From: Thiomicrospira sp. XS5
GTDB lineage: Bacteria; Pseudomonadota; Gammaproteobacteria; Thiomicrospirales; Thiomicrospiraceae
DNA: 64,000 nucleotides
Direction of reading: 5' to 3'
Assembly (NCBI RefSeq): GCF_001507555.1
Contig: NZ_LQBO01000001.1
Span: 2,108,001-2,172,000, forward strand
The notes below the pieces were generated by a model, which was not told the origin of the DNA, did no database searches, and worked only from the letters and a program-made list of their open reading frames with translations. Shown here piece by piece: positions 1-64,000 of the stretch; position 1 is the first letter of the stretch; each line of letters begins with the position of its first letter. The position numbers and the translations under genes are program-made.

Positions 1-587
1 GCCCGTCCATTCGCGACATCTACTTCAAAGACAATGCGCTTTACAGCCGCAACCCGAATGTGCGTCTCGACTTCGGCGGCAATGCCAAAGGCCTCGCGCT
101 CGACCTGGCGATTAACAGTTTATTGAACACCGGCATTGAAAACGCCATCGTTAATATCGGCGGCGACATGCGCATCATCGGTTCCAAGAACCCGGAAAAC
201 CACCAGGCCTGGCGCATCGGCATCCAAGACCCGGACCACCCGAAGACCGCCTTGGCGAGCCTGCAAATCAACGGCGACGAAAGCATCGTTACCTCTGGCA
301 CCTATCAGCGTTACTTCACTTGGAAAGGCAAACGTTACAGCCACATCATTAACCCGAATACCGGTTACCCGGCGGACCACTTCATTTCCGTGACGGTGGT
401 GCACCCGGATGCCACCACCGCCGATGCCGCCGCCACCGCTTTGATGATTGCCGGGCCCTCCGGTTGGGAAAAAATCGCCCGTCAAATGGGCATCACCGAA
501 GCGTTCATGGTGGACGAAAACCGCCAAACCTACGCCACACCGAGCATGGAAAAACGCTTGCACTTGCTGGATACGAAAAACTCGTAA
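1..587 (+). CDS. apbE: FAD:protein FMN transferase ApbE, 3' part
   Basis: This is the C-terminal two thirds or so of an ApbE/Ftp flavin transferase, which attaches FMN covalently to a Thr/Ser of target proteins (for example Nqr/Rnf subunits) on the outer side of the cytoplasmic membrane. The frame is open to the window edge, so the start and any lipoprotein signal lie outside. Family landmarks visible in order are GGNAKGLALD, NIGGD, SGTYQRYF, HIINPNTGYPA and TTADAAATALM, which hold the FAD- and Mg-binding residues. It ends with TAA, and algH follows after 65 bases with its own promoter. The target protein cannot be told from here. The gene carries one copy of the CCAGGCCTGG palindrome (203-212), read as Gln-Ala-Trp. 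Confidence 0.93.
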   Translation, partial: PSIRDIYFKDNALYSRNPNVRLDFGGNAKGLALDLAINSLLNTGIENAIVNIGGDMRIIGSKNPENHQAWRIGIQDPDHPKTALASLQINGDESIVTSGTYQRYFTWKGKRYSHIINPNTGYPADHFISVTVVHPDATTADAAATALMIAGPSGWEKIARQMGITEAFMVDENRQTYATPSMEKRLHLLDTKNS

Positions 588-635
588 AAAAACCGTCAAA
601 ACCGATCACTAAAAAATCAACGCGATTTGGCAAGC

Positions 636-644
636 TGATATAAT
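636..644 (+). promoter_or_regulatory. Extended -10 promoter of algH, giving a nearly leaderless mRNA
   Basis: TGaTATAAT is a perfect extended -10 element. Transcription would start about 650-651, only two or three bases before the algH ATG at 653. There is no Shine-Dalgarno sequence in front of that ATG. The start codon is supported by the conserved AlgH N-terminus. Confidence 0.6.
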
Positions 645-652
645 TTACGGCT

Positions 653-1219
653 ATGGAACAGCTGAACTCACTCGAACATCATTTTCTCATCGCCATGCCG
701 AACCTGGCTGAAAGCTGGTTCGACAAAACGCTGGTGTACATTGTCGAAGACAACGAACACGGTTCGATGGGGCTGGTCGTCAACCTGGAACACGGTTTGA
801 CCGTCGAACAACTGCTTGAACATTTCGAACTGACCATTGAGCAACCGTCACCGCTGTTAGAACAGAACATCATGATGGGCGGCCCCATCGATATGGAGCA
901 TGGCTTCATCCTCCACGAACCACAGGGCCATTGGCAAAAAAGTCTGCCGTTGCAAGACCGTTTGGCGATGACCGTCTCGGAAGATTTTCTTAAATCACTC
1001 GCCGAAGGCGACGCTCCGGAAAAACTGGTGGTGTGCCTTGGGTTCGCCGGCTGGGAAAAAGGCCAACTCAACGAAGAAATTCAGGCCAATAACTGGCTGA
1101 CGATTCCCTATAACGAAGCCCTGCTGTTTGACGTCCCCACCCATAAAAAGTGGCAAGTCGCCTTGAACACCCTCGGGATTTCGCCGGAGTCGCTTAGCAT
1201 GGATGCCGGCCATGACTAA
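653..1219 (+). CDS. algH: YqgE/AlgH family protein (UPF0301)
   Basis: The 188-residue product is a complete member of the YqgE/AlgH family. The hallmark N-terminus HHFLIAMPNL is followed by VYIVEDNEHGSMGLVVN and then GGPIDMEHGFILH. The biochemical function of the family is not established. In many proteobacteria it sits directly before the 16S rRNA maturation nuclease gene yqgF, as here, where the two genes overlap by 17 bases. In Pseudomonas the name algH comes from alginate regulation, which should not be assumed here. It is probably cytoplasmic, with no signal peptide or membrane segment. It appears to head the algH-yqgF-pyrB-pyrC' transcription unit. Confidence 0.93.
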   Translation: MEQLNSLEHHFLIAMPNLAESWFDKTLVYIVEDNEHGSMGLVVNLEHGLTVEQLLEHFELTIEQPSPLLEQNIMMGGPIDMEHGFILHEPQGHWQKSLPLQDRLAMTVSEDFLKSLAEGDAPEKLVVCLGFAGWEKGQLNEEIQANNWLTIPYNEALLFDVPTHKKWQVALNTLGISPESLSMDAGHD

Positions 1220-1661
1220 GGCGGTTGATCCCCAAACGCTCGACGGCGTCATTCTGGGGTTCGACTTCGGGTTGCGGCGCATTGGCGTGGCCGTCGGCCA
1301 GACCATTACTCGCACCGCCACGCCGGAAGCCATCGTCCAAAGCCGGGATGGCAAACCGGACTGGGATCACATTACCCGCCTGTTCGAAACCTGGCACCCT
1401 GAAGCCGTGGTGGTGGGGTTGCCCATGCGACTGGACGGTGAAGAACAGGCCTTAACCCAGCCGGCTCGAAAATTCGGTCAACGCCTCAGCGGCCGTTATC
1501 AAACACCGGTGTTTTACATCGAAGAACAACTCAGCTCGATTGAAGCAGAACAACGCAACGTTGGTAGCAAAAAGTCATCCCAACCGATTGACGACCATGC
1601 GGCCCAAATCATTCTTGAAAACTGGTTAGACGCGCTCACGACACAGAAGGAAACATCATGA
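1203..1661 (+). CDS. yqgF: Pre-16S rRNA nuclease YqgF/RuvX
   Basis: The 152-residue protein has the RNase H-like fold signature [13 protein letters not shown] near residue 20, [14 protein letters not shown] in the middle and a C-terminal [14 protein letters not shown]. These are the YqgF landmarks with their acidic metal ligands. The family trims the 5' end of 16S rRNA precursors and has also been called a putative Holliday junction resolvase. The ATG at 1203 lies inside algH. A second in-frame ATG at 1212 would give a start three residues shorter, and neither has a clearly better ribosome site. The TGA overlaps the pyrB ATG, so translation is probably coupled. Confidence 0.93.
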
Positions 1662-2677
1662 GACTCACTGCCCCCAACCTTCAACTGAACGAACAAGGGA
1701 AGTTGCGCCACTTCCTGACGCTGGAAGGCCTCAAGCAACATCATTTGACGGAAATTCTGGACGTTGCGGAAAGTTTCATCGACCCGGCCACCGGCCAGAT
1801 CAAAAAGGTTCCGAACCTGCACGGCAAAACCATTATGAACCTGTTTTTTGAACCGAGCACGCGCACGCTGACCACCTTTGAAATCGCCGAAAAACGCCTG
1901 TCCGCCGACGTCGTCAACCTCAACATCGAAACCTCGTCCACCAAAAAAGGCGAGACGCTGCTCGACACCCTATGGAATTTGGAAGCCATGCTGACCGATG
2001 TGTTTGTGGTGCGCCACCGTGAAAGCGGCGCCGCCCATTTCATCGCCAAACACGTTGCCCCACATATCCACGTCGTCAACGCCGGGGACGGCCAGCACGC
2101 CCACCCCACCCAAGCCATGCTCGACATGTTCACCATTCGTAAACACAAAGGCGACATTTACGACCTGAAAGTGGCCATTATTGGCGACGTGCAACACTCC
2201 CGCGTGGTGCGCTCGCAAATTCAGGCACTGAGCATTCTCGAAGCCCGCGAAATCCGGGTCATTGGCCCGAGAACGTTAATGCCGTCCTACCCGGAAGCGC
2301 TCGGGGTACATGTGTACGAGCACATAGAGGAAGGCCTGGACGACGTGGACGTGATTATCAATGTCCGCTTGCAAAATGAACGCATGCAAAGCGCCCTACT
2401 GCCCAGCGGCAAAGAATTTTTTAACCTGTACGGGCTCACCAAAGAACGTTTGGCCTACGCCAAACCCGATGCGATTGTCATGCACCCGGGGCCGGTTAAC
2501 CGCGGCGTGGAAATCGACTCCGAAGTGGTCGACGGCCACCAGTCGGTGATACTGGAACAGGTCACCTACGGCATTGCCGTGCGCATGGCGGTGATGAGCA
2601 TCATCATCGAAAATGCCCGCCAATTAAACGAATCCCAATTGAGTGAAGCGAAAGTGACAGAGGAGACAGAAGCTTGA
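1658..2677 (+). CDS. pyrB: Aspartate carbamoyltransferase catalytic subunit
   Basis: PyrB makes N-carbamoylaspartate from aspartate and carbamoyl phosphate, the second step of pyrimidine synthesis. The 339-residue chain shows the carbamoyl-phosphate loop FFEPSTRT at residues 63-70, HPTQAMLD, and HPGPVNRG in the aspartate domain. It is longer than the roughly 310-residue E. coli enzyme. It is followed by a dihydroorotase-like gene, as in the Pseudomonas-type dodecameric complex where an inactive dihydroorotase is a structural partner. No pyrI is present. The start overlaps the yqgF stop (ATGA), and the stop overlaps the next start. In Pseudomonas pyrR sits upstream of pyrB, and it is absent here. 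Confidence 0.97.
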
Positions 2678-3960
2678 GACTGTTAATCGAAAACGCCCGC
2701 ATCATCGACCCCAGTCAGTCACTTGACCAGGTATCCAATCTGTATATTGCACGCGGCCGAATCCAAGCGATCGGTGACACGGCACCGGACGGCTTTTCTC
2801 CGGATCAAACCATCGACGGCACGGGCAAATGGGTGCTGCCAGGCCTGGTGGATTTGCATGCTCGGCTCGCCGAACCCGGCAGCCGCTACGAAGGCAGTAT
2901 CGCCTCCGAAACCAAAGCGGCGGTATCCGGCGGCATCACCACCATCTGTTGTCCGCCCGACACCAATCCGGTCAATGACACCCAAGCCGTTACCGAACTG
3001 ATTCAACGCCGTGCCCGCCAAGCCGCCACCGCGTTTGTTCTGCCGCTGGGCGCCATCACTCAAGGGCTGGAAGGCAAAATGCTCAGCAATATGGCCGCCC
3101 TTAAAAACGCCGGTTGCATTGCTCTGAGCCAAGCCGCGAAACCGGTCCAAAATGCACTGACATTAAAAAACGCCATGGCCTATGCGGTGAGCAACGATGT
3201 ATTGTTAATGTTACGCTGCGAAAATTCGCAACTGAAAAACAACGGCGTGGTACACAGTGGTGTCATCAGCAGTCGCCTCGGTTTGCCGGAAATTCCCGCT
3301 TCGGCCGAAACCACGGCTTTGGCCCGCAACCTGATCTTGGCCGAAGAAACCGGCGCGCGCATTCACATTTCGCAAATCTCCACCGCCCGTTCCGTGGAAA
3401 TGATTGCCGATGCAAAAAAACGCGGCATGCAAGTCACCTGCGACGTGGCGATTCACCAACTGCACCTGACCGAATACGATGTCATGGATTTCGATTCACT
3501 GTTTCATGTCTCGCCCCCGCTGCGCACCCATGAAGACAAAGAAGCCCTGCGTCTCGGCGTCAAAACCGGCATCATCGATGCGATCGTCAGTGACCATACG
3601 CCACTTGACCGCGACGTGAAGCTGTTGCCGTTCGGCGAAAGCGAACCGGGCATCAGCGGGCTGGAAACACTTCTACCGTTGACCATGAAACTGGTACAGG
3701 AAGGTGTATTGGACATTCACACCGCGCTGGCGGCTTTGACACAGCGCCCGGCCGACATTCTCGGCATTCAGAACGGCAGCTTGATTGAAGGTCACTATGC
3801 CGATTTCAGCCTATACAACCCGGACACCATCTGGACATTGAATCGTTCGGAAATGGTCAGCCAAGGGGATAACTCGCCGTTCAGCGGTTGGGAGTTCGAT
3901 GGGCAAATTGAAGCCACTTACTTCCAGGGCCGTCCCGTCTACCGGAACAACCAGGTCTGA
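2674..3960 (+). CDS. pyrC': Dihydroorotase-like protein PyrC' (probably inactive, structural)
   Basis: This 428-residue amidohydrolase-fold protein belongs to the dihydroorotase family but appears catalytically dead. The metal-binding HxH that begins the active site (DxHxHxREPG in active enzymes) reads [10 protein letters not shown], so the second histidine is Arg64. The distal SDHTPLD motif is kept. In Pseudomonas such PyrC' proteins hold the aspartate carbamoyltransferase together and are not dihydroorotases. The overlapping start (TTG at 2674 across the pyrB TGA) fits stoichiometric co-translation with PyrB. A true pyrC should therefore exist elsewhere in the genome. One CCAGGCCTGG copy is at 2839-2848, read as Pro-Gly-Leu. 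Confidence 0.88.
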
Positions 3961-3969
3961 GGCGGCGGC

Positions 3970-4557
3970 GTGCGTTGGATTGGTCAGCAAGAACAGCCGA
4001 ACGGCTTTTATCTGATTGAGGTTGAACAAGACGACGATACGGAACGTCCGGTCAACTTCGCCGTCAGCGACGGCGAACGACAGGCCCTGTTATTCAAGCA
4101 ACAGGGCAATAAACTGCTGTTCATGACCGAACAGGCCTTTCCCGAAGCCGCCACATTACAACCGAAAAACACCCAGGCCTGGGTGTTTTTAAAGGAATTA
4201 ACCGCTTCTTTATCGCCTTCTCAACCGGTGCTGATCACGGGCAGCAACCCAGCGATGGCCACGGTGTTTCATTTAGCCAACGTCCTCAAACCGGCCTTTG
4301 ATGTGCGCGCCGTGCTGGCCAGCGAATCGGCCTTTCCGTTTGTGGTGAAACCGGCTCGATTTTTGTTCCCGGATTTCCCGTCACACGCCATTGGCGCCGC
4401 CACCCTGCTCGAAGATTGGCAAATTCCCAATCGCCTCTGCAGTGAAGCGGCGCTACCAGGTTGCTACGATGGCTGCCTCGGCGATCTTTGGTCACAATGG
4501 ACGCCGCCGAAAGATTGGCAACTGATTGACTGCGACCGTTTACGCCCCGGCGACTGA
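3970..4557 (+). CDS. Hypothetical protein downstream of pyrC', weakly ferredoxin-reductase-like
   Basis: The 195-residue product, with a GTG start, is not confidently recognised. The second half reads like a reduced nucleotide-binding half of ferredoxin-NADP-reductase or PyrK-type domains: VLITGSNPAMATVFHLANVL, then a beta-alpha stretch, then GCYDGCLGDLW. This would fit a pyrimidine operon, since PyrK is the electron-transfer subunit of some dihydroorotate dehydrogenases. However, the flavin-binding motif RxYS and the Fe-S cysteines of PyrK are not evident. Ten bases separate it from pyrC'. It holds a CCAGGCCTGG copy at 4173-4182 extended to a perfect 20-base palindrome (4168-4187). The oxidoreductase resemblance is only a suggestion. 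Confidence 0.5.
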   Translation: MRWIGQQEQPNGFYLIEVEQDDDTERPVNFAVSDGERQALLFKQQGNKLLFMTEQAFPEAATLQPKNTQAWVFLKELTASLSPSQPVLITGSNPAMATVFHLANVLKPAFDVRAVLASESAFPFVVKPARFLFPDFPSHAIGAATLLEDWQIPNRLCSEAALPGCYDGCLGDLWSQWTPPKDWQLIDCDRLRPGD

Positions 4558-4558
4558 G

Positions 4559-4786
4559 TTATTCCACTTCGCTCGACTGACGTCGCAGCTCATGCGCATA
4601 CTCTTCCAGCAATTTAGCGGCGCGATGCGATTGCTCGGAGTGCACCACTCCCAAAGCAGCACTGATCAGCATTTCCAATTCTTCAAAATGCTCCTCGCCG
4701 ATGGCGTCTTTTTGTTCCGGACTCAACATCCGTTGAAAACGAGCCACCACTTCTTTCGCATGGCCGTGATAATGCATTTTCGTCAT
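4559..4786 (-). CDS. Small conserved-looking hypothetical protein
   Basis: The 75-residue protein is helical and charged, with a His-rich start (MTKMHYHGHAKEV) and a long amphipathic C-terminal half ending RRQSSEVE. No membrane segment or known motif is seen. It lies 35 bases downstream of ppk2 on the same strand, with a purine-rich ribosome site before the ATG, so the two could be co-transcribed. Its stop almost abuts the convergent gene ending at 4557. Function unknown. Confidence 0.6.
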   Translation of the reverse strand: MTKMHYHGHAKEVVARFQRMLSPEQKDAIGEEHFEELEMLISAALGVVHSEQSHRAAKLLEEYAHELRRQSSEVE

Positions 4787-4821
4787 GATGAAATTCCTTT
4801 CGTTGAAATGAAACCTTGGCT

Positions 4822-5613
4822 TCAGTCTTCTTTAAACACGTCTTCGCCGCTGCTGAGAATCAACGGATCGGGTTGCAAAATATCTTCGTTCTTATCGTCG
4901 TAAGGGAAATAGTTCAGCACATAACGCATGGCTTCCAAGCGCGCGCGTTTTTTATCGTTGGACTTGATGACCGTCCAAGGGGCTTCATTGGTGTTGGTGT
5001 AAAAGAACATGTCTTCCTTGGCACGCGTGTAATCGTCCCAACGGTCCAGAGACGCCAAGTCCATCGGGCTGAGTTTCCACTGTTTCAACGGATCGTTTTT
5101 GCGTGCGTTAAACCGGCGTAACTGCTCGTCTCGCCCCACCGAAAACCAAAACTTCATCAAGTGAATGCCACTGGCGGTGATCATCCGCTCGAATTCCGGC
5201 GCTTGGTGCATAAACTGGTTGTATTGCGGCGGGGTACAAAAGCCCATGACCCGCTCCACGCCCGCACGGTTGTACCAGGAGCGGTCAAACAAAACCATTT
5301 CGCCAGAGGTCGGCAAGTGCTGAATGTAACGTTGAAAATACCATTGCCCCTTTTCGGTTTCGCTGGGCTTGTCCAAGGCCACCACCCGTGCGCCACGTGG
5401 ATTGAGGTGTTCCATAATCCGCTTAATGGTGCCGCCCTTGCCAGCCGCATCACGCCCTTCGAACAAAATAATCAACCGCTCGCCATTATGCTTGATCCAC
5501 TTCTGCAATTTCAGCAATTCGATTTGCAACTGTTCTTTGGTTTCCTCGTAATCCGAGCGGCTTAATTTCTGTTTATAGGGGTAATTGACATCACTGGATT
5601 TGATTTTTTTCAT
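4822..5613 (-). CDS. ppk2: Polyphosphate kinase 2 family protein
   Basis: The 263-residue protein is a single-domain PPK2. It carries the Walker A motif EGRDAAGKGG (about residues 52-61), the lid/arginine region PRGARVVALDKPSETEKGQWYFQR split around residue 80, and Walker B FDRSWYNRAGVE. PPK2 enzymes use polyphosphate to phosphorylate nucleoside mono- or diphosphates, or run in reverse. One-domain forms like this are mostly class I (NDP to NTP), but the class cannot be fixed by eye. It is cytoplasmic. It has its own upstream region of 210 bases facing yggS, so the promoters are divergent. The small gene at 4559-4786 follows it. Confidence 0.95.
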   Translation of the reverse strand: MKKIKSSDVNYPYKQKLSRSDYEETKEQLQIELLKLQKWIKHNGERLIILFEGRDAAGKGGTIKRIMEHLNPRGARVVALDKPSETEKGQWYFQRYIQHLPTSGEMVLFDRSWYNRAGVERVMGFCTPPQYNQFMHQAPEFERMITASGIHLMKFWFSVGRDEQLRRFNARKNDPLKQWKLSPMDLASLDRWDDYTRAKEDMFFYTNTNEAPWTVIKSNDKKRARLEAMRYVLNYFPYDDKNEDILQPDPLILSSGEDVFKED

Positions 5614-5823
5614 AGGCGATCCTCTGACTCAAAAGAATTGGATATTTGACTGACAACAAGTGCAACCGATTTATAGCATACCTACTTTTATTCTACGCTG
5701 CCTAAGCGGTCAGTACCATAAAAACCATTGAACGCCTTAAAACAAATGTGGTTTATCCCGCCAAGAATACAACCATCCCCATGAAGGTGTTAAAATAAAA
5801 GCACTTATCCAACCGCCAGGTAA

Positions 5824-6516
5824 ATGATGAACACTGAACTGCTTAACCGATATCAACAGGTTTTAACCCGCATTGAAACGGCCCGAACACAATGCGGGCG
5901 TGATGATTCCGTCACCTTGCTCGCGGTGAGCAAAACCAAACCGCTGGCCGACATCGAAGCGCTGGCCGACGCCGGACAAAAAGCGTTCGGGGAAAACTAT
6001 GTCCAGGAAGCTTTGGACAAAATCGTACAGCGGCCGGATTTGGAGTGGCATTTTATCGGTCCGATCCAATCCAATAAAACCAAGCCCATTGCCGAACATT
6101 TTCAGTGGGTACACAGTGTGGATCGTTTGAAAATCGCCAAACGCCTGTCGGCCCAAAGACCACCAGGCCTGGGCGATTTACAGATATTGCTCGAAGTGAA
6201 CGTCAGTGACGAAGCGTCAAAATCCGGTTTCCGACCGAACGAAATCCTGGACGTGGCCGAGGAAGTAATGGCGCTGCCAAATTTGGCCTTGCGCGGTTTA
6301 ATGGCCATTCCAGCACGGGCGGAATCGCTGGAAGCGCAGCGCCAGCCGTTCCGCCAACTGCGCGAGCTGCTGACGGAAATGCAAAAGCGTTTTCCGCAAG
6401 CCTCATTGGACACTTTGTCGATGGGGATGTCGGCCGACTTGGAAGCCGCCATTATGGAAGGCAGCACCCTGGTGCGCATTGGAACCGATATTTTCGGTGC
6501 TCGTCACTACGCTTAA
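5824..6516 (+). CDS. yggS: YggS/PLPBP family pyridoxal phosphate homeostasis protein
   Basis: The 230-residue protein has the fold-type III alanine-racemase-like barrel of the PLPBP family. LLAVSKTKP contains the PLP lysine, GENYVQEA and EWHFIGPIQSNK follow, and LSMGMSADLEAAI near the C-terminus binds the phosphate. It buffers vitamin B6 and affects amino-acid and keto-acid balance, and no enzymatic activity is known. Two ATG codons at 5824 and 5827 are possible starts. In many gammaproteobacteria yggS is directly followed by proC and yggT. Here that block is split, with three other genes before proC at 12346. A CCAGGCCTGG copy is at 6163-6172. Confidence 0.95.
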   Translation: MMNTELLNRYQQVLTRIETARTQCGRDDSVTLLAVSKTKPLADIEALADAGQKAFGENYVQEALDKIVQRPDLEWHFIGPIQSNKTKPIAEHFQWVHSVDRLKIAKRLSAQRPPGLGDLQILLEVNVSDEASKSGFRPNEILDVAEEVMALPNLALRGLMAIPARAESLEAQRQPFRQLRELLTEMQKRFPQASLDTLSMGMSADLEAAIMEGSTLVRIGTDIFGARHYA

Positions 6517-6538
6517 CCCCCTCGCTTCAAAAACGAAA

Positions 6539-6577
6539 AAGCCGAACATTTCTGCTCGGCGCTCTCCTTTTTGAACC
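6539..6577 (+). terminator. Probable terminator after yggS
   Basis: A GCCGA...TCGGC stem is followed by CTCCTTTTTG downstream of the yggS stop. The rest of the 146-base convergent gap holds two further imperfect hairpins (around 6577-6602 and 6611-6634). Each could serve transcription from either side. Confidence 0.5.
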
Positions 6578-6662
6578 TTACGAAGTCATCGTAAAGGTCA
6601 CCACCGGAATCATGCTCTTTTTAATCAGAGCACGTATCCCGATTACACTCTTTATCGGCCAA

Positions 6663-7655
6663 TCACTCCGTATCTTGAGTCGCCCCAGCGCCCTCATTCT
6701 CAGATTCAAACGAAGGACCCACCGGCACTTCAATACCACTCGGCTTTAAGGTCACTTTATCCAGCCCCGAGGCATCCGCCAATTGATCGTGGAACGCTTT
6801 AACACGGTCGTACCAGCTTGACACTTGATCCTCTTCACCGGCGCGCTGCGCCAGGCTGTCGGCCATCCACTCATCGAATTTTTCGCGAGCATTTTCAAAG
6901 AAGGCATCCAGTCGATCCACCGCATCCTGCATTTTCTGTATGTAAGGCGGCAATTGCGACACTTGACCGGTCGCTTCTTCACCGGTATTGGCGTCGGTAT
7001 TTTGAACCCCTTCATAAGCCTGCGTTTGCTGGTAATTAGCCGCGTACACCTCGGTTTTTTGCATATCCAGATTGAACGATTGAATCTGGCCAAAATCAAT
7101 ATCCAGTTCTTGCGCCTTGGCAAACGCCTTTTCAATGTCCCCATTGAAAAATTCATTCGACAGGTCAGAGACTTTATCGAACACATCAAAAATAGCGTTC
7201 AATTCCTCTTCATTCAAATCACCCTGCACCGCAAAACCGAAACGCTCTTCAAATGCGGTCGCTTCCATCTCTTCGGTGCTCTCAAAATAACGTGCACCGG
7301 ACGGGCTGTCTTCCTGACGAAATTCGTTTTTATACGATTGGTATTGAGCATACAGCTGACGGAAGTCAACTTGTACGGTATCGCCTTCCTGAGTTTGAAT
7401 TTGCATGGTCATTGTCTGGCTATACGCATACGACTGCTGGTACTGAGTGCTGCCGGACACCGCTTGCAACCCTTGCGAAGACGGCGAAAAGAAATCCGAT
7501 GGATTTGACAAAACACGGCTGTTTTCCAACGCTTTCTGGTCGGCTTCCTGGCTGGCTTTCACCAAACCTTCCAAACCATTCGTGGACTTATTAGAGTTCG
7601 ATGCATTATTCAACAACGAATTGATGTAATCATTTTGCGGTTTAATGAGTGACAT
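6663..7655 (-). CDS. Hypothetical acidic, Gln/Tyr-rich protein (possibly DUF5610-like)
   Basis: The 330-residue protein starts at the ATG at 7655, which has a GGAAGA ribosome site five bases upstream. An earlier in-frame ATG is possible but lacks this. The N-terminal 130 residues are low-complexity and rich in Ser, Asn, Gln and Tyr. A middle segment (LNEEELNAIFDVFDKVSDL, then FFNGDIEKAFAKAQELDID) looks like a folded helical domain resembling Pfam family DUF5610 from memory. The C-terminal 100 residues are helical and acidic. There is no signal peptide or membrane segment. It is divergent from the chemoreceptor gene across a 385-base AT-rich gap. Function unknown. Confidence 0.75.
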   Translation of the reverse strand: MSLIKPQNDYINSLLNNASNSNKSTNGLEGLVKASQEADQKALENSRVLSNPSDFFSPSSQGLQAVSGSTQYQQSYAYSQTMTMQIQTQEGDTVQVDFRQLYAQYQSYKNEFRQEDSPSGARYFESTEEMEATAFEERFGFAVQGDLNEEELNAIFDVFDKVSDLSNEFFNGDIEKAFAKAQELDIDFGQIQSFNLDMQKTEVYAANYQQTQAYEGVQNTDANTGEEATGQVSQLPPYIQKMQDAVDRLDAFFENAREKFDEWMADSLAQRAGEEDQVSSWYDRVKAFHDQLADASGLDKVTLKPSGIEVPVGPSFESENEGAGATQDTE

Positions 7656-8052
7656 ACTAATCTTCCTTTTCTGACAACGTTTCACGAACGCTCTCGAAAT
7701 TCAAAAGGCTCGGAAACCACACTGGGTTTATTTTTATTGTGCGCGCGTTTTCGTTCTATTTTTCGGCGTCTATCGAGTTTAACGGCCAGCCCCAATAAGA
7801 CTTTAATGATTTTTCATGAAAATCAATTGATTAGAAAGGAAACCCAACCAAACGCCCATTTCAAAAGGGTTTACGATCTCTCCATAAAAAATCATCGCCT
7901 GGCCGCACACTAAATAATTAATTTTCTTTATTTATCAATCAAAAACAAAGTCCACATAAAATTTGATGAATTATTTAAAGTACGATAATATGCTTATTTA
8001 ATAAAATTTAACTCAATCGCACGCAACCAAATGCGACAGGATGGATGGCCCT
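7656..8052. other. AT-rich divergent intergenic region
   Basis: This roughly 400-base stretch separates the divergent hypothetical and chemoreceptor genes and has no convincing gene. It contains one good sigma-70-type promoter toward the chemoreceptor (7963-7991). I looked for a FliA (sigma-28) promoter and found only an ACGATAA resembling its -10, without a matching -35. Confidence 0.6.
7963..7991 (+). promoter_or_regulatory. Sigma-70-type promoter of the chemoreceptor gene
   Basis: The -35 is TTGATG (7963-7968), the spacer is 17 bases, and the -10 is TAATAT (7986-7991). The predicted 5' leader is about 55 bases. Confidence 0.5.
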
Positions 8053-10830
8053 ATGACCCCAGTACACCCTGAAACATACACCTCCGAAAACGACGAATAC
8101 CTTGTTCCCGACAAAATCGCCCTGGTTTCCAAAACCGATTTACACGGTACCATCACCGAAGTGAATGATGCCTTTGAACTCGCCAGCGGCTTCAGCCGCG
8201 AAGAATTAATTGGGCAACCACATAATATTGTACGCCATCCGGATGTTCCCAAAAACGTCTTCAAAGACATGTGGCGCACCCTACAAATGGGCGCGACCTG
8301 GTCTCAAATTGTGAAAAACCGCCGAAAGGACGGCGGTTACTATTGGGTCAAGGCCAATGTGTCACCGATTTATGAAAACAATCAACATATTGGTTACCTG
8401 TCATTCCGAACGCACGTTTCAGAGCCTGAAAAAACCGCCACGGCAGAAGCTTACCGGCAAATCAAAGCCGGAAAAAGCCGCATCCAATACGGTAAAGTCT
8501 ATCAAGGCATCAACTGGCCGCAACTGAACTGGATCGCCCAACTGGCTCCGCAATGGCAGCTCACCTTGCTTATGACGGTCTTTGCGGTGATTCCGTTTAT
8601 CGGGTTAACGCAATCATTGTTACCCGCCAGCGTGGTGGCCGCGACCAGCGCCCTGATGTTAATCCCCGTTTTTCTCTATGGCTTGCGCCTATCCCGTTTT
8701 CAACAAAGCATTCAAACAGCCCTGCAAAAGGTCTCCGCCAACGAGCCCATCAATATGAGTTGCCATCGCCCCAAGCACTTCGTCGGTCAGCTCATCAACC
8801 CGGTAATTTCCGCCGCCATTTCGATTCGTTATGCCATTGAAGACAATCAGGCCAAAGTGGACGAGGCCACCAAACTGCAAACGGCCATCAATCAGATTTC
8901 CAGCAACCTGATGATTACCGATGCCAACCTCAACATCGTCTATATGAACGATGAAATGCAGCGTTTTATGCAGACGGAAGAAGCCAAGCTCAAAGAGTAT
9001 CTCCCACAATTCGACGCCAGTAGCCTGATTGGCCAGAACATCGATATTTTTCACCACAATGCCCAGCATCAACGCCAATTGCTCAACGAATTGACAGAAC
9101 CCTATGTCGCCAATATCCAAATCGGCGACACGCACCTAGAGGTCAACACCATCCCCATTTTCAATCGTGCCGGCAGCCGCACCGCCACCTTAGCGGAATG
9201 GCGCGACAAAACCCAGGAAATCCAACTGATCAACCAAGTCCAAAAAACCGTTGATGCGGCGAAAAACGGGCTTTTAGACCAACGCATCGACCTCAGCCGC
9301 GTTTCCGGTCTGGCGCGCGAATTAAGCGCGGCCATTAATGAAATGATGGAAACCATCGAGCACCCTATCAGCCAAGCCGTGGATTTGGGGGTCGCGCTCT
9401 CGGAAGGCAACCTGACTCAACACATGCAAGGCGAATTCAAAGGCCGTTTTGCACTCCTGCAAGACAGTTTGAATGTGGCGGTGGAAAACCTGTCCAATAT
9501 GATGAATCAAACCCGCATCGCCATTCACAATGTGAATACCTGTGCCAATGAAATCAGCCAATCCAGTTTAAGCTTGAATGAGCGCACTCAGTCACAGGCC
9601 GCCTCGTTACAAGAAACCGCTGCCAATATGGAACAAATGACCTCCGCCGTACAGCAAAATGCCGTCAATGCCGGTAAGTCCAGCCAGGTCACCCAGACCA
9701 CCGCTCGCCAAGCGGCGCAAAGCGAAACGGTGATGAATAAAGCCGAAAGCTCAATGAAACAAATTCACGAGTCCAGTCAAAAAATTAACGAAATCATCGG
9801 CTTGATTGACAACATTGCTTTCCAAACCAATCTATTGGCGCTGAATGCCGCCGTGGAAGCCGCGCGCGCCGGTGAACACGGCAAAGGTTTCGCCGTCGTC
9901 GCCGGTGAGGTGCGCAGCCTGGCCGGCAAAAGTTCCGATGCCGCTCGTGATATCCGCCAGCTGATTGAAGACACCGTCGCCAAAGTGGCCGAAGGCACCG
10001 ACCAGGTCCGCGCTTCCGGCGAAGAATTACACTCCATTGTCGCTTCAATTGAAAACGTGAATGAAATGATTGATGACATCGCCGCTTCCAGCCAGGAGCA
10101 ATCCGAAGGCGTCAAGCAATCCAACCAAGCCATCGCCGAGATCGACTCTGCAGTACAGGAAAACGCCGCGTTAGTTGAAGAAACCACCGCGATGGCCGAA
10201 GACCTGAGCGGCATGGCCGACTCCATGGAAGAAAATGTCGCTCAATTCACCCTGAAACCACCCACGCACGAACACAATGCCTTGAAAGTCGGCAACTTCG
10301 ACTTTGCCGCCGCCCGCCGAGCCCACCGCCAATGGCGAGTCAAGGTCCGCGCTTATTTGAACGACTTCGATATCGACTTCAACCGACAATCCGCCGATGA
10401 CCCGACGCTCTGCCCGCTCGGTACCTGGCTTTATAAAGAAGGCCAAACTTACCAGGCGCTCACCTCTTTCCAGGTACTGGAAAAATCCCATGCGAACTTA
10501 CACGCCTTTATCGGCCGTATTTTCGACCTAAAAGATGTCGGTGATATCACTGTGGCCAACGACGAAATGCAAAAACTCGAAGGCCTCAGTCTTGAAGTGA
10601 TTGAACACATCCACGCATTGGAAGACGAAATATCCATGGGTGAAAGCCAACAGCAAACGGCGATTAAACCTCAAATCCAAGCGCCGACACCCAGTCAGCC
10701 CCAACCGAATAAGATTACCCGAATCCACCAGGCCTCCGCGCCAATTAAACAAGAACACCCAGACCTGGATCTCGCGGCCGCCACGCCCCAGTCACCATCA
10801 GAATCCGGCGACGAATGGAATGACTTTTAA
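8053..10830 (+). CDS. Aer-type methyl-accepting chemotaxis protein with PAS, CZB domain and CheR tether
   Basis: The receptor has about 925 residues. The N-terminal PAS domain matches Aer-type redox sensors (GQPHNIVRHPDVP, VKNRRKDGGYYWVKAN). A paired hydrophobic hairpin near residues 178-218 anchors it, and a second PAS lies around 280-400. A HAMP-like stretch follows, then the signalling hairpin tip (IDNIAFQTNLLALNAAVEAARAGEHGKGF). After it comes a chemoreceptor zinc-binding (CZB) domain with AHRQWRVKVR, CPLGTWLY and SHANLH. The last five residues, EWNDF, match the aromatic-x-x-aromatic tether that recruits CheR/CheB, at the end of a Pro/Gln-rich linker. The start is uncertain: the ATG at 8041 is only just behind AGG, and 8053 is better spaced. 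Confidence 0.93.
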   Translation: MTPVHPETYTSENDEYLVPDKIALVSKTDLHGTITEVNDAFELASGFSREELIGQPHNIVRHPDVPKNVFKDMWRTLQMGATWSQIVKNRRKDGGYYWVKANVSPIYENNQHIGYLSFRTHVSEPEKTATAEAYRQIKAGKSRIQYGKVYQGINWPQLNWIAQLAPQWQLTLLMTVFAVIPFIGLTQSLLPASVVAATSALMLIPVFLYGLRLSRFQQSIQTALQKVSANEPINMSCHRPKHFVGQLINPVISAAISIRYAIEDNQAKVDEATKLQTAINQISSNLMITDANLNIVYMNDEMQRFMQTEEAKLKEYLPQFDASSLIGQNIDIFHHNAQHQRQLLNELTEPYVANIQIGDTHLEVNTIPIFNRAGSRTATLAEWRDKTQEIQLINQVQKTVDAAKNGLLDQRIDLSRVSGLARELSAAINEMMETIEHPISQAVDLGVALSEGNLTQHMQGEFKGRFALLQDSLNVAVENLSNMMNQTRIAIHNVNTCANEISQSSLSLNERTQSQAASLQETAANMEQMTSAVQQNAVNAGKSSQVTQTTARQAAQSETVMNKAESSMKQIHESSQKINEIIGLIDNIAFQTNLLALNAAVEAARAGEHGKGFAVVAGEVRSLAGKSSDAARDIRQLIEDTVAKVAEGTDQVRASGEELHSIVASIENVNEMIDDIAASSQEQSEGVKQSNQAIAEIDSAVQENAALVEETTAMAEDLSGMADSMEENVAQFTLKPPTHEHNALKVGNFDFAAARRAHRQWRVKVRAYLNDFDIDFNRQSADDPTLCPLGTWLYKEGQTYQALTSFQVLEKSHANLHAFIGRIFDLKDVGDITVANDEMQKLEGLSLEVIEHIHALEDEISMGESQQQTAIKPQIQAPTPSQPQPNKITRIHQASAPIKQEHPDLDLAAATPQSPSESGDEWNDF

Positions 10831-10857
10831 AAATCACATTTTTTCCTCAAAGTGAAA

Positions 10858-10892
10858 AACGCCCCTCAAAGATGGATTAAGGGGCGTTTTTA
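10858..10892 (+). terminator. Rho-independent terminator after the chemoreceptor
   Basis: A nine-pair stem AACGCCCCT/AGGGGCGTT with a 13-base loop runs into a T tract, 27 bases after the stop codon. Confidence 0.85.
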
Positions 10893-10954
10893 TTTGCAAA
10901 CGCCGTCTTTTCCCTTATGCTTAAACCGTCTTAACTCGATTACGGAGAGTGTGC

Positions 10955-12232
10955 ATGTTCGAAATTGCAAAGCAGCGATTAGGAGAAGTCTTCAAACACA
11001 TCGAAGTGGATGAAGAGGTCATCAACCGCTTATCGGTCCCAAAACGATCCATCAAAGCCAGCATTCCGGTACGGATGGACGATGGCAGCTTGCAGATTTT
11101 CACCGGCTATCGCGTGCAATATGACGATACGCGAGGCCCGACAAAAGGCGGCATTCGTTACCACCCGCGCGTCAATCTGGACGAAGTCACCTCCCTGAGT
11201 TTCTGGATGACGGTCAAATGCGCCGTCGCCGGGTTACCCTTCGGCGGTGCCAAAGGCGGCATCACCGTCAACCCGAAAGAACTGTCGCAATTGGAAATCG
11301 AGCGCTTGTCACGGGGCTACATTCGAGCCTTCGCCGACGTGCTGGGCGAAACCCGGGACATTCCCGCACCGGATATGTACACCAACGCCACCATCATGGG
11401 CTGGATGGCCGACGAATATTCCGTCATCGCCCGTCGCCAAATTCCCGGCATCATCACCGGAAAACCGTTGCATTTAAATGGCTCGGAAGGCCGCACCCAA
11501 GCCACCGGACAAGGCGCCCTTTTTTGCTTGAGCGAATACGCTCGTCGCCAGGGTTGGGACATTCAAAACACCAGCATCGCCATACAAGGCTTTGGTAACG
11601 CCGGTTACCATTTCGCTCGCCTGGCGCAACAAGCGGGCTACCGTGTCATTGCCGTGTCCGATTCAAAAGGGGCGGTTTGTACCGCCAGCGGCCTGAATAT
11701 CGACGACATCAAACAATTCAAAGACGAAACCAGTGAATTGAATTCCGTCTATTGCGACGGCTCGGTCTGCAATGTCATCGAACACGAAACCCTTACCAAT
11801 GAAGAACTGTTGGAAATGGACGTCGATGTTTTGGTGCTGGCCGCCATGGAGAACCAAATCACTCAGGAAAACGCCGATAAAATTCGTGCGAAAACCCTAT
11901 TGGAAATCGCCAACGGCCCCATTTCCCCTCAAGCGGATGAAATCCTGCAAGCGAAAGACACCCAAGTCATTCCCGATGTACTCGCCAACTCCGGCGGGGT
12001 GACGGTCAGTTATTTCGAGTGGGTTCAAAACCGTTCCGGCTTTTATTGGGACGCCGACGAAGTGGAACGGCGCCTCGATAAAATCATGCGACGCGAAGCG
12101 AATGTCATCTACGATTTGGCCATTCGCTATCAAACCAGCTTAAGAACCGCCGCCTACATTCACGGCATTGATCGTCTGGCGGGTGCCATCGGCCAACGCG
12201 GCAACCATAAACTTTTCAAAAAACCCATCTGA
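10955..12232 (+). CDS. gdhA: Glutamate dehydrogenase (Glu/Leu/Phe/Val family)
   Basis: The 425-residue enzyme interconverts glutamate with 2-oxoglutarate and ammonia. Landmarks are TKGGIRYHP, PFGGAKGGI with the catalytic lysine, DIPAPDMYTN with the catalytic aspartate, and the nucleotide-binding turn IQGFGNAG. The size and sequence style are those of the hexameric RocG/GudB type, usually catabolic and NAD-linked; cofactor choice is inferred. A GTG at 10949 opens the same frame, but the ATG at 10955 has a well-placed GGAGAG and is preferred. It stands alone between two terminators. Glutamate and ammonia also centre the methylamine operon further on. Confidence 0.95.
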   Translation: MFEIAKQRLGEVFKHIEVDEEVINRLSVPKRSIKASIPVRMDDGSLQIFTGYRVQYDDTRGPTKGGIRYHPRVNLDEVTSLSFWMTVKCAVAGLPFGGAKGGITVNPKELSQLEIERLSRGYIRAFADVLGETRDIPAPDMYTNATIMGWMADEYSVIARRQIPGIITGKPLHLNGSEGRTQATGQGALFCLSEYARRQGWDIQNTSIAIQGFGNAGYHFARLAQQAGYRVIAVSDSKGAVCTASGLNIDDIKQFKDETSELNSVYCDGSVCNVIEHETLTNEELLEMDVDVLVLAAMENQITQENADKIRAKTLLEIANGPISPQADEILQAKDTQVIPDVLANSGGVTVSYFEWVQNRSGFYWDADEVERRLDKIMRREANVIYDLAIRYQTSLRTAAYIHGIDRLAGAIGQRGNHKLFKKPI

Positions 12233-12245
12233 TTCCCCCGCTCGG

Positions 12246-12265
12246 CGGACTGTTTTTTCAGTCCG
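12246..12265 (+). terminator. Hairpin after gdhA
   Basis: CGGACTG and CAGTCCG pair perfectly around a TTTTTT loop, 14 bases past the gdhA stop. No T tract follows the stem, so terminator function is uncertain. It overlaps the region where a -35 for proC would sit. Confidence 0.4.
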
Positions 12266-12272
12266 TTGCCGC

Positions 12273-12278
12273 TATAAT
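12273..12278 (+). promoter_or_regulatory. -10 element upstream of proC
   Basis: A perfect TATAAT lies 68 bases before the proC ATG. The -35 is poor (CTGTTT at a 17-base spacing). Confidence 0.45.
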
Positions 12279-12345
12279 AGACACCCATTCCTATTCGCAC
12301 AGGCTCGGCAAACGCTCAGCCAGCTACAGACACGAGGTGATTTCT

Positions 12346-13182
12346 ATGGATTCAACAATCTGCTTTATCGGTGCGGGCAATATGTCCCTTAGCCTTATGG
12401 GTGGTTTGCTGGCCAGCGACTACCCGAAAGATAAAATTTTAGCAACCGATCCCAGCGCGGATCGACGCCAGGAAGTCACCCAATCACTCGGCATTCGCTG
12501 CCTGGAAAGCAATATCGATGCGGCAACCCAATCCGACATCATCCTACTGGCGGTCAAGCCGCAGCAGCTGGAGTCCGTCTGCAAAGAGCTGGCGGACACG
12601 GTCAAAGCGAAAGGGGCACTGGTGATTTCCATCGCGGCGGGTGTCCGAACCAATGACATCGCTTTCTGGCTGGGGGGCGAAGCGGCCATTGTCCGCACCA
12701 TGCCCAACACGCCGGCCTTGATTCGCAGCGGCGCCACCGGCCTGTTCGCCACGGCGTCGGTTTCCGACGCTCAGAAAGACCAGGCCGAAAACATCCTGCG
12801 TGCCGCCGGCTTGACGGTTTGGGTGCCACAGGAAAGCGACCTGGACATTGTCACCGCCATCTCCGGCAGCGGTCCAGCTTACTACTTTCTGTTTATGGAG
12901 GCCATGCAAGCCGCCGGCCAAAAGCTTGGGCTGGATGAATCCACCGCTCGCCTGTTAACGATTCAAACGGCGTTTGGCGCCGCAAAAATGGCCTTGGAAA
13001 GCCCGGATGATTGCGCCACCTTGCGCCAGAAAGTGACGTCGCCAAACGGTACCACGGAAAAAGCCATTCAGACATTCGAACAACACGATTTACGTGCTAT
13101 CATTGAGGAGGCTATGACCGCCGCGAAAGATCGCGCCATCAGTCTGGCCGATGAATTGGGCGCAACCCACAACAATTCCTAA
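12346..13182 (+). CDS. proC: Pyrroline-5-carboxylate reductase
   Basis: ProC reduces 1-pyrroline-5-carboxylate to proline with NAD(P)H. The 278-residue protein begins with the dinucleotide-binding FIGAGNM. It continues with LAVKPQQL, VRTMPNTPALI and the C-terminal substrate motif SGSGPAY...VTSPNGTTEKAI. The ATG at 12346 follows GAGGTGA by five bases. A GTG at 12337 opens the same frame but would overlap that ribosome site. yggT follows after 21 bases, the usual proC-yggT pairing. Confidence 0.97.
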   Translation: MDSTICFIGAGNMSLSLMGGLLASDYPKDKILATDPSADRRQEVTQSLGIRCLESNIDAATQSDIILLAVKPQQLESVCKELADTVKAKGALVISIAAGVRTNDIAFWLGGEAAIVRTMPNTPALIRSGATGLFATASVSDAQKDQAENILRAAGLTVWVPQESDLDIVTAISGSGPAYYFLFMEAMQAAGQKLGLDESTARLLTIQTAFGAAKMALESPDDCATLRQKVTSPNGTTEKAIQTFEQHDLRAIIEEAMTAAKDRAISLADELGATHNNS

Positions 13183-13203
13183 CCAAGTACACAGGAGCAA
13201 AGC

Positions 13204-13770
13204 ATGTCCCCAGTTGGAGAAGGCGGTTTATTTCTCATTCAATTCCTAGCAGGCCTGGTCATTTTCGTCCTGATTCTGCGCTTTTTCATGCGGGCCACGC
13301 ACGTGGACTGGCGTCATCCGATCGTCAATTTCATCGCCAAAGTCACCAACCCGCTGTGCGCGCCCTTGAATCTGGTGTTACCGAAACCGGGCCGCTGGGA
13401 CTGGAGTGCGTTGCTCACCGCCATGATTGTTCAAGCTTTGTTCGTCGTACTACTGGGCTTCTTAACCGACCGCAGTTTCTCCGTCGGTCTCATCGCCATC
13501 TCCTCGGTGACGGAAATTCTCAACCAAATGCTCGACATGATGTTCTGGTTGATCATCATTCAGGTGGTGTTAAGCTGGGTGTCACAAGGCTATAACCCGA
13601 ATACGGCGATTTTCTACCAACTGGCTGAACCGATTCTGCGCCCGTTTCAAAAAGTGATTCCGCCAGTCGGCGGATTGGACTTATCACCGATTGTCGCCAT
13701 CGTCGCCATTAAGCTGACTCAAATTATTGTGGTGGGGTCCATTGCTCAAGTGGGGCAAAGCTTACTATAA
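13204..13770 (+). CDS. yggT: YggT family membrane protein
   Basis: The 188-residue protein consists of two YggT repeats. Each has a pair of membrane segments around a short conserved loop (PIVNFIAKVTNPLCAPLN and YQLAEPILRPFQKVIPPVGG). The family (YGGT, Pfam) occurs throughout bacteria, often beside proC, and has been linked to osmotic stress and cell division in some organisms; the molecular role is unknown. Four to five hydrophobic segments are visible. It is preceded by AGGAG seven bases before the ATG. A one-mismatch CCAGGCCTGG copy is at 13249-13258. Confidence 0.93.
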   Translation: MSPVGEGGLFLIQFLAGLVIFVLILRFFMRATHVDWRHPIVNFIAKVTNPLCAPLNLVLPKPGRWDWSALLTAMIVQALFVVLLGFLTDRSFSVGLIAISSVTEILNQMLDMMFWLIIIQVVLSWVSQGYNPNTAIFYQLAEPILRPFQKVIPPVGGLDLSPIVAIVAIKLTQIIVVGSIAQVGQSLL

Positions 13771-13779
13771 TAGCGCTTT

Positions 13780-13796
13780 GGTCGATTCAATCGACC
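13780..13796 (+). other. Perfect hairpin between yggT and metX
   Basis: GGTCGATT and AATCGACC pair around a single base, ten bases after the yggT stop. No T tract follows. It could be a processing or weak termination signal, or an operator. I see no SAM-riboswitch-like structure in the 102-base gap. Confidence 0.35.
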
Positions 13797-13872
13797 GGCT
13801 CGCCTTGTTCCATGGGCAAAACCATGAGCGGAACCTAACACAACGAAAACAACGAAGAATATAACACTCCAA

Positions 13873-15033
13873 ATGACAGATCCGATTGGCCTCGTCGCCC
13901 CTCAGACATTGCATGTTTCGACCCCTCTGAAAATGGTCAGTGGTTCCGTTTTGCCGGAATACGACCTGGTGTACGAAACCTATGGCACCTTGAATGACGA
14001 TGCCTCCAATGCCGTGCTCATCTGTCACGCCCTCAGCGGCAACCACCATGTCGCCGGTCAATACGAAGGCGAAAAAGCCCGCGGCTGGTGGGACGGCTAT
14101 ATCGGTCCCGGCAAACCGATCGATACCAATCAATTTTTCGTGGTGTGTTCCAACAATCTGGGCGGTTGCCACGGTTCCACCGGCCCGGCCAGTATTAACC
14201 CGGAAACCGGCAAGGTCTACGGCCCAGATTTTCCGATTGTCACCTGTAAGGATTGGGTGCACAGCCAAAACACCCTGCGTGAGCATTTGAACATTGATCG
14301 CTGGGCCGCAGTTATCGGCGGTTCGATGGGCGGCATGCAGGTCATGCAGTGGGCCATGGATTATCCCGATAAAATCCGCCACGCCGTCGTGATTGCTTCG
14401 GCCCCAAAACTTTCCGCGCAAAACATCGCCTTTAATGAAGTGGCGCGCCGCGCCATCATGACCGACCCGGATTTTCACAACGGGCGTTTCATTGAAATGA
14501 ACACCACCCCGAAACGCGGCTTGGCGTTGGCTCGCATGCTGGGCCACCTCACCTATTTGTCGGACGATATGATGGGCTCGAAATTCGGGCGCGAGTTACG
14601 GGAAGGCAAACTCAAGTACAATTTCGATGTCGAATTCCAGGTGGAAAGTTACTTGCGTTACCAAGGCGAAAAATTTGCCACCAAACAAAACTTCGACGCC
14701 AACACCTATCTGCTGATGACCAAGGCCCTGGATTATTTCGATCCGGCGTCGGAATACGACGACAACCTCACCGAAGCCCTGGCCAGTGCCACGGCGAAAT
14801 TCCTGGTGGTCTCCTTCACCACCGACTGGCGTTTTTCGCCGGAACGTTCGCACGAAATCGTCAAAGCACTGCTCGATAACGACGCCGACGTCTGTTACGC
14901 CGAAGTGAGTTCGCAACACGGGCACGACGCCTTCTTGCTACCAAACGACCATTACGAAGGTGTTTTCCGCACTTACATGAAACGGGTGCTGAGCGATATT
15001 CAGGAAACGTCCAACTCGGAGGAGCGCGCATGA
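13873..15033 (+). CDS. metX: Homoserine O-acyltransferase MetX
   Basis: MetX acylates homoserine for methionine synthesis. The 386-residue alpha/beta-hydrolase shows [20 protein letters not shown], the nucleophile elbow GGSMGGMQ and the catalytic histidine in [10 protein letters not shown]. Despite the name, many gammaproteobacterial MetX proteins use succinyl-CoA; the acyl donor cannot be assigned by eye. The start ATG at 13873 has only a weak ribosome site. The stop overlaps metW by four bases (ATGA), the usual metXW pairing. Confidence 0.95.
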
Positions 15034-15644
15034 CTTTCGACCACATCTCCCCCGAATTCAAATTGATCGCCGACTGGATTGAACCCAACAGCCGCGTGCT
15101 GGATTTGGGCTGTGGCGAAGGTCAATTATTGGCCTATTTGAAACAGACTCACAACATCACTGGCTATGGCATGGAAATCGACCCGCAAAATAACATCAAG
15201 GCGATTGAGAACGGCATCAACGTCATTCAAAGCAATCTGAACAGCCACGATATTTGCGATTATTTCGATGAAGACTCGTTTGATTTCGTCATCATGACCC
15301 AGGCACTGCAAGTGGTGAGCCGTCCTGATTTGCTGCTGGATGAGATGTTGACCGTCGGCAAGCAAAGCATCATCACCTTCCCGAACTTCGCGCATTGGCG
15401 CAACCGCGCGCAACTGTTCTTCGGCGGACGTATGCCACAAAACGCCAGTTTGCCGAATCCTTGGTACAACACCCCCAATATCCATCTCTGCACCTTCAAC
15501 GATTTCGAAGACCTCTGCGAAGAAAAAGACATCGAAGTCGTGGCCCGAACCGTGGTCAACAGCAAACACCAGCCATCCCTGGCGATGAAGTTCGCGCCGA
15601 ACTGGCTGGGTGAAATTGCCCTGTATCAAATCCAGCGTAAATAA
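15030..15644 (+). CDS. metW: Methionine biosynthesis protein MetW
   Basis: The 204-residue protein is a Rossmann methyltransferase-like MetW. The SAM-type loop [12 protein letters not shown] is near residue 30, followed by [10 protein letters not shown] and [10 protein letters not shown]. MetW accompanies MetX in many proteobacteria and is needed for full homoserine acylation, probably by binding MetX; a methyl-transfer reaction has not been shown for it. Its start lies within the metX stop, which points to translational coupling. Confidence 0.94.
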
Positions 15645-15700
15645 AATTTTTGTCATTTGACAAACATGAAATTTTTGTTAAGATTTCACATCCAAAATCA

Positions 15701-15719
15701 AGAATAATTATCATTTATT
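15701..15719 (+). promoter_or_regulatory. Probable Fur box upstream of feoABC
   Basis: An AT-rich segment centred on AATAATTATCATT matches about 12 of 19 positions of the Fur consensus, including an intact ATCATT half. It lies immediately before the feoA ATG at 15722. An overlapping AT-rich promoter region lies just upstream. Iron repression of feo by Fur is established in many gammaproteobacteria. Confidence 0.6.
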
Positions 15720-15721
15720 TT

Positions 15722-15976
15722 ATGAATCCAATTACAAAGTCCAGCCAAGACACCGTCAGCCTCGCGGATTGCCGCCAGGATCAGACCTGCCGCATCCTTG
15801 CGTTGACGGGCGATTTGGCCTGCAAACTGCACTTGGTCAACCTGGGCTTTCATACCGACAGCCACCTGAAACTCAGCATGATTCGCAATCAGTGCTACAT
15901 TGTTTCCGTGGACGGTAGCCGTTTTGCATTGGATGCCAGCCTCGCCAAGAACATCCAGGTTCAACTGCTTTCATGA
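15722..15976 (+). CDS. feoA: Ferrous iron transport protein FeoA
   Basis: The 84-residue protein is a single SH3-like FeoA domain, with CRILALTGDLACKLHLVNLGF and later NQCYIVSVDGSRFALDASLA. FeoA acts in the cytoplasm on FeoB. The frame runs back to 15650, but the ATG at 15722 gives the normal FeoA length and keeps the Fur box outside the gene. feoB starts inside its stop codon. Confidence 0.93.
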   Translation: MNPITKSSQDTVSLADCRQDQTCRILALTGDLACKLHLVNLGFHTDSHLKLSMIRNQCYIVSVDGSRFALDASLAKNIQVQLLS

Positions 15977-18285
15977 AACGACCGCTTCCGAATGCAACGC
16001 CGCATCATATCGCGTTGATCGGCAGCCCGAATTCCGGGAAAACCACGCTTTTCAACCGCTTGACCGGGGCCAACCAGACCACCGGCAACTGGCCAGGCGT
16101 GACCGTCGAAAAAAAAGTCGGTCATTTTCAAGTCGGCCGAGAAGCCTATCAACTGACCGACCTACCGGGCATTTACAGCCTGGAAAACTCCTCCCACTCT
16201 GGTTTGGACGAACAGGTCGCGCGCGACTTCCTGCAACACGAACACCTGGATTTACTCATCAATGTGGTCGACGCCACTTGTCTGGAGCGCCAACTGTTCC
16301 TGACCGCACAACTGCTGCACATGGGGCTGCCGGTGGTGGTGGCGTTGAATCGCATGGATCGCTTAGAAAAGGCCCATCTCGAGATTGATCTCGACACCTT
16401 GTCCGAAAAACTCGGTTGCCCAGTTCTGCCAATTTCCGCTTATTACAATCAAGGCATTGACGAATTAAAAGAAAACCTACCAGGCCTGGCGGAAAAGCAT
16501 ACTCCCCTGCATTTCGACCTGCCGGATGCCCTACACCACTCGGTTCACAGCATCCGCGACCGTTTGTATGACGAGCCCAGTGCCGAGTCCTGCTGGCTGG
16601 CGTTGCAATATCTGATCGACCCGAACAAAGCGCCCTTTTCGTTGCGCACCTTTGCCGCAGACGAAAAACAACGTTTGGAAGACCATTACGATGAAGAACT
16701 GGCCTTGATCGCGGCCGACCTATACTTCCAGTTCGCCCACGAGGCTGCGCACACCAGTCAAACACACACCGACAAATTCACCCGCGACACCACCTCGATT
16801 ATCGACCATTGGGCGCTACACCCCTGGTTGGGCATGCCGATTTTCCTCGGCATTATGTATTTGATTTTCGCCTTGTCGATCACCATCGGCAATGTCTTCA
16901 TCGACTTTTTCGACATCGGCGCTCAAGCCTTATTCGTAGATGGCCCTGCTCAAGTGATGAACGCTCTGCACAGCCCCGAATGGCTGACAGTGTTACTGAC
17001 ACAGGGTGTCGGCGGTGGCTTGCAAGTCGTAGCGACGTTCATCCCGGTCATCGGCGGCCTATTCCTGCTGTTATCGATACTCGAAGAAACCGGTTACATG
17101 CAACGGGCGGCGTTTATTATGGATCGCTTTATGCGACGCCTCGGCCTGTCCGGCCAAGCGTTCATTCCACTGGTGGTCGGTTTCGGTTGTAACATTCCCG
17201 CCGTCCTCGCCAGCCGCACCTTGCCGGACGAACGGGTTCGCATCATGACCGTGATGATGACACCATTTATGTCTTGCAGCGCCCGTTTGACGGTTTATGT
17301 GCTGTTTGCCACTGCCTTCTTCGCCGATAACGCCACACTGCTCGTGTTCTCGCTGTACCTCATCGGAATCTTAGCCGCGGTCGTCACGGCGCTCCTGCTG
17401 AAACACACCTTGCTGCAAGGCGAAACCGCTCCGCTGCTGATGGAACTGCCAACCTATCACCGCCCTTCTCTAATGAACATCGGGTTGAACACCTACAACA
17501 AAATGAAAGGCTTTATTTTCGGCGCCGGTAAAGTCATCGTTGTCATCGTTTTACTGATTAATGTCTTCAACAGCCTGGGCACCGACGGTTCATTCGGCCA
17601 TGAAAACCAGTCGGATTCGGTCTTAAGCAGCATTGCCAAAACCGCTTCCCCGATTGTCGAACCGTTGGGCGTGAGCGAAGACAATTGGCCGGCCACCGTC
17701 GGGTTGCTGACCGGCATTCTCGCCAAGGAAGTCGTGGTCGGCGCGCTGGATGCGTTATACCAATCCATGGACGAAGTACCGCAAGCCGAGATGACGAACG
17801 AATACGATTTCTGGAGTGAAATCGCCGCCGCTTTCCGAACGATTCCGGAAAACCTGCAAAAATTCATTACCGACCTGACGGACCCGCTTGGCCTGGAAGC
17901 CCTGACCAGCACGTCCGACTCTCAAAAGGCGGCCGAAGAACTCGACATTGCCGCCACCACGTTGGACAAAATGGTCAAACACTTCAATGGGGAAGTCGCC
18001 GCCTATGCCTATTTGCTGTTGGTTCTGCTGTACTTCCCGTGTGTGGCCACCTTCGCGGCCATTAAGAAAGAACTGGGCTGGCGCTGGGCCAGTTACAGCG
18101 GCGTTTGGAGCCTGTTCCTCGGTTACAGCATCGCAGTCAGCTTCTATCAAATCATGACCTTCAATGCGCATCCGGTCACCAGCAGTGTTTGGTTGGGGAT
18201 TTTCGCCGCCGGTTATCTATTGCTTTACATCCTCTTGAAACGCATCGGCCAAAAATCGTATCATTCTGTGACAAGCGACTATTAA
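15973..18285 (+). CDS. feoB: Ferrous iron transporter FeoB
   Basis: The 770-residue Fe(II) permease has an N-terminal G domain: GSPNSGKTTLFN (G1), the WPGVTVE switch, DLPGIYSL (G3) and NRMD (G4). A helical regulatory domain follows, then two Gate halves with VGFGCNIPA and MTPFMSCSARLTVY. About eight to ten membrane segments are visible. It takes up ferrous iron at the inner membrane and is the core of the feoABC operon. A CCAGGCCTGG copy lies at 16480-16489 (Pro-Gly-Leu). Confidence 0.97.
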   Translation: MKRPLPNATPHHIALIGSPNSGKTTLFNRLTGANQTTGNWPGVTVEKKVGHFQVGREAYQLTDLPGIYSLENSSHSGLDEQVARDFLQHEHLDLLINVVDATCLERQLFLTAQLLHMGLPVVVALNRMDRLEKAHLEIDLDTLSEKLGCPVLPISAYYNQGIDELKENLPGLAEKHTPLHFDLPDALHHSVHSIRDRLYDEPSAESCWLALQYLIDPNKAPFSLRTFAADEKQRLEDHYDEELALIAADLYFQFAHEAAHTSQTHTDKFTRDTTSIIDHWALHPWLGMPIFLGIMYLIFALSITIGNVFIDFFDIGAQALFVDGPAQVMNALHSPEWLTVLLTQGVGGGLQVVATFIPVIGGLFLLLSILEETGYMQRAAFIMDRFMRRLGLSGQAFIPLVVGFGCNIPAVLASRTLPDERVRIMTVMMTPFMSCSARLTVYVLFATAFFADNATLLVFSLYLIGILAAVVTALLLKHTLLQGETAPLLMELPTYHRPSLMNIGLNTYNKMKGFIFGAGKVIVVIVLLINVFNSLGTDGSFGHENQSDSVLSSIAKTASPIVEPLGVSEDNWPATVGLLTGILAKEVVVGALDALYQSMDEVPQAEMTNEYDFWSEIAAAFRTIPENLQKFITDLTDPLGLEALTSTSDSQKAAEELDIAATTLDKMVKHFNGEVAAYAYLLLVLLYFPCVATFAAIKKELGWRWASYSGVWSLFLGYSIAVSFYQIMTFNAHPVTSSVWLGIFAAGYLLLYILLKRIGQKSYHSVTSDY

Positions 18286-18299
18286 CGAGGTGACGCCCA

Positions 18300-18581
18300 A
18301 TGATCCTATTGGAGCTGAAACGTTACATCCGAACCCACCAAAATGTCACAGAAGAAAACATTCTGAACCATTTTGACATCTCCCCCGATACGCTGGAAGG
18401 CTTGATTCGCCCCCTCATCGACCAAGGCCACATCAAGGAGTCTTTCGCCCAAGCCAGTTGCGCCAGCGGACAATGCCAATCCGGCTGCGGACACAATGAC
18501 GCCGACAAACACTACTTCTGGACCGACAAACGCCACAAATCCCTGGCCATCCCATTAAAAGTCCAGCCTGCCGCCCATTAA
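18300..18581 (+). CDS. feoC: FeoC-like protein
   Basis: The 93-residue protein has a winged-helix N-terminus (MILLELKRYIRTHQ...LEGLIRPLIDQGHI) followed by a cysteine cluster CASGQCQSGCGH, which in FeoC proteins can bind an Fe-S cluster. It lies 14 bases after feoB, preceded by GAGGTGA. In Enterobacteria FeoC protects or modulates FeoB. Confidence 0.85.
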   Translation: MILLELKRYIRTHQNVTEENILNHFDISPDTLEGLIRPLIDQGHIKESFAQASCASGQCQSGCGHNDADKHYFWTDKRHKSLAIPLKVQPAAH

Positions 18582-18673
18582 AAATTTTTTACTCCATTCC
18601 GGGAATTGGCATTGACTTTGCATGTAGGTTGGACAACTATAATCCTACAACGAAACGAAGTAGCACCGCTCCC

Positions 18674-19618
18674 ATGAATAGATGGTTTCAAAAAGGCAAT
18701 TCCAGACGGTTTTTCCGAATCGACATGCCGGTTCGGCTTTTCATCACCCCGTCGTCTCCGATTAAGGATCGGGAAATTTATGCCACCGGCGTCGATTATT
18801 TTCCGCCGATTGTCCAAAAGCTGATTGCCGAACAAAAAAGCGACACCTTGTATTGGTTGGGCCGTATCCAGGACCAAAAAGTCCTGGTCACCGAGCTGTT
18901 CAACGAGGTCATCGACTTTGTGGAGTTTTTCGGCGAGTGCGCCAAGTCGCTTTCCCAGGGCATCAACCCCCGTCTGGACCCAAAGTACTGGGTGCAGATC
19001 AATCAGAAGAAACAAGGCTTCCAAAAGGTCGAGGCGCTTCACCAGTCGTCACCGAAGACCTACCGTTATTTCAAGATGATTGAAGAGAAATACATGACGT
19101 TTCTGGAGTCGATGATTCACAGCATCACCCACTCCACGGCCAGCCAGTTCGAAGCGAACATCCAACTGCCCTACGCCTTTAAAATCGACGAAACCATCGA
19201 GCTGTTCAAAAACGAGAAATTCGCCAAAATTCCACTGGTGCAATCGATTTATTCGCTGTGCTCCCTGATGGATACCTATCTGGAAGCCTATCGCCAGATC
19301 AACGACGACAATGTGATGCGACAATACCCGCAGGAATGGCGGCTGCAACAAGCCAACGTCAGTGCCTCAGGCCTGGCGGTTTTACTGAATAAGCGTTTTC
19401 AGCCTTTCGAAAAGGTCGATGTGTTTTTCTATTTCCCGTCCCACGACAAAACCTTGCAGTTCAGCGGCAATATTGTCGATATCCGTACCATCGACGATGC
19501 TTACAAGGAACGGGTCGCCATCAACTTTGAATTTCCGGATGGCAAGAGTCAGGATTTCCTGCAAAATGAAATTCAGCGCTTCGAAATCGAAGAATGCATG
19601 CACTTTAACTTCGCTTAG
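18674..19618 (+). CDS. Divergent PilZ-domain protein
   Basis: The 314-residue protein has the split layout of unusual PilZ proteins. An RRFFRIDMPVRL motif sits near the N-terminus (the arginine-rich c-di-GMP turn). A long helical middle of about 200 residues follows, and then a C-terminal beta region with QANVSASGLAVL, corresponding to the D/NxSxxG PilZ motif. It shares this plan with the convergent gene at 20086-21018. A TTG at 18629 opens the same frame, but the ATG at 18674 places the RR motif normally. Binding of c-di-GMP is inferred. A small gene follows after 17 bases. A one-mismatch palindrome copy is at 19367-19376. Confidence 0.7.
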   Translation: MNRWFQKGNSRRFFRIDMPVRLFITPSSPIKDREIYATGVDYFPPIVQKLIAEQKSDTLYWLGRIQDQKVLVTELFNEVIDFVEFFGECAKSLSQGINPRLDPKYWVQINQKKQGFQKVEALHQSSPKTYRYFKMIEEKYMTFLESMIHSITHSTASQFEANIQLPYAFKIDETIELFKNEKFAKIPLVQSIYSLCSLMDTYLEAYRQINDDNVMRQYPQEWRLQQANVSASGLAVLLNKRFQPFEKVDVFFYFPSHDKTLQFSGNIVDIRTIDDAYKERVAINFEFPDGKSQDFLQNEIQRFEIEECMHFNFA

Positions 19619-19635
19619 AGGAATTTGATTACACT

Positions 19636-20061
19636 ATGCCAGGTCGCAATCACACAGTCGAAGCCGGATTTTTGGACGCCCTCCCCGCCTCCTATCGAGA
19701 CGCGGCCGCCGACCTCCTGCATTTCTATCGTCTGAGTCAATTGCTGGACATGCGCCAGAACGGCGTTTACCCGGAAGCAGAAGACCGCTTTGACTTAAAG
19801 CCGGTGCAATGGCTGGAAATCTTGGATGCGGTCATTTTAACGAAGGTGAGTTATTTTGACGTGACCACCCAAATGAGCCCCAAACACATCAATAAGTTGC
19901 TGGAAATTACCGCATTTGCACTGCACCATCCAGGCGCAACGCTATCGGAACTGTATCAACTGGTGGAAAAAGATTACCAGTTTTTCGCCGGTTGGCTAAA
20001 ACACGTACAAGACGTTCGTATGGAGTTTGTCAAACACGCCAAGGCAAAAGGGTTACTTTAG
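19636..20061 (+). CDS. Hypothetical protein next to PilZ genes
   Basis: The 141-residue protein is mostly helical and soluble (for example HFYRLSQLLDMRQNG and KPVQWLEILDAVILTKVSYFDV). I do not recognise the family. It sits 17 bases after one PilZ-like gene and ends 24 bases from the convergent second one, so a shared role in surface or motility regulation is possible but only a contextual guess. The ATG is preceded by a weak GAGGAA. Confidence 0.6.
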   Translation: MPGRNHTVEAGFLDALPASYRDAAADLLHFYRLSQLLDMRQNGVYPEAEDRFDLKPVQWLEILDAVILTKVSYFDVTTQMSPKHINKLLEITAFALHHPGATLSELYQLVEKDYQFFAGWLKHVQDVRMEFVKHAKAKGLL

Positions 20062-20085
20062 AGCTTAAAGTAAAAGCGAAGGCTG

Positions 20086-21018
20086 TCAAAGCAGGGCCAG
20101 TTTTTGCTCCGAGACCAACCGCATCGCATCTTTCAATTCGCGGCGTTGCTCAAACAAGGTGATGATTTCCGCGTGTTCGCGACTGAGGAACTCGAATTCC
20201 ACGCCAATTTTATAGGCAAACTCGCTGTTTTTCAGCGCCTTATTCAATACGATTTTGCCTCGGCACACCAAAATATTATCGTCCAGCTGCATGAAAACAT
20301 TCATGTGCGCAAACTTTTCGAACGTCTCGTTAGTGTTAAAACTGAAACCACCGGCACTGATATTCACATCCATGTCCGGCCAGGAACTGGGATCGGAAAT
20401 CGAATGATAAGCCTCTTTTAAACGCGCGAACACGGTTTCATAAGCATTGAGTTTCTGAATCAACAACTCCAGCACCTTGGCGGGCAAAATGCCTCGATCA
20501 CTTAATGCGCGTAAGTTGGACACATAGTCGGATTCGTCAAAATTCGGTTTAGTCTTGCGTGGAAACAGAAAGATTTTACCGTCAATGCTGTTTTGAATCG
20601 ATTCGATCAACTCGTGAATGTGATCGCTGATCTGCAGGTAAAACCCTTCAATTAAGGGCCCGACTCTAGACACATTACTGACTTCCGGCGGCGAGATTTT
20701 ACGGTCTTCACGTAACCGAAACTTATAATCGTGGCGTAAACGCGGGTCGTGCCCTTCAATGATGTCGTCCAACAACCAGACCATATAATCAATGCGGTGA
20801 TTGAGCATATGAAAAATGCGCAAGGCATCCGACTCCGGCGAGAAGGCTTCGCTCAGGAGTTCTTTTATTTCACTGTCCAGTTCTTCCAGGTGAAACGCTT
20901 CCTGACGTTTAATCAATTTATCGCGATTAACGCGCAGGTGCCGCCCTTGCACATCCACGGTTTCAAAGTACAGCGGAATTGTCACGTCGTATCGAAAAAA
21001 ACGTCTTACATTCGCCAC
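20086..21018 (-). CDS. PilZ-domain protein (second of a pair)
   Basis: The 310-residue protein starts MANVRRFFRYDVTIPLYF, the N-terminal arginine motif of PilZ. It has a long helical insert (residues about 30-190) and a canonical PilZ core, VNISAGGFSF, near residue 215. Beta strands follow, then an EHAEIITLFEQRR tail. It is the better PilZ match of the two related genes in this block. The upstream gap (21019-21083) carries a perfect CCAGGCCTGG. c-di-GMP binding and any effector role are inferred from the motif only. Confidence 0.75.
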   Translation of the reverse strand: MANVRRFFRYDVTIPLYFETVDVQGRHLRVNRDKLIKRQEAFHLEELDSEIKELLSEAFSPESDALRIFHMLNHRIDYMVWLLDDIIEGHDPRLRHDYKFRLREDRKISPPEVSNVSRVGPLIEGFYLQISDHIHELIESIQNSIDGKIFLFPRKTKPNFDESDYVSNLRALSDRGILPAKVLELLIQKLNAYETVFARLKEAYHSISDPSSWPDMDVNISAGGFSFNTNETFEKFAHMNVFMQLDDNILVCRGKIVLNKALKNSEFAYKIGVEFEFLSREHAEIITLFEQRRELKDAMRLVSEQKLALL

Positions 21019-21083
21019 TTCGGTTTTCCTTTTTTTGCATCACTTTTCACCAGGCCTGGTCATTTTTTGCCTGTTGTATTCAG

Positions 21084-21758
21084 TTATATCAACAAATGTC
21101 GCTGAATGAAATGGGCAATATCGCCTACTTCTTCAGCACACACCTGATGCGGCATCCCCGGATAAGTATGCCATTCCACATTTCGACCGACGTCTTGCAA
21201 CGTCTCGCGCGATGCTTCCGCAACCGTAAACGGACAAATCGGGTCCGCCGTGCCGTGAGCCAAAAACACCGGGCAGCCGCTTGGTTGAACGTAAGAGGCC
21301 GCTCGTGCCGCTTGATGTGGAAAGTAGGTCGACAACCCCATAATGCCGGCCAAAGGTGCCTCATAACGCAACCCGGCCTGTAAAACAACGACTCCGCCCT
21401 GCGAAAAACCGGCCAGTAAAATCCGCTCGGACGGAATGCCTTTATCCCGTTCATCATCGATCCAACCCTGCACCCGCGCCACACTTGCATCAATCCCATC
21501 CCAATCCACTTGTTCCATCACCTGGGTGGTTTTAAAGTCGTACCAAGCCGGCATCGGGTCGCCCAAGTTCGCCGTCACCGGTTGCACCGGCGCATTCGGA
21601 AACACAAAGCGAATACCGTGATTTTCCGGCAACGATAAATGCGGCAAGAGTCCTTCAAAATCATGGCCATCCGCTCCCAAGCCGTGTAACCAAATCACAC
21701 TGGCGGTGGCCGCCCCTGTCGACGGTTCGATAATAATCGGTGGTTTTCCTTCTGGCAT
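21084..21758 (-). CDS. Carboxylesterase/acyl-protein thioesterase-type alpha/beta hydrolase
   Basis: The 224-residue protein belongs to the phospholipase/carboxylesterase family. It shows VIWLHGLGADGHDFEGLLP with the oxyanion region, the nucleophile elbow LLAGFSQGG, a catalytic aspartate in HGTADPI and a histidine in TYPGMPHQV. Members hydrolyse short acyl esters, and some act on acylated proteins or lysophospholipids; the substrate here is unknown. The ATG at 21758 has AGGAG six bases upstream, better than the earlier in-frame start at 21794. It is cytoplasmic. Confidence 0.93.
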   Translation of the reverse strand: MPEGKPPIIIEPSTGAATASVIWLHGLGADGHDFEGLLPHLSLPENHGIRFVFPNAPVQPVTANLGDPMPAWYDFKTTQVMEQVDWDGIDASVARVQGWIDDERDKGIPSERILLAGFSQGGVVVLQAGLRYEAPLAGIMGLSTYFPHQAARAASYVQPSGCPVFLAHGTADPICPFTVAEASRETLQDVGRNVEWHTYPGMPHQVCAEEVGDIAHFIQRHLLI

Positions 21759-21886
21759 GAGCGCTCCTAAAATAAAATATGAGATCCAAAACACGATCGT
21801 TCACGATTTGAGGCCAATTGTTCCGCCCCGTATTCTAACCAATCCCTCGCCTTGCGCGCCAACCTTTCCACAGGAGAATGCAATGT

Positions 21887-21916
21887 TTTTCATTTCCGGT
21901 ATGGATACGCTAAAAT
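21887..21916 (+). promoter_or_regulatory. Possible promoter of lptM-lysA
   Basis: TTTTCA (21887-21892), an 18-base spacer and TAAAAT (21911-21916) lie 34-64 bases before the lipoprotein gene. The match is moderate. Confidence 0.35.
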
Positions 21917-21979
21917 AGCGCCTTTAATGACACCGGGGATGGCGGGGTAATGTTCCGATTCCAACACACACATTCAGGT

Positions 21980-22210
21980 ATGAAACCGTCTCAACGCGGC
22001 ACAGCCATCGCAAGAAGGCTGTTCGGCACCTTGCTGCTCGCCGTCGGGTTAACGAGCCTAACGGCTTGCGGAAAAAAAGGGCCACTCTACCTGCCGGAAA
22101 AACCGCAAGCAGCGACGGATGAGGCCCAGAACACATCCGACCAAACCACCTCGGACGAAACCGCCGAACAACCGACTCAATCGACACCATCACAACAGGA
22201 AACGCCATGA
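21980..22210 (+). CDS. lptM: LPS translocon maturation lipoprotein LptM (YifL-like)
   Basis: The short lipoprotein has a Lys/Arg-rich start, a hydrophobic stretch and the lipobox LTAC followed by GKKGPLYLP, the diagnostic LptM/YifL motif. The remainder is a Thr/Gln/Glu-rich low-complexity tail. In E. coli LptM helps LptD fold in the outer-membrane LPS translocon. The start is at 21980 (76 residues) or at 21950 (86 residues), where a GGGG stretch lies just upstream; signal-peptide length favours 21980. lysA overlaps its stop by four bases, a common gammaproteobacterial arrangement. Confidence 0.85.
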   Translation: MKPSQRGTAIARRLFGTLLLAVGLTSLTACGKKGPLYLPEKPQAATDEAQNTSDQTTSDETAEQPTQSTPSQQETP

Positions 22211-23472
22211 GCCAGATGCCACACTCTTTCCATTATCAGAACGACACCCTTTATGCCGAAGGCTGCTCATTGGAGACTCTGGCTCAAAAATACGGCACCC
22301 CGCTGTACGTTTACTCTCGAAACACCTTCGAAAACCGCTGGCAGGCGTTTGATTCCGCTTTTGGTGACCAGCCGCACCTGGTCTGTTACGCCGTCAAAAC
22401 CAACTCCAACCTCGCCATTCTGAACCTCTTGGCCCGTTTGGGATCCGGCTTTGACATTGTCTCGCAAGGGGAATTGGAGCGCGTGCTGAAAGCAGGCGGC
22501 GACCCGGCCAAAGTGGTGTTTTCCGGTGTGGCGAAAAAGTCCGCTGAAATCGAACGTGCATTAACCGTGGGCATTCGCTGCTTCAATATCGAATCGCACG
22601 CTGAACTGGATCGCATTCAAGCGGTGGCGCAGCGCCTCGACATCGTCGCGCCGATTTCCATCCGCGTCAATCCGGATGTCGACGCCAAAACCCACCCGTA
22701 CATTTCCACCGGCTTGAAAGACAACAAATTCGGGGTCGACATCAACACCGCCCCACAACTCTATGCCGATGCGCAAAAGCTGTCCCACATCGACATCATC
22801 GGCATCGACTGCCACATCGGCTCGCAACTGACCGAAATCACCCCGTTTGTCGATGCGCTGGAACGTGTCTTGAAATTGAAAACCGCTTTGGAAGCACAAG
22901 GCATTCACTTGCACCACCTCGACTTGGGCGGCGGCCTCGGCATTCAATACACCGACGAACAGCCGCCGGAAGTGCGCGATTACATCCAAGCCATCCTCAC
23001 CAAATTGGACGATCCATCCATTGAGGTCATTATCGAACCCGGGCGCGCCATTGCCGGTAACGCCGGTGTTCTGGTCACGGAAGTGGAATACCTCAAGCCG
23101 ACCGAACATAAGAATTTTGCCATTATCGATGCCGCCATGAACGACCTGATTCGCCCGGCCTTGTACCAGTCTTATCAAACCATTCAGCCGGTCATCCAAC
23201 ACGCCGACGGCGACGCAACCGAGTGGGACATCGTCGGCCCGGTATGCGAAACCGGCGACTTTTTAGGCAAAGACCGCCGTTTGAACTTGAAAGCGGGCGA
23301 TTACTTAGCGGTCATGTCGTCCGGTGCCTATGGCTTCACCATGAGTTCAAACTACAATACCCGCCCGCGAGCGGCGGAAGTGTTAGTGGACGGTGATCAA
23401 GACTACGAAATTCGCCCTCGCGAAACCTACGAAGATTTGATGGGGTCGGAAAAGTTATTACCGACCGTCTAA
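22207..23472 (+). CDS. lysA: Diaminopimelate decarboxylase
   Basis: LysA decarboxylates meso-diaminopimelate to lysine. The 421-residue fold-type III PLP enzyme carries YAVKTNSN with the PLP lysine, HIGSQLTE, the glycine loop LDLGGGLGI, EPGRAIAGNAG and the C-terminal active-site GPVCETGDFLGKDR. It is complete. It is translationally coupled to lptM upstream. The next gene is convergent, 12 bases away, with no obvious terminator in between. Confidence 0.97.
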   Translation: MSQMPHSFHYQNDTLYAEGCSLETLAQKYGTPLYVYSRNTFENRWQAFDSAFGDQPHLVCYAVKTNSNLAILNLLARLGSGFDIVSQGELERVLKAGGDPAKVVFSGVAKKSAEIERALTVGIRCFNIESHAELDRIQAVAQRLDIVAPISIRVNPDVDAKTHPYISTGLKDNKFGVDINTAPQLYADAQKLSHIDIIGIDCHIGSQLTEITPFVDALERVLKLKTALEAQGIHLHHLDLGGGLGIQYTDEQPPEVRDYIQAILTKLDDPSIEVIIEPGRAIAGNAGVLVTEVEYLKPTEHKNFAIIDAAMNDLIRPALYQSYQTIQPVIQHADGDATEWDIVGPVCETGDFLGKDRRLNLKAGDYLAVMSSGAYGFTMSSNYNTRPRAAEVLVDGDQDYEIRPRETYEDLMGSEKLLPTV

Positions 23473-23484
23473 AAGATAAGAAGC

Positions 23485-24633
23485 TTAGTTTACCGGGGCT
23501 TCATAACGCCCGGCCAACCAGAGATGAACAGCGCTGAGCTGCTCGGAAGTCGGTAACTGGTTTTCCGTCTGGCGCACGCGCGCCAACTTCGGGGCTTCTC
23601 CCTTCGACGCCGTTTCGGACAGGCGCAACAAGAGCCCCAGCCACTCACCATGCAGTTGCCACACCCACAGCGAGGCGTTTCCGGCCTCATAATCCGACCA
23701 ATCGGTGAGCCAGTAATGTTTCTGCAAATGACTCAAGGCTTCCCATTCGGTTTTTTGCGTTAAACGCACAGGATGACGACACAAGTCCTCCGGCGGTAAC
23801 GTGCGCGATGCGATATCGGAAAACCACCAGGCCTGGTAGATTTTCTCCACATCCACCAGATAGCGACAAGCGCCGATGGCGTCCAGTTCCGAATCCGGTA
23901 GCTGCAACGTTTCCGCCGCGCGATAAACGTCTTCCAGCTGAGCCACCAGGCTCTGACACTGCATGGGACGACACGGCAAACGAGCCAGGGATTGATGCAG
24001 CCGCGACCCGATCAATTGCGGAAAACGCGCCGCCAAGGACAAGGCCATGGAGTTCACACGCGGCAAGGCTTGCAAGCCTTCCAAACGGTCTTCATCCATG
24101 ACACAGACTTCCACAAAATCGGAAATTTCTTCGGTCACATACCGTAAGCGCAACTTGCGCAGAAACTGTACGGTTTCCTTTTTACCCGGCCAACCAATTT
24201 CGGAAACCAATTGGGTGCGCTTATCGCTCAGCAACGCAACAATGTCCGCTTCCGGCAACCCGGAAGCCACCAAACGCCACGCCAGCATCGGAGAATGATC
24301 CAATAGCTCCAGTAATTGCGGATAACGCCCCACATAATGCAACAGCGCCAATTGATGGGTCGGGAACAAGGCACAACTGTCCTTGACCCAATTCGGAATC
24401 TGCTTTCGCCAAGCACCGAGTTGGCCATAATCCGGCCAGCTCAAAACGGCCAAGTCGTCAGGATACGCCGGAACCGGTTCGGAACCGACCATCATATTGT
24501 CCCAACCGGGAATGGCCAGCACTCCCATTTTCGGCATCCACTGACGCCCATCCACCCAAAGCACTTGGGCATCGACATCCCAATAACAGTGCTTGGCCAA
24601 CTGTTTTTGTTGAATGGATAAGGCGGGTTTCAT
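23485..24633 (-). CDS. Hypothetical protein
   Basis: The 382-residue soluble protein is Trp- and Leu-rich (W about 5 percent), with helical repeats such as LLELLDHSPMLAWRLV and a motif IGWPGKKETVQFLRKLRLRYV. I recognise no family with confidence. It lies 13 bases downstream of rlmI on the same strand, so the two are probably one unit. There is no signal peptide. A CCAGGCCTGG copy is at 23827-23836, read as Gln-Ala-Trp. Confidence 0.75.
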   Translation of the reverse strand: MKPALSIQQKQLAKHCYWDVDAQVLWVDGRQWMPKMGVLAIPGWDNMMVGSEPVPAYPDDLAVLSWPDYGQLGAWRKQIPNWVKDSCALFPTHQLALLHYVGRYPQLLELLDHSPMLAWRLVASGLPEADIVALLSDKRTQLVSEIGWPGKKETVQFLRKLRLRYVTEEISDFVEVCVMDEDRLEGLQALPRVNSMALSLAARFPQLIGSRLHQSLARLPCRPMQCQSLVAQLEDVYRAAETLQLPDSELDAIGACRYLVDVEKIYQAWWFSDIASRTLPPEDLCRHPVRLTQKTEWEALSHLQKHYWLTDWSDYEAGNASLWVWQLHGEWLGLLLRLSETASKGEAPKLARVRQTENQLPTSEQLSAVHLWLAGRYEAPVN

Positions 24634-24646
24634 CCTGCAGCTCGCT

Positions 24647-25843
24647 TTACCAGCTTTTGCCGACTTTAAAGAAGAAGGACTTGAGGTATTCGGTTTCCGG
24701 AATGGCCGGATGCACCGGATGATCCGGTGCCTGATGACACTGATCGAACAATTGGATTTGACGGTCGACGTGACGGCTGGCTTGCTGAATCTGACTCAAC
24801 AAAGCGTCTCGACTCATATGATACGAACAAGATGCCGACACCAATACGCCATCGGTGTTCAATAAACGCATGGCCAGTTCATTAATGCGGCGATAACCTT
24901 CCGAGCCGGCCTTGAAATCTTTTTTACGTTTCACGAAGGCCGGTGGATCCACAATCACCACGTCGTATTTATGCGCTTCGGTCAGCAAGGCTTTCAACAC
25001 ATCAAATGCATTGCCTTCGATGGTGATCACTCGATCGATGACTTCGTTGAGGACGGCATTTTGTTCCAAACCGTCCAACGCAAAGGCAGAGGCATCCACA
25101 CAAGTAACTTCCGTCGCTCCAGCGACCGCGGCTTCAATCCCCCAGCCGCCCAAGTAGCTGAACACATCCAACACGGTTTTGCCTTTCACCAGCGATTGCA
25201 GTCGCGCACGGGCCGAACGGTGATCGTAAAACCAACCGGTTTTCTGGCCTTCTTCGGCCGGAATCATAAAGCGGGCACCGTTTTCTTCCATTTGAATCGA
25301 TTCCGGCAGTGTGCCGATGGCCACTTCCGTGTAAAGCGGCAGCCCTTCCAGCTCACGACTGCCGGTGTCGTTGCGCAAGACCAACGCCTGCGGGTGATAC
25401 AAGTTTTCGATGGTTTGCACCACTTCGTCTTTCATCGCTTCCATACCCGCGGTGGTGATTTGCGCCACAAATACATCGCCGAAACGATCAATCACCAGGC
25501 CTGGCAAACCATCGGATTCACCAAAGACCAAACGATAATAAGGGGCCTCGTAATTCAACTCACGCAAAGCCTGCGCGGCTTGAATGCGTTTTTTCAAAAA
25601 CGCTTGGTTAAAGGAGACTTTCGGGTTTCGGCTCAACAGGCGCCCGCAAATCAAGGTATTCGGATTGACGTAAGCCACACCGATGGCTTTACCATTGGAC
25701 GCTTCCACCGTCACCACTTGCCCGGGCTCGAAGCTTTTCAGCGGCGAGACCTGATTATCGACCTCATTACTGAAAATCCACAGATGGCCTTGTTTGAGGC
25801 GTTTTTCTTCATTTTTTTTCAGTCTTAAAACCGCTTCGGTCAT
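24647..25843 (-). CDS. rlmI: 23S rRNA (cytosine-5)-methyltransferase RlmI-type
   Basis: The 398-residue class I SAM methyltransferase has an N-terminal PUA-like domain (KKNEEKRLKQGHLWIFSNEV), a central RlmI-type domain, and the SAM site KTVLDVFSYLGGWGIEA. Substrate motifs VDPPAFVKRKKDF and SASCSYHMS, which includes the catalytic cysteine, follow. E. coli RlmI modifies C1962 of 23S rRNA. Position specificity is inferred from the family. Its own divergent upstream gap is short (108 bases to gcvH on the same strand). A CCAGGCCTGG copy lies at 25495-25504. Confidence 0.93.
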   Translation of the reverse strand: MTEAVLRLKKNEEKRLKQGHLWIFSNEVDNQVSPLKSFEPGQVVTVEASNGKAIGVAYVNPNTLICGRLLSRNPKVSFNQAFLKKRIQAAQALRELNYEAPYYRLVFGESDGLPGLVIDRFGDVFVAQITTAGMEAMKDEVVQTIENLYHPQALVLRNDTGSRELEGLPLYTEVAIGTLPESIQMEENGARFMIPAEEGQKTGWFYDHRSARARLQSLVKGKTVLDVFSYLGGWGIEAAVAGATEVTCVDASAFALDGLEQNAVLNEVIDRVITIEGNAFDVLKALLTEAHKYDVVIVDPPAFVKRKKDFKAGSEGYRRINELAMRLLNTDGVLVSASCSYHMSRDALLSQIQQASRHVDRQIQLFDQCHQAPDHPVHPAIPETEYLKSFFFKVGKSW

Positions 25844-25951
25844 AGTATTTCCTTAAACTGTTAACGTAAAAAGGGCATCGAGCCCATGGCGCGACGGCCA
25901 ACAGGCTGTATGCCCTTTTCAATGATTGGGAAAATCGGGTACGTAAGCGAA

Positions 25952-26338
25952 CTATTGATCGATCATCGCTTGATAGTCGCTGTCCGACAGAAGGTTGTCC
26001 AATTCGGACGCATCGTGCGGTGCAATTTTAAACAACCAACCGCCGTCGTAAGGCTCGTCGTTGACCAATTCCGGTTCGTCTTCCAGCTCGGTATTCACGG
26101 CGACGATTTCACCGCTCAACGGTGAGAAAATGTCGGAAGCGGCTTTCACCGATTCCAACGACATCACCTCTTCCCCTTGAGCGATGTCCGTGCCGACTTC
26201 CGGCAGGTGCGCCGCCATCAAATCGCCAAGGGATTCCTGGGCGAAGTCGGTAATGCCCACAATCGCTTCGCCGGACTCGTCGATATACACCCACTCATGC
26301 GACTCCGCATACTTCAAATGATTTGGTAAAACGCTCAC
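25952..26338 (-). CDS. gcvH: Glycine cleavage system H protein
   Basis: The 128-residue lipoyl carrier contains the lipoylation site ESVKAASDI with Lys65, then PLSGEIVAVN, PELVNDEPY and GWLFKI, all typical of bona fide GcvH. It shuttles the aminomethyl group between the P, T and L proteins. No gcvT or gcvP is nearby, so it stands alone, with the partners expected elsewhere. Diverged GcvH-like carriers also serve sulfur oxidation (LbpA), but this sequence keeps the normal GcvH pattern. The 3' gap before it has no gene. Confidence 0.95.
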   Translation of the reverse strand: MSVLPNHLKYAESHEWVYIDESGEAIVGITDFAQESLGDLMAAHLPEVGTDIAQGEEVMSLESVKAASDIFSPLSGEIVAVNTELEDEPELVNDEPYDGGWLFKIAPHDASELDNLLSDSDYQAMIDQ

Positions 26339-26474
26339 GGCGACACTCCATACACATTAAATTTGAATCTGCCGCAAATCATACCAAAAAACAGGATAAA
26401 AAACCGATAAAGACCGGAATCGAAATCGTTCAAAGAAACCACCAGGCCTGGTGGATTTCGGAAATAAAGAGACA

Positions 26475-28322
26475 TTACAGGGTGCGGTCGATTTCCACCC
26501 GGTTGCGACCTTGCTGTTTAGCCAGATACAAAGCGCGGTCGGCGCGTTTATAGAAGCTTTGCAGGCTGTCATCGGCTTGAAGCTGCACCACCCCCAGACT
26601 GATGGTGACGGACAAACGCCCTTTATCCACCGTCAGGTCCGCCACCGCTTCCCGATAGCGCTCCGCGAGGATCAAGCCGTTTTCAAGGTGCGTATCCGGT
26701 AACATAATCGCAAATTCTTCCCCCCCAACCCGGCAGAGGACATCCCGCACCCGTAACAATCCCTCAAGCGCCTGAGACACTTCGACCAGCACCTTATCGC
26801 CCATATCATGGCCGTGGGCATCATTGACTTGTTTGAAATGGTCGACATCAATGAACACCATGCAAAATGGGTCCGGTCGTTCCGCCATGACGTTTTGAAG
26901 GTACTGATTAAAATAGTGCCGGTTATGCACGTCGGTCAATTCATCATGAGCAATCAAATACTCCAAACGATTCTTGTAATGTTCTTCTTCGGTGATATCG
27001 GTCATTAACACACTGACATAATCGGTACCGAAGTGCGACGAGATATCGGTGGCTTTGACCAAGAAAATATAATCCCGGTCATGCCATCGAATTTTGGCAT
27101 AATGCGATTTTTCTTTATTGCCAATCACATGGTCAAACCAATAAATGCCGTCCACATAACGCCGCAAATACCCCTCTTCCGGCACAAACAACTCACAAAT
27201 ACAATGATAGGTTTGGTGAAATTCTTCTATATTCTGGAAGGTATCGAAAAACTCGAAGAAGCGCCGATTCGCAAATAAAATACGCCGTTGGTTGGACACA
27301 TAGACGATTTCCGTCGACGTATCAAACACCTCAAAGAAAAATCGTTTTTCCAACTCTGCCTGATGTTTGAAATACATCATCGCCAGCAAGAAAATTAACA
27401 GCAGCACAATAAACAACGTCATGATGACAAATTGTTTTTGCGTGTCATAGACATGTATAAACTCAAAACTGTCCAGCGGCTTCAAGGTGACCCAGGTGGC
27501 CATCGGCTGGCCATTGATATCGGAGATGTGACGCGTCACCATGAGATACCCGTCAAAGACTTTATAGCCCGAGTCTTTAAACGCCCGTTCGACGCCATAA
27601 CGCTCAATCAATTTGATATCCGGTTCCGTCGCATCAATATTGGCCACATAATAGTCGTCAACAAACTTACCGGTAAACGCATTGGTCAACTGCCTGCGGT
27701 ATCGCTTATCCACCAGCACCACCGAATGGACATCGCTCATTTCCGACAAGGCTTGATCAATGGAATCGATTTGAGAAATCACATCCACCATCCCGATAAA
27801 GCGATTCTGATCATCAAATATCGGCACAATGGATTTAAATGTCAGGGCAAACTTCCCCACACTGAAGTTGTTGATCCGGCGCGGGTTTTGAATCATGGAA
27901 GCGATATCCTGACGCACTTTGGCCAGGTTGTCGCCCTTTTTCGTCGTCCAACTGCGAGCCAAGCTCACGCCGGTGTTATCCACCAACTGAATCCAAACCC
28001 CTTTGTATTTGGTCAATTTTTTTAATTGATGGGTATAGTGCGCCAACTTTTCCTGTAAATTCGGATCACCGTTCAGAAGGGCGTTTTTAAAGTTCGGCGG
28101 CGACGTCATCGCCACCGCGAGTGCTTGCGTGGTGTTCTGTTTTTCTTTGATCAGCACATCGACTTTTTCAATCAGAGACGATTGATAAAATTGAAATTCC
28201 TGATTACGTGCCTCATCGACCTGCCAGCTATACAGCACATAGACCATCGGGGACAGCAGTATGGCCCCCAGTAAAATCAGCCAATGAAAATGCTGATTAA
28301 TCAGTCGCAGGTAAGTCGGCAT
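26475..28322 (-). CDS. Membrane-bound diguanylate cyclase with periplasmic sensor and PAS
   Basis: The 615-residue protein has a membrane segment at about 10-33, a periplasmic sensor of some 260 residues (Cache-like, LTKYKGVWIQLVDNTG and FGMVDV-type features), and a second membrane segment near 298-320. A PAS-like region follows, and a C-terminal GGDEF domain. The active site is GGEEF at about 533-537, preceded by the inhibitory I-site RVRD at the standard distance. Active, product-inhibited c-di-GMP synthesis is therefore expected. It lies in a window with two PilZ-type genes, a possible receptor link. The 136-base downstream gap carries a palindrome copy. Confidence 0.92.
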   Translation of the reverse strand: MPTYLRLINQHFHWLILLGAILLSPMVYVLYSWQVDEARNQEFQFYQSSLIEKVDVLIKEKQNTTQALAVAMTSPPNFKNALLNGDPNLQEKLAHYTHQLKKLTKYKGVWIQLVDNTGVSLARSWTTKKGDNLAKVRQDIASMIQNPRRINNFSVGKFALTFKSIVPIFDDQNRFIGMVDVISQIDSIDQALSEMSDVHSVVLVDKRYRRQLTNAFTGKFVDDYYVANIDATEPDIKLIERYGVERAFKDSGYKVFDGYLMVTRHISDINGQPMATWVTLKPLDSFEFIHVYDTQKQFVIMTLFIVLLLIFLLAMMYFKHQAELEKRFFFEVFDTSTEIVYVSNQRRILFANRRFFEFFDTFQNIEEFHQTYHCICELFVPEEGYLRRYVDGIYWFDHVIGNKEKSHYAKIRWHDRDYIFLVKATDISSHFGTDYVSVLMTDITEEEHYKNRLEYLIAHDELTDVHNRHYFNQYLQNVMAERPDPFCMVFIDVDHFKQVNDAHGHDMGDKVLVEVSQALEGLLRVRDVLCRVGGEEFAIMLPDTHLENGLILAERYREAVADLTVDKGRLSVTISLGVVQLQADDSLQSFYKRADRALYLAKQQGRNRVEIDRTL

Positions 28323-28391
28323 AAAATAAGCTTCTAAAAATAATGGAAATTGTCCTTTTTTTCCGCCATGGCGTCCAATAAAAGACTAACA

Positions 28392-28425
28392 CATGGGAAT
28401 AAATTAAACTAATTTTACTCCCATG
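28392..28425. repeat. Intergenic inverted repeat between pyruvate-kinase-like gene and diguanylate cyclase gene
   Basis: CATGGGA and TCCCATG arms continue through a mostly paired AT stem (11 of 15 positions). There is no T tract in the transcribed direction. It could be an operator for the cyclase promoter or an RNA processing hairpin. The remaining gap (28323-28490) holds no gene. Confidence 0.45.
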
Positions 28426-28490
28426 ACACGCTTATTGAACCTGTCAGCCGCCAAGCCTTATCGCCAAATACCTGAATTACCGAACGAAGT

Positions 28491-30062
28491 TCATAACTGC
28501 AAGACATCCATATGGGTATGGCTTTTGAACTGCTGAGATTCCATTTTTTGCAACACGTCACTCAATAACCGTACCGCCTCGGTAATGTACGGACCTTTAT
28601 TCAACATCACGCATTCAGCACGTTGCGACATGGCCGCATCAGTGATTTCCGGGCGCGAAATACGCCCGTCTTTGACAAAGGACTCCATCACTTGTGTGGC
28701 CCACACAACGGGAATATGCGCCGCCTCACACACCCTTAGAATCTGATCTTGCACCCCGGCCATGCGAACACTGCCTAGCTCCACCGCCAAATCCCCCCGC
28801 GCCAACATCACGCCCAGTTCGATATTCCGCGCCAAGCCGACGGCCAAAATCGTCGGAAGCTGACGCACGGCTTTCGCCGTTTCGATTTTCGCCAAAATCG
28901 GCAAAGGTTCCACACCTTTTTCACGCATCCGGTTGTGTAACCGTAAAACATCCTCCGCGCATTCGGTAAACGACAGGCCGACCATATCCGCATGCTGACA
29001 AACGAAATCGAGATCATGCTCATCTTTGTCGCTGAGCGTCGGTAACGCCAAATCCGTATTCGGAAAGTTGAGGCCCTTTTCCGGTTTCAAACGGACGCCG
29101 CCCGGCCCCACCTGAGTCATATCAATCAACAGGGCCTCATCCCGTTTATCCACCACCTCACCGCCCATTTTGCCATCATCAAACCAGACGCTGTCACCGA
29201 TGGACACCATCGCAATCACATCCGGGCAAGTGACCGTCACCATGGCATGCACCGACAGGCCAAAGACCGCTTCCATCTCGGAAAAACGCGCTTTATCACG
29301 GCACAGTAATACTTTGTCATGTCGGTGAATTTTCGGGTAAACGCCTTTTTGGCCCTTTTGCCGGCTTTCGAATTTTTCACGTGTTTTTTGCGATGCCGCC
29401 TGGCCGGTTTGAATATCCCCGGTGCGGATTTTGTGCCCCGCCAAATCCATCAAAATCGGACAGGTCACACCCAACGCCTTGGCCTGACCACGAATATGAC
29501 GAACCATTTTTGACCAGGCCTGGTCATTATCATGTGCACAATTAATACGGGCGCAATTCATGCCCGCCGCCAAGAGCGATTCCACCAAGGCCGGGTGATC
29601 GGCCGCTTCGGAAGGCAGGGTCACCAAAATGTATTCGCTCCGGTTTTCCGGCCGAGCACCGAACAAACGACCTGCCCGCTTTTGCAACGCATGATAACCG
29701 GCTTCATATCCCAGGCACCATTCGGCCTTTTCGGGGACATAAGCCGCTCCGTCCACCGCAAGCGACAGGATATTTAACACCGCATCGAGATTGGAAAGCA
29801 CATGCGGCTCCACTCGCCCCAAGGACGACAGCCCGGCCGCCGCCAACCCCGATTGCAACGCATGAAGATTTTCCCGACGCATGACCTGATAATTGAGCAG
29901 ATTATGCAAGCTGAACAACCGCCCGTCGTCGTTTGTTTGCACATCGATTGATTGCAGCTCGGTTTGCGTCTCGCCAAGGATACGCGCCCTCAAAGCTTTC
30001 AACCGAACGAATAAGTTTTCCAGGGAAACGTCTTCCCCCGGTTTCATTTCAAAATGCGTCAT
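28491..30062 (-). CDS. Pyruvate-kinase-like protein with an N-terminal extension
   Basis: The 523-residue protein keeps the pyruvate kinase barrel: ILVTLPSEA...ARINCAHD, ILMDLAGHKIRTG, ILAKIETAKAV with the catalytic lysine, MLARGDLAVE, WATQVMESF and SRPEITDAA. It lacks most of the C-terminal regulatory domain and adds about 150 helical N-terminal residues. Such forms are annotated as pyruvate kinase, but whether they make pyruvate from phosphoenolpyruvate is uncertain. The ATG at 30062 is chosen; an open frame continues to 30332 but crosses the tRNA gene. The B domain contains an unusual KTREKFESRQKGQKG insertion. A palindrome copy is at 29514-29523 within a perfect 16-base palindrome. Confidence 0.85.
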   Translation of the reverse strand: MTHFEMKPGEDVSLENLFVRLKALRARILGETQTELQSIDVQTNDDGRLFSLHNLLNYQVMRRENLHALQSGLAAAGLSSLGRVEPHVLSNLDAVLNILSLAVDGAAYVPEKAEWCLGYEAGYHALQKRAGRLFGARPENRSEYILVTLPSEAADHPALVESLLAAGMNCARINCAHDNDQAWSKMVRHIRGQAKALGVTCPILMDLAGHKIRTGDIQTGQAASQKTREKFESRQKGQKGVYPKIHRHDKVLLCRDKARFSEMEAVFGLSVHAMVTVTCPDVIAMVSIGDSVWFDDGKMGGEVVDKRDEALLIDMTQVGPGGVRLKPEKGLNFPNTDLALPTLSDKDEHDLDFVCQHADMVGLSFTECAEDVLRLHNRMREKGVEPLPILAKIETAKAVRQLPTILAVGLARNIELGVMLARGDLAVELGSVRMAGVQDQILRVCEAAHIPVVWATQVMESFVKDGRISRPEITDAAMSQRAECVMLNKGPYITEAVRLLSDVLQKMESQQFKSHTHMDVLQL

Positions 30063-30197
30063 AGCCGCCTCGCACTCAACCCAACATGATTTCAGAATAG
30101 CCACCGAAATTGACAACCAAATGAAACCTATTGGGTTTTCGCCAGCCTTCACGGCAACACACTTAACAGCGGTTCTGCGCTTTTCGACGGATTCTGC

Positions 30198-30226
30198 TGT
30201 TAATACGCCGACGAAACCCTTATAAT
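30198..30226 (+). promoter_or_regulatory. Promoter of tRNA-Arg
   Basis: A perfect -10 TATAAT (30221-30226) is followed by the GC-rich discriminator GAGCGCG, typical of stable RNA promoters under stringent control. The -35 is weak (TGTTAA at 17 bases). The tRNA begins 28 bases later. Confidence 0.6.
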
Positions 30227-30254
30227 GAGCGCGTTTCAAAAACACTTCCCAAAC

Positions 30255-30331
30255 GCGCCCGTAGCTCAGCTGGATAGAGCGTTGCCCTCCGGAGGCAAAG
30301 GTCTGGGGTTCGAATCCCTTCGGGCGCGCCA
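30255..30331 (+). tRNA. tRNA-Arg (anticodon CCG)
   Basis: The 77-base cloverleaf has an acceptor stem GCGCCCG/CGGGCGC, a D arm from AGCTCAGCTGGATAGAGC, an anticodon stem TTGCC/GGCAA with loop CTCCGGA (anticodon CCG, reading CGG), and the T arm GGGGTTCGAATCCC. CCA is encoded in the genome. It is not linked to other tRNAs. Confidence 0.97.
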
Positions 30332-30410
30332 TTACACCGACTTTCTGACCCGCCCATATCCGATTCAGTCATATTCTGCCTTAGCCGTGCTATAAAAAAT
30401 TACTTAGTTT

Positions 30411-30435
30411 TCTGGCGTGCCAGATTGGGTATAAT
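30411..30435 (+). promoter_or_regulatory. Promoter with built-in operator upstream of the XRE-cupin gene
   Basis: The palindrome TCTGGC-GT-GCCAGA (30411-30424) occupies the spacer of a promoter whose -10 is TATAAT (30430-30435). This is a typical position for autorepression by an XRE-type dimer encoded just downstream. Confidence 0.55.
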
Positions 30436-30467
30436 ATCACCATTACCCCCAAGAAAAGACAGATTCA

Positions 30468-31064
30468 ATGAGCGCAAAAGACAATCAATCCCTTGACCTC
30501 TACATCGGCAAAATCATCAATAACGTTCGTAAAAAACAAGGCCTGACCATCGCGGAAATTTCCGAGCAGTCCGGCGTCAGCCGTGGGATGTTGAGCAAGA
30601 TTGAAAACGGACAGGTGTCCCCAAGTCTGGACTCGTTGTTGAAAATCTCACGCGCGCTCGGCGTGCCGATTTCGGCGTTTTTCAAGGAATTCGACTCGGA
30701 AGAAGGCGGGGCTCAATTGGTCAAAGCTGAGGAAGCGCTTGAGGTGGTTCGTCGCGGCACCAAAGTCGGGCACACTTATCACCTGCTGGCTTACGATTCT
30801 GGCCCTCACAAAACCTTTGAACCCTTCTTGATCTCTTTGGATAACAAAAGCGAAATTTTCCCAACCTTCGCCCATGAAGGCACGGTTTTCATGTATCTTC
30901 TAGAAGGTGAAATGATCTATCGTCACGGCAAACAGACCTATCACATGAAGCCGGGCGACTCCTTGACCTACAATGCACAAATTTCTCACGGACCGGAAGA
31001 ACTCCTACAAGTGCCGATTAAATTTCTCAATATCATCTACTACAACCAAAACGCACCAGAATAA
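30468..31064 (+). CDS. XRE-family transcriptional regulator with cupin domain
   Basis: The 198-residue protein has an N-terminal XRE helix-turn-helix (LTIAEISEQSGVSRGMLSKIENGQVSPSLDSLLKIS, residues about 26-62) and a C-terminal small-molecule cupin barrel with EGTVFMYLLEGEMIYRHG and MKPGDSLTYNAQISHGPE. Relatives such as PuuR sense small amine- or amino-acid-derived ligands. It lies directly before glnK-amt and 14 kb of nitrogen and methylamine genes, so a role in nitrogen or amine control is plausible but inferred. Its upstream palindrome overlaps the promoter, suggesting autoregulation. Confidence 0.9.
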   Translation: MSAKDNQSLDLYIGKIINNVRKKQGLTIAEISEQSGVSRGMLSKIENGQVSPSLDSLLKISRALGVPISAFFKEFDSEEGGAQLVKAEEALEVVRRGTKVGHTYHLLAYDSGPHKTFEPFLISLDNKSEIFPTFAHEGTVFMYLLEGEMIYRHGKQTYHMKPGDSLTYNAQISHGPEELLQVPIKFLNIIYYNQNAPE

Positions 31065-31285
31065 AAGGCATCCTTTCCAAGTTAGTGCATTAGCTTTCCA
31101 GTTTAGCCTTAAATTCCTTTCATATCAAAACTAATACCTTGATACTAAATACAATTTAATTATTGGTATTAAACTTTCTTTCTTCCTCGCAGGTATTTGT
31201 TCCATACCTAAAAACTTAACCAAATTACCTTTGCTAGCAAAGGTAATTTGGTTCTTTTTAGTTTCTCGTTCAGGGGAGGTCGCAT
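31065..31285. other. glnK leader region
   Basis: This 221-base AT-rich gap precedes glnK. It holds a TAATACC...GGTATTA inverted repeat pair (about 31130-31169) and the perfect palindrome at 31218-31253. I searched for a sigma-54 promoter (GG-N10-GC) and found no acceptable match, so the start of glnK transcription is not located. Confidence 0.45.
31218..31253 (+). promoter_or_regulatory. Perfect 36-base palindrome upstream of glnK (attenuator or terminator)
   Basis: Two 18-base arms, starting AACCAAATTACC, pair without a mismatch and are followed by CTTTTTAG. The hairpin ends 32 bases before the glnK ATG, leaving little room for a promoter between. Transcription from upstream must pass it, so it could be an attenuator. 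Otherwise it terminates the XRE-cupin transcript, with glnK expressed by readthrough. Confidence 0.65.
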
Positions 31286-31624
31286 ATGAAGTTAGTGAAA
31301 GCGATCATTAATCCTTACAAGTTGAATGACGTCCGTGACGCGCTTTCCGATTTAGGAAGCTACGGACTGACGACAACAGAAGTAAAGGGTTATGGTCGTC
31401 AAAAAGGACAAAAGGAAATCTATCGCGGTGCAGAATACGAAATCTCTTATGTACCCAAGATTATGATTGAATTGGCGATTTCGGACGATGCGCTCGACAG
31501 TGTCGTGGCTTGCATATCCGAAACAGCCAGAACCGGAAAAGTGGGAGATGGCAAAATTTTTGTCATGCCAATCGAAGAAGTCATCAGAGTTCGTACCGCT
31601 GAAACGGGAGATGACGCTTTATAA
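31286..31624 (+). CDS. glnK: PII nitrogen regulatory protein GlnK/GlnB
   Basis: The 112-residue protein is a complete PII signal protein. The T-loop GYGRQKGQKEIYRGAEY has Tyr51 for uridylylation, and the B- and C-loops read TARTGKVGDGKIFV and VIRVRTAETGD. PII proteins sense ATP/ADP and 2-oxoglutarate, and GlnK paralogues block the ammonium channel AmtB. The direct glnK-amt linkage with 24 bases between identifies this as the GlnK type. The ribosome site GGGGAGG is strong. Confidence 0.97.
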   Translation: MKLVKAIINPYKLNDVRDALSDLGSYGLTTTEVKGYGRQKGQKEIYRGAEYEISYVPKIMIELAISDDALDSVVACISETARTGKVGDGKIFVMPIEEVIRVRTAETGDDAL

Positions 31625-31648
31625 AAGAAGTGAACATGGAGTAATTTT

Positions 31649-32902
31649 ATGGAAGGAAATTTTTTACAACTATCCTATGCACTGGATACGTTTTACTTTT
31701 TGATGAGCGCCGTGCTCGTCATGTGGATGGCCGCCGGGTTTGCCATGCTGGAAGCCGGTCTGGTTCGCAGCAAGAACACGGTTGAAATCTTAACCAAAAA
31801 CGCACTGCTTTACAGTGTTGCCTGTACGATGTACCTGCTAATCGGGTATAACTTCATGTACCCTGGCGACCCAATCAGCGCTTACCTACCGAATATCTCG
31901 TTCTTGTTGGGCGCGGACAATGCGGTTGACGCCGTAGTCGCTGGCGGAGACGGTGCACCTTACTACTCAGGTATGTCTGACTTCATCTTCCAGGCGGTTT
32001 TCGCGGCTGCGACGATGTCGATTGTTTCCGGTGCGATTGCTGAGCGTATGAAGCTTTGGCCTTTCCTAGTGTTCGCGGTTGTCATGACAGCGTTCATCTA
32101 CCCTATGGAAGGTTACTGGAAATGGGGCGGCGGCTGGTTGGATCAGCTAGGTTTCCAAGACTTCGCTGGTTCCGTTGTTGTTCACATGGCCGGTGCGGCT
32201 GCAGCTTTGGCAGCGGTTATTCTGGTTGGACCACGTCTTGGTAAATACGGCCCTAACGGTGAAGTCCGTGCGATCCCAGGTGCAAACCTGCCGATGGCGA
32301 CCCTTGGTATGTTCATTCTTTGGATGGGCTGGTTCGGGTTCAACGGTGGTTCTGAGCTGATGATTTCCAATGTTGACGAAGCGAACGCCGTTGCGGCAAT
32401 CTTCGTAAACACCAATGCTGCGGCAGCGGGTGGTATGATTGCTGCGGCTCTATTGGGACGCTTCATGTTCGGTAAGACCGACTTGACCATGGCGATCAAC
32501 GGTGCTTTGGCCGGTTTGGTATCCATCACCGCAGAGCCGCTAGCGCCAACACCTGGTTTGGCTCTAATCATCGGTATGATCGGTGGTATCATCGTGGTAC
32601 TTTCCATCATCGGCATGGACAAAATGAAGCTTGACGATCCAGTCGGTGCGATCTCCGTTCACGGTACCGCCGGTATCTGGGGTATCTTCGCGGTATTGTT
32701 CAGCAACTCCGACGCGACCTTCATGGGTCAGTTAATCGGTACGGTTGCAACATTCGCTTGGATGTTCATCGCTTCGTTCATTGTTCTTTACATCATCAAG
32801 AAAGCGGTTGGCCTACGCCCAACTGAAGAACAAGAACAAGAAGGCTTGGACGTTGAAGAATGTGGTATGGAAGCTTACCCAGAATTCAACCAGAAAAACT
32901 AA
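31649..32902 (+). CDS. amt: Ammonium transporter Amt
   Basis: The 417-residue Amt/Rh channel has about eleven membrane segments. Conserved stretches are LYSVACTMYLLIGYNFMY, AGAAAALAAVILVGPRLGKYG, FNGGSELM and the pore histidine in ISVHGTAGIWG. It conducts ammonium, and family members also pass methylammonium, relevant beside a methylamine operon. Codons differ visibly from neighbours (many GGT, GCG and GCT), as in highly expressed genes. It is co-transcribed with glnK and ended by a strong terminator. Confidence 0.97.
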   Translation: MEGNFLQLSYALDTFYFLMSAVLVMWMAAGFAMLEAGLVRSKNTVEILTKNALLYSVACTMYLLIGYNFMYPGDPISAYLPNISFLLGADNAVDAVVAGGDGAPYYSGMSDFIFQAVFAAATMSIVSGAIAERMKLWPFLVFAVVMTAFIYPMEGYWKWGGGWLDQLGFQDFAGSVVVHMAGAAAALAAVILVGPRLGKYGPNGEVRAIPGANLPMATLGMFILWMGWFGFNGGSELMISNVDEANAVAAIFVNTNAAAAGGMIAAALLGRFMFGKTDLTMAINGALAGLVSITAEPLAPTPGLALIIGMIGGIIVVLSIIGMDKMKLDDPVGAISVHGTAGIWGIFAVLFSNSDATFMGQLIGTVATFAWMFIASFIVLYIIKKAVGLRPTEEQEQEGLDVEECGMEAYPEFNQKN

Positions 32903-32926
32903 GTCCGACTTAAATGTAAAGAAACG

Positions 32927-32957
32927 AAAAACCGCCGTTCTCATACGGCGGTTTTTT
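32927..32957 (+). terminator. Rho-independent terminator after amt
   Basis: An AAAACCGCCG/CGGCGGTTTT stem with an eight-base loop ends in a T tract, 25 bases after the amt stop. Confidence 0.9.
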
Positions 32958-33024
32958 CATTTTTGAAAGCCCTTAATAAAAACGGGATTTTTTATTAAGT
33001 GTTTTTAAAAGGTAACTACAATAG

Positions 33025-33483
33025 ATGTCAACGCAGATCAGACAAGCCTCTTTTCAGGACATTCCCGAAATGGTCGTCCTACTCAAATCCTTATTCTCGC
33101 TGGAAGCCGACTTCGATTTCGATATCGACAAGCAGGTCAAAGGCATTGGCTTTATCATTGAAAGTAAGGATTGCTGTTATCTGGTGGCCGAATCGAACAA
33201 TCGTGTCATCGGCATTTGCAGCGCGCAATGGGTGTATTCCACTTCGGAAGGCGCCAAATCCGCCTGGATTGAAGACCTGATCGTTCACCCGACCCACCAA
33301 GGCAAAGGCATTGGAAAGTTGTTACTGAGCAGCATCTTGGACTGGTGTGAACAACAAGGGTGTACACGGGCACAATTGGTGTACGACAAAGACAACACCA
33401 ACGCCATCGCGTTTTATGAAAAAACCGGCTGGCAGATGACCAACCTTGGCGTACTGAAGACTCAGCCAAAAACCGGCGAGTAG
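33025..33483 (+). CDS. GNAT family N-acetyltransferase
   Basis: The 152-residue protein is a single GNAT domain. The acetyl-CoA motif A reads LIVHPTHQGKGIGKLLLSSI (Q/RxxGxG/A) and the C-terminal part AIAFYEKTGW is typical. It moves an acetyl group from acetyl-CoA to an amine, with the substrate unknown. It lies after the amt terminator and has no obvious operon partner. Confidence 0.92.
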   Translation: MSTQIRQASFQDIPEMVVLLKSLFSLEADFDFDIDKQVKGIGFIIESKDCCYLVAESNNRVIGICSAQWVYSTSEGAKSAWIEDLIVHPTHQGKGIGKLLLSSILDWCEQQGCTRAQLVYDKDNTNAIAFYEKTGWQMTNLGVLKTQPKTGE

Positions 33484-33536
33484 AATGAAAATATAAAAGG
33501 AAGGCGATGATCCCGTTAGGGTTAACGGGGGCAGGT

Positions 33537-34223
33537 TCAGCGTATTAAATAATCCAACAAATCAAACAATACCGGGCGGACCAATTGCATCTTGGCTTCC
33601 GGCTCGGCCAGCATGGTTTGCGGTGTTTGAACAAAATTCCCCACCGTCATCTGCTCGCCGATTTCATCAATCCATTCTTGAATAATCGGTGGCGTCACCT
33701 CTGGATGGCACTGCAAACCAATAATACGCTCACCAAGTTGAAAGCCTTGGTTTGGACAAACCTGACTTTCAAGCAACCGTTTGGCGCCCTTCGGTAATGC
33801 AAAGGTTTCACTGTGCCAATTGAAGATTTCCAACGCACGGGGAAACTGGAAAACCGTTGCGTCATCCGCCACATTCGAGACAGTATGCCAGCCGATTTCC
33901 ACTTCCGGATTGTCAGAGACTTGCGCGCCCAACGCCGTCGCAATCAATTGACCGCCCAAACAAATGCCCAATAGTGGAATATCAGCTTCAACCACATCGC
34001 GAATATACTGTTTTTCCGCCACCAGCCAAGGGTAATTGACTTCATCATTCACACTCATTGGCCCGCCTAATGCAATCACCAAGTCCGTCGACGTCAACGG
34101 GGGGTATTGAACCTCATCGTCATACAATGCAACGGTTTCCACCGAGGCAGACCTTCCCTGCAACCATGTCTCGACTTGACCGAGCCGCTCAAACGGCGCA
34201 TGTTTTAACACCACAACATTCAT
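33537..34223 (-). CDS. Class I glutamine amidotransferase (GMP synthase-like)
   Basis: The 228-residue protein is a free-standing class I glutaminase domain with LLGICLGGQLIA (nucleophile cysteine), FNWHSETFALP and IGLQCHPEVTP (His/Glu of the triad). Such stand-alone domains act on diverse gamma-glutamyl compounds, and some hydrolyse gamma-glutamyl amines. The ATG at 34223 follows GGAGGT. It is downstream of the folD terminator, so it is probably outside the methylamine operon although on the same strand. A link to gamma-glutamylmethylamide is conceivable but unsupported. Confidence 0.85.
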   Translation of the reverse strand: MNVVVLKHAPFERLGQVETWLQGRSASVETVALYDDEVQYPPLTSTDLVIALGGPMSVNDEVNYPWLVAEKQYIRDVVEADIPLLGICLGGQLIATALGAQVSDNPEVEIGWHTVSNVADDATVFQFPRALEIFNWHSETFALPKGAKRLLESQVCPNQGFQLGERIIGLQCHPEVTPPIIQEWIDEIGEQMTVGNFVQTPQTMLAEPEAKMQLVRPVLFDLLDYLIR

Positions 34224-34287
34224 ACTGACCTCCAGAAAACCACTCACACATTTAACCAAAAAAAGGCCGGGGCCTAAAAACAAAAAA

Positions 34288-34322
34288 GCCGTGCGCCACA
34301 CTCATGAAATGGCTAACACGGC
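34288..34322 (-). terminator. Terminator of the methylamine operon after folD
   Basis: On the minus strand GCCGTG/CACGGC arms enclose a 23-base loop and are followed by TTTTTTG and more T residues, 43 bases past the folD stop. Confidence 0.65.
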
Positions 34323-34364
34323 AAACGAAACGAAAAGTATCAACTTATGAAAAAACAATCCTCT

Positions 34365-35219
34365 TTAACTTAATTGGTGTCGCTCACAGGCAATCAAGGT
34401 ATTTTCCAGCAGGGTCGCAATCGTCATGGGTCCCACGCCGCCCGGCACAGGCGTCACATGCGCGGCCACATCCATCGCCGCTTTATCGACATCGCCGGTC
34501 AGAGAGCCATCTTCCAAACGGTTGATGCCCACATCAATGACGATGCAACCCGGCTTCAACCAATCGGCCGGAATAAAGCCCGGTTTACCGACCGCCACCA
34601 CCAGAATATCGGCCATGGCAACGTGAGTTTTCAAATCCGCCGTGAAGCGGTGACAAACCGTGGTCGTCGCACCGGCCAATAATAATTCCAGCGACATCGG
34701 ACGCCCCACGATATTGGACGCGCCCACAATCACCGCATGCTTGCCTTTGGCGGATAAACCGTAATGATTCAACAGCGTTATACAACCGTACGGCGTGCAA
34801 GGACGCAAAGTGGGCATTCGCACCGTCAAGCGACCAATGTTATACGGGTGAAACCCATCGACATCTTTGTCGGGGTGAATGGCTTCAATCACGGTTTCAG
34901 CTTCAATGTGATCCGGCAATGGCAACTGAACCAGAATTCCGTCAATCGAACTGTCGTCGTTCAATTGACGAATCAAATCCAACAACTCGGCTTGCGTGGT
35001 CGAAGACGGCCAATGCCAGGACTTGGACACGAAGCCCACTTCCTCGCAGGCTCGCTTCTTGTTGTTCACGTACACCGACGAGGCCGGATCATCACCAATC
35101 AAAATAACGGCCAGGCCTGGCGCTCTCAGGCCTTGCGAAAGCCGCATATCGACCTGATCTTTGATCTTACCGCGAACCGCTTTTGAGACAGCCTTACCGT
35201 CAATAATCTTTGCGCTCAT
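34365..35219 (-). CDS. folD: Methylenetetrahydrofolate dehydrogenase/cyclohydrolase FolD
   Basis: The 284-residue bifunctional enzyme oxidises methylene-tetrahydrofolate to methenyl- and then formyl-tetrahydrofolate. Landmarks are [20 protein letters not shown] with the catalytic Yxxx[11 protein letters not shown], the VVGRP-type [11 protein letters not shown], and a C-terminal [11 protein letters not shown]. It is the last gene of the methylamine operon, 11 bases from mgsC. Its place with purU suggests it carries the released C1 unit toward formate. A CCAGGCCTGG copy is at 35111-35120, the only exact one between 29.6 and 48.6 kb. Confidence 0.97.
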
Positions 35220-35229
35220 GGTTCAGCCT

Positions 35230-36552
35230 TTAATAGTTTGATTTACCCGGAATCCAGCCCGTACCCGCTAAAGGCACACCGGCCATGGCCGCGGCTTCCA
35301 CATTCAGAGCCACCAAATCTTCCGGTTCCAAATTGTGCAAGTGGGACTTACCACAGGCACGTGCCAGCGTTTGCGCTTCCATCGTCAAAACTTGCAGATA
35401 GTTTGCCAAACGTTTACCAGCTTCTTCCGGATTCAAACGCGCCGCCAATTCCGTGTCTTGCGTGGAGATGCCCGCCGGACATTTGCCTTCGTGGTAATCG
35501 TCATAGAAACCGGCCGCCGAACCGATTTTTTGGTACTCGGCATCCCATTTCGGGTGGTTACAGCCCAACGCGACCAATGCCGCCGTTCCAATCGCGACCG
35601 CATCGGCACCCAACGCCATGGCTTTCGCCACGTCGGCCCCACTGCGAATCCCACCGGAAACAATCAACTGAACCTTACGGTGCATGTCCATTTCCTGAAG
35701 GGCACGAACCGCTTGTGGAATCGCGGCCATGGTTGGAATCCCGACGTGTTCGATGAAGACGTCTTGCGTCGCCGCCGTACCGCCTTGCATACCATCCAGT
35801 ACAATCACATCGGCACCGGCTTTCACCGCCAGCTTCACGTCGTAGTAAGTGCGGGTCGCCCCCACTTTAATGTAAATCGGCACTTGCCAATCGGTGATTT
35901 CACGCAATTCTTGAATCTTAATCGCCAAATCATCCGGACCGGTCCAGTCCGGGTGACGACAGGCACTGCGTTGGTCGATGCCTTTCGGCAGGTTACGCAT
36001 CTGCGCGACACGGTCGGTGATTTTTTGCCCCAGCAACATCCCGCCGCCGCCTGGCTTAGCACCTTGCCCCAACACCACTTCAATGGCATCGGCTTTACGC
36101 AAATCGTCCGGGTTCATCCCATAACGAGACGGCAAGTATTGATAAACCAACGTTTTGGAGGTTTGTCGCTCTTCCGGCGTCATCCCGCCATCACCGGTAG
36201 TGGTACTGGTGCCCACCATGTTGGCACCACGTCCAAGCGATTCCTTGGCATTAGCCGATAACGCCCCGAAACTCATCCCGGCGATGGTCACCGGAATGTC
36301 CAATTTAATCGGATTTTTGGCGAAACGCGTGCCCAAAGTGACGTCGGTGCCGCACTTTTCACGGTAACCTTCCAACGGATAACGCGACATACTGGCGCCC
36401 AGGAACAATAAATCATCGAAATGCGGGACCTTACGCTTCGCACCGAAACCGCGAATGTCGTAGATGCCCGTTTCCGCCGCACGTTGAATTTCATGAATCA
36501 CGTCACGGCTAAAAGTTGCGGACTCGATTAATCCAGGTTGTTTCATCGTCAT
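35230..36552 (-). CDS. mgsC: N-methylglutamate synthase subunit C (FMN-binding glutamate synthase-like)
   Basis: The 440-residue protein corresponds to the FMN/substrate-binding barrel of glutamate synthase. It has IAGMSFGALSANAKESLGRGANM, STTTGDGGMTPEER, GQGAKPGGGGMLLGQKI, and the phosphate-binding SGGIRSGADVAKAMALGADAVAIGTAAL. With MgsA and MgsB it makes N-methylglutamate from methylamine and glutamate-derived substrate in the N-methylglutamate pathway. It was named by operon context; without it the label would be a glutamate synthase large-subunit-like protein (GlxD). Two ATG codons (36552, 36546) are near GGAGTC. Confidence 0.9.
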   Translation of the reverse strand: MTMKQPGLIESATFSRDVIHEIQRAAETGIYDIRGFGAKRKVPHFDDLLFLGASMSRYPLEGYREKCGTDVTLGTRFAKNPIKLDIPVTIAGMSFGALSANAKESLGRGANMVGTSTTTGDGGMTPEERQTSKTLVYQYLPSRYGMNPDDLRKADAIEVVLGQGAKPGGGGMLLGQKITDRVAQMRNLPKGIDQRSACRHPDWTGPDDLAIKIQELREITDWQVPIYIKVGATRTYYDVKLAVKAGADVIVLDGMQGGTAATQDVFIEHVGIPTMAAIPQAVRALQEMDMHRKVQLIVSGGIRSGADVAKAMALGADAVAIGTAALVALGCNHPKWDAEYQKIGSAAGFYDDYHEGKCPAGISTQDTELAARLNPEEAGKRLANYLQVLTMEAQTLARACGKSHLHNLEPEDLVALNVEAAAMAGVPLAGTGWIPGKSNY

Positions 36553-36581
36553 ATCTGACTCCTTGCAATTAGGTTAATGCC

Positions 36582-37259
36582 TTAATACGCCGAAGCGTTA
36601 TCGACTTTAAAGGTATACAGCTGGCGAGCTGAACCGTAACGGGTAAAGCTGTACGGATCCTCATCACTACCGGCTTCTTTCAACAGTGCGGACAGCTCCT
36701 CGATGTGCTCCGGACGCATCTCTTTTTGAATACAATCCGCGCCCAAGGACTCGACCTTACCTTTGACATACAAATGGGCTTCGTACAAGGAATCCCCCAA
36801 GGCTTCACCGGCATCACCACAGACAACCAAGCAACCCGACTGCCCCATAAAGGCACTCATGTGACCGACTGAGCCTTTCACAACGATGTTGACGCCTTTC
36901 ATGGAAATACCGCAACGGGCGGCGGCATCGCCGTCCACCACCAGCAGTCCACCATGTGCCGTAGCGGCCGCCGATTGGCTGGCATTGCCTTTGACGTGCA
37001 CTTTACCGGACATCATGTTTTCCGCCACGCCTTGACCGGCGTTGCCATTAACAATGATTTCCGCTTCTTTGTTCATACCGGCGCAATAGTAACCGGCATG
37101 ACCGTTCAAGGTAATCTTCGCCGGCTGATCCATCCCGACCGCCAAATTGTGGTCACCGCTGATACCGTTTACCACCACTTCCGAGGCTTTGTCTTTCGGC
37201 AAATCATGCAAGGCTTGATTCACCTCTCGGACCGTTTGTGTTTTCAAATCAAATTCCAT
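36582..37259 (-). CDS. mgsB: N-methylglutamate synthase subunit B (GXGXG domain, GlxC-like)
   Basis: The 225-residue protein is a free-standing GXGXG right-handed beta-helix domain like the C-terminal third of glutamate synthase, with repeats such as ITLNGHAGYYCAGM, IIVNGNAGQGVAENM and VHVKGNASQSAA. It scaffolds the MgsA glutaminase-like and MgsC FMN subunits. Its order between mgsA and mgsC matches known mgs clusters. Confidence 0.92.
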   Translation of the reverse strand: MEFDLKTQTVREVNQALHDLPKDKASEVVVNGISGDHNLAVGMDQPAKITLNGHAGYYCAGMNKEAEIIVNGNAGQGVAENMMSGKVHVKGNASQSAAATAHGGLLVVDGDAAARCGISMKGVNIVVKGSVGHMSAFMGQSGCLVVCGDAGEALGDSLYEAHLYVKGKVESLGADCIQKEMRPEHIEELSALLKEAGSDEDPYSFTRYGSARQLYTFKVDNASAY

Positions 37260-37294
37260 GGCAATTCCTTTTTCTTATTCGTCTTGTTTCTCAA

Positions 37295-38194
37295 TCAGCC
37301 TTTACCCCAGAAATACACTTTTCCTGGATCCGGTTCCCACAATTTGGCGTTCTCGATGCCCGGCAAAGAGGACAGCGCATGATATTCAGACGCCATGGCC
37401 ACGTAATCATCCGTTTCCGCCATGACCGCCGGCTTACACGCGATTGGATCACGTACCACCGCAAAGCCGTCTTTGGTTCCGACCGTGAAGGTGAAAAAGC
37501 CGTCTAAATCTTCGATGGCCCCTTCCAACGCTTCTTTTACGCTGGCGCCTTCACGCAAACGCCAGGTCAGGTAACCGGCCGCCACTTCGGAATCGTTTTC
37601 GGTTTCGAATTGGATACCTTTGTGTTCCAGCTCTTCTCGCAAACGGTTATGGTTCGACAAGGAACCGTTGTGTACCAGGCACAAATCCATCCCGGTCGAA
37701 AACGGATGCGATCCTTCCATCGTCACGCCGCTTTCCGTTGCCATACGGGTGTGGCCCACAATATGCGACCCTTTCATGCCCGCCAGATTAAAACGCTCGG
37801 CGATGTTTTCCGGCAACCCGACTTCTTTCAAAATTTCGATGGAACGCCCCACGCTCATGATGCGAACCGTCGGATCGAATTCAGCGATGGTTTCGCGTAC
37901 CGGGGCTTCTTCGGCTTTCATTTTCAGCACCGCTGCATTGGCGTTGTGCATCACCGAAACCGGCGTGCTATAGGTTTCTTCAAGCTTTTCGGCCAACATA
38001 TGCCAAGGATAATGCTCGTCTTCATGCTGAAGCGTTAACTTGATCATATCGTCGGACACTTCGTCCCCGTAAATCGCGAACCCGGCACTGTCCGGTCCAC
38101 GCCCAGTCATGGCAATCAGCATCGGCTCGAACAGCTTGCCGAGTTGACTCTCAAGTGCGCTGTTTTTTAAATATAACCCTACAATTCCACACAT
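37295..38194 (-). CDS. mgsA: N-methylglutamate synthase subunit A (class II amidotransferase, GlxB-like)
   Basis: The 299-residue Ntn-hydrolase-type amidotransferase begins MCGIVGLYL, so Cys2 is the nucleophile after Met removal. GRGPDSAGFAIYG, HTRMATESGV, HNGSLSNHNRLR and ENDSEVAAGYL are typical of PurF/GltB glutaminase domains. In the N-methylglutamate route it likely handles gamma-glutamyl (methyl)amide and releases methylamine or ammonia to MgsC. gmaS follows upstream by 12 bases. Confidence 0.92.
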   Translation of the reverse strand: MCGIVGLYLKNSALESQLGKLFEPMLIAMTGRGPDSAGFAIYGDEVSDDMIKLTLQHEDEHYPWHMLAEKLEETYSTPVSVMHNANAAVLKMKAEEAPVRETIAEFDPTVRIMSVGRSIEILKEVGLPENIAERFNLAGMKGSHIVGHTRMATESGVTMEGSHPFSTGMDLCLVHNGSLSNHNRLREELEHKGIQFETENDSEVAAGYLTWRLREGASVKEALEGAIEDLDGFFTFTVGTKDGFAVVRDPIACKPAVMAETDDYVAMASEYHALSSLPGIENAKLWEPDPGKVYFWGKG

Positions 38195-38206
38195 GAGCCT
38201 TCTCCT

Positions 38207-39541
38207 TTAAAAATACTCTGCATAACGGTTTAATTCCCAATCGGACACATGGCGCTGGTATTCGACCCATTCCATGCGTTTGATATCAATGAATTCTTTC
38301 ATGAAGTTTTCGCCGAACTGTTCGACGAACAACGAATTGCCTTCCAACTCGTCCAAAGCTTCCGACAACGATTGCGGCAAGGTATCAATCCCTCTTGCCT
38401 TGATCTCATCCAACGACAAGCCGTAGTGGTTGATGTTTTGCGGCTCACCCGGATTCAATTTCTTCGCCACACCGTCCAAACCGGCAGCAATGATGGCGGC
38501 GGTCACCAGGTACGGATTACACCCGGTATCCGGCAAACGGAACTCCAAACGTCCATAAGGCACGCGGACCATCGCCGAACGGTTGTTGTCGCCGTAGCTG
38601 ATAAACGCCGGTGCCCAGGTCGCGCCGGACAGCGAACGTCCGACAACCAAACGCTTGTAAGAATTGACGGTCGGCGCGGCAAACGCACATAACGCTTTAG
38701 CGTGGTGCATCAAGCCACCCAGGAAGTCATAGGCCAATTCCGACAACCCCATGTTGTTTTTGTCGGAATCGTCTTTGAACAGGTTATTCCCTTCCGCATC
38801 GGTAATCGACAAGTGGAAATGGAACCCATTCCCGGTGCGGTTAGCGTTCGGCTTCGGCATAAAGGAGCAAATCATGCCCATTTCATTGGCGATTTCGCTG
38901 CCCGCCATACGCACAAAGGTGATTCGGTCCGCCGAGGTTTTCGCGTCGGAATAGGTGTAGTTGATTTCGAACTGACCGTTGGCATCTTCGTGGTCGATCT
39001 GATAAACATCGAACCCGACCTGCTGCAGGGAATCGACGAATTTTTCCAAAAACGCGCGGGAACGCGACAAGCCTTTATAGTCGTAACACGGCTTGTCCAA
39101 GGTATCGCTTCCGTCATACGGCATCAAATGCCCGTCTTCATTGCGTTTCAGCAAGCTGAATTCCGGTTCGATCCCGGTATTCAGCGTCCAACCTTTTTCG
39201 CTCAAACGTTCGATTTGTTTCAACATAATATGACGCGTGTCGTATTCGTAAGGCTTATCATGCACGTGACCGGTACAGGCCACACGCGCGTACCCGGGTT
39301 GCCAAGGGACGATGCTCAAAGTACTTAAATCGGCTTTGGCCATATAATCGCCGTCGTGCGGCTCCATGCCCAGCCCCCAGACAGCGAACCCGGCGAACCC
39401 GGCACCGTCTTCCACAATCGACTCCAAGCAACTGGCTGGAACCGACTTGGTTTTGGCGACACCGTGAATATCGACAAACTGGGCCAGAATGTATTTAATC
39501 TGGTTGTCTTCAAGGAATTTTTTGGCTTCTTCAATCGTCAT
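38207..39541 (-). CDS. gmaS: Gamma-glutamylmethylamide synthetase (type III glutamine synthetase-like)
   Basis: The 444-residue protein is a glutamine-synthetase-fold ligase whose N-terminus, [16 protein letters not shown], marks the GlnA type III/GmaS branch. Active-site stretches [17 protein letters not shown] and [16 protein letters not shown] are present. GmaS makes gamma-glutamylmethylamide from glutamate, methylamine and ATP. The assignment rests on sequence branch plus the flanking mgs and mgd genes. Its start lies 11 bases inside the preceding mgdD. It could be misannotated as glutamine synthetase. Confidence 0.93.
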
Positions 39542-40019
39542 CTTGGCACTCCATTTTTAAAAAAGGGGATTTTTGTATTTGCTGGCTCAAGGTTTCCTGG
39601 AAGTAGTGTCCAAACGTCGGATCACACCCCAGAATGAGCGGTGCATCGGCTTCTGGAACCAACAGCCAGGCCGAGACACCCGCAATCGAGACCATCAGGA
39701 AATCACCCGGCTGACTTTGACGAAAGTCGTAAATACACACCTCCGACATCAAAGCTTTCCAGTTGCCCGACAGTTCAAAAATCGCATCCCCTCTTTGGAA
39801 TGCATATTGGTTATTTTCGGATACAGCCCCCAACGGTTGTTCGACACAGACATAGAGTTCTTCTTCACCCAATTTGGCAACGAACTGATCCTTCGCCACC
39901 GATTGATATTGAAAAACGCCCAGGCCTGACGCCCCGAAGGAAGCCAAAACATCATTAAGACCTTCCCCGCGAAAATGCATTAGAGTCGGCATTGTCTTCG
40001 GTGTAATCTGTAAATTCAT
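39531..40019 (-). CDS. mgdD: N-methylglutamate dehydrogenase subunit D (sarcosine oxidase gamma-like)
   Basis: The 162-residue protein occupies the position and size of SoxG/MgdD, the small gamma subunit of heterotetrameric sarcosine oxidase-type enzymes. It is the least conserved subunit, and identification depends on context. Supporting stretches are [20 protein letters not shown] and [31 protein letters not shown] split around residue 110. It overlaps mgdC by four bases and gmaS by 11. A one-mismatch palindrome copy is at 39920-39929. Confidence 0.75.
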
Positions 40020-42901
40020 GCCGCGTCTCCTTCTGCTGTTTCATCCGGTTTTTGCATTAACCCTTCCGGATCATAGAAAGGGGTTTTAACCACTTTTGCC
40101 TTCACAAATCGACCGTCGGTCAATTTGATGCTCAGCACATTATTCGCCATTGAATAATCGGTTGAAATCATCGCCAAACCGATGATCTTTTTCAGTGTGA
40201 CACTGCGACCAATACTGGTCACGCGCCCAATCATTTCGCCACCTTCAATCACAAGGTTTGACTCCAGCGGCTGGTCGTTCGGGTTATCGGACAATAACTC
40301 GAACCCGACCAATGTACGTTCTTTGCGCGGTTTTAACCGCACCAAACTCGGTTTACCAAGGAAGTACGGCTTCTTGAAATGCACTGCCCATGGCATATTG
40401 GCCTCGAACGGGTTGGTCAAGCCATCGGTATCCTGGCCAACGATGATGTGACCTTTTTCCAAACGCAACTGACGTTGGGCTTCCACACCAAACGGTTTGA
40501 TGCCATAGGTTTGACCAGCGCTCATCAGCGCCTTCCAAATGGTCAAGGCTGATTGCGAATCGGTGTGGATTTCATACCCCAACTCGCCCACGAAACCGAC
40601 CCGAATCAAGGTGACATCCAACCCCAGCATTTTGCCTTGGCGCATCGCCAGATACGGGAAAGCGTCCGTCGATAAGTCAATATCACAAAGCTGTTCCAGA
40701 ATCTTGCGGCTGTTCGGGCCGGCTAGGTTCATGGCACCAATCTGCCCGGTGCGATTCAATACCGTAACCTTCAAGCCCCACTCGATGACTTTTTTCTGAA
40801 TCAAGCGGTAGGCCGAATCCGAAGTCGATGTCGTGGTGGTCACATAAAAATGTTCGTCGGAATAGCGAATCGCGACACCGTCGTCGATGACCACACCGGA
40901 ATCGTCCACCATCAAGGCATAACGGCTGGCACCAATCGCCATATTCGACATGCGCATGGTGTACAGTCGGTCCATCAATTCCCCGGCATCCCGCCCGAAG
41001 ACATCCAGTTTTCCCAACGTCGAAACGTCAATCAAGCCGACGGAATTGCGTACCGTTGCCACTTCAGCCTGAATCGAAGCTTCACGGGTCATTTCGGTCG
41101 GATAATACTCCGGTCTCAACCAGTTACCGGCTTCCATAAAACAGGCGTTTTCTTCTTCGTGAAACGCATGGATTGGCGTCAAACGCTCCGGACGGAAACG
41201 CATCCCACCCAAGTGGGAAACCGGCGTTGGGTGAAACATCGGTCTCGCGGTCGTGGAACCGGTTTGGTCGATGGTTTTCCCCGTCAGCTTCGCCAACATG
41301 CGAATGCCGTTCATATTGCTGTGTTTACCTTGGCTTGGCCCCATACCGATGGTTGAGAAACGCTTCATCAACTCGATATTGTCGAACCCTTGCGCTATCG
41401 CCCCTTTCAAATCCTTGATTTGAATATCTTCATCGAAATCGACAAATTCTTTCCCTTTCGGATGTGCCCAAATCGGGTACGGATGCGAATGCGCTTCTGT
41501 GGCACGGTAATCTTCGATTTCCGGTAACGCCTGGTCTTTCATATACAAGGCCGCGGCCAAGCCAGCTTGCTCGCCATCTTTAATACGGTTTTCAATGTCG
41601 TAAACACCGTTGATGCGGCCACAGGCAAACACGCCTTCCGGCAAGCTCACCGGCAGCAACTGCGCCACGGTGGCGTTGTAACCGAATTTGGCCCCAGCTT
41701 GATACAAAGGCGCCCCGGCCGGTGCCCAGCCCACGCTCATCAACAAACCGTCACACAACAAACGTTTTTCGGTGCCGTTGGTTTTGAAAATCACGCCTTC
41801 CAGCTGTTTGCGCCCCAGCGCTTCCACCATTTCCGCGTTTTCATACACCACCATACCGGCTTGCTTGGCTTGTTCGACCCACTCGCCTTCGGTGCGCCCG
41901 GTATCGATAATCGCTTTCACCACCAAACCGTTTTGATGCATGTCGAGCGCGGCACGATAGCCTTCGGCATTAGCGGTCAGCACCACCGATTCGTTACACG
42001 GCGCCACCGCATAACGCGTCATCATGCGTTGCGCGGCGGAGGCATTCATCACGCCCGGCAAATCGTTGTTACGGAACACCGCCGGTTGCTCAAACACGCC
42101 GGTGGCCACCACCACCGATTGCGCCGACAATTTAATCAAACCGTCATTGGTATTGATCGACAACCAATGGTCACCGTAATACCCGGCCACATAGGCGGAG
42201 GTAATCACATGAATATTCGGAGTGGATTCGATGGTTTCTTTCAAATAATGGCGGTTCAATGTCTGTGCGCTTTCGTTCACAAATTGATAATCCAACGAGC
42301 CGCCGATGTGAGGGTTTTCATCAATCAAACAAACATCCACGCCTTGCTTGGCCGCTTGGATGGCCGCCGCCATACCCGAAGGCCCGGCGCCGATCACCGC
42401 CACATCACAATGACGATAACGCTTTGGCTTACGCTCCTCGGTCCAGCTTGTATCCACTTTGCCCAGGCCTGCCATTTCACGAATCAAACGCTCCCATTTC
42501 GGGAACAGAAATTTCGGTGAATAAAAGGCTTTATAGTAGAAGCCGACCGGCAGAAATTTTCCGATTAATTCCACCAATGCGCCCTTGTCATTCGCCAGAG
42601 AGCCAAAGGTGTTGACGGCGGTCAGTGACATGCCATTTTCCGGCGCCACCACATCGCCGCGGACATTCGGTCTGTCCTCGGCTTGAAACAAGGCATTGAC
42701 GTCGTGGTTGGCCAAACTCATCACGCCGCGACGACGGTGGTATTTAAAACTGCGGCCCAACACTTTCGTGCCCTCGGCCCATAAAGCGCTACTGATGACA
42801 TCGCCCTTGAAACCTTTGACCGGTTTACCTTCGAACTCGAAGGTCACCGACGCTTTGCGATCAATCCATTCCAATGGCTGTGGCGCGAGTCTAAGCTTCA
42901 T
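40016..42901 (-). CDS. mgdC: N-methylglutamate dehydrogenase subunit C (sarcosine oxidase alpha-like)
   Basis: The 961-residue subunit has the SoxA layout. An N-terminal small [2Fe-2S]-ferredoxin-like domain (FEFEGKPVKGFKGDVISSALW, lacking cysteines) comes first. Next is an FAD/NAD domain with AVIGAGPSGMAAAIQAAKQG near residue 170, and then a C-terminal GcvT-like folate domain (from about 570, YALMVDDSGVVIDDGVAIRY and GFVGELGYEIHT). The folate domain suggests the methyl carbon leaves as methylene-tetrahydrofolate. The ATG at 42901 follows AAGGAAT and overlaps mgdB by 11 bases. A one-mismatch palindrome copy is at 42463-42472. Confidence 0.93.
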   Translation of the reverse strand: MKLRLAPQPLEWIDRKASVTFEFEGKPVKGFKGDVISSALWAEGTKVLGRSFKYHRRRGVMSLANHDVNALFQAEDRPNVRGDVVAPENGMSLTAVNTFGSLANDKGALVELIGKFLPVGFYYKAFYSPKFLFPKWERLIREMAGLGKVDTSWTEERKPKRYRHCDVAVIGAGPSGMAAAIQAAKQGVDVCLIDENPHIGGSLDYQFVNESAQTLNRHYLKETIESTPNIHVITSAYVAGYYGDHWLSINTNDGLIKLSAQSVVVATGVFEQPAVFRNNDLPGVMNASAAQRMMTRYAVAPCNESVVLTANAEGYRAALDMHQNGLVVKAIIDTGRTEGEWVEQAKQAGMVVYENAEMVEALGRKQLEGVIFKTNGTEKRLLCDGLLMSVGWAPAGAPLYQAGAKFGYNATVAQLLPVSLPEGVFACGRINGVYDIENRIKDGEQAGLAAALYMKDQALPEIEDYRATEAHSHPYPIWAHPKGKEFVDFDEDIQIKDLKGAIAQGFDNIELMKRFSTIGMGPSQGKHSNMNGIRMLAKLTGKTIDQTGSTTARPMFHPTPVSHLGGMRFRPERLTPIHAFHEEENACFMEAGNWLRPEYYPTEMTREASIQAEVATVRNSVGLIDVSTLGKLDVFGRDAGELMDRLYTMRMSNMAIGASRYALMVDDSGVVIDDGVAIRYSDEHFYVTTTTSTSDSAYRLIQKKVIEWGLKVTVLNRTGQIGAMNLAGPNSRKILEQLCDIDLSTDAFPYLAMRQGKMLGLDVTLIRVGFVGELGYEIHTDSQSALTIWKALMSAGQTYGIKPFGVEAQRQLRLEKGHIIVGQDTDGLTNPFEANMPWAVHFKKPYFLGKPSLVRLKPRKERTLVGFELLSDNPNDQPLESNLVIEGGEMIGRVTSIGRSVTLKKIIGLAMISTDYSMANNVLSIKLTDGRFVKAKVVKTPFYDPEGLMQKPDETAEGDAA

Positions 42902-43160
42902 GTGCAATTCCTTTATTCGCAAAATCGACCTGTGTGATTTGATCGGTCAACGTATTTCGTTCAAATAAAAACCAGATGCCCGTCGGACGGTGATACCACC
43001 ACTCGGATTGCGTTTTCGGCGCACCGTTGTGATAAAAAACATAATCTGCCCAATCCGCTTCCGACACGGTTTCCTGGTCCGGTTCACGTTCAAGTCGCCC
43101 ACCGTAAGTGAACTCACTCAAGGCTCTTCTTCCCAAACTTGGACACGTAACAAATTTCAT
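42891..43160 (-). CDS. mgdB: N-methylglutamate dehydrogenase subunit B (sarcosine oxidase delta-like)
   Basis: The 89-residue protein matches SoxD in size and in WADYVFYHNGAPKTQSEWWYH and GIWFLFERNT. In sarcosine oxidase delta subunits the N-terminus holds a zinc CPxCG motif; here it is CPSLGRR, so the second cysteine is missing. It overlaps mgdC downstream. It probably closes the active-site channel and is structural. Confidence 0.88.
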   Translation of the reverse strand: MKFVTCPSLGRRALSEFTYGGRLEREPDQETVSEADWADYVFYHNGAPKTQSEWWYHRPTGIWFLFERNTLTDQITQVDFANKGIAHEA

Positions 43161-43169
43161 ACTGTCTCC

Positions 43170-44411
43170 TTAGTGACCGACCGAAGCCGCGCCTTTTTCA
43201 CCCACCAACTCAAACTTGGAATAGCGATCCAGACTGAACGGTTTAATCAATTCATGTGTCGAATCCGTGGCGACGGTATGCGCCATGGTCTTGCCGCTCA
43301 CCGGCGTGGCTTTAAAGCCCCAAGTCCCCCAACCGGCATCCAGATAAAACCCTTCCACATCGGTTTTACCCATAATCGGTGCGAAATCCGGTGTGATATC
43401 ACTCATCCCGGCCCACTGACGCATGATTTTCAAGCGACTGGTGAATGGGAACAAATCCATCATTTGGTCGGTCAAACCTTCGACAAAATCCAAAGTCGAA
43501 CGAGTCGAATGCAATTCCGCCGGATCCACCGACGCCCCCATGACCAACTCGCCGCGCGACGACTGACTGACGTAAACGTGCAAACTGCCGGACACCACAA
43601 TCGTGTCCATAAATGGTTTCACCGGTTCGGTCACACACGCTTGTAACGGGAAAATTTCAATCGGCGTTTTAATGTCCAGCATTTCGGTAATACGCGGCGT
43701 AGAACCCGCCACCATCGAAATCACTTTTTTGGCTTCGACAAACCCTTTGTCCGTCTCCACCCCAACGACTTTACCACCTTTGGTTTTAATATCCGTCACG
43801 CGGGTTTTTTGGTGGATTTCCACCCCGCGCATTTGCGCGCCGCGAGCATAGCCCCAAGCCACGGCGTCATGGCGTGCCACCGAGCCGGGCGCATGATACA
43901 AAGCGCCCATCACCGGGTGCTGACCGTTACAGGACATATCCATGTAAGGTACTTCTTTCTTGATGGTGTCCACATCCACGACTTCACTGTCGATGCCGTG
44001 ATGTTTATTCACCTCAGCACGCCATCTCATGGTGCGCATCGCACTATCTGTGTGCGCCAGCGTAAAGTGCCCTCGTGTCGAATAGAAGATGTTCAAATCA
44101 AAGTCATCGCTTAAGTCTTCGAACAGCTTCAAACTCTCGTCGTAGAACTTAACCCCTTCAGAAGTCAGGTAATTTGAACGAACAATCGTGGTATTTCGGC
44201 CGGTATTCCCGCCACCGATATACCCTTGCTCCAACACCGCGACATTGGTAATACCGTGTTCTTTTGCCAGGTAATAAGCACAGGCCATTCCATGACCGCC
44301 GCCGCCGATAATGACGACGTCATAAGCCTTTTTCAAAGGCTTTTCTTCCGGGAAAAAACGCGGTTCGTCTTCCGATTTCTTCCAGGCATATTTCATTAAT
44401 CTGAGAGGCAT
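43170..44411 (-). CDS. mgdA: N-methylglutamate dehydrogenase subunit A (sarcosine oxidase beta-like)
   Basis: The 413-residue flavoprotein is of the DAO/sarcosine oxidase beta type. A nucleotide-binding turn VVIIGGGGHGMACAYYLAKE near residue 32 is followed by GNTGRNTTIVRSNY, the covalent FMN region, and a C-terminal GWGTWGFKATPVSGKTMAHTVA split across the active site. It oxidises N-methylglutamate and regenerates glutamate. It was named from context; sarcosine oxidase would be the generic label. The start ATG is 9 bases after purU. Confidence 0.92.
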   Translation of the reverse strand: MPLRLMKYAWKKSEDEPRFFPEEKPLKKAYDVVIIGGGGHGMACAYYLAKEHGITNVAVLEQGYIGGGNTGRNTTIVRSNYLTSEGVKFYDESLKLFEDLSDDFDLNIFYSTRGHFTLAHTDSAMRTMRWRAEVNKHHGIDSEVVDVDTIKKEVPYMDMSCNGQHPVMGALYHAPGSVARHDAVAWGYARGAQMRGVEIHQKTRVTDIKTKGGKVVGVETDKGFVEAKKVISMVAGSTPRITEMLDIKTPIEIFPLQACVTEPVKPFMDTIVVSGSLHVYVSQSSRGELVMGASVDPAELHSTRSTLDFVEGLTDQMMDLFPFTSRLKIMRQWAGMSDITPDFAPIMGKTDVEGFYLDAGWGTWGFKATPVSGKTMAHTVATDSTHELIKPFSLDRYSKFELVGEKGAASVGH

Positions 44412-44420
44412 TCCAGTCTC

Positions 44421-45272
44421 CTAAGCGAACACAACGGTTTTATTGCCGTAAATCAACACACGGTCTTGTAAGTGGTACTTCAAGCCACGCGCCAATACAT
44501 TCTTTTCAACGTCCTTCCCAAGCACCACCATTTCTTCGGCGGACTCACTGTGCGACACGCGCGCCACGTCCTGCTCGATAATCGGCCCGGCATCCAAATC
44601 TTCCGTCACATAGTGACAGGTTGCGCCGATCAGTTTCACCCCACGCTCATACGCTTGGTGATACGGCTTGGCGCCAATAAATGACGGCAAGAAACTGTGG
44701 TGAATATTGATAATCTGGCCTGGGTATTTTTGGCATAACGCCGGCGGAATAATTTGCATGTAACGCGCCAATACGATGGTATCCGCTTGATAGTGATCCA
44801 CCCAGTTAACGACTTCATCAAACACCTGAGGTTTATTTTCCGGCGTCACCGGAATATGCAAATAAGGGATGCCGTACCATTCAACCAACCCTTTCATGTC
44901 CAAATGGTTGGAAATCACGCACGGAATCTCACAATCGATTTCGCCACTGCTCCAGCGATACAACAAATCCGCTAAACAATGATCCTGCTTACTCACCATA
45001 ATTAACACACGTTTTTTACGGTCTGAAGAGCTTAGCTGCCACTTCATATCGAACTCGTCGGCAATTTTAGAAAAAGCCTCACGAAACGCCGCTTCATCCA
45101 TTTGGATATCGGTGATTTCGTTACGCATGAAAAACTGACCGGTGTGTCTATCCGCGTGATGATTCGCCTCGGCGATCATGCACTTATGCTCTGCCAGAAA
45201 CGTCGACACCTTGGCGACGATTCCCACGCGATCCGGGCATGAAATGGTTAAAACATATGAATTCTGCTGCAT
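44421..45272 (-). CDS. purU: Formyltetrahydrofolate deformylase
   Basis: PurU hydrolyses 10-formyl-tetrahydrofolate to formate and tetrahydrofolate. The 283-residue protein has an N-terminal ACT domain (ISCPDRVGIVAKVSTFLAEH) and a formyltransferase-like hydrolase domain with IINIHHSFLPSFIGAKPY and GATCHYVTEDLDAGPII. As first gene of the methylamine operon it would release the C1 unit produced by MgdABCD and FolD, keeping the folate pool moving. The ribosome site AAGGGG lies eight bases upstream. Confidence 0.96.
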   Translation of the reverse strand: MQQNSYVLTISCPDRVGIVAKVSTFLAEHKCMIAEANHHADRHTGQFFMRNEITDIQMDEAAFREAFSKIADEFDMKWQLSSSDRKKRVLIMVSKQDHCLADLLYRWSSGEIDCEIPCVISNHLDMKGLVEWYGIPYLHIPVTPENKPQVFDEVVNWVDHYQADTIVLARYMQIIPPALCQKYPGQIINIHHSFLPSFIGAKPYHQAYERGVKLIGATCHYVTEDLDAGPIIEQDVARVSHSESAEEMVVLGKDVEKNVLARGLKYHLQDRVLIYGNKTVVFA

Positions 45273-45301
45273 TATTTTCCCCTTGAGAAACTTTGATTCA
45301 T

Positions 45302-45330
45302 ATATTAAGACATTGATATTTTCATTTCAA
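45302..45330 (-). promoter_or_regulatory. Sigma-70-type promoter of the methylamine operon
   Basis: On the minus strand -35 TTGAAA (45330-45325), a 17-base spacer and -10 TAATAT (45307-45302) predict a start near 45295, 23 bases before the purU ATG. I see no regulator gene next to the operon. Confidence 0.7.
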
Positions 45331-45343
45331 GAACTTTTTGTTC
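45331..45343. promoter_or_regulatory. Inverted repeat abutting the -35 of the methylamine operon promoter
   Basis: GAAC-N5-GTTC lies immediately upstream of the -35 element. Its position suggests an activator or repressor operator. The next 300 bases (45344-45658) are AT- and purine-rich, with no gene I would accept. Confidence 0.4.
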
Positions 45344-45546
45344 ATTTTATGAAAATACTTTTCGCCCAAATTAAAATCAAACCAAGAGGTGAAACAGAAA
45401 AACGCACAAAACGCTTTTAAACAGGAATTTACGAGCGCGAAAAAACAAAAACGCCGACGGGGCACACAAAGAATGAATGCGCATCGCAAGCTAGAAAACG
45501 CGAAAGATGAATAAAGAGTGTTATAAAGAATGAAAAGGAAATGTAA

Positions 45547-45564
45547 AAAACCGAAGGCGGTTTT
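45547..45564. terminator. Short AT-flanked hairpin
   Basis: AAAACCG/CGGTTTT arms enclose AAGG. The T side on the plus strand is TTTTC and on the minus strand TTTTTT. It is a weak extra terminator between cspA and purU. Confidence 0.4.
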
Positions 45565-45599
45565 CAAAGAGCAAAACGAAAAAAGGCGAACGCCAAAAA

Positions 45600-45640
45600 C
45601 AAAAAAACCCTTCGATTGAAAACCAATAAAAGGGCTTAAG
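45600..45640 (-). terminator. Terminator of the cold-shock gene
   Basis: On the minus strand AAGCCCTTTT pairs with the later AAGGGTTT (one G-T pair) and a run of T residues follows, about 20 bases past the cspA stop. Confidence 0.65.
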
Positions 45641-45658
45641 AATGGTTTAAAACAGAGT

Positions 45659-45868
45659 TTATACCGGAGTAACGTTCTCTGCTTGTGGTCCTTTTTGACC
45701 TTGTGTCACTTCCATTGTAACCGCTTGACCTTCGGCCAACGTTTTACGACCGGTTCCGTTAATGGCCGAGAAGTGTACAAACACATCCTTTCCACCCTCT
45801 TGCTCGATGAAGCCGAAGCCTTTCTCATCGTTGAACCACTTGACCGTGCCTGTAACTAAATCTGACAT
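45659..45868 (-). CDS. cspA: Cold-shock protein (CspA family)
   Basis: The 69-residue protein is a single cold-shock domain. RNA-binding motifs are KGFGFIEQ (RNP1) and VFVHFSAI (RNP2), with [11 protein letters not shown] at the start. It binds single-stranded RNA and DNA in the cytoplasm. The 5' leader predicted from the upstream -10 is about 80 bases, as is common for csp genes controlled at mRNA level, though the classical cold-box was not recognised. Confidence 0.96.
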
Positions 45869-45956
45869 GCTTTTTCCTTTCTAACAAATAAAACAACTCC
45901 CAACTCCCTGACCAACATTTAAAAAAATGAAACTTGTCAAAAACTTAGGAAATTTC

Positions 45957-45962
45957 ATTATA
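45957..45962 (-). promoter_or_regulatory. -10 element of the cspA promoter
   Basis: On the minus strand a TATAAT lies about 90 bases before the cspA ATG; the -35 is weak. The 196-base gap upstream of cspA is otherwise AT-rich leader sequence. Confidence 0.45.
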
Positions 45963-46064
45963 AAGAAAATCCACCGAAATTCTTGTTAATTTTTCGTATT
46001 TTGAAAAAAAGTCGAAAATGTCGTAAAAAAGCCACAGAACAACAGCTTAACCACCGAATGCCCT

Positions 46065-47060
46065 CTAACGATAAGCGGTGATTTCAGACCGCAAGGCCAA
46101 TTCCGCCGGGTAAGGATGAAAAAACACCTGCGTTTCCAGATAGTCGGAACCATAATGGCTCAAGAACTGTTGCAACACTTTAATCACCGCAATCAACGGA
46201 ACAATGCCGTTACGGAATTCTTCAACCGTTTCCCGATAATGCGTTTTCTCATCTTCCGTTAATTGCTTTTTGAAGTAGCCATACAGGTGATCCAATACAT
46301 TAATTACGCTGCCACGCTTGGAGCGGTGCGCCAATAACGCCTGTAATTTGGTTTCATATTCTTTCAGGCTGTCCGCCAGGGTGTCCTGATGAGTCTCCGC
46401 CACAATGGGCCCCATCTCTCGATAAATCGATTCCGATTTGGACAGCAGCAGATATTTATGGTCCCGGTGAAAGGCCTGAAAATCCGCCACCGTCGGCTCG
46501 CCCGCCAAAAACTCTCGCCACCGAGCGGCGGTAAACACCCGCATCATAAAATTCTCGCGCAACCAGGCATCCTGCAAACGGCCTTCCTCTTCCAAGGCCA
46601 GGCCGGGCGCTTGGCGTTGCAACATGGCCGTAAACATGCCCTGGCCCATTTTATCTTGTGACCCGAACCATTCCCCGCTCGGACGATAAATTTTGATCCG
46701 CTCCAAGCCGCACGTCGGTGAACGGGATTTCACCACGGCGCCATCAATTCCCTGTTGCAACAATTTCGGCACCATTTTGTCATTATAGCGTTGAATGCCC
46801 TCAGTCACATCTTGTTCGGTCCGTGTGCCGCGAACCCGAATATCGCCATCCACATTCACCAATCGAATGGTTTCACGCGGTGTCCCCAGTACAGGCGCCT
46901 CCGGGCAGAAAGGCAGAAAATCCGCATACTTCGCTAAATGATGATTAATAAAATCGTCCTGGGCATGGCCCCCATTATAACGACACTCCGTTCCACGCAA
47001 ACAATCGGAAACGGCAATCTTTAATCTCGGAAATTTTTCTTCGGCAGTGGATAACGGCAT
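46065..47060 (-). CDS. DUF523 and DUF1722 fusion protein (YbgA-like)
   Basis: The 331-residue protein joins an N-terminal DUF523 (VSDCLRGTECRYNGGHAQDD, CPEAPVLGTPRE, RSPTCGLERI) and a C-terminal DUF1722/YbgA domain (FHRDHKYLLLSKSESIYREMGPI). DUF523 holds conserved cysteines of unknown role. In gammaproteobacteria this fusion often sits with photolyase and B12-light-sensing LitR/CarH genes. Here neither is in the window, but the upstream region carries four TGTACA-like boxes. Function unproven. Confidence 0.88.
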   Translation of the reverse strand: MPLSTAEEKFPRLKIAVSDCLRGTECRYNGGHAQDDFINHHLAKYADFLPFCPEAPVLGTPRETIRLVNVDGDIRVRGTRTEQDVTEGIQRYNDKMVPKLLQQGIDGAVVKSRSPTCGLERIKIYRPSGEWFGSQDKMGQGMFTAMLQRQAPGLALEEEGRLQDAWLRENFMMRVFTAARWREFLAGEPTVADFQAFHRDHKYLLLSKSESIYREMGPIVAETHQDTLADSLKEYETKLQALLAHRSKRGSVINVLDHLYGYFKKQLTEDEKTHYRETVEEFRNGIVPLIAVIKVLQQFLSHYGSDYLETQVFFHPYPAELALRSEITAYR

Positions 47061-47110
47061 TATCAGCTCCTTACATCACTGGAAACGGCATTTTCACAAT
47101 CCAGCATTAT

Positions 47111-47149
47111 TTGTACAAAACATATACAATATTGTACAACCAATACAAT
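47111..47149. promoter_or_regulatory. Four tandem TGTACA-like boxes (possible LitR/CarH operator)
   Basis: TGTACA, TATACA, TGTACA and AATACA begin at 47112, 47123, 47133 and 47142, a spacing of 9-11 bases, just upstream of the DUF523/DUF1722 gene. CarH-type MerR light regulators are known to bind tandem 11-base direct repeats of this sort. No such regulator is encoded in the window. Confidence 0.55.
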
Positions 47150-47276
47150 TCCATTATACTCTTTTCTAACCAAGTAACACCTTTCCCGTATTCGGGAGCG
47201 CCCTAGCCGTTTACCTCTTACGGAAATACGTCTAAAATGGCGCAAGCCCTTATCCGGAACCAGTACAGGAACCCTT

Positions 47277-48395
47277 ATGGAATACAAAAACTACACCGCT
47301 TACCAACACGGTTCGGAACCCGCTGTCGGCGTTCTGATCACCAACCTGGGCACGCCCGACGCCCCCACCAAAGAAGCGCTGAAACCCTATTTGAAAGAAT
47401 TCCTGATGGATCCTCGCGTCGTGGAACCGCCACCGGCGCGCTGGTTATGGAAATTGATTCTGAACCTCATCATTCTCAACACCCGCCCGGCGAAATCGGC
47501 GGAAGCCTATGAAGAAGTTTGGGGACATTACGGCGAAGGCTCGCCTTTGCTCGACATCAGCAACCGCCAGTTGGCCGACATCGAAGAAAAGGTACGCGGC
47601 CATTTCAGCGGTCGCGTTGAATTTGCGCTGGGCATGCGTTACGGCAATCCGTCGATTGCCGATGCACTCAAGTCCTTGCAGGAACGCAATGTACAACGCC
47701 TGATTGTGTTACCGCTGTATCCACAATACGCCGGCGCCACCACCGCTTCCACCTTCGACGCCGTCACCGCCGAACTGCAAACCTGGCGCTGGATTCCGGA
47801 AATGCGCTTTGTGCGCAATTACCACAAACACCCCGGCTACATCAAAGCGCTGGCGAATAGCATCCGCGAACACCAGGAAAAACACGGCAAACCGGATTTA
47901 CTGGTGATGTCATACCACGGCATCCCCAAACGTTATTTCGATAACGGCGACCCTTACCCATGCGAATGCCGCGCCACCTCACGACTGGTGGCCGAAGAAC
48001 TCGGCATCGGCTCGGACGACTACATGGTCACCTTCCAGTCGCTATTCGGGAAAGAAGAGTGGGTCAAACCTTATACCGACGCTACTTTGAAAGGCCTACC
48101 GTCCAAAGGCGTCAAACACCTGCAAGTCATCTGCCCGGGCTTCTCCGCCGATTGTTTGGAAACCATCGAAGAAATCGACCAGGAAAACCGCGAGTATTTC
48201 GAAGAAGCCGGTGGCGAAACCTTCAGCTACATCCCGGCGTTGAACGACCGCGACGATCACACCAACGCGTTAATGGAAGTAATTTTGCAACAGACCAAAG
48301 GCTGGCCGGAAAGAGACGGTTTTGACGAAGCGGCCGCGCAGGCCGAACGGGAATTGCAAGCCAAGCTGGCGCGTGCGCAAGGCGCGAAGCATTAA
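47277..48395 (+). CDS. hemH: Ferrochelatase
   Basis: HemH inserts Fe(II) into protoporphyrin IX, the last step of haem synthesis. The 372-residue protein shows ITNLGTPDAP, the substrate region DPRVVEPPPARW, LPLYPQYAGATTAS, the catalytic SYHGIPKRY and the C-terminal CPGFSADCLETIEEI. It is divergent from the DUF523/DUF1722 gene across 216 bases that contain the tandem boxes, so both could respond to the same light- or B12-linked factor. The C-terminal 20 residues are Ala/Lys-rich. Confidence 0.97.
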   Translation: MEYKNYTAYQHGSEPAVGVLITNLGTPDAPTKEALKPYLKEFLMDPRVVEPPPARWLWKLILNLIILNTRPAKSAEAYEEVWGHYGEGSPLLDISNRQLADIEEKVRGHFSGRVEFALGMRYGNPSIADALKSLQERNVQRLIVLPLYPQYAGATTASTFDAVTAELQTWRWIPEMRFVRNYHKHPGYIKALANSIREHQEKHGKPDLLVMSYHGIPKRYFDNGDPYPCECRATSRLVAEELGIGSDDYMVTFQSLFGKEEWVKPYTDATLKGLPSKGVKHLQVICPGFSADCLETIEEIDQENREYFEEAGGETFSYIPALNDRDDHTNALMEVILQQTKGWPERDGFDEAAAQAERELQAKLARAQGAKH

Positions 48396-48440
48396 AAGGC
48401 ATTCCGCCGACGTTCGACAAGCGCGTTAAACGAAACGGTG

Positions 48441-49148
48441 TTACGCTTTTTTCTGCCCAAGTGACACGGTCGAGCCCGTGGCATTCGGGCTGTCCATCAG
48501 AAAGCGCACCGCTTGCCAAATCGATGCCTCGCCCGGTTCCACCGGAATGGCGCTTTCCGCCAAACGCTTCTGGCGATACGCCCCGGAATCCTCAGGATGA
48601 AAAATCACCAGGCCTGGTGCAATGTTATTGACTTTAATGTGCGGCGCAAACGCCTGGGCAAACGATTGGGTCAAGGAAGCCAAGCCCGCCTTCGACGCCA
48701 GATAAGCCGCATAGTCGGCATGGCCGTCCGCCACTTTCACATCCGTCAGCGCCACAATATCCGCCGTGGCCGCGGACGTTGCTTCCAGTAACGGGCGGCA
48801 GGCCTGGTTGATTCGATACGGCGCTTCCACATGCACCGCCAGCAAATCGGCCAGCAAGCCCGGCTGAACATCCACCTGTGCATCGGTCGCCCAAAGCGAC
48901 GCATTGTGAATCACCGCGCGCAAGCTCGCGACCTGCTGCGGCAAACATTGTAAGAAGGTGTTCAAAGAAGCGGAATCGGTGAAATCCACTTGAAACCCCA
49001 AAGCGCCCTGCGCTTTCAGCTCATCCACCGCCGGGCGTTCGGTGCGATATGTAAAGACCACCGCCTGGCCTTGCGCCAAAAATTGTTTCGCCAGATACAA
49101 GCCGATGCGCTGCCCGGCTCCGGTAATCAAAACGGCGTCTTTTAGCAT
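48441..49148 (-). CDS. folM: SDR-family reductase, dihydromonapterin reductase FolM-like
   Basis: The 235-residue SDR carries the NADP motif ITGAGQRIG, HNASLW in place of NNAG, the catalytic YxxxK as YLASKAGL, and VNNIAPGLVIF. These details, especially GAGQRIG and HNAS, are those of FolM, which reduces dihydromonapterin and weakly dihydrofolate. It lies next to the arsenic island but on the same strand as arsJ, which ends 120 bases upstream. folE2, another pterin gene, is 9 kb away. It contains one exact and one near CCAGGCCTGG copy. Pteridine reductase is an alternative label. Confidence 0.75.
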   Translation of the reverse strand: MLKDAVLITGAGQRIGLYLAKQFLAQGQAVVFTYRTERPAVDELKAQGALGFQVDFTDSASLNTFLQCLPQQVASLRAVIHNASLWATDAQVDVQPGLLADLLAVHVEAPYRINQACRPLLEATSAATADIVALTDVKVADGHADYAAYLASKAGLASLTQSFAQAFAPHIKVNNIAPGLVIFHPEDSGAYRQKRLAESAIPVEPGEASIWQAVRFLMDSPNATGSTVSLGQKKA

Positions 49149-49267
49149 GGCAGTCAATGCGACAACTCCTTATTTCCAGGCCATTTTCCAGCCAAGGCCG
49201 TTTAAGCATTTTCGCCAGGCCTGGGCAAAGTTCATATTGCCCTATTCTAACGACTTTATGCGCCCTT

Positions 49268-50485
49268 TTATGCGGTTTTTGGCATCGGCTGCGCTTTCAG
49301 CACCAACAGCCCGGCCGACAACACCATCAACGCCGACAACCATAACGTCATTTCCATACCCGACACCTGATACACCCAGCCGGATAATACCGTACCCGCC
49401 AGCCGCCCGGCGGCATTGGCCATATAGTAGAAACCGACGTCTTTAGAAGTGCCGTCCGCATCGGCATACGACACAATCAAATACGAATGCACCGCCGAGT
49501 TCAAGGCAAACACCACACCGAACACCAGCAAACCGCCCACCAAAATCACTTGCGGTGAATAAGACAAGGTCGCCGCCATCAGCGCGGGCACAACCGCTAA
49601 GGCCAAGGCCAGTTTCATCGCCGTGGCGCGCGTCGGGTTGTGTTCTTGACCGGCGTTGCCGCGCCCTTTTTTCAACCCGGTCCATTTCGGCGTGGTCGCC
49701 TGCACCACGCCATAACCGATAATCCACAGCGCCATAAAGGTTCCGACCTCGGTGTGCGACCACTGCAGCACGCCCTGCAGATACACCGGCAAAGCCACCA
49801 CAAACCAGACGTCGCGCGCGCCAAACAAAAAGAAGCGAGCGCCGGACAACCAGTTAATGGCCGGCGATTTGGAAAACATTTCCTGGAATTTCGGCTTGTT
49901 TTGCGCCTTGCCCAGTTGCCCGTCCAGATAAATAATCGAAAAGAACAGCGGCACCACAATCAACATCACCAACACGAACAACGCATACTGAAAGCCCACC
50001 GCGCCCAACAGCACCGCGCCGACAAAAAAGCCAAACCCTTTCAAAGCGTTTTTCGAACCGGTCAGCACCGACACCCAACGATACAATTGCCCGTCCGTAT
50101 CCGATGCCAGACTTTTAATCGCACTTTTCGCCGACATTTTATTGAGGTCTTTGGCAATGCCGGACAAGGCCTGCGCCGCCATCACATAAGCCACCGTCAG
50201 CCATTCCGGCGACACCGCCAACATCATCAAGGCAATGACCTGCAAGCCCAGACCGATGTTCATGGTCACATTCAGCCCCAAGCGAGCGCCCAACCAACCG
50301 CCAAACAAGTTGGTGACGATACCGAAAAACTCATAAAACAGAAACAGCATGGCAATTTCCAGCGGGCTGTATCCCAACTGGTAGAAAAACAACAACACCA
50401 ACATACGCAAAGCGCCGTCGGTGATGGTAAAGGCCCAATAATTGGCGGTAATCAAGCCGTATTGTTGTTTCAAAGACATCGCCAT
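49268..50485 (-). CDS. arsJ: Organoarsenical efflux MFS transporter ArsJ
   Basis: The 405-residue protein has about twelve membrane segments of the MFS type (for example GLITANYWAFTITDGALRML at the N-terminus). It is assigned as ArsJ because a dedicated GAPDH gene ends five bases upstream, the defining arsJ pair. GAPDH makes 1-arseno-3-phosphoglycerate from arsenate and ArsJ exports it, after which it breaks down to arsenate outside. It is the last gene of the ars operon. A palindrome copy lies 44 bases downstream at 49215-49224. Confidence 0.9.
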   Translation of the reverse strand: MAMSLKQQYGLITANYWAFTITDGALRMLVLLFFYQLGYSPLEIAMLFLFYEFFGIVTNLFGGWLGARLGLNVTMNIGLGLQVIALMMLAVSPEWLTVAYVMAAQALSGIAKDLNKMSAKSAIKSLASDTDGQLYRWVSVLTGSKNALKGFGFFVGAVLLGAVGFQYALFVLVMLIVVPLFFSIIYLDGQLGKAQNKPKFQEMFSKSPAINWLSGARFFLFGARDVWFVVALPVYLQGVLQWSHTEVGTFMALWIIGYGVVQATTPKWTGLKKGRGNAGQEHNPTRATAMKLALALAVVPALMAATLSYSPQVILVGGLLVFGVVFALNSAVHSYLIVSYADADGTSKDVGFYYMANAAGRLAGTVLSGWVYQVSGMEMTLWLSALMVLSAGLLVLKAQPMPKTA

Positions 50486-50490
50486 CCGTC

Positions 50491-51522
50491 TTACTCCTGC
50501 TCTGCCGCCCGCTGATTCAGTTCGCCGACTTTCACCGCCAGTTCCATCATGCGGGTGACATAGCCGATTTCATTGTCGTACCAAGCCAGCAGCTTCACTT
50601 GCGTGCCGTTCACCACCATCGTGGAAGGCGCATCAATCACCGACGAACAGCTTTCGCCTTCATAATCCACCGACACCAATGGGCGTTCTTCGTAGCCGAG
50701 AATGCCGTCCAAATAGGTTTCCGAAGCCGTTTTCAACATCCGGTTCACTTCATCCACCGAGGTTTCACGTTGCATCTCCAACACCAAGTCCGTCAAGGAC
50801 GCATTCATAAACGGCACCCGCACCGCCAAACCGTTCAGCTTGCCGTTGAGTTCCGGAAAAATCGTGCCGATGGCTTTGGCCGACCCGGTGGAGGTTGGAA
50901 TCAACGATTCAAACGAGGCACGCGCGCGGCGCAAATCCTTATGGCCGTGATCCACCACTTTTTGCGTGTTGGTGCGGTCGTGCATGGTAGTAATGGTGCC
51001 GTGCTTGATGCCGATTTGCTCGTGCATCACCTTAATCACCGGCGCAATGCAGTTGGTGGTGCAAGACGCCGCCGTGATAATCGGGTCCAGGCCTGGCGAA
51101 AACACCGCATCATTAATGCCCATGACGATGTTTTTCACCCCTTCCTGCATCGGCGCGGCGACAATCACTTGCTTGACACCCTGGTCGAAATACGGCTGCA
51201 AGCTTTCACGCGTGCGGAATCGCCCGGTGGCCTCAATCACCACATCCACGCCCAGCTCGCCCCAAGGTGTGTCGGCCACCGCCTCATTCGAGGAGTAACC
51301 GATCAGCGATTCCTCCACCCGAATGCCGCCGTCCTCCGCTTCGGCGTCATGCCACCAGCGTCCATGCGCCGAATCAAAATGCAGCAAATGCGCCGAGCCT
51401 TCGGCATCGGTCGCCGTCTCATTGATGTGCACAAATGCCACATCCGGCCAATCGTAAGCTTCTCGCAAGGCCAAACGCCCCATGCGACCAAATCCATTAA
51501 TAGCGACTTTTACTTTCGTCAT
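50491..51522 (-). CDS. gapdh: ArsJ-associated glyceraldehyde-3-phosphate dehydrogenase
   Basis: The 343-residue GAPDH shows the NAD motif [14 protein letters not shown], catalytic ASCTTNC near residue 153, [14 protein letters not shown] and [12 protein letters not shown]. Its place between arsC and arsJ in an arsenic island marks it as the arsenate-detoxifying paralogue that forms 1-arseno-3-phosphoglycerate, not the main glycolytic enzyme. This follows the published arsJ/gapdh mechanism; the sequence alone would say only GAPDH. A palindrome copy is at 51087-51096 (Pro-Gly-Leu). Confidence 0.95.
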
Positions 51523-51569
51523 ACTTTTTCCTTATGCTTATGATGCTTGATAACCGCCCAAGACGTTGT

Positions 51570-52064
51570 TTATTCGTCTTGATTACCGCGCTCCAGACCA
51601 ATCGCGTCCAACTTCTGTTTCAGCTTTAATCTTTCCAGTTTTTCAAATGGCAAAATAGTAAACAACTTAATCCGAGTATCCAGAACCCGCAACACTTCTT
51701 TATACTGTTTCAAAGGATCATCTCCTTCCACTCTTTGCGGGTCCTCCACGCCCCAATGGGCCATCATAGGCTGCCCGGGCCACACAGGGCAGACTTCACC
51801 TTTCGCTTTGTCACACACTGTAATCACAAAATCCATTACAGGCGCACCCGGCTGTGCGAATTCGTCCCAGCTTTTGGTTCGAGGGGGTTCCATTGGAATT
51901 TTTGAATTTTGTAACACCGTTAATGCATCCGAGCTGACTGAATCCTTAGGGTGACTGCCCGCACTGTAAGCTTTAAACCGCCCCTTGCCCCAATGGTTCA
52001 ATAAGGCCTCAGCCATCACACTGCGTTTGGAATTGCCGGTACATAAAAATAAAACATTAAACAT
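51570..52064 (-). CDS. arsC: Arsenate reductase ArsC (low-molecular-weight phosphatase type)
   Basis: The 164-residue protein has the P-loop CTGNSKRS (Cys8 to Ser15) and the later DFVITVCDKAKGEVCPVWPG, the thioredoxin-linked ArsC pattern with additional cysteines for a disulfide cascade. It reduces arsenate to arsenite. It lies in the ars operon 47 bases upstream of the GAPDH gene. A reduction route (ArsC plus a permease) and the ArsJ route thus coexist. Confidence 0.95.
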   Translation of the reverse strand: MFNVLFLCTGNSKRSVMAEALLNHWGKGRFKAYSAGSHPKDSVSSDALTVLQNSKIPMEPPRTKSWDEFAQPGAPVMDFVITVCDKAKGEVCPVWPGQPMMAHWGVEDPQRVEGDDPLKQYKEVLRVLDTRIKLFTILPFEKLERLKLKQKLDAIGLERGNQDE

Positions 52065-52152
52065 TTAAAACTCCTAAAAAACACATAGTTTGAAAAATAC
52101 GATTATTTCAACAAGCCAGTTCACCGGGTTCCATGACGGTTTTTTGAGGGTT

Positions 52153-52815
52153 TTATGACAACCAAGCTTTAATCTGCTCACGGGTAGGAACCCCGCCAGA
52201 ATGCACCACGGCTTCATCAATCACCACACCGGGTGTACTCATGACCCCATAAGCCGCGATTTCCGCAAAATCTTCAACCTTTTCCAATTCAATCGCTACC
52301 TTCAACTCTTCGGCCACGCTTTCAATTAGCTTGGCCGTACTTTGACAATTGGCGCAGCCGCTGCCCAACACTTTCACAACCTTGCCTTGGGAAGTCGCCT
52401 CACCACAGCAGCTACTTTTTTCAACCGATGGTTCAGCCCCCTCACAACAGCCTTTTGCCACTTCTTGAGACAAATCCCCACAACAGCCATTGGTTTCGGT
52501 TTGAGCTTGAGCTGCACCACTACAACAGCCATCTTTTTCCGATGACTTGTCACCCGCTTCAGCCTTCGTCGGTGTCGTCTTAGACGAAGTCCCGCAAGTG
52601 CCGCCAGGACAGCATTCGCCGGTCTTGGACAATTTGCCCAGCATTTGCGACGGACACCAGCCGGTAAAAGTCGCCTGCAAACCCATGCCAGCCGCAAACA
52701 CGGCCAGCCACAACCAGTTCCAAGACGCCAAGTTCGTTTGCCCTGACACCTGGGCCAATCCAATGGCCACTAACACCATTAAGGTCAACATCCGCACCAT
52801 CACATTATTTTTCAT
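52153..52815 (-). CDS. DUF2892-like membrane protein fused through a Cys-Cys-rich linker to a thioredoxin-like domain
   Basis: The 220-residue protein is a three-part fusion. Residues 1-65 form two membrane helices of the DUF2892 type ending FTGWCPSQML. Residues about 70-140 are a low-complexity linker with five Cys-Cys pairs (GECCPG, DGCCSG, NGCCGD, KGCCEG, SSCCGE) among Ser, Glu, Lys and Ala. The rest is a small thioredoxin fold with GSGCANCQSTAKLI (CxxC) and GVMSTPGVVIDE. It lies between arsC and a DUF6428-like gene in the ars operon. Arsenite binding by the cysteines and electron transfer to ArsC are suggested, not shown. The ATG at 52815 follows GAGGAAA. Confidence 0.85.
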   Translation of the reverse strand: MKNNVMVRMLTLMVLVAIGLAQVSGQTNLASWNWLWLAVFAAGMGLQATFTGWCPSQMLGKLSKTGECCPGGTCGTSSKTTPTKAEAGDKSSEKDGCCSGAAQAQTETNGCCGDLSQEVAKGCCEGAEPSVEKSSCCGEATSQGKVVKVLGSGCANCQSTAKLIESVAEELKVAIELEKVEDFAEIAAYGVMSTPGVVIDEAVVHSGGVPTREQIKAWLS

Positions 52816-52890
52816 ACTGTATTTCCTCATTCATGACAAATCACGCCCTTTCAGGCTTTAAAATCCATTTCTAAAATTCGACTCAAAAAC

Positions 52891-53376
52891 TTACGAACAG
52901 CAGGCCGTTTGACACCCACAGCCAGCCGCCGAATGCAATGCCTGTGTTTTTGCCGCATAACGTTCAGCGGCCAAACACTGAGTAGAAAGTGCTGCCAGCT
53001 CAAACACCAGAACCTCATCGCCCACCATGGCATCTTCCAAGCGATACAGACTCAGCGAATTCGTCTGATACTCCACCATCACACTGGGCAACTCGCTGTC
53101 TGCCAGCTCATCTAATACCACTTGACTTTGCTCGAGAATGTTTAAAAGCGTCTGCCCCTTTAAACGATGATCTCTGTCGGCACCCACCCACAATTGAAGC
53201 ACCACATAAGCCTCTTGCCGAGTTTGCCCACCACAATCCATCAAATGGCGGAACACAGTGCCCACATCGGTGATATGAGCATGCATCGGCACGCAATTTT
53301 CATCTGGTAGCACAAATTTAACCGTCTTATTCGAGCCAGCTTCTAAAACCGATTTGAGTTGATCAAATGTCAGCAT
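52891..53376 (-). CDS. Arsenic-island hypothetical protein (DUF6428-like)
   Basis: The 161-residue protein has an N-terminal MLTFDQLKSVLEAG, a middle HAHITDVGTVFRHLMDCGG and a C-terminal tail AGCGCQTACCS with four cysteines. It resembles, from memory, the DUF6428 family found in ars operons. It sits 9 bases after the permease gene. Thiol-rich metal handling at the tail is inferred from composition only. Confidence 0.7.
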   Translation of the reverse strand: MLTFDQLKSVLEAGSNKTVKFVLPDENCVPMHAHITDVGTVFRHLMDCGGQTRQEAYVVLQLWVGADRDHRLKGQTLLNILEQSQVVLDELADSELPSVMVEYQTNSLSLYRLEDAMVGDEVLVFELAALSTQCLAAERYAAKTQALHSAAGCGCQTACCS

Positions 53377-53385
53377 ACCTCTCTC

Positions 53386-54345
53386 CTAGAACAATGCATT
53401 AAACAAATAACCGACCAAAATAAACGCCACGGTCAAGACACCGACAAACACCGCCAGCGCCGGCCAGCGAATGACTTTTCTCAAGATCAACAATTCCGGC
53501 AGCGACAAGGTGGCAATACTCATCATCAATGCCAAACTGGTCCCAATGGGCACCCCTTTATTCAGCATGGCTTCAATAATCGGAATCACACCGGTGGCAT
53601 TGGAATACAAGGGCACCCCCACCAAGACTGCGGCAGGCACACTCCACCAATTACCCGCATCGGCCAAGGTGGATTCTATCCAGGCCTGGGGCACATAACC
53701 GTGAAAAGCCGCCCCGATACCAATACCAATCACCACCCAAACCCAAATGCGTTTGACAATAATTTTAACTTCATTCCAGGCAAAAGCATGACGACTGGCC
53801 AAACCGCCACTTTGAGCTTTCTGCTCTTGCGCTTGGCGCATTTTAATATCCCAAACATAGGCCTCAACCCAACGTTCTGGCTTGAACCATTCCATCACCA
53901 TCGAGCCGACATAAGCCACCACCACGCCGGCCAACACATACAACAACGCCACTTCCCAACCGAGAATGCCAATCAGCAACACCACCGCCACCTCATTAAT
54001 CATCGGGCTGGCAATCAAAAACGCAAATGTAATGCCTAATGGAATACGTGCTTCCACAAAGCCGATAAACAAAGGCACAGACGAACAAGAACAAAAGGGC
54101 GTCACCCCCCCAAGCCCAATGGCCAAAGAACGCCCCATCCATTTCGGCTTACCGGCCACCACATCCCGCACCTTTTCGGTCGAAACAATGGCTCGCAACA
54201 ACCCCATCACATAAATAATCACCACCAGCATGATGAAAATTTTTAGCGTATCCATCACAAAGAATTGCACGGCCCCGCCCAAAGGCGACGACGGCGCCAA
54301 CCCGAATAAATCAAAGGCCACCAGATTACCGATTTGTTCAAACAT
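53386..54345 (-). CDS. arsP: ArsP/DUF318-type permease
   Basis: The 319-residue protein has about eight membrane segments in two repeats and the motif TPFCSCSSVPLFIGF near residue 82, matching ArsP and YraQ-type (DUF318, COG0701) permeases. ArsP of Campylobacter exports trivalent organoarsenicals; many relatives in ars operons are of uncertain substrate. No Acr3 or ArsB is in the island, so this protein would be the only candidate arsenite exporter here. It precedes the DUF6428-like gene by 9 bases. A CCAGGCCTGG copy is at 53680-53689 (Gln-Ala-Trp). Confidence 0.85.
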   Translation of the reverse strand: MFEQIGNLVAFDLFGLAPSSPLGGAVQFFVMDTLKIFIMLVVIIYVMGLLRAIVSTEKVRDVVAGKPKWMGRSLAIGLGGVTPFCSCSSVPLFIGFVEARIPLGITFAFLIASPMINEVAVVLLIGILGWEVALLYVLAGVVVAYVGSMVMEWFKPERWVEAYVWDIKMRQAQEQKAQSGGLASRHAFAWNEVKIIVKRIWVWVVIGIGIGAAFHGYVPQAWIESTLADAGNWWSVPAAVLVGVPLYSNATGVIPIIEAMLNKGVPIGTSLALMMSIATLSLPELLILRKVIRWPALAVFVGVLTVAFILVGYLFNALF

Positions 54346-54391
54346 AGTCGCTCACTCCTTCGTACAATTCATTCAATGCTTAAGCCTCTGA

Positions 54392-55339
54392 TTAAAGCCC
54401 TGACTCTATCTGCAAATAAGCACGATTCAAATTACGCTTGTGCCAACTGTCATAATGTTTTAAATGTTGGAATTCCGGCCAATTTTCGTTAACCTTCACC
54501 GCAGCACTCACACCGGAAAAGTTCTCCGCTTCCTCGGTCATGGTGTCAACCAATTTGCGTAAATAAGCGCCCGTTTCCGCATCCGCCTGTTGCCAATTCG
54601 TCACCTGGCCATGGCCGGGCACAATCACTTTAGCCGGCAAAGCTCGCATATCATTGTAAGCCTGCAACCAAGTCACCACATTCGACCAAGGATGAATGCC
54701 CAACATACGATCCACATACACCACATCGCCTGTAAACAGCACTTTTTGTTGCGGCAACCATAACACCGAATCGCCCGGGAAATGCGCATCGCCGTAATAA
54801 TTTAACTGCATTTCAACCCCACCGATCGAAAAGGGGTTTTGCGCTTGATTCAATACCACATCCGCTGTTTTCATTTGCGTGTCTTTTAAGGCGGGGACCT
54901 TTTTCACCAAACTGGACTGAAGCTGATCAAACATAGACGTTTGCGTTTGAACGGACTTTCTATAGGCATAAATTTTGGCCCCTTTTTGAGCCAAATAATG
55001 ATTACCCAACCAACGATGGTCCTGACTGCCCAAATTAACCACTGCCACCACGGGTTGCGCCTTAATTTTCTGACTGGCATCAAACAGTGCCTTAGCCGAC
55101 AAATCGCCCGCACCGGAATCCACCATGACCCAGCCCTTCTGGGTATCAATCAAACCGATATTATTATTCAGCCCAAGATTCTCCGGCGTACGGTCAGTAA
55201 TCGGCCCAACATAGGCATAAACCCCTTTTGCAATCGGCTTAAACACCACTTCAGCCGCCCCAGCACTTAACGTCATCCCCCATCCCAGAAAAATCCAAAC
55301 CGGAAGAATCCGTAACCAACTTAATCTCATAATGCGCAC
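54392..55339 (-). CDS. Exported MBL-fold (SoxH-like) protein with half its metal site missing
   Basis: The 315-residue protein has a signal peptide (cleavage near SAGAA, residue 29) and a metallo-beta-lactamase fold. The usual HxHxDH motif reads LGSQDH, so the two first-site histidines are replaced, while the second-site ligands in YGDAHFPGDS, FTGDVVYVDR and VPGHG are kept. It resembles SoxH/quinoprotein-relay metallohydrolases. It is the first minus-strand gene of the ars operon, divergent from arsR. A related protein is encoded at 63073-64000. Activity cannot be predicted. Confidence 0.82.
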   Translation of the reverse strand: MRIMRLSWLRILPVWIFLGWGMTLSAGAAEVVFKPIAKGVYAYVGPITDRTPENLGLNNNIGLIDTQKGWVMVDSGAGDLSAKALFDASQKIKAQPVVAVVNLGSQDHRWLGNHYLAQKGAKIYAYRKSVQTQTSMFDQLQSSLVKKVPALKDTQMKTADVVLNQAQNPFSIGGVEMQLNYYGDAHFPGDSVLWLPQQKVLFTGDVVYVDRMLGIHPWSNVVTWLQAYNDMRALPAKVIVPGHGQVTNWQQADAETGAYLRKLVDTMTEEAENFSGVSAAVKVNENWPEFQHLKHYDSWHKRNLNRAYLQIESGL

Positions 55340-55427
55340 CTTTTAGTGTCAAGTTTATATTTTCATTACTACTTACATTCCTGCAAAAAGGGTTTCAATT
55401 GATAAAACACAACCAGAAAACCAATTA

Positions 55428-55443
55428 ATCTGCATATGCAGAT
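55428..55443. promoter_or_regulatory. Perfect 16-base palindrome in the ars divergent promoter region (probable ArsR operator)
   Basis: ATCTGCATATGCAGAT lies in the 250-base AT-rich gap between the MBL gene and arsR, about 90 bases from the MBL start and 150 from arsR, flanked by TTA/TAA. Its symmetry fits a dimeric ArsR/SmtB repressor site. Confidence 0.55.
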
Positions 55444-55541
55444 ATATTAATTTACTTTCAGCCGCAAAGTCAAACCTTAAAATTCAGCCATTCAAATCCA
55501 ATGTTAAAATATTTTGCAAAACCGAATGTCATTTGGACCTA

Positions 55542-55550
55542 TGCTATACT
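55542..55550 (+). promoter_or_regulatory. Extended -10 promoter of arsR
   Basis: TGcTATACT sits 41 bases before the arsR GTG. The -35 region is poor, as expected with an extended -10. Confidence 0.5.
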
Positions 55551-55590
55551 TTCAAAAAACAACAACCAATACCGATAATAAGTAACGCCC

Positions 55591-55944
55591 GTGACTATTG
55601 ATCAAACATCCCAAACATTCAAAGCGCTTTCCGAGCCGTTACGCTTGCGGATACTACACCTACTCTTACAAAGGAATTCCTTGTGTGTGTGTGACTTCGT
55701 CTCCATCCTTGAACAAGGCCAAAGCACCATTTCCCGACACCTGACGTATCTGAAAAACGCAGGCCTGGTCAAATCCTGGCGAGAAGGCACCTGGATGCAT
55801 TACGAGCTGGTGCATGACACCTCGATTCCCTTGTCATTTGAAACCTTGAAAAAACATCTGACCCAGTTGCCGGAATGCGAAACTGATTTCGCCGCCTTGC
55901 AAGAATACGAGAAAATTCAACCACGTTGCTGCCAAATCGATTGA
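55591..55944 (+). CDS. arsR: ArsR-family arsenite-responsive repressor
   Basis: The 117-residue winged-helix protein carries the arsenite site LCVCD (Cys32 and Cys34) in the alpha-3 helix and the recognition helix QSTISRHLTYLKNAGLV. A further CC near the C-terminus (RCCQID) may add a ligand. It uses a GTG start, reads away from the ars operon and presumably represses it and itself until As(III) binds. A one-mismatch palindrome copy is at 55759-55768. Confidence 0.95.
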   Translation: MTIDQTSQTFKALSEPLRLRILHLLLQRNSLCVCDFVSILEQGQSTISRHLTYLKNAGLVKSWREGTWMHYELVHDTSIPLSFETLKKHLTQLPECETDFAALQEYEKIQPRCCQID

Positions 55945-55997
55945 ACCCCATAACCGCAGTCAATCCAACGACATCAGAAAAATCGCATTAATCACGA

Positions 55998-56027
55998 TTA
56001 GTCAAACCCTAAAGAATTTTATATAAT
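55998..56027 (+). promoter_or_regulatory. Promoter of mqo
   Basis: TTAGTC (55998-56003), an 18-base spacer and a perfect TATAAT (56022-56027) end 35 bases before the mqo ATG. Confidence 0.5.
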
Positions 56028-56062
56028 ATCCGGTTTCCTGAATTCGAATGGATTGAACTCCT

Positions 56063-57403
56063 ATGCAAAATCGTACCTTTGATGTCGTGATCGTCGGCGG
56101 TGGTATCACCGGAACCGCGCTCGCTTACACACTGGCTAAATACACCGACATCAAGTCCGTCGCCATCCTGGAAAAATACGGCTCCTTGTCGCCGTTGAAT
56201 TCCAATGCGCGCAGCAACAGCCAGACATTGCACTGCGGCGACATCGAAACCAACTATACGCTGGAAAAAGCCATTTCGGTCAAGCGCACCGCCAATATGC
56301 TGGTCAAGTACGCCGAACAGGTCGATAAAAACGATTTTCTCTTCAAGTTCCCGAAAATGATCCTCGCCGTCGGCGACGACGAATGCGACCGTTTGGAAAA
56401 ACGCCACGAAGAATTCAAGGAAGGCTTCCCTTACATGGAACTGTGGGACGCCGACAAAATTGCCGAAGTCGAACCGAAAGTCGCCTTAAAAGACGGCAAA
56501 CCGCGCCCGGAACGCATTCTGGCCAGTGGCTGTACCGACGAATATTCCGCCGTCAATTACGGCAACCTGTCGAAATCCTTTATCGACAGCGCCCGTAAAA
56601 CCGGCAAAGACATTCGCGTCTCCCTCAGCTCCAAAGTGGATCGCATCATCGAATTGGAAGACCACTACGAATTGCAAACCGCACACGGCACCTATGTCGG
56701 CCGGTTTGTCGTGGTGTCCGCCGGGGCGCACAGTTTGTTGCTGGCCAACCAGCTGGGGCACGGCATGAACCTGTCCACCTTGCCGATGGCCGGAAGTTTC
56801 TATTTCGCACCGAAAATGCTGAACGGCAAGGTCTACACCATGCAGAACGACAAACTGCCGTTTGCCGCACTGCACGGCGACCCGGACTTAACCGAACCGG
56901 ACAAGACCCGCTTAGGGCCAACCGCCCTGGTTCTGCCAAAACTGGAACGCTACACCGGCGGCACTTACATGGATTTCTGGCGCTCGTTGAAACTGGACAC
57001 CAAAGTCCTGCGTGTGTTCTGGGATTTGATGAAAGACGGCACCATCCGTAATTACATCTTCAGAAACTTCCTGTTTGAAGTGCCATGGTTGAACAAAAAA
57101 TTGTTTGTCAAAGATGCCCGCAAAATCCTGCCGGATTTGACCACTAAAGACCTGACGTATGCGGAAGGTTACGGCGGTGTGCGTCCACAGGTCATCGACA
57201 AGACCACCAAGGAATTGAAACTGGGCGAAGCCAGCATCGTGCCCGAGCACGACAACATCATCTTCAATATGACCCCGTCGCCGGGTGCGACCACCTGCCT
57301 GGGCAACGCCTATCGTGACGCCAAAATCATTTGTGAACGTCTCGGCGTGAATCTGAAACACGACGAACTCGTCAACGATTTGCTGGATGGCAAAGACCTA
57401 TAA
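56063..57403 (+). CDS. mqo: Malate:quinone oxidoreductase, Helicobacter-type
   Basis: The 446-residue FAD enzyme oxidises malate to oxaloacetate and passes electrons to quinone at the inner membrane. It shows VVIVGGGITGTALAYTLAKY, ARSNSQTLHCGDIETNYT, LPMAGSFYFAPKMLNGKVYT, LPFAALHGDPD, and the FAD tail FNMTPSPGATTCLGNA. These match the epsilonproteobacterial Mqo closely as I remember it, and not the E. coli type. It heads a unit whose next gene overlaps it. No malate dehydrogenase is in view. Confidence 0.92.
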   Translation: MQNRTFDVVIVGGGITGTALAYTLAKYTDIKSVAILEKYGSLSPLNSNARSNSQTLHCGDIETNYTLEKAISVKRTANMLVKYAEQVDKNDFLFKFPKMILAVGDDECDRLEKRHEEFKEGFPYMELWDADKIAEVEPKVALKDGKPRPERILASGCTDEYSAVNYGNLSKSFIDSARKTGKDIRVSLSSKVDRIIELEDHYELQTAHGTYVGRFVVVSAGAHSLLLANQLGHGMNLSTLPMAGSFYFAPKMLNGKVYTMQNDKLPFAALHGDPDLTEPDKTRLGPTALVLPKLERYTGGTYMDFWRSLKLDTKVLRVFWDLMKDGTIRNYIFRNFLFEVPWLNKKLFVKDARKILPDLTTKDLTYAEGYGGVRPQVIDKTTKELKLGEASIVPEHDNIIFNMTPSPGATTCLGNAYRDAKIICERLGVNLKHDELVNDLLDGKDL

Positions 57404-58415
57404 GCAGAACGCCCCCATTCCCGCTACATTGGTAACGGGATTGCTCGGCAGTGGCAAAACCACCGCCATTCACCGGCTGTTGCAACAACGCCCCGCCGGT
57501 GAAAACTGGGGACTGCTCATCAATGAATTCGGCGAAATCGGCATTGACGCCGCCACCCTCGATGCCGACAGCCCATGGATTGAAGACGTCACCGGCGGTT
57601 GCATCTGCTGCAGCGCCCAGTTCGGTTATCGCCAAGCTTTGCAAAAGCTGTTACAGCATCCGCTGGACCGCATTTTGGTCGAACCCACCGGGCTCGGCCA
57701 TCCGGCACAGGTCATCGACACCTTAAAACAATTCCAACCCCATATCCGAATTGCCGGTGTGTTGCTGGTCATCACCCCACAACAACTGACGCCGGAGCGC
57801 TGGGCCAAATCCGCGGTGATGCGCGACCTGGTCAACCTCGCCGATACGGTCCTGCTCAACAAAACCGACCTCGCCAGCGACGACGACATCCTCCAGGCCG
57901 AACAACTGTTGCAACAAACCTACCCGCCGAAAGAATCGATTTTGCACACCCATTTGAATGCCGAATGCAACTTTCCGCCAGGCCTGGTGGATTTTAAACA
58001 AACCCAACCGGCCTTTACCCTGCTCAGCGGCCTGCATGAACACCAACAACAAACTGATACCTGCACCCTGCCGGGCGAATCCAAACTGCCGCATTGTCTG
58101 CAACGTCAAGTGCAAACCGGCCACACCACCAGCGTCGGCTGGCAATTTGATGCCAACATTCAATTCAACCGTGTCGCCCTGAAAGCGTTTATCGAGCAGC
58201 AATCCGACCTGATTCGTGCCAAAGGCGTGCTGCGCACTGGCACCGAATGGCAATTACTGAACGTCGTCGACGGTCAAATCCAATGGCAGGACATGGCCTG
58301 GCGTCAAGACAGTCGGCTGGAATTATTATTCGAAACCGCCTCAAATAATGCCTCGAACACCTTTATCGACCAGCTGGAAACCGCCCTCAACACCTGCCTG
58401 ATCGACCGTTCTTAA
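57387..58415 (+). CDS. COG0523 (CobW/P47K) metallochaperone GTPase
   Basis: The 342-residue G3E GTPase has Walker A VTGLLGSGKTT, the metal-binding CxCC as GGCICCS, EPTGLGHP and NKTDLA, and a C-terminal CobW_C domain. COG0523 proteins deliver metals, often zinc under Zur control. The next gene is folE2, the zinc-independent GTP cyclohydrolase, a partner often grouped with zinc-starvation COG0523 genes. It overlaps mqo by 17 bases, so it may follow mqo expression. The start at 57387 is the first in frame. A palindrome copy is at 57978-57987. Confidence 0.9.
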   Translation: MAKTYKQNAPIPATLVTGLLGSGKTTAIHRLLQQRPAGENWGLLINEFGEIGIDAATLDADSPWIEDVTGGCICCSAQFGYRQALQKLLQHPLDRILVEPTGLGHPAQVIDTLKQFQPHIRIAGVLLVITPQQLTPERWAKSAVMRDLVNLADTVLLNKTDLASDDDILQAEQLLQQTYPPKESILHTHLNAECNFPPGLVDFKQTQPAFTLLSGLHEHQQQTDTCTLPGESKLPHCLQRQVQTGHTTSVGWQFDANIQFNRVALKAFIEQQSDLIRAKGVLRTGTEWQLLNVVDGQIQWQDMAWRQDSRLELLFETASNNASNTFIDQLETALNTCLIDRS

Positions 58416-58488
58416 AATTACTTATGAGAAAATTTATTTATTACCATGAATTATTTTCACAGTAAATGATACCCATTCCCACAAGATA

Positions 58489-58497
58489 TGGTATACT
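58489..58497 (+). promoter_or_regulatory. Extended -10 promoter of folE2
   Basis: TGgTATACT gives a start about 80 bases upstream of the folE2 ATG. The same stretch contains ATACC and GGTAT arms (58469-58494), which could bind a regulator. I could not match a Zur box with confidence. Confidence 0.45.
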
Positions 58498-58582
58498 TCT
58501 CCTCTTTTTTAAAATATGAGCCCAACTTTGTTTTATCCGGGCGGACCGAACAAAGACCTCAATCAAAGCCGAAGGAAATTGC

Positions 58583-59533
58583 ATGACGAAGCACATGCCC
58601 GATATCGCTTGCCAACCCCACCAAGACCCACAGGGAAAACTCAACTGGGTCGGAATGAGTGGCATTGAACTGCCAATCCAGCTACAACAAGATTCGCAAA
58701 ACACCCTAACCCTATCCTCGCAGGTACAAGCCTACGTCAGCCTGGACGATCCTTTAAGCAAAGGGATCCACATGTCGCGTCTGTATCTGATTCTGGATGA
58801 AACCGGCTCGAAAGCGCCGTTAACACCGGCCAGCATCCAAAATATGCTGCAGGCCTTTATCGAATCGCACCACGGGCTCAGCCAAAACGCCTTTGTCGAA
58901 TTCCGTTTCGATTATTATGAAAGACGTCGTTCCCTGAAATCCGATAACTCCGGCTGGAAACACTACCCATGCACTATGCGCGGTGAAATGCGAGACGGAC
59001 AATACGAATGCGAAGTCAGCATCAGCGTGCCCTATTCCTCGACTTGCCCGTGTTCCGCAGCCCTGTCTCGTCAATTGATTCAGGAAGCCTTCGAACAACA
59101 GTTCAACGGTCAAGAATTGGACTACAACCAAGTGCTGGAATGGCTCGGCACGCCGGAAGGTATCTGCGCCACGCCACACAGCCAGCGTTCCTATGCGCAG
59201 ATCAAACTGAAAGTGGATGCATCGCACGACTTGAACCTGTCCACCGTCATCAACCAGATTGAAGACGCGGTGAAAACGCCGGTGCAATCCACCGTCAAGC
59301 GCGAAGACGAGCAGGAATTCGCCCGTTTGAACGCCACCAACCTGATGTTCTGTGAAGACGCCGCACGTCGCATGCAAGCCAAACTGGAAAGCTGCACCGA
59401 ATATCAAGACTACTGGGTACGCGTCAACCACTTGGAAAGCCTGCACCCGCACGATGCGGTGGCAATTGTCACCAAAAACGTACCGGGTGGTTATACCGAC
59501 GAACCCAACTTTATGGACCGTTTCGAGCACTAA
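58583..59533 (+). CDS. folE2: GTP cyclohydrolase FolE2 (type IB)
   Basis: FolE2 converts GTP to dihydroneopterin triphosphate, the start of folate synthesis, and uses metals other than zinc. The 316-residue protein carries the N-terminal GMSGIELPI and the active-site SVPYSSTCPCSAALS and GICATPHSQRSYAQI, the FolE2 pattern. FolE1 is expected elsewhere; FolE2 usually serves under zinc limitation, which fits the COG0523 neighbour. The ATG follows GAAGGAAA. It ends in a strong terminator. Confidence 0.96.
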   Translation: MTKHMPDIACQPHQDPQGKLNWVGMSGIELPIQLQQDSQNTLTLSSQVQAYVSLDDPLSKGIHMSRLYLILDETGSKAPLTPASIQNMLQAFIESHHGLSQNAFVEFRFDYYERRRSLKSDNSGWKHYPCTMRGEMRDGQYECEVSISVPYSSTCPCSAALSRQLIQEAFEQQFNGQELDYNQVLEWLGTPEGICATPHSQRSYAQIKLKVDASHDLNLSTVINQIEDAVKTPVQSTVKREDEQEFARLNATNLMFCEDAARRMQAKLESCTEYQDYWVRVNHLESLHPHDAVAIVTKNVPGGYTDEPNFMDRFEH

Positions 59534-59557
59534 ACGCACGAAACCTTGTGCCCCATC

Positions 59558-59585
59558 AAAAAAGCCGCTTTTCAGCGGCTTTTTT
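59558..59585 (+). terminator. Rho-independent terminator after folE2
   Basis: AAAAAGCCGCT/AGCGGCTTTTT with a four-base loop ends in T residues 24 bases past the stop. A second stem built around CCAGGCCTGG (59613-59622) with A/T flanks follows before the convergent gene. Confidence 0.9.
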
Positions 59586-59651
59586 ATTATCGGAAAAGAA
59601 ATCCAAAAACGCCCAGGCCTGGGTATTTTTCAGGTTTGATTCAAACACAAT

Positions 59652-60122
59652 TCAAGCAATCGGCAACGCCGTTTTATCCACCACCTTACGCAAGACAAAA
59701 CTGGTGTGCACCCCGCTGACACCTTCAATTTGGGTAATGTGATTGAGCAACAAATCCTGATAGGCCTCCAAATCCTTCACCACCACTTTCAACTGGTAAT
59801 CGGCGGTTTGGCCGGTGAGCAGCAGACATTCCACCACGTTCGGCAAGGCTTGTATCGCGTCGTCAAAGGCTTCAAACCGTTCATGCGTGTGCTTGTCCAT
59901 GGAAATGTGCACCAACGCCATTAAATCCAACCCCAATGAACGCGCGTCCAACAGCGCGCGGTAGCCGATAATCACCCCGGCGGTTTCCAAAGCTTTAAAA
60001 CGGCGCAGACACGCCGACGGCGACAAACCGATTTGGTCGGCCAATTCCTGATTGCTTAAACGGCCGTTATTTTGCAACGCATTAAGGATGGCTTTGTCGT
60101 ATTTATCCAGCTTATTGAGCAT
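59652..60122 (-). CDS. Lrp/AsnC-family transcriptional regulator
   Basis: The 156-residue protein has an N-terminal helix-turn-helix (LSNQELADQIGLSPSACLRRFKALE) and a C-terminal RAM domain (VECLLLTGQTADYQLKVVVKDLEAYQDLL). Lrp-type proteins bind amino acids. Divergent from leuA, with which it shares an AT-rich 200-base region, it may control leucine synthesis. A start at 60134 would add four residues; neither start has a clear ribosome site. Confidence 0.93.
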   Translation of the reverse strand: MLNKLDKYDKAILNALQNNGRLSNQELADQIGLSPSACLRRFKALETAGVIIGYRALLDARSLGLDLMALVHISMDKHTHERFEAFDDAIQALPNVVECLLLTGQTADYQLKVVVKDLEAYQDLLLNHITQIEGVSGVHTSFVLRKVVDKTALPIA

Positions 60123-60134
60123 AGTCTTAACCAT

Positions 60135-60331
60135 TTATTTAACGTTTATTTTTATCCTGGAAATAAAATATCAAATAAATAGATAAAATTGAAATTAAAT
60201 TGCTAAAAAGGTATTTTTTAATCACGTTTTCACAATTTAATCGCTTCAAGATGTTGTTACAATTTTTGCCAGAGAGCAAAGAACTTGCACACTCTACGAG
60301 AACTCCAATTTTAAAACCGACAGGAAAACCG
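60135..60331. other. AT-rich divergent region between the Lrp-type regulator and leuA
   Basis: About 200 bases, roughly 75 percent A+T with repeated TTTATTT/AAATAAA tracts, as expected for Lrp-family binding. No gene and no leader peptide with leucine codons was found. Confidence 0.5.
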
Positions 60332-61963
60332 ATGAACAGCATGAGACCTGAAAAATATCGCCCAACGGCCACCCCGGATTTACCCAATCGTCAGTGGCCG
60401 GACCGTCGCCTTACCCAGGCGCCGATTTGGGTGAGTGTCGACTTACGAGACGGCAACCAAGCTTTGGCCAACCCGATGACCGTCGAGCAAAAGCTGAAGC
60501 TGTGGGATCAGTTGATTGCGATTGGTTTCAAAACCATTGAAATCGGCTTTCCGTCGGCCAGCCAATTGGAGTTCGACTTTACCCGCCGTTTGATTGAGGA
60601 AAATCGCATCCCCGAGGACGTGACCGTTCAGGTTCTGGTCCAGGCCAGGGAGCATTTGATCAAACGCACCTATGAAGCGCTGCAAGGCGTGAAACAAGCG
60701 GTGGTGCATGTTTACAACACCACTTCTACCGTACAACGCGAAAAAGTTTTCTGTAAATCGAAATCGGACATCAAAACCATGGCGATTCAGGGCGCGCAAT
60801 GGGTGAAAACCTATGCCGAACAATACCCGGAAACCCAATGGACCTTTGAATACTCCCCGGAAAGCTTTTCCCAAACCGAAACCGATTACGCCGTGGAGGT
60901 CTGCCAAGCGGTCATGGACGTTTGGCAACCGACAGTGCACAACCGTTGCATTTTGAACCTGCCCTCCACCGTGGAAAGCACCTCGCCCAACCGTTATGCC
61001 GACCAGATCGAGTATTTCGTGAACCATTTGAAAAACCGCGATGCGGCGATTATTTCGGTCCATACCCATAACGACCGCGGCTGTGCCGTGGCGGCGGCCG
61101 AACTGGCGATGCTGGCCGGAGCCGAACGCGTGGAAGGCACTTTGCTGGGCAACGGCGAACGCACCGGTAATATGGACATCGTCACGCTGGCAATGAACCT
61201 TTACAGCGAAGGCATCGACCCGCAATTGGATTTGTCCCGCCCCGACGATTGGATTCCGGTGCTGGAGGAAGTCACCCGCATCGACACCCATATCCGTCAT
61301 CCGTGGGTTGGCGAAGCGGTTTACACCGCCTATTCCGGCAGTCACCAGGACGCCATCCGAAAATGCCTGATGCGCCAACAAGACGACGAGCCTTGGGACG
61401 TGGCCTATTTACCAATCGACCCGATGGACATCCATCGCAGTTACGAAGCGATTATCCGCGTCAACAGCCAATCCGGCAAAGCCGGTGCCGCCTTTGTACT
61501 GACACAGGAATACGGATTGAATCTGCCGAAATGGGTTCAGCAGGATTTCGCCCCCGTCGCACAATCGGTGGCGGAAGACGCCGGCGGCATTGTCAGTCAT
61601 CAAACGCTGTTCGAGGCCTTCAACCGTCATTACGGCATCAACCAACCGCAAGCCACCTTGAACAATTATCAACTGTCCCGAAAAGACGGCAAAGAACATT
61701 TGAGCGTGGAGGTCAACGGCGAAACCTGGCAAGGACAAGGCAATGGTACTTTGAGCGCGCTGTGTGATGCCTGGCAAAGACGCACCGGCAAGCAAGTGGA
61801 CGTGTTGGACTACAGCGAACATGCCATGCAGCAAGGCAAGGAAGCGAAAGCCATCGCCTATGTGTATGTGAAACAAAAATCGCAAAACACCATCGGCATC
61901 GCCACGGCGGACGACACGGTTTCCGCCATGATTCAAGCGTTATTGTCTACCATCAAGCCCTAA
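60332..61963 (+). CDS. leuA: 2-isopropylmalate synthase (LeuA type 2)
   Basis: LeuA condenses acetyl-CoA and 2-oxoisovalerate, the first committed step of leucine synthesis. The 543-residue protein has [17 protein letters not shown] near the start, [43 protein letters not shown] and a C-terminal LeuA regulatory domain for leucine feedback. The long, RDGNQ-type sequence is the LeuA2 class. The ATG at 60332 follows AGGAAA; the frame is open further upstream to 60200 but without a ribosome site. It is opposite the Lrp-type gene. Confidence 0.95.
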
Positions 61964-61986
61964 GTCCAACGCCATTCGTTCCCGAC

Positions 61987-62010
61987 AAAACCGCCAGGCC
62001 TGGCGGTTTT
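61987..62010 (+). terminator. Perfect 24-base palindrome with CCAGGCCTGG at its centre, downstream of leuA
   Basis: AAAACCG-CCAGGCCTGG-CGGTTTT is fully self-complementary and starts 24 bases after the leuA stop. It could terminate transcription in both directions. It is the most extended copy of the genome-type repeat found here. Confidence 0.7.
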
Positions 62011-62108
62011 CGGGCTTTCACATTCCTTTCATAAATGCCCCCGTATTTTTGCTAAGATGAGCGTTCAACCGCTCAATCTTTTCGTTTTTTCATCAAGAGG
62101 AAATCACC

Positions 62109-62996
62109 ATGTTATTGAAAAAACACGCTCTCGCCTGGGCGCTGGCCGCCTTATTGCCAACCCTCCCGTTCACGACCACTTTGGCCGATAACGCCCACTT
62201 GAAAGGTGTCGGGTTCGCCACACCGGAAGCCATGGAATACGAAGCCGACAGCGATACTTATCTGGTCGCCAACATCAACGGTAGCCCGTTTGAAAAAGAC
62301 GACAACGGCTTTATTTCCAAGTTGTCACCGGACGGCGAAGTGATTGAATTGAAATGGCTGGATGGCGCCAGCGACGACATAACACTCAACGCGCCGAAAG
62401 GCATGGTGACGCAAGACGGCAAACTCTATGTGGCTGACATTGACCGTCTGCGCGTGTTCGATTTGAGCAGCAAAAAACAATTGGACGACATCGTTTTTCC
62501 CGGCAGCAGCTTCATTAACGGCGTCAGCCCGGCACCAGACGGCGGTTTATACGTCACCGACAGCGGTATGGCACCCGGCTTCAAACCGTCCGGCACCGAA
62601 GCGATTTATAAGGTCGATGCCAGTGGAAAAGTCCTTAAATTGAAAAGCGGAAAACTCGGCCATCCGAACGGCGTTTACGCCAAAGGCGACACACTCTGGA
62701 TGGTCACGCTTGGTTCCGGCCAGCTTCGCACCATGACACTGGACGGCACGGAAACCTCGCGCATGACCTTGCCGTTCAATCGTCTGGACGGCTTGATTGT
62801 GACCAATGACAACCGCCTCATCACCTCCAGCTGGAAAGCCAAAGGGGTTTACGAAATTACCCCGGACGACCATTTGGAATTGATTGTCGGCGACCTGGAA
62901 TCTCCGGCGGACTTGGGCTACGACAGCAAACGCAACCGCTTGTTGATTCCGTTGTTCCTGAAGGACGAAGTGGTCATTTACTCATTGGAAGACTGA
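62109..62996 (+). CDS. Exported beta-propeller (SMP-30/gluconolactonase-like) protein
   Basis: The 295-residue protein has a signal peptide (KKHALAWALAALLPTLPFTTTLADN) and about five propeller blades with repeated GKLYVADIDRLRVFD, GGLYVTDSG and DGLIVTNDNRLITSSWKA strands. The family binds a divalent metal and includes lactonases, but the catalytic residues cannot be fixed by eye. It is periplasmic. It is preceded by an AGAGGAAA ribosome site and stands alone before a strong terminator. Confidence 0.8.
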   Translation: MLLKKHALAWALAALLPTLPFTTTLADNAHLKGVGFATPEAMEYEADSDTYLVANINGSPFEKDDNGFISKLSPDGEVIELKWLDGASDDITLNAPKGMVTQDGKLYVADIDRLRVFDLSSKKQLDDIVFPGSSFINGVSPAPDGGLYVTDSGMAPGFKPSGTEAIYKVDASGKVLKLKSGKLGHPNGVYAKGDTLWMVTLGSGQLRTMTLDGTETSRMTLPFNRLDGLIVTNDNRLITSSWKAKGVYEITPDDHLELIVGDLESPADLGYDSKRNRLLIPLFLKDEVVIYSLED

Positions 62997-63020
62997 GTCC
63001 CTGACAACCAAACAGACAAT

Positions 63021-63046
63021 AAAAAAGGGCCGAAAGGCCCTTTTTT
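63021..63046 (+). terminator. Strong terminator between convergent genes
   Basis: AAAAAAGGGCC/GGCCCTTTTTT with a GAAA loop sits 25 bases after the propeller stop and serves both strands. Confidence 0.93.
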
Positions 63047-63072
63047 ATTCGTATCGAACTCAAAGCATTGAC

Positions 63073-64000
63073 TTAAAAATCACCGCCGGTGATTTCATTG
63101 TAAATGCGTCGAGCATTGTTTTTCGCCGCCTGGTCGAAGACCGGACGATCTTTATACATCGACTGATCGATGTTTTCAGCATCTTCCTGGTTACCACCGT
63201 TATCCACGACTTTCTGCACTTCTTTCTGCACATACTTGAAGTAGTCGTAGGTTTGCTTTTTCACCGTCGCCATATCGGTCGGCGTTCCGTGCCCAGGGAT
63301 GACATACACATCAGACGGAATCTGCGACATCATATTCTCGAAAGACGCCACCCAGTCCATGCTATTGGTGTAAGCAAACATCACCGGCATCCGCTCGTTA
63401 AAGCCCAAATCCCCGGTCATCAACACCTTACGACTCGGAATGTACACGCTCGTGGAAGCGGGCGTATGCCCCGGCCCGAAATCCATCAATATGAACTTTT
63501 CGCCACCGCCGACATCGACGCTCAATTTGTTATTGAAGGTGGTGAACTTATCGGAAACATTTCGCGCCATATTGGTGATGGAGTTCCCGACTCGCAAAGC
63601 CCACTCCGACTTGATGGCGTCGAACGACTGATCGAACTGCATATTGGCCAAATCGCTGGAATACAGGTGTTTCACACCCACATCCCACCAATAACTGGCC
63701 CCCAGATAAGCGTGGCCCTGGTTGTTTTCAACCGCCACCCACTTCACCGGCTTGTTGGTCAAACGCTTGATTTGCTGATGCACGCTGTAAGCGATCGCCG
63801 GATTGGCACCGGCATTGAACACGAATACGCCATCTTTGAAAATGACAAAGGAAATATTGTTGTTCAACCCGAAGTTGGACGGGTTGTGCCAAATCTGACT
63901 GCCGACGATGGTGTAGACGCCGTCGGTCACTTTCACCGCTTTCGGCAACGGCAGTTCGTCACCGATGTAACCGGCTTTCTTCATGGTTGATTTGACTTCA
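63073..64000 (-). CDS. MBL-fold SoxH-like protein, 5' end outside the window
   Basis: The frame is open to the window edge. An internal ATG at 63984 gives 303 residues but lacks a ribosome site and a signal peptide, so the true start is probably beyond. It is related in plan to the protein at 54392-55339: GLNNNISFVIFKDG, FVFNAGANPA, GPGHTPAS, LMTGDLGFNER and VIPGHGTPTD. The HxHxDH motif is further degraded to ENNQGH. The second metal-site ligands remain. A periplasmic quinoprotein-associated or sulfur-related role is typical of SoxH-like proteins; the substrate is unknown. Confidence 0.8.
   Translation of the reverse strand, partial: EVKSTMKKAGYIGDELPLPKAVKVTDGVYTIVGSQIWHNPSNFGLNNNISFVIFKDGVFVFNAGANPAIAYSVHQQIKRLTNKPVKWVAVENNQGHAYLGASYWWDVGVKHLYSSDLANMQFDQSFDAIKSEWALRVGNSITNMARNVSDKFTTFNNKLSVDVGGGEKFILMDFGPGHTPASTSVYIPSRKVLMTGDLGFNERMPVMFAYTNSMDWVASFENMMSQIPSDVYVIPGHGTPTDMATVKKQTYDYFKYVQKEVQKVVDNGGNQEDAENIDQSMYKDRPVFDQAAKNNARRIYNEITGGDF

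Follow-up and report, generated by a model that had tools for sequence, protein, structure and literature searches.

The window, by which we mean the whole 64-kb stretch of DNA analyzed here (G000:C1:2108001-2172000), comes from a genome that was placed in the genus Hydrogenovibrio; among the relatives placed there are Hydrogenovibrio halophilus and Hydrogenovibrio sp. SC-1. As the first-pass annotation had described, a DUF523/DUF1722 gene and hemH diverge from a shared intergenic region, and Pfam matches (PF04463, PF08349, and PF00762) confirmed both gene calls. The features of this region, in window coordinates, are as follows.

46065 to 47060, minus strand: rudS, encoding a tRNA 4-thiouridine desulfidase (TudS/DUF523 plus DUF1722; PF04463 and PF08349); the primary inferred target
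47112 to 47117, no strand assigned: candidate LitR box 1, TGTACA, nearest rudS; fits TnnACA; relatives also have boxes upstream of rudS
47123 to 47128, plus strand: candidate LitR box 2, TATACA (TGTATA on the minus strand), read from the sequence
47133 to 47138, no strand assigned: candidate LitR box 3, TGTACA; overlaps the −35 element of a possible distal hemH promoter
47142 to 47147, plus strand: degenerate box 4, AATACA, a degenerate half-site that fails TnnACA
47132 to 47160, plus strand: possible distal hemH promoter, TTGTAC-N17-TATACT, from a promoter scan; overlaps boxes 3 and 4
47210 to 47238, plus strand: likely main hemH promoter, TTTACC-N17-TAAAAT, from the same type of scan; box-free and downstream of the boxes
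47277 to 48395, plus strand: hemH, encoding ferrochelatase (PF00762, 380 bits), divergent from rudS; a possible second target

The product of the DUF523/DUF1722 gene had been called an unknown protein, a description that is now outdated: fusions of these two domains are RudS enzymes, which strip 4-thiouridine (s4U) from tRNA (PMC11417400). Like RudS of Pseudomonas putida KT2440 (RudS_KT), the window protein is a TudS-DUF1722 fusion, and relative to the catalytic set of that study it retains all three cluster cysteines (C20, C52, and C117), the glutamate (E54), the arginine (R62), and the first serine (S114). The second catalytic serine, Ser113 of RudS_KT, is a threonine (T116) in the window protein, which otherwise has all the features of the RudS family. 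The gene also differs in its setting, since here it lies outside the litR operon, in a divergent pair with hemH. That DUF523/DUF1722 genes belong to LitR-type regulons agrees with the same study (PMC11417400), whose authors point to such genes in light-responsive operons, light induction itself being only suggested.

The box cluster

The boxes start at intervals of 11, 10, and 9 bp. CarH operators are defined as tandem 11-bp repeats of the form nnnnTnnACAn (PMC9304148); boxes 1 to 3 match the CarH repeat TnnACA, and box 4 is weak. The site is thus approximately a CarH-type operator, with three boxes at 11 and 10 bp and one degenerate box. The first-pass annotation had counted four LitR/CarH-like boxes at 9- to 11-base intervals, of which the intervals and three boxes hold, while the fourth does not qualify as a full box. 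No fourth full box was found at the corresponding sites of the relatives.

Because TGTACA occurs at chance frequency in the window (9 copies versus 8.05 expected, hence no enrichment), single boxes are uninformative. Unlike these chance hexamers, the cluster is real. Outside the rudS-hemH gap, no 32-bp stretch of the window holds three of TGTACA, TGTATA, or TATACA. In simulations, such a three-box cluster turned up in 1 of 300 order-2 sequences of 64 kb and in 4 of 20,000 intergenic sequences matched in composition.

A matrix was trained on 11 promoter sites of phrB/litR operons from relatives, leaving out the source genome, its near-identical relative, and all rudS-hemH regions; the window and selected loci were scanned with this matrix, and the whole genome was searched with strict patterns. 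The matrix placed positions 47109 to 47131 first in the window (14.9 versus 7.8 for the runner-up), and the score of the rudS-hemH site was attained in 5 of 5,000 order-1 simulated intergenic sequences. Single 64-kb order-1 simulations gave matrix scores of up to 17.8. Because some random 64-kb sequences attain such scores, a two-box matrix score alone is no proof, and it is conservation that carries weight.

The strict pattern TGTAYA-N(3-6)-TGTAYA had ten strand-wise matches in the 2.6-Mb genome, two of them at the window site (boxes 1 and 2, C1:2155112-2155128) and two at the head of the litR operon. Four other matches (C1:1027146, 1854614, 2072282, and 2080371) were considered as light-regulon sites and rejected. 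Their neighbors encode PAS/chemotaxis-type, unknown large, amidohydrolase-like, and amidase-like proteins, with no sign of a light regulon, and some of the four are palindromes with other spacing.

LitR and LOV in the source genome

The first-pass annotation had proposed a search of the genome for a LitR/CarH gene, and one was found directly after phrB. Two MerR genes exceeded the Pfam cut-off, and just one of them is LitR-like. The second (C1:2444 kb, 128 aa) was rejected as a LitR gene: it is short and lies beside a small open reading frame resembling a DNA-binding protein and a pheT-like gene. The two genes of interest are as follows.

C1:212 kb, on the same contig as the boxes and about 1.94 Mb from them, directly after phrB: litR, encoding a 286-aa LitR/CarH-type MerR protein (PF13411, 67 bits)
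C1:212 kb, beside litR and convergent to it: a gene for a short LOV photoreceptor, a 150-aa PAS/LOV protein with the motif YQDCRFLQG

LitR has the MerR helix-turn-helix (HTH) and the C-terminal helical-bundle/Rossmann module of the LitR/CarH family. The AlphaFold model of its H. halophilus orthologue (pLDDT 91) consists of a MerR winged HTH (wHTH), a four-helix bundle, and a Rossmann-like domain, and matches the Thermus CarH structures 5c8e, 5c8f, and 5c8d with E values of 1e-12 to 1e-10. The LOV protein has the LOV core and the photoactive cysteine and has no effector domain, as expected of short LOV proteins. In the PDB, it most closely matches short bacterial LOV proteins, 3sw1 among them, and it scored 168 bits against a solved short bacterial LOV protein that shares YQDCRFLQ.

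The apparent operon reads, in order, an FAD amine-oxidase-like gene, a DUF1365-like gene (assigned from its translation and without an NCBIfam match), a cfa-like gene, phrB, and litR, and its head is divergent to an SDR gene. Boxes of the same kind at litR and phr had been named as support for the idea, and they are indeed present at the head of this phrB-litR operon: TGTACA, TGTATA, TATACA, and TATACA at 11, 10, and 12 bp, the first three keeping the 11-plus-10 register of the rudS-hemH site. A weaker pair, TTGTATAAGTTTTGCATAAG (L004:9081-9103), lies between phrB and litR within a possible litR promoter and could possibly serve litR autoregulation.

The regulator had been expected to depend on B12. 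If so, the boxes would bind a B12-dependent CarH/LitR that sits on DNA in the dark as an adenosylcobalamin (AdoCbl) tetramer until light cleaves the Co-C bond. Tandem 11-bp TnnACA repeats are the operator geometry of B12 CarH (PMC9304148), 11-bp spacing is also used by 12 of the 17 B12-motif LitR loci, and the H. halophilus orthologue is predicted to fold like CarH. However, neither a B12-binding Pfam domain nor the W-x-EH and axial-His motifs were found in the source genome's LitR, which therefore falls outside the CarH/B12-type class, and there is no other LitR-like gene in the genome. The genome's sole B12-binding match is in a 1258-aa frame, presumably MetH.

A wider comparison led to the same result. 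Only 2 of 16 LitR proteins scanned had Pfam B12 domains; by motif, the B12-type proteins are the distant ones of G030 and G036. Among 80 LitR loci (L136-L215), 60 have a LOV gene nearby and all of these lack W-x-EH, 17 have the motif and all of these lack LOV, and 3 have neither. LOV-linked and B12-type LitRs are thus mutually exclusive among the 80 loci, a comparison that gives a simple rule for separating the two types by sequence and neighborhood. We consider a B12-dependent regulator at the boxes very unlikely. The source LitR, which is B12-free and has a short LOV protein encoded nearby, shares these two traits with the class II LitRs.

Conservation across relatives

Across 38 genomes, LitR (>100 bits) and the short LOV protein (>200 bits) are confined to the same 13, where their genes are neighbors. 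Of the 12 other LitR+ genomes of the family, 10 had box pairs spaced at 11 bp, either at operon heads or at the promoter of litR itself, and the remaining two (G013 and G019) had 10-bp and 22-bp pairs. Among the relatives searched for TGTAYA-N5-TGTAYA, the eight with LitR had 4, 2, 3, 4, 3, 2, 4, and 1 matches versus 0, 0, 1, 0, 0, and 0 in the six without (P = 0.0007, with kinship ignored).

Within the genus, rudS, LitR, and LOV occur together in seven genomes, and in each of these rudS and hemH diverge with boxes between them (one box is degenerate in G010); in all three with rudS and without LitR, the boxes and the adjoining hemH are both absent. In three LitR+ genomes of other genera (G013, G019, and G020), rudS lies elsewhere and no boxes were found at it; because it is box-free there, rudS is not an obligate LitR target. 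In three Thiomicrorhabdus/Thiomicrospira records (L140, L142, and L143), phrB, litR, LOV (minus strand), rudS (minus strand), and hemH (plus strand) lie side by side in that order, and boxes again separate rudS from hemH. Because the box-bearing rudS-hemH pair adjoins phrB-litR-LOV in those records, we infer that the pair in the window is probably a fragment of the light module that was relocated away from litR.

The boxes might instead serve another TGTACA-binding regulator or be a product of chance in AT-rich DNA. Consistent with this, TGTACA itself is no more frequent in the window than expected, and other palindromic TGTACA pairs (N3/N6) occur in genomes with and without LitR. But the boxes co-occur with LitR, are kept across seven genomes, recur at litR's own operon, and are rare in simulations, so we regard this explanation as extremely unlikely.

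Additional box clusters lie downstream of hemH in Thiomicrorhabdus (L142:12699-12724 and L140:13759 and 16530), ahead of a hydrolase-like gene and close to a lipocalin-like one, and these likely mark further members of the regulon.

A candidate light switch for rudS and possibly hemH

Our preferred reading, to which we assign a probability of roughly 0.85, is that the boxes are the operator of a LOV-coupled, B12-independent LitR repressor that would hold rudS repressed in the dark and be countered by LOV in blue light. It draws on what was observed here, namely, that the boxes exist, recur at the litR operon, are conserved, and co-occur with LitR and LOV, together with the identities of the genes. 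PmlR2, a class II LitR of Pseudomonas mendocina, acts as a repressor in darkness and is displaced by PmSB-LOV once the latter is illuminated (PMC9758184); a mechanism like this one is our best guess, by analogy, for the rudS-hemH boxes.

In the dark, LitR would bind the tandem, approximately 11-bp boxes upstream of rudS and repress it, as in Pseudomonas. In blue light, the short LOV protein whose gene adjoins litR would form its cysteinyl-FMN adduct, and the activated LOV protein, again by analogy with Pseudomonas, would bind LitR and take it off the DNA. rudS would then be expressed, as would phrB, cfa, and the other genes of the photo-damage operon, which shares the operator, and RudS would clear near-UV-absorbing 4-thiouridine from tRNA. 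As a prediction from the genomes, LitR-LOV control of rudS is well supported. Speaking against it, the spacing between the boxes and the rudS start is variable among the genomes, and no strong sigma-70 site over the boxes in the rudS direction was evident in the promoter scan.

LitR-LOV control of hemH appears plausible from the arrangement of the region. The alternative is that LitR-LOV governs rudS only and that hemH is constitutive, a passive neighbor. The gene is the only ferrochelatase copy in the genome and is needed for heme, and the box-free, promoter-like TTTACC-N17-TAAAAT just upstream of it is conserved in the source genome, G002, and G010. In favor of control, the boxes of four relatives keep a near-constant distance of 64 to 68 bp from the hemH start, whereas their distance from the rudS start varies from about 25 to 150 bp, and the possible distal promoter overlaps box 3 (TTGTAC-N17-TATACT is also in G002 and is absent from the other relatives, and so occurs in two genomes). 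In Paenalcaligenes hominis (L206:8930-11520), phrB and hemH, separated by 38 bp, form one apparent operon behind an 18-bp pair, TGTACA-N12-TGTATA, and a LOV-type litR and a short LOV gene adjoin. In addition, Shewanella hemH2 is in a photo-oxidative regulon with ybgA-phrB-cfa (PMC4336711). On balance, we give the passive-neighbor explanation slightly better than even odds. Were hemH to respond, it might be derepressed from the distal promoter on top of basal expression from the box-free one, which would drain photosensitizing protoporphyrin.

The Pseudomonas operator consensus is T(G/A)TACA-N12-TGTA(C/T)A, an 18-bp spacing (PMC9758184). The window site has the same boxes but a spacing of 11 bp, not 18, and does not conform to it. 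Among Pseudomonas-type LitR loci, 9 of 18 have 18-bp and none has 11-bp spacing; among Thiomicrospira-type LOV loci, 15 of 28 have 11-bp and none has 18-bp spacing. Because the Thiomicrospira-type LOV loci and the B12-motif loci both use 11 bp, this clade joins a LOV-type LitR to the CarH operator geometry. In the LitR tree, the Thiomicrospira-type and Pseudomonas class II LitRs fall into separate supported clades, a topology compatible with one B12-free group or with more than one.

The Pseudomonas class II systems (PmlR2-PmSB-LOV and P. putida PplR) otherwise have much in common with the one described here: a MerR HTH protein without a working B12 site, a nearby short LOV protein with YQDCRFLQ, T(G/A)TACA-type boxes, and a regulon of phrB, SDR, FAD oxidoreductase, cfa/ufaM, and litR genes. 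Besides the spacing (18 bp [N12] there versus about 11 bp here), they differ in overall protein sequence (about 25 to 28% identity), and here the divergent rudS-hemH pair is a separate target. AdoCbl-dependent CarH (Thermus, Bacillus, and Myxococcus) shares the wHTH, the four-helix bundle, the Rossmann-like domain, and the tandem 11-bp TnnACA repeats, but here the B12 motifs are absent, there is a LOV partner, and the associated genes are for photo-damage instead of carotenoids. The RpoE2-ChrR regulon of Shewanella oneidensis likewise includes a ybgA-phrB-cfa operon and a hemH paralogue (PMC4336711), but under an extracytoplasmic function (ECF) sigma/anti-sigma pair instead of LitR-LOV.

The LOV-LitR switch is known from Pseudomonas, and the 11-bp tandem operator and the rudS-hemH target are what is different here. 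The preferred reading would extend this switch to chemolithoautotrophic sulfur oxidizers with a second operator geometry, and would place rudS under a concrete operator distant from litR; should hemH be a target as well, light sensing would be tied to the removal of the cell's own photosensitizer. A broader proposal is that ferrochelatase is a true LOV-LitR target, with blue light inducing the last heme step together with s4U removal and DNA repair and clearing the photosensitizers protoporphyrin and thiouridine, and that this clade evolved its LOV-LitR coupling with an 11-bp operator like that of CarH, perhaps separately from Pseudomonas. We consider this combination doubtful.

Three minor observations concern other genes. 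The gene convergent to hemH is folM, encoding dihydromonapterin reductase (window positions 48441 to 49157, 290 bits); the matrix scan found no box at its promoter in the window, and folM is light-induced in P. mendocina. In H. halophilus, a second cryptochrome/photolyase-family gene is preceded, at a distance of about 100 bp, by TGTATAATTATTGTACA (L132, about 2014 to 2030; G005:C1:728514-728530). In the relative G006, an 11-bp pair, TGTACAATAAATGTATA, immediately precedes an ovoA-type gene (5-histidylcysteine sulfoxide synthase, 682 bits; L134, about 2049 to 2065; G006:C1:962049-962065), and ovothiol synthesis could possibly be light-induced in that organism.
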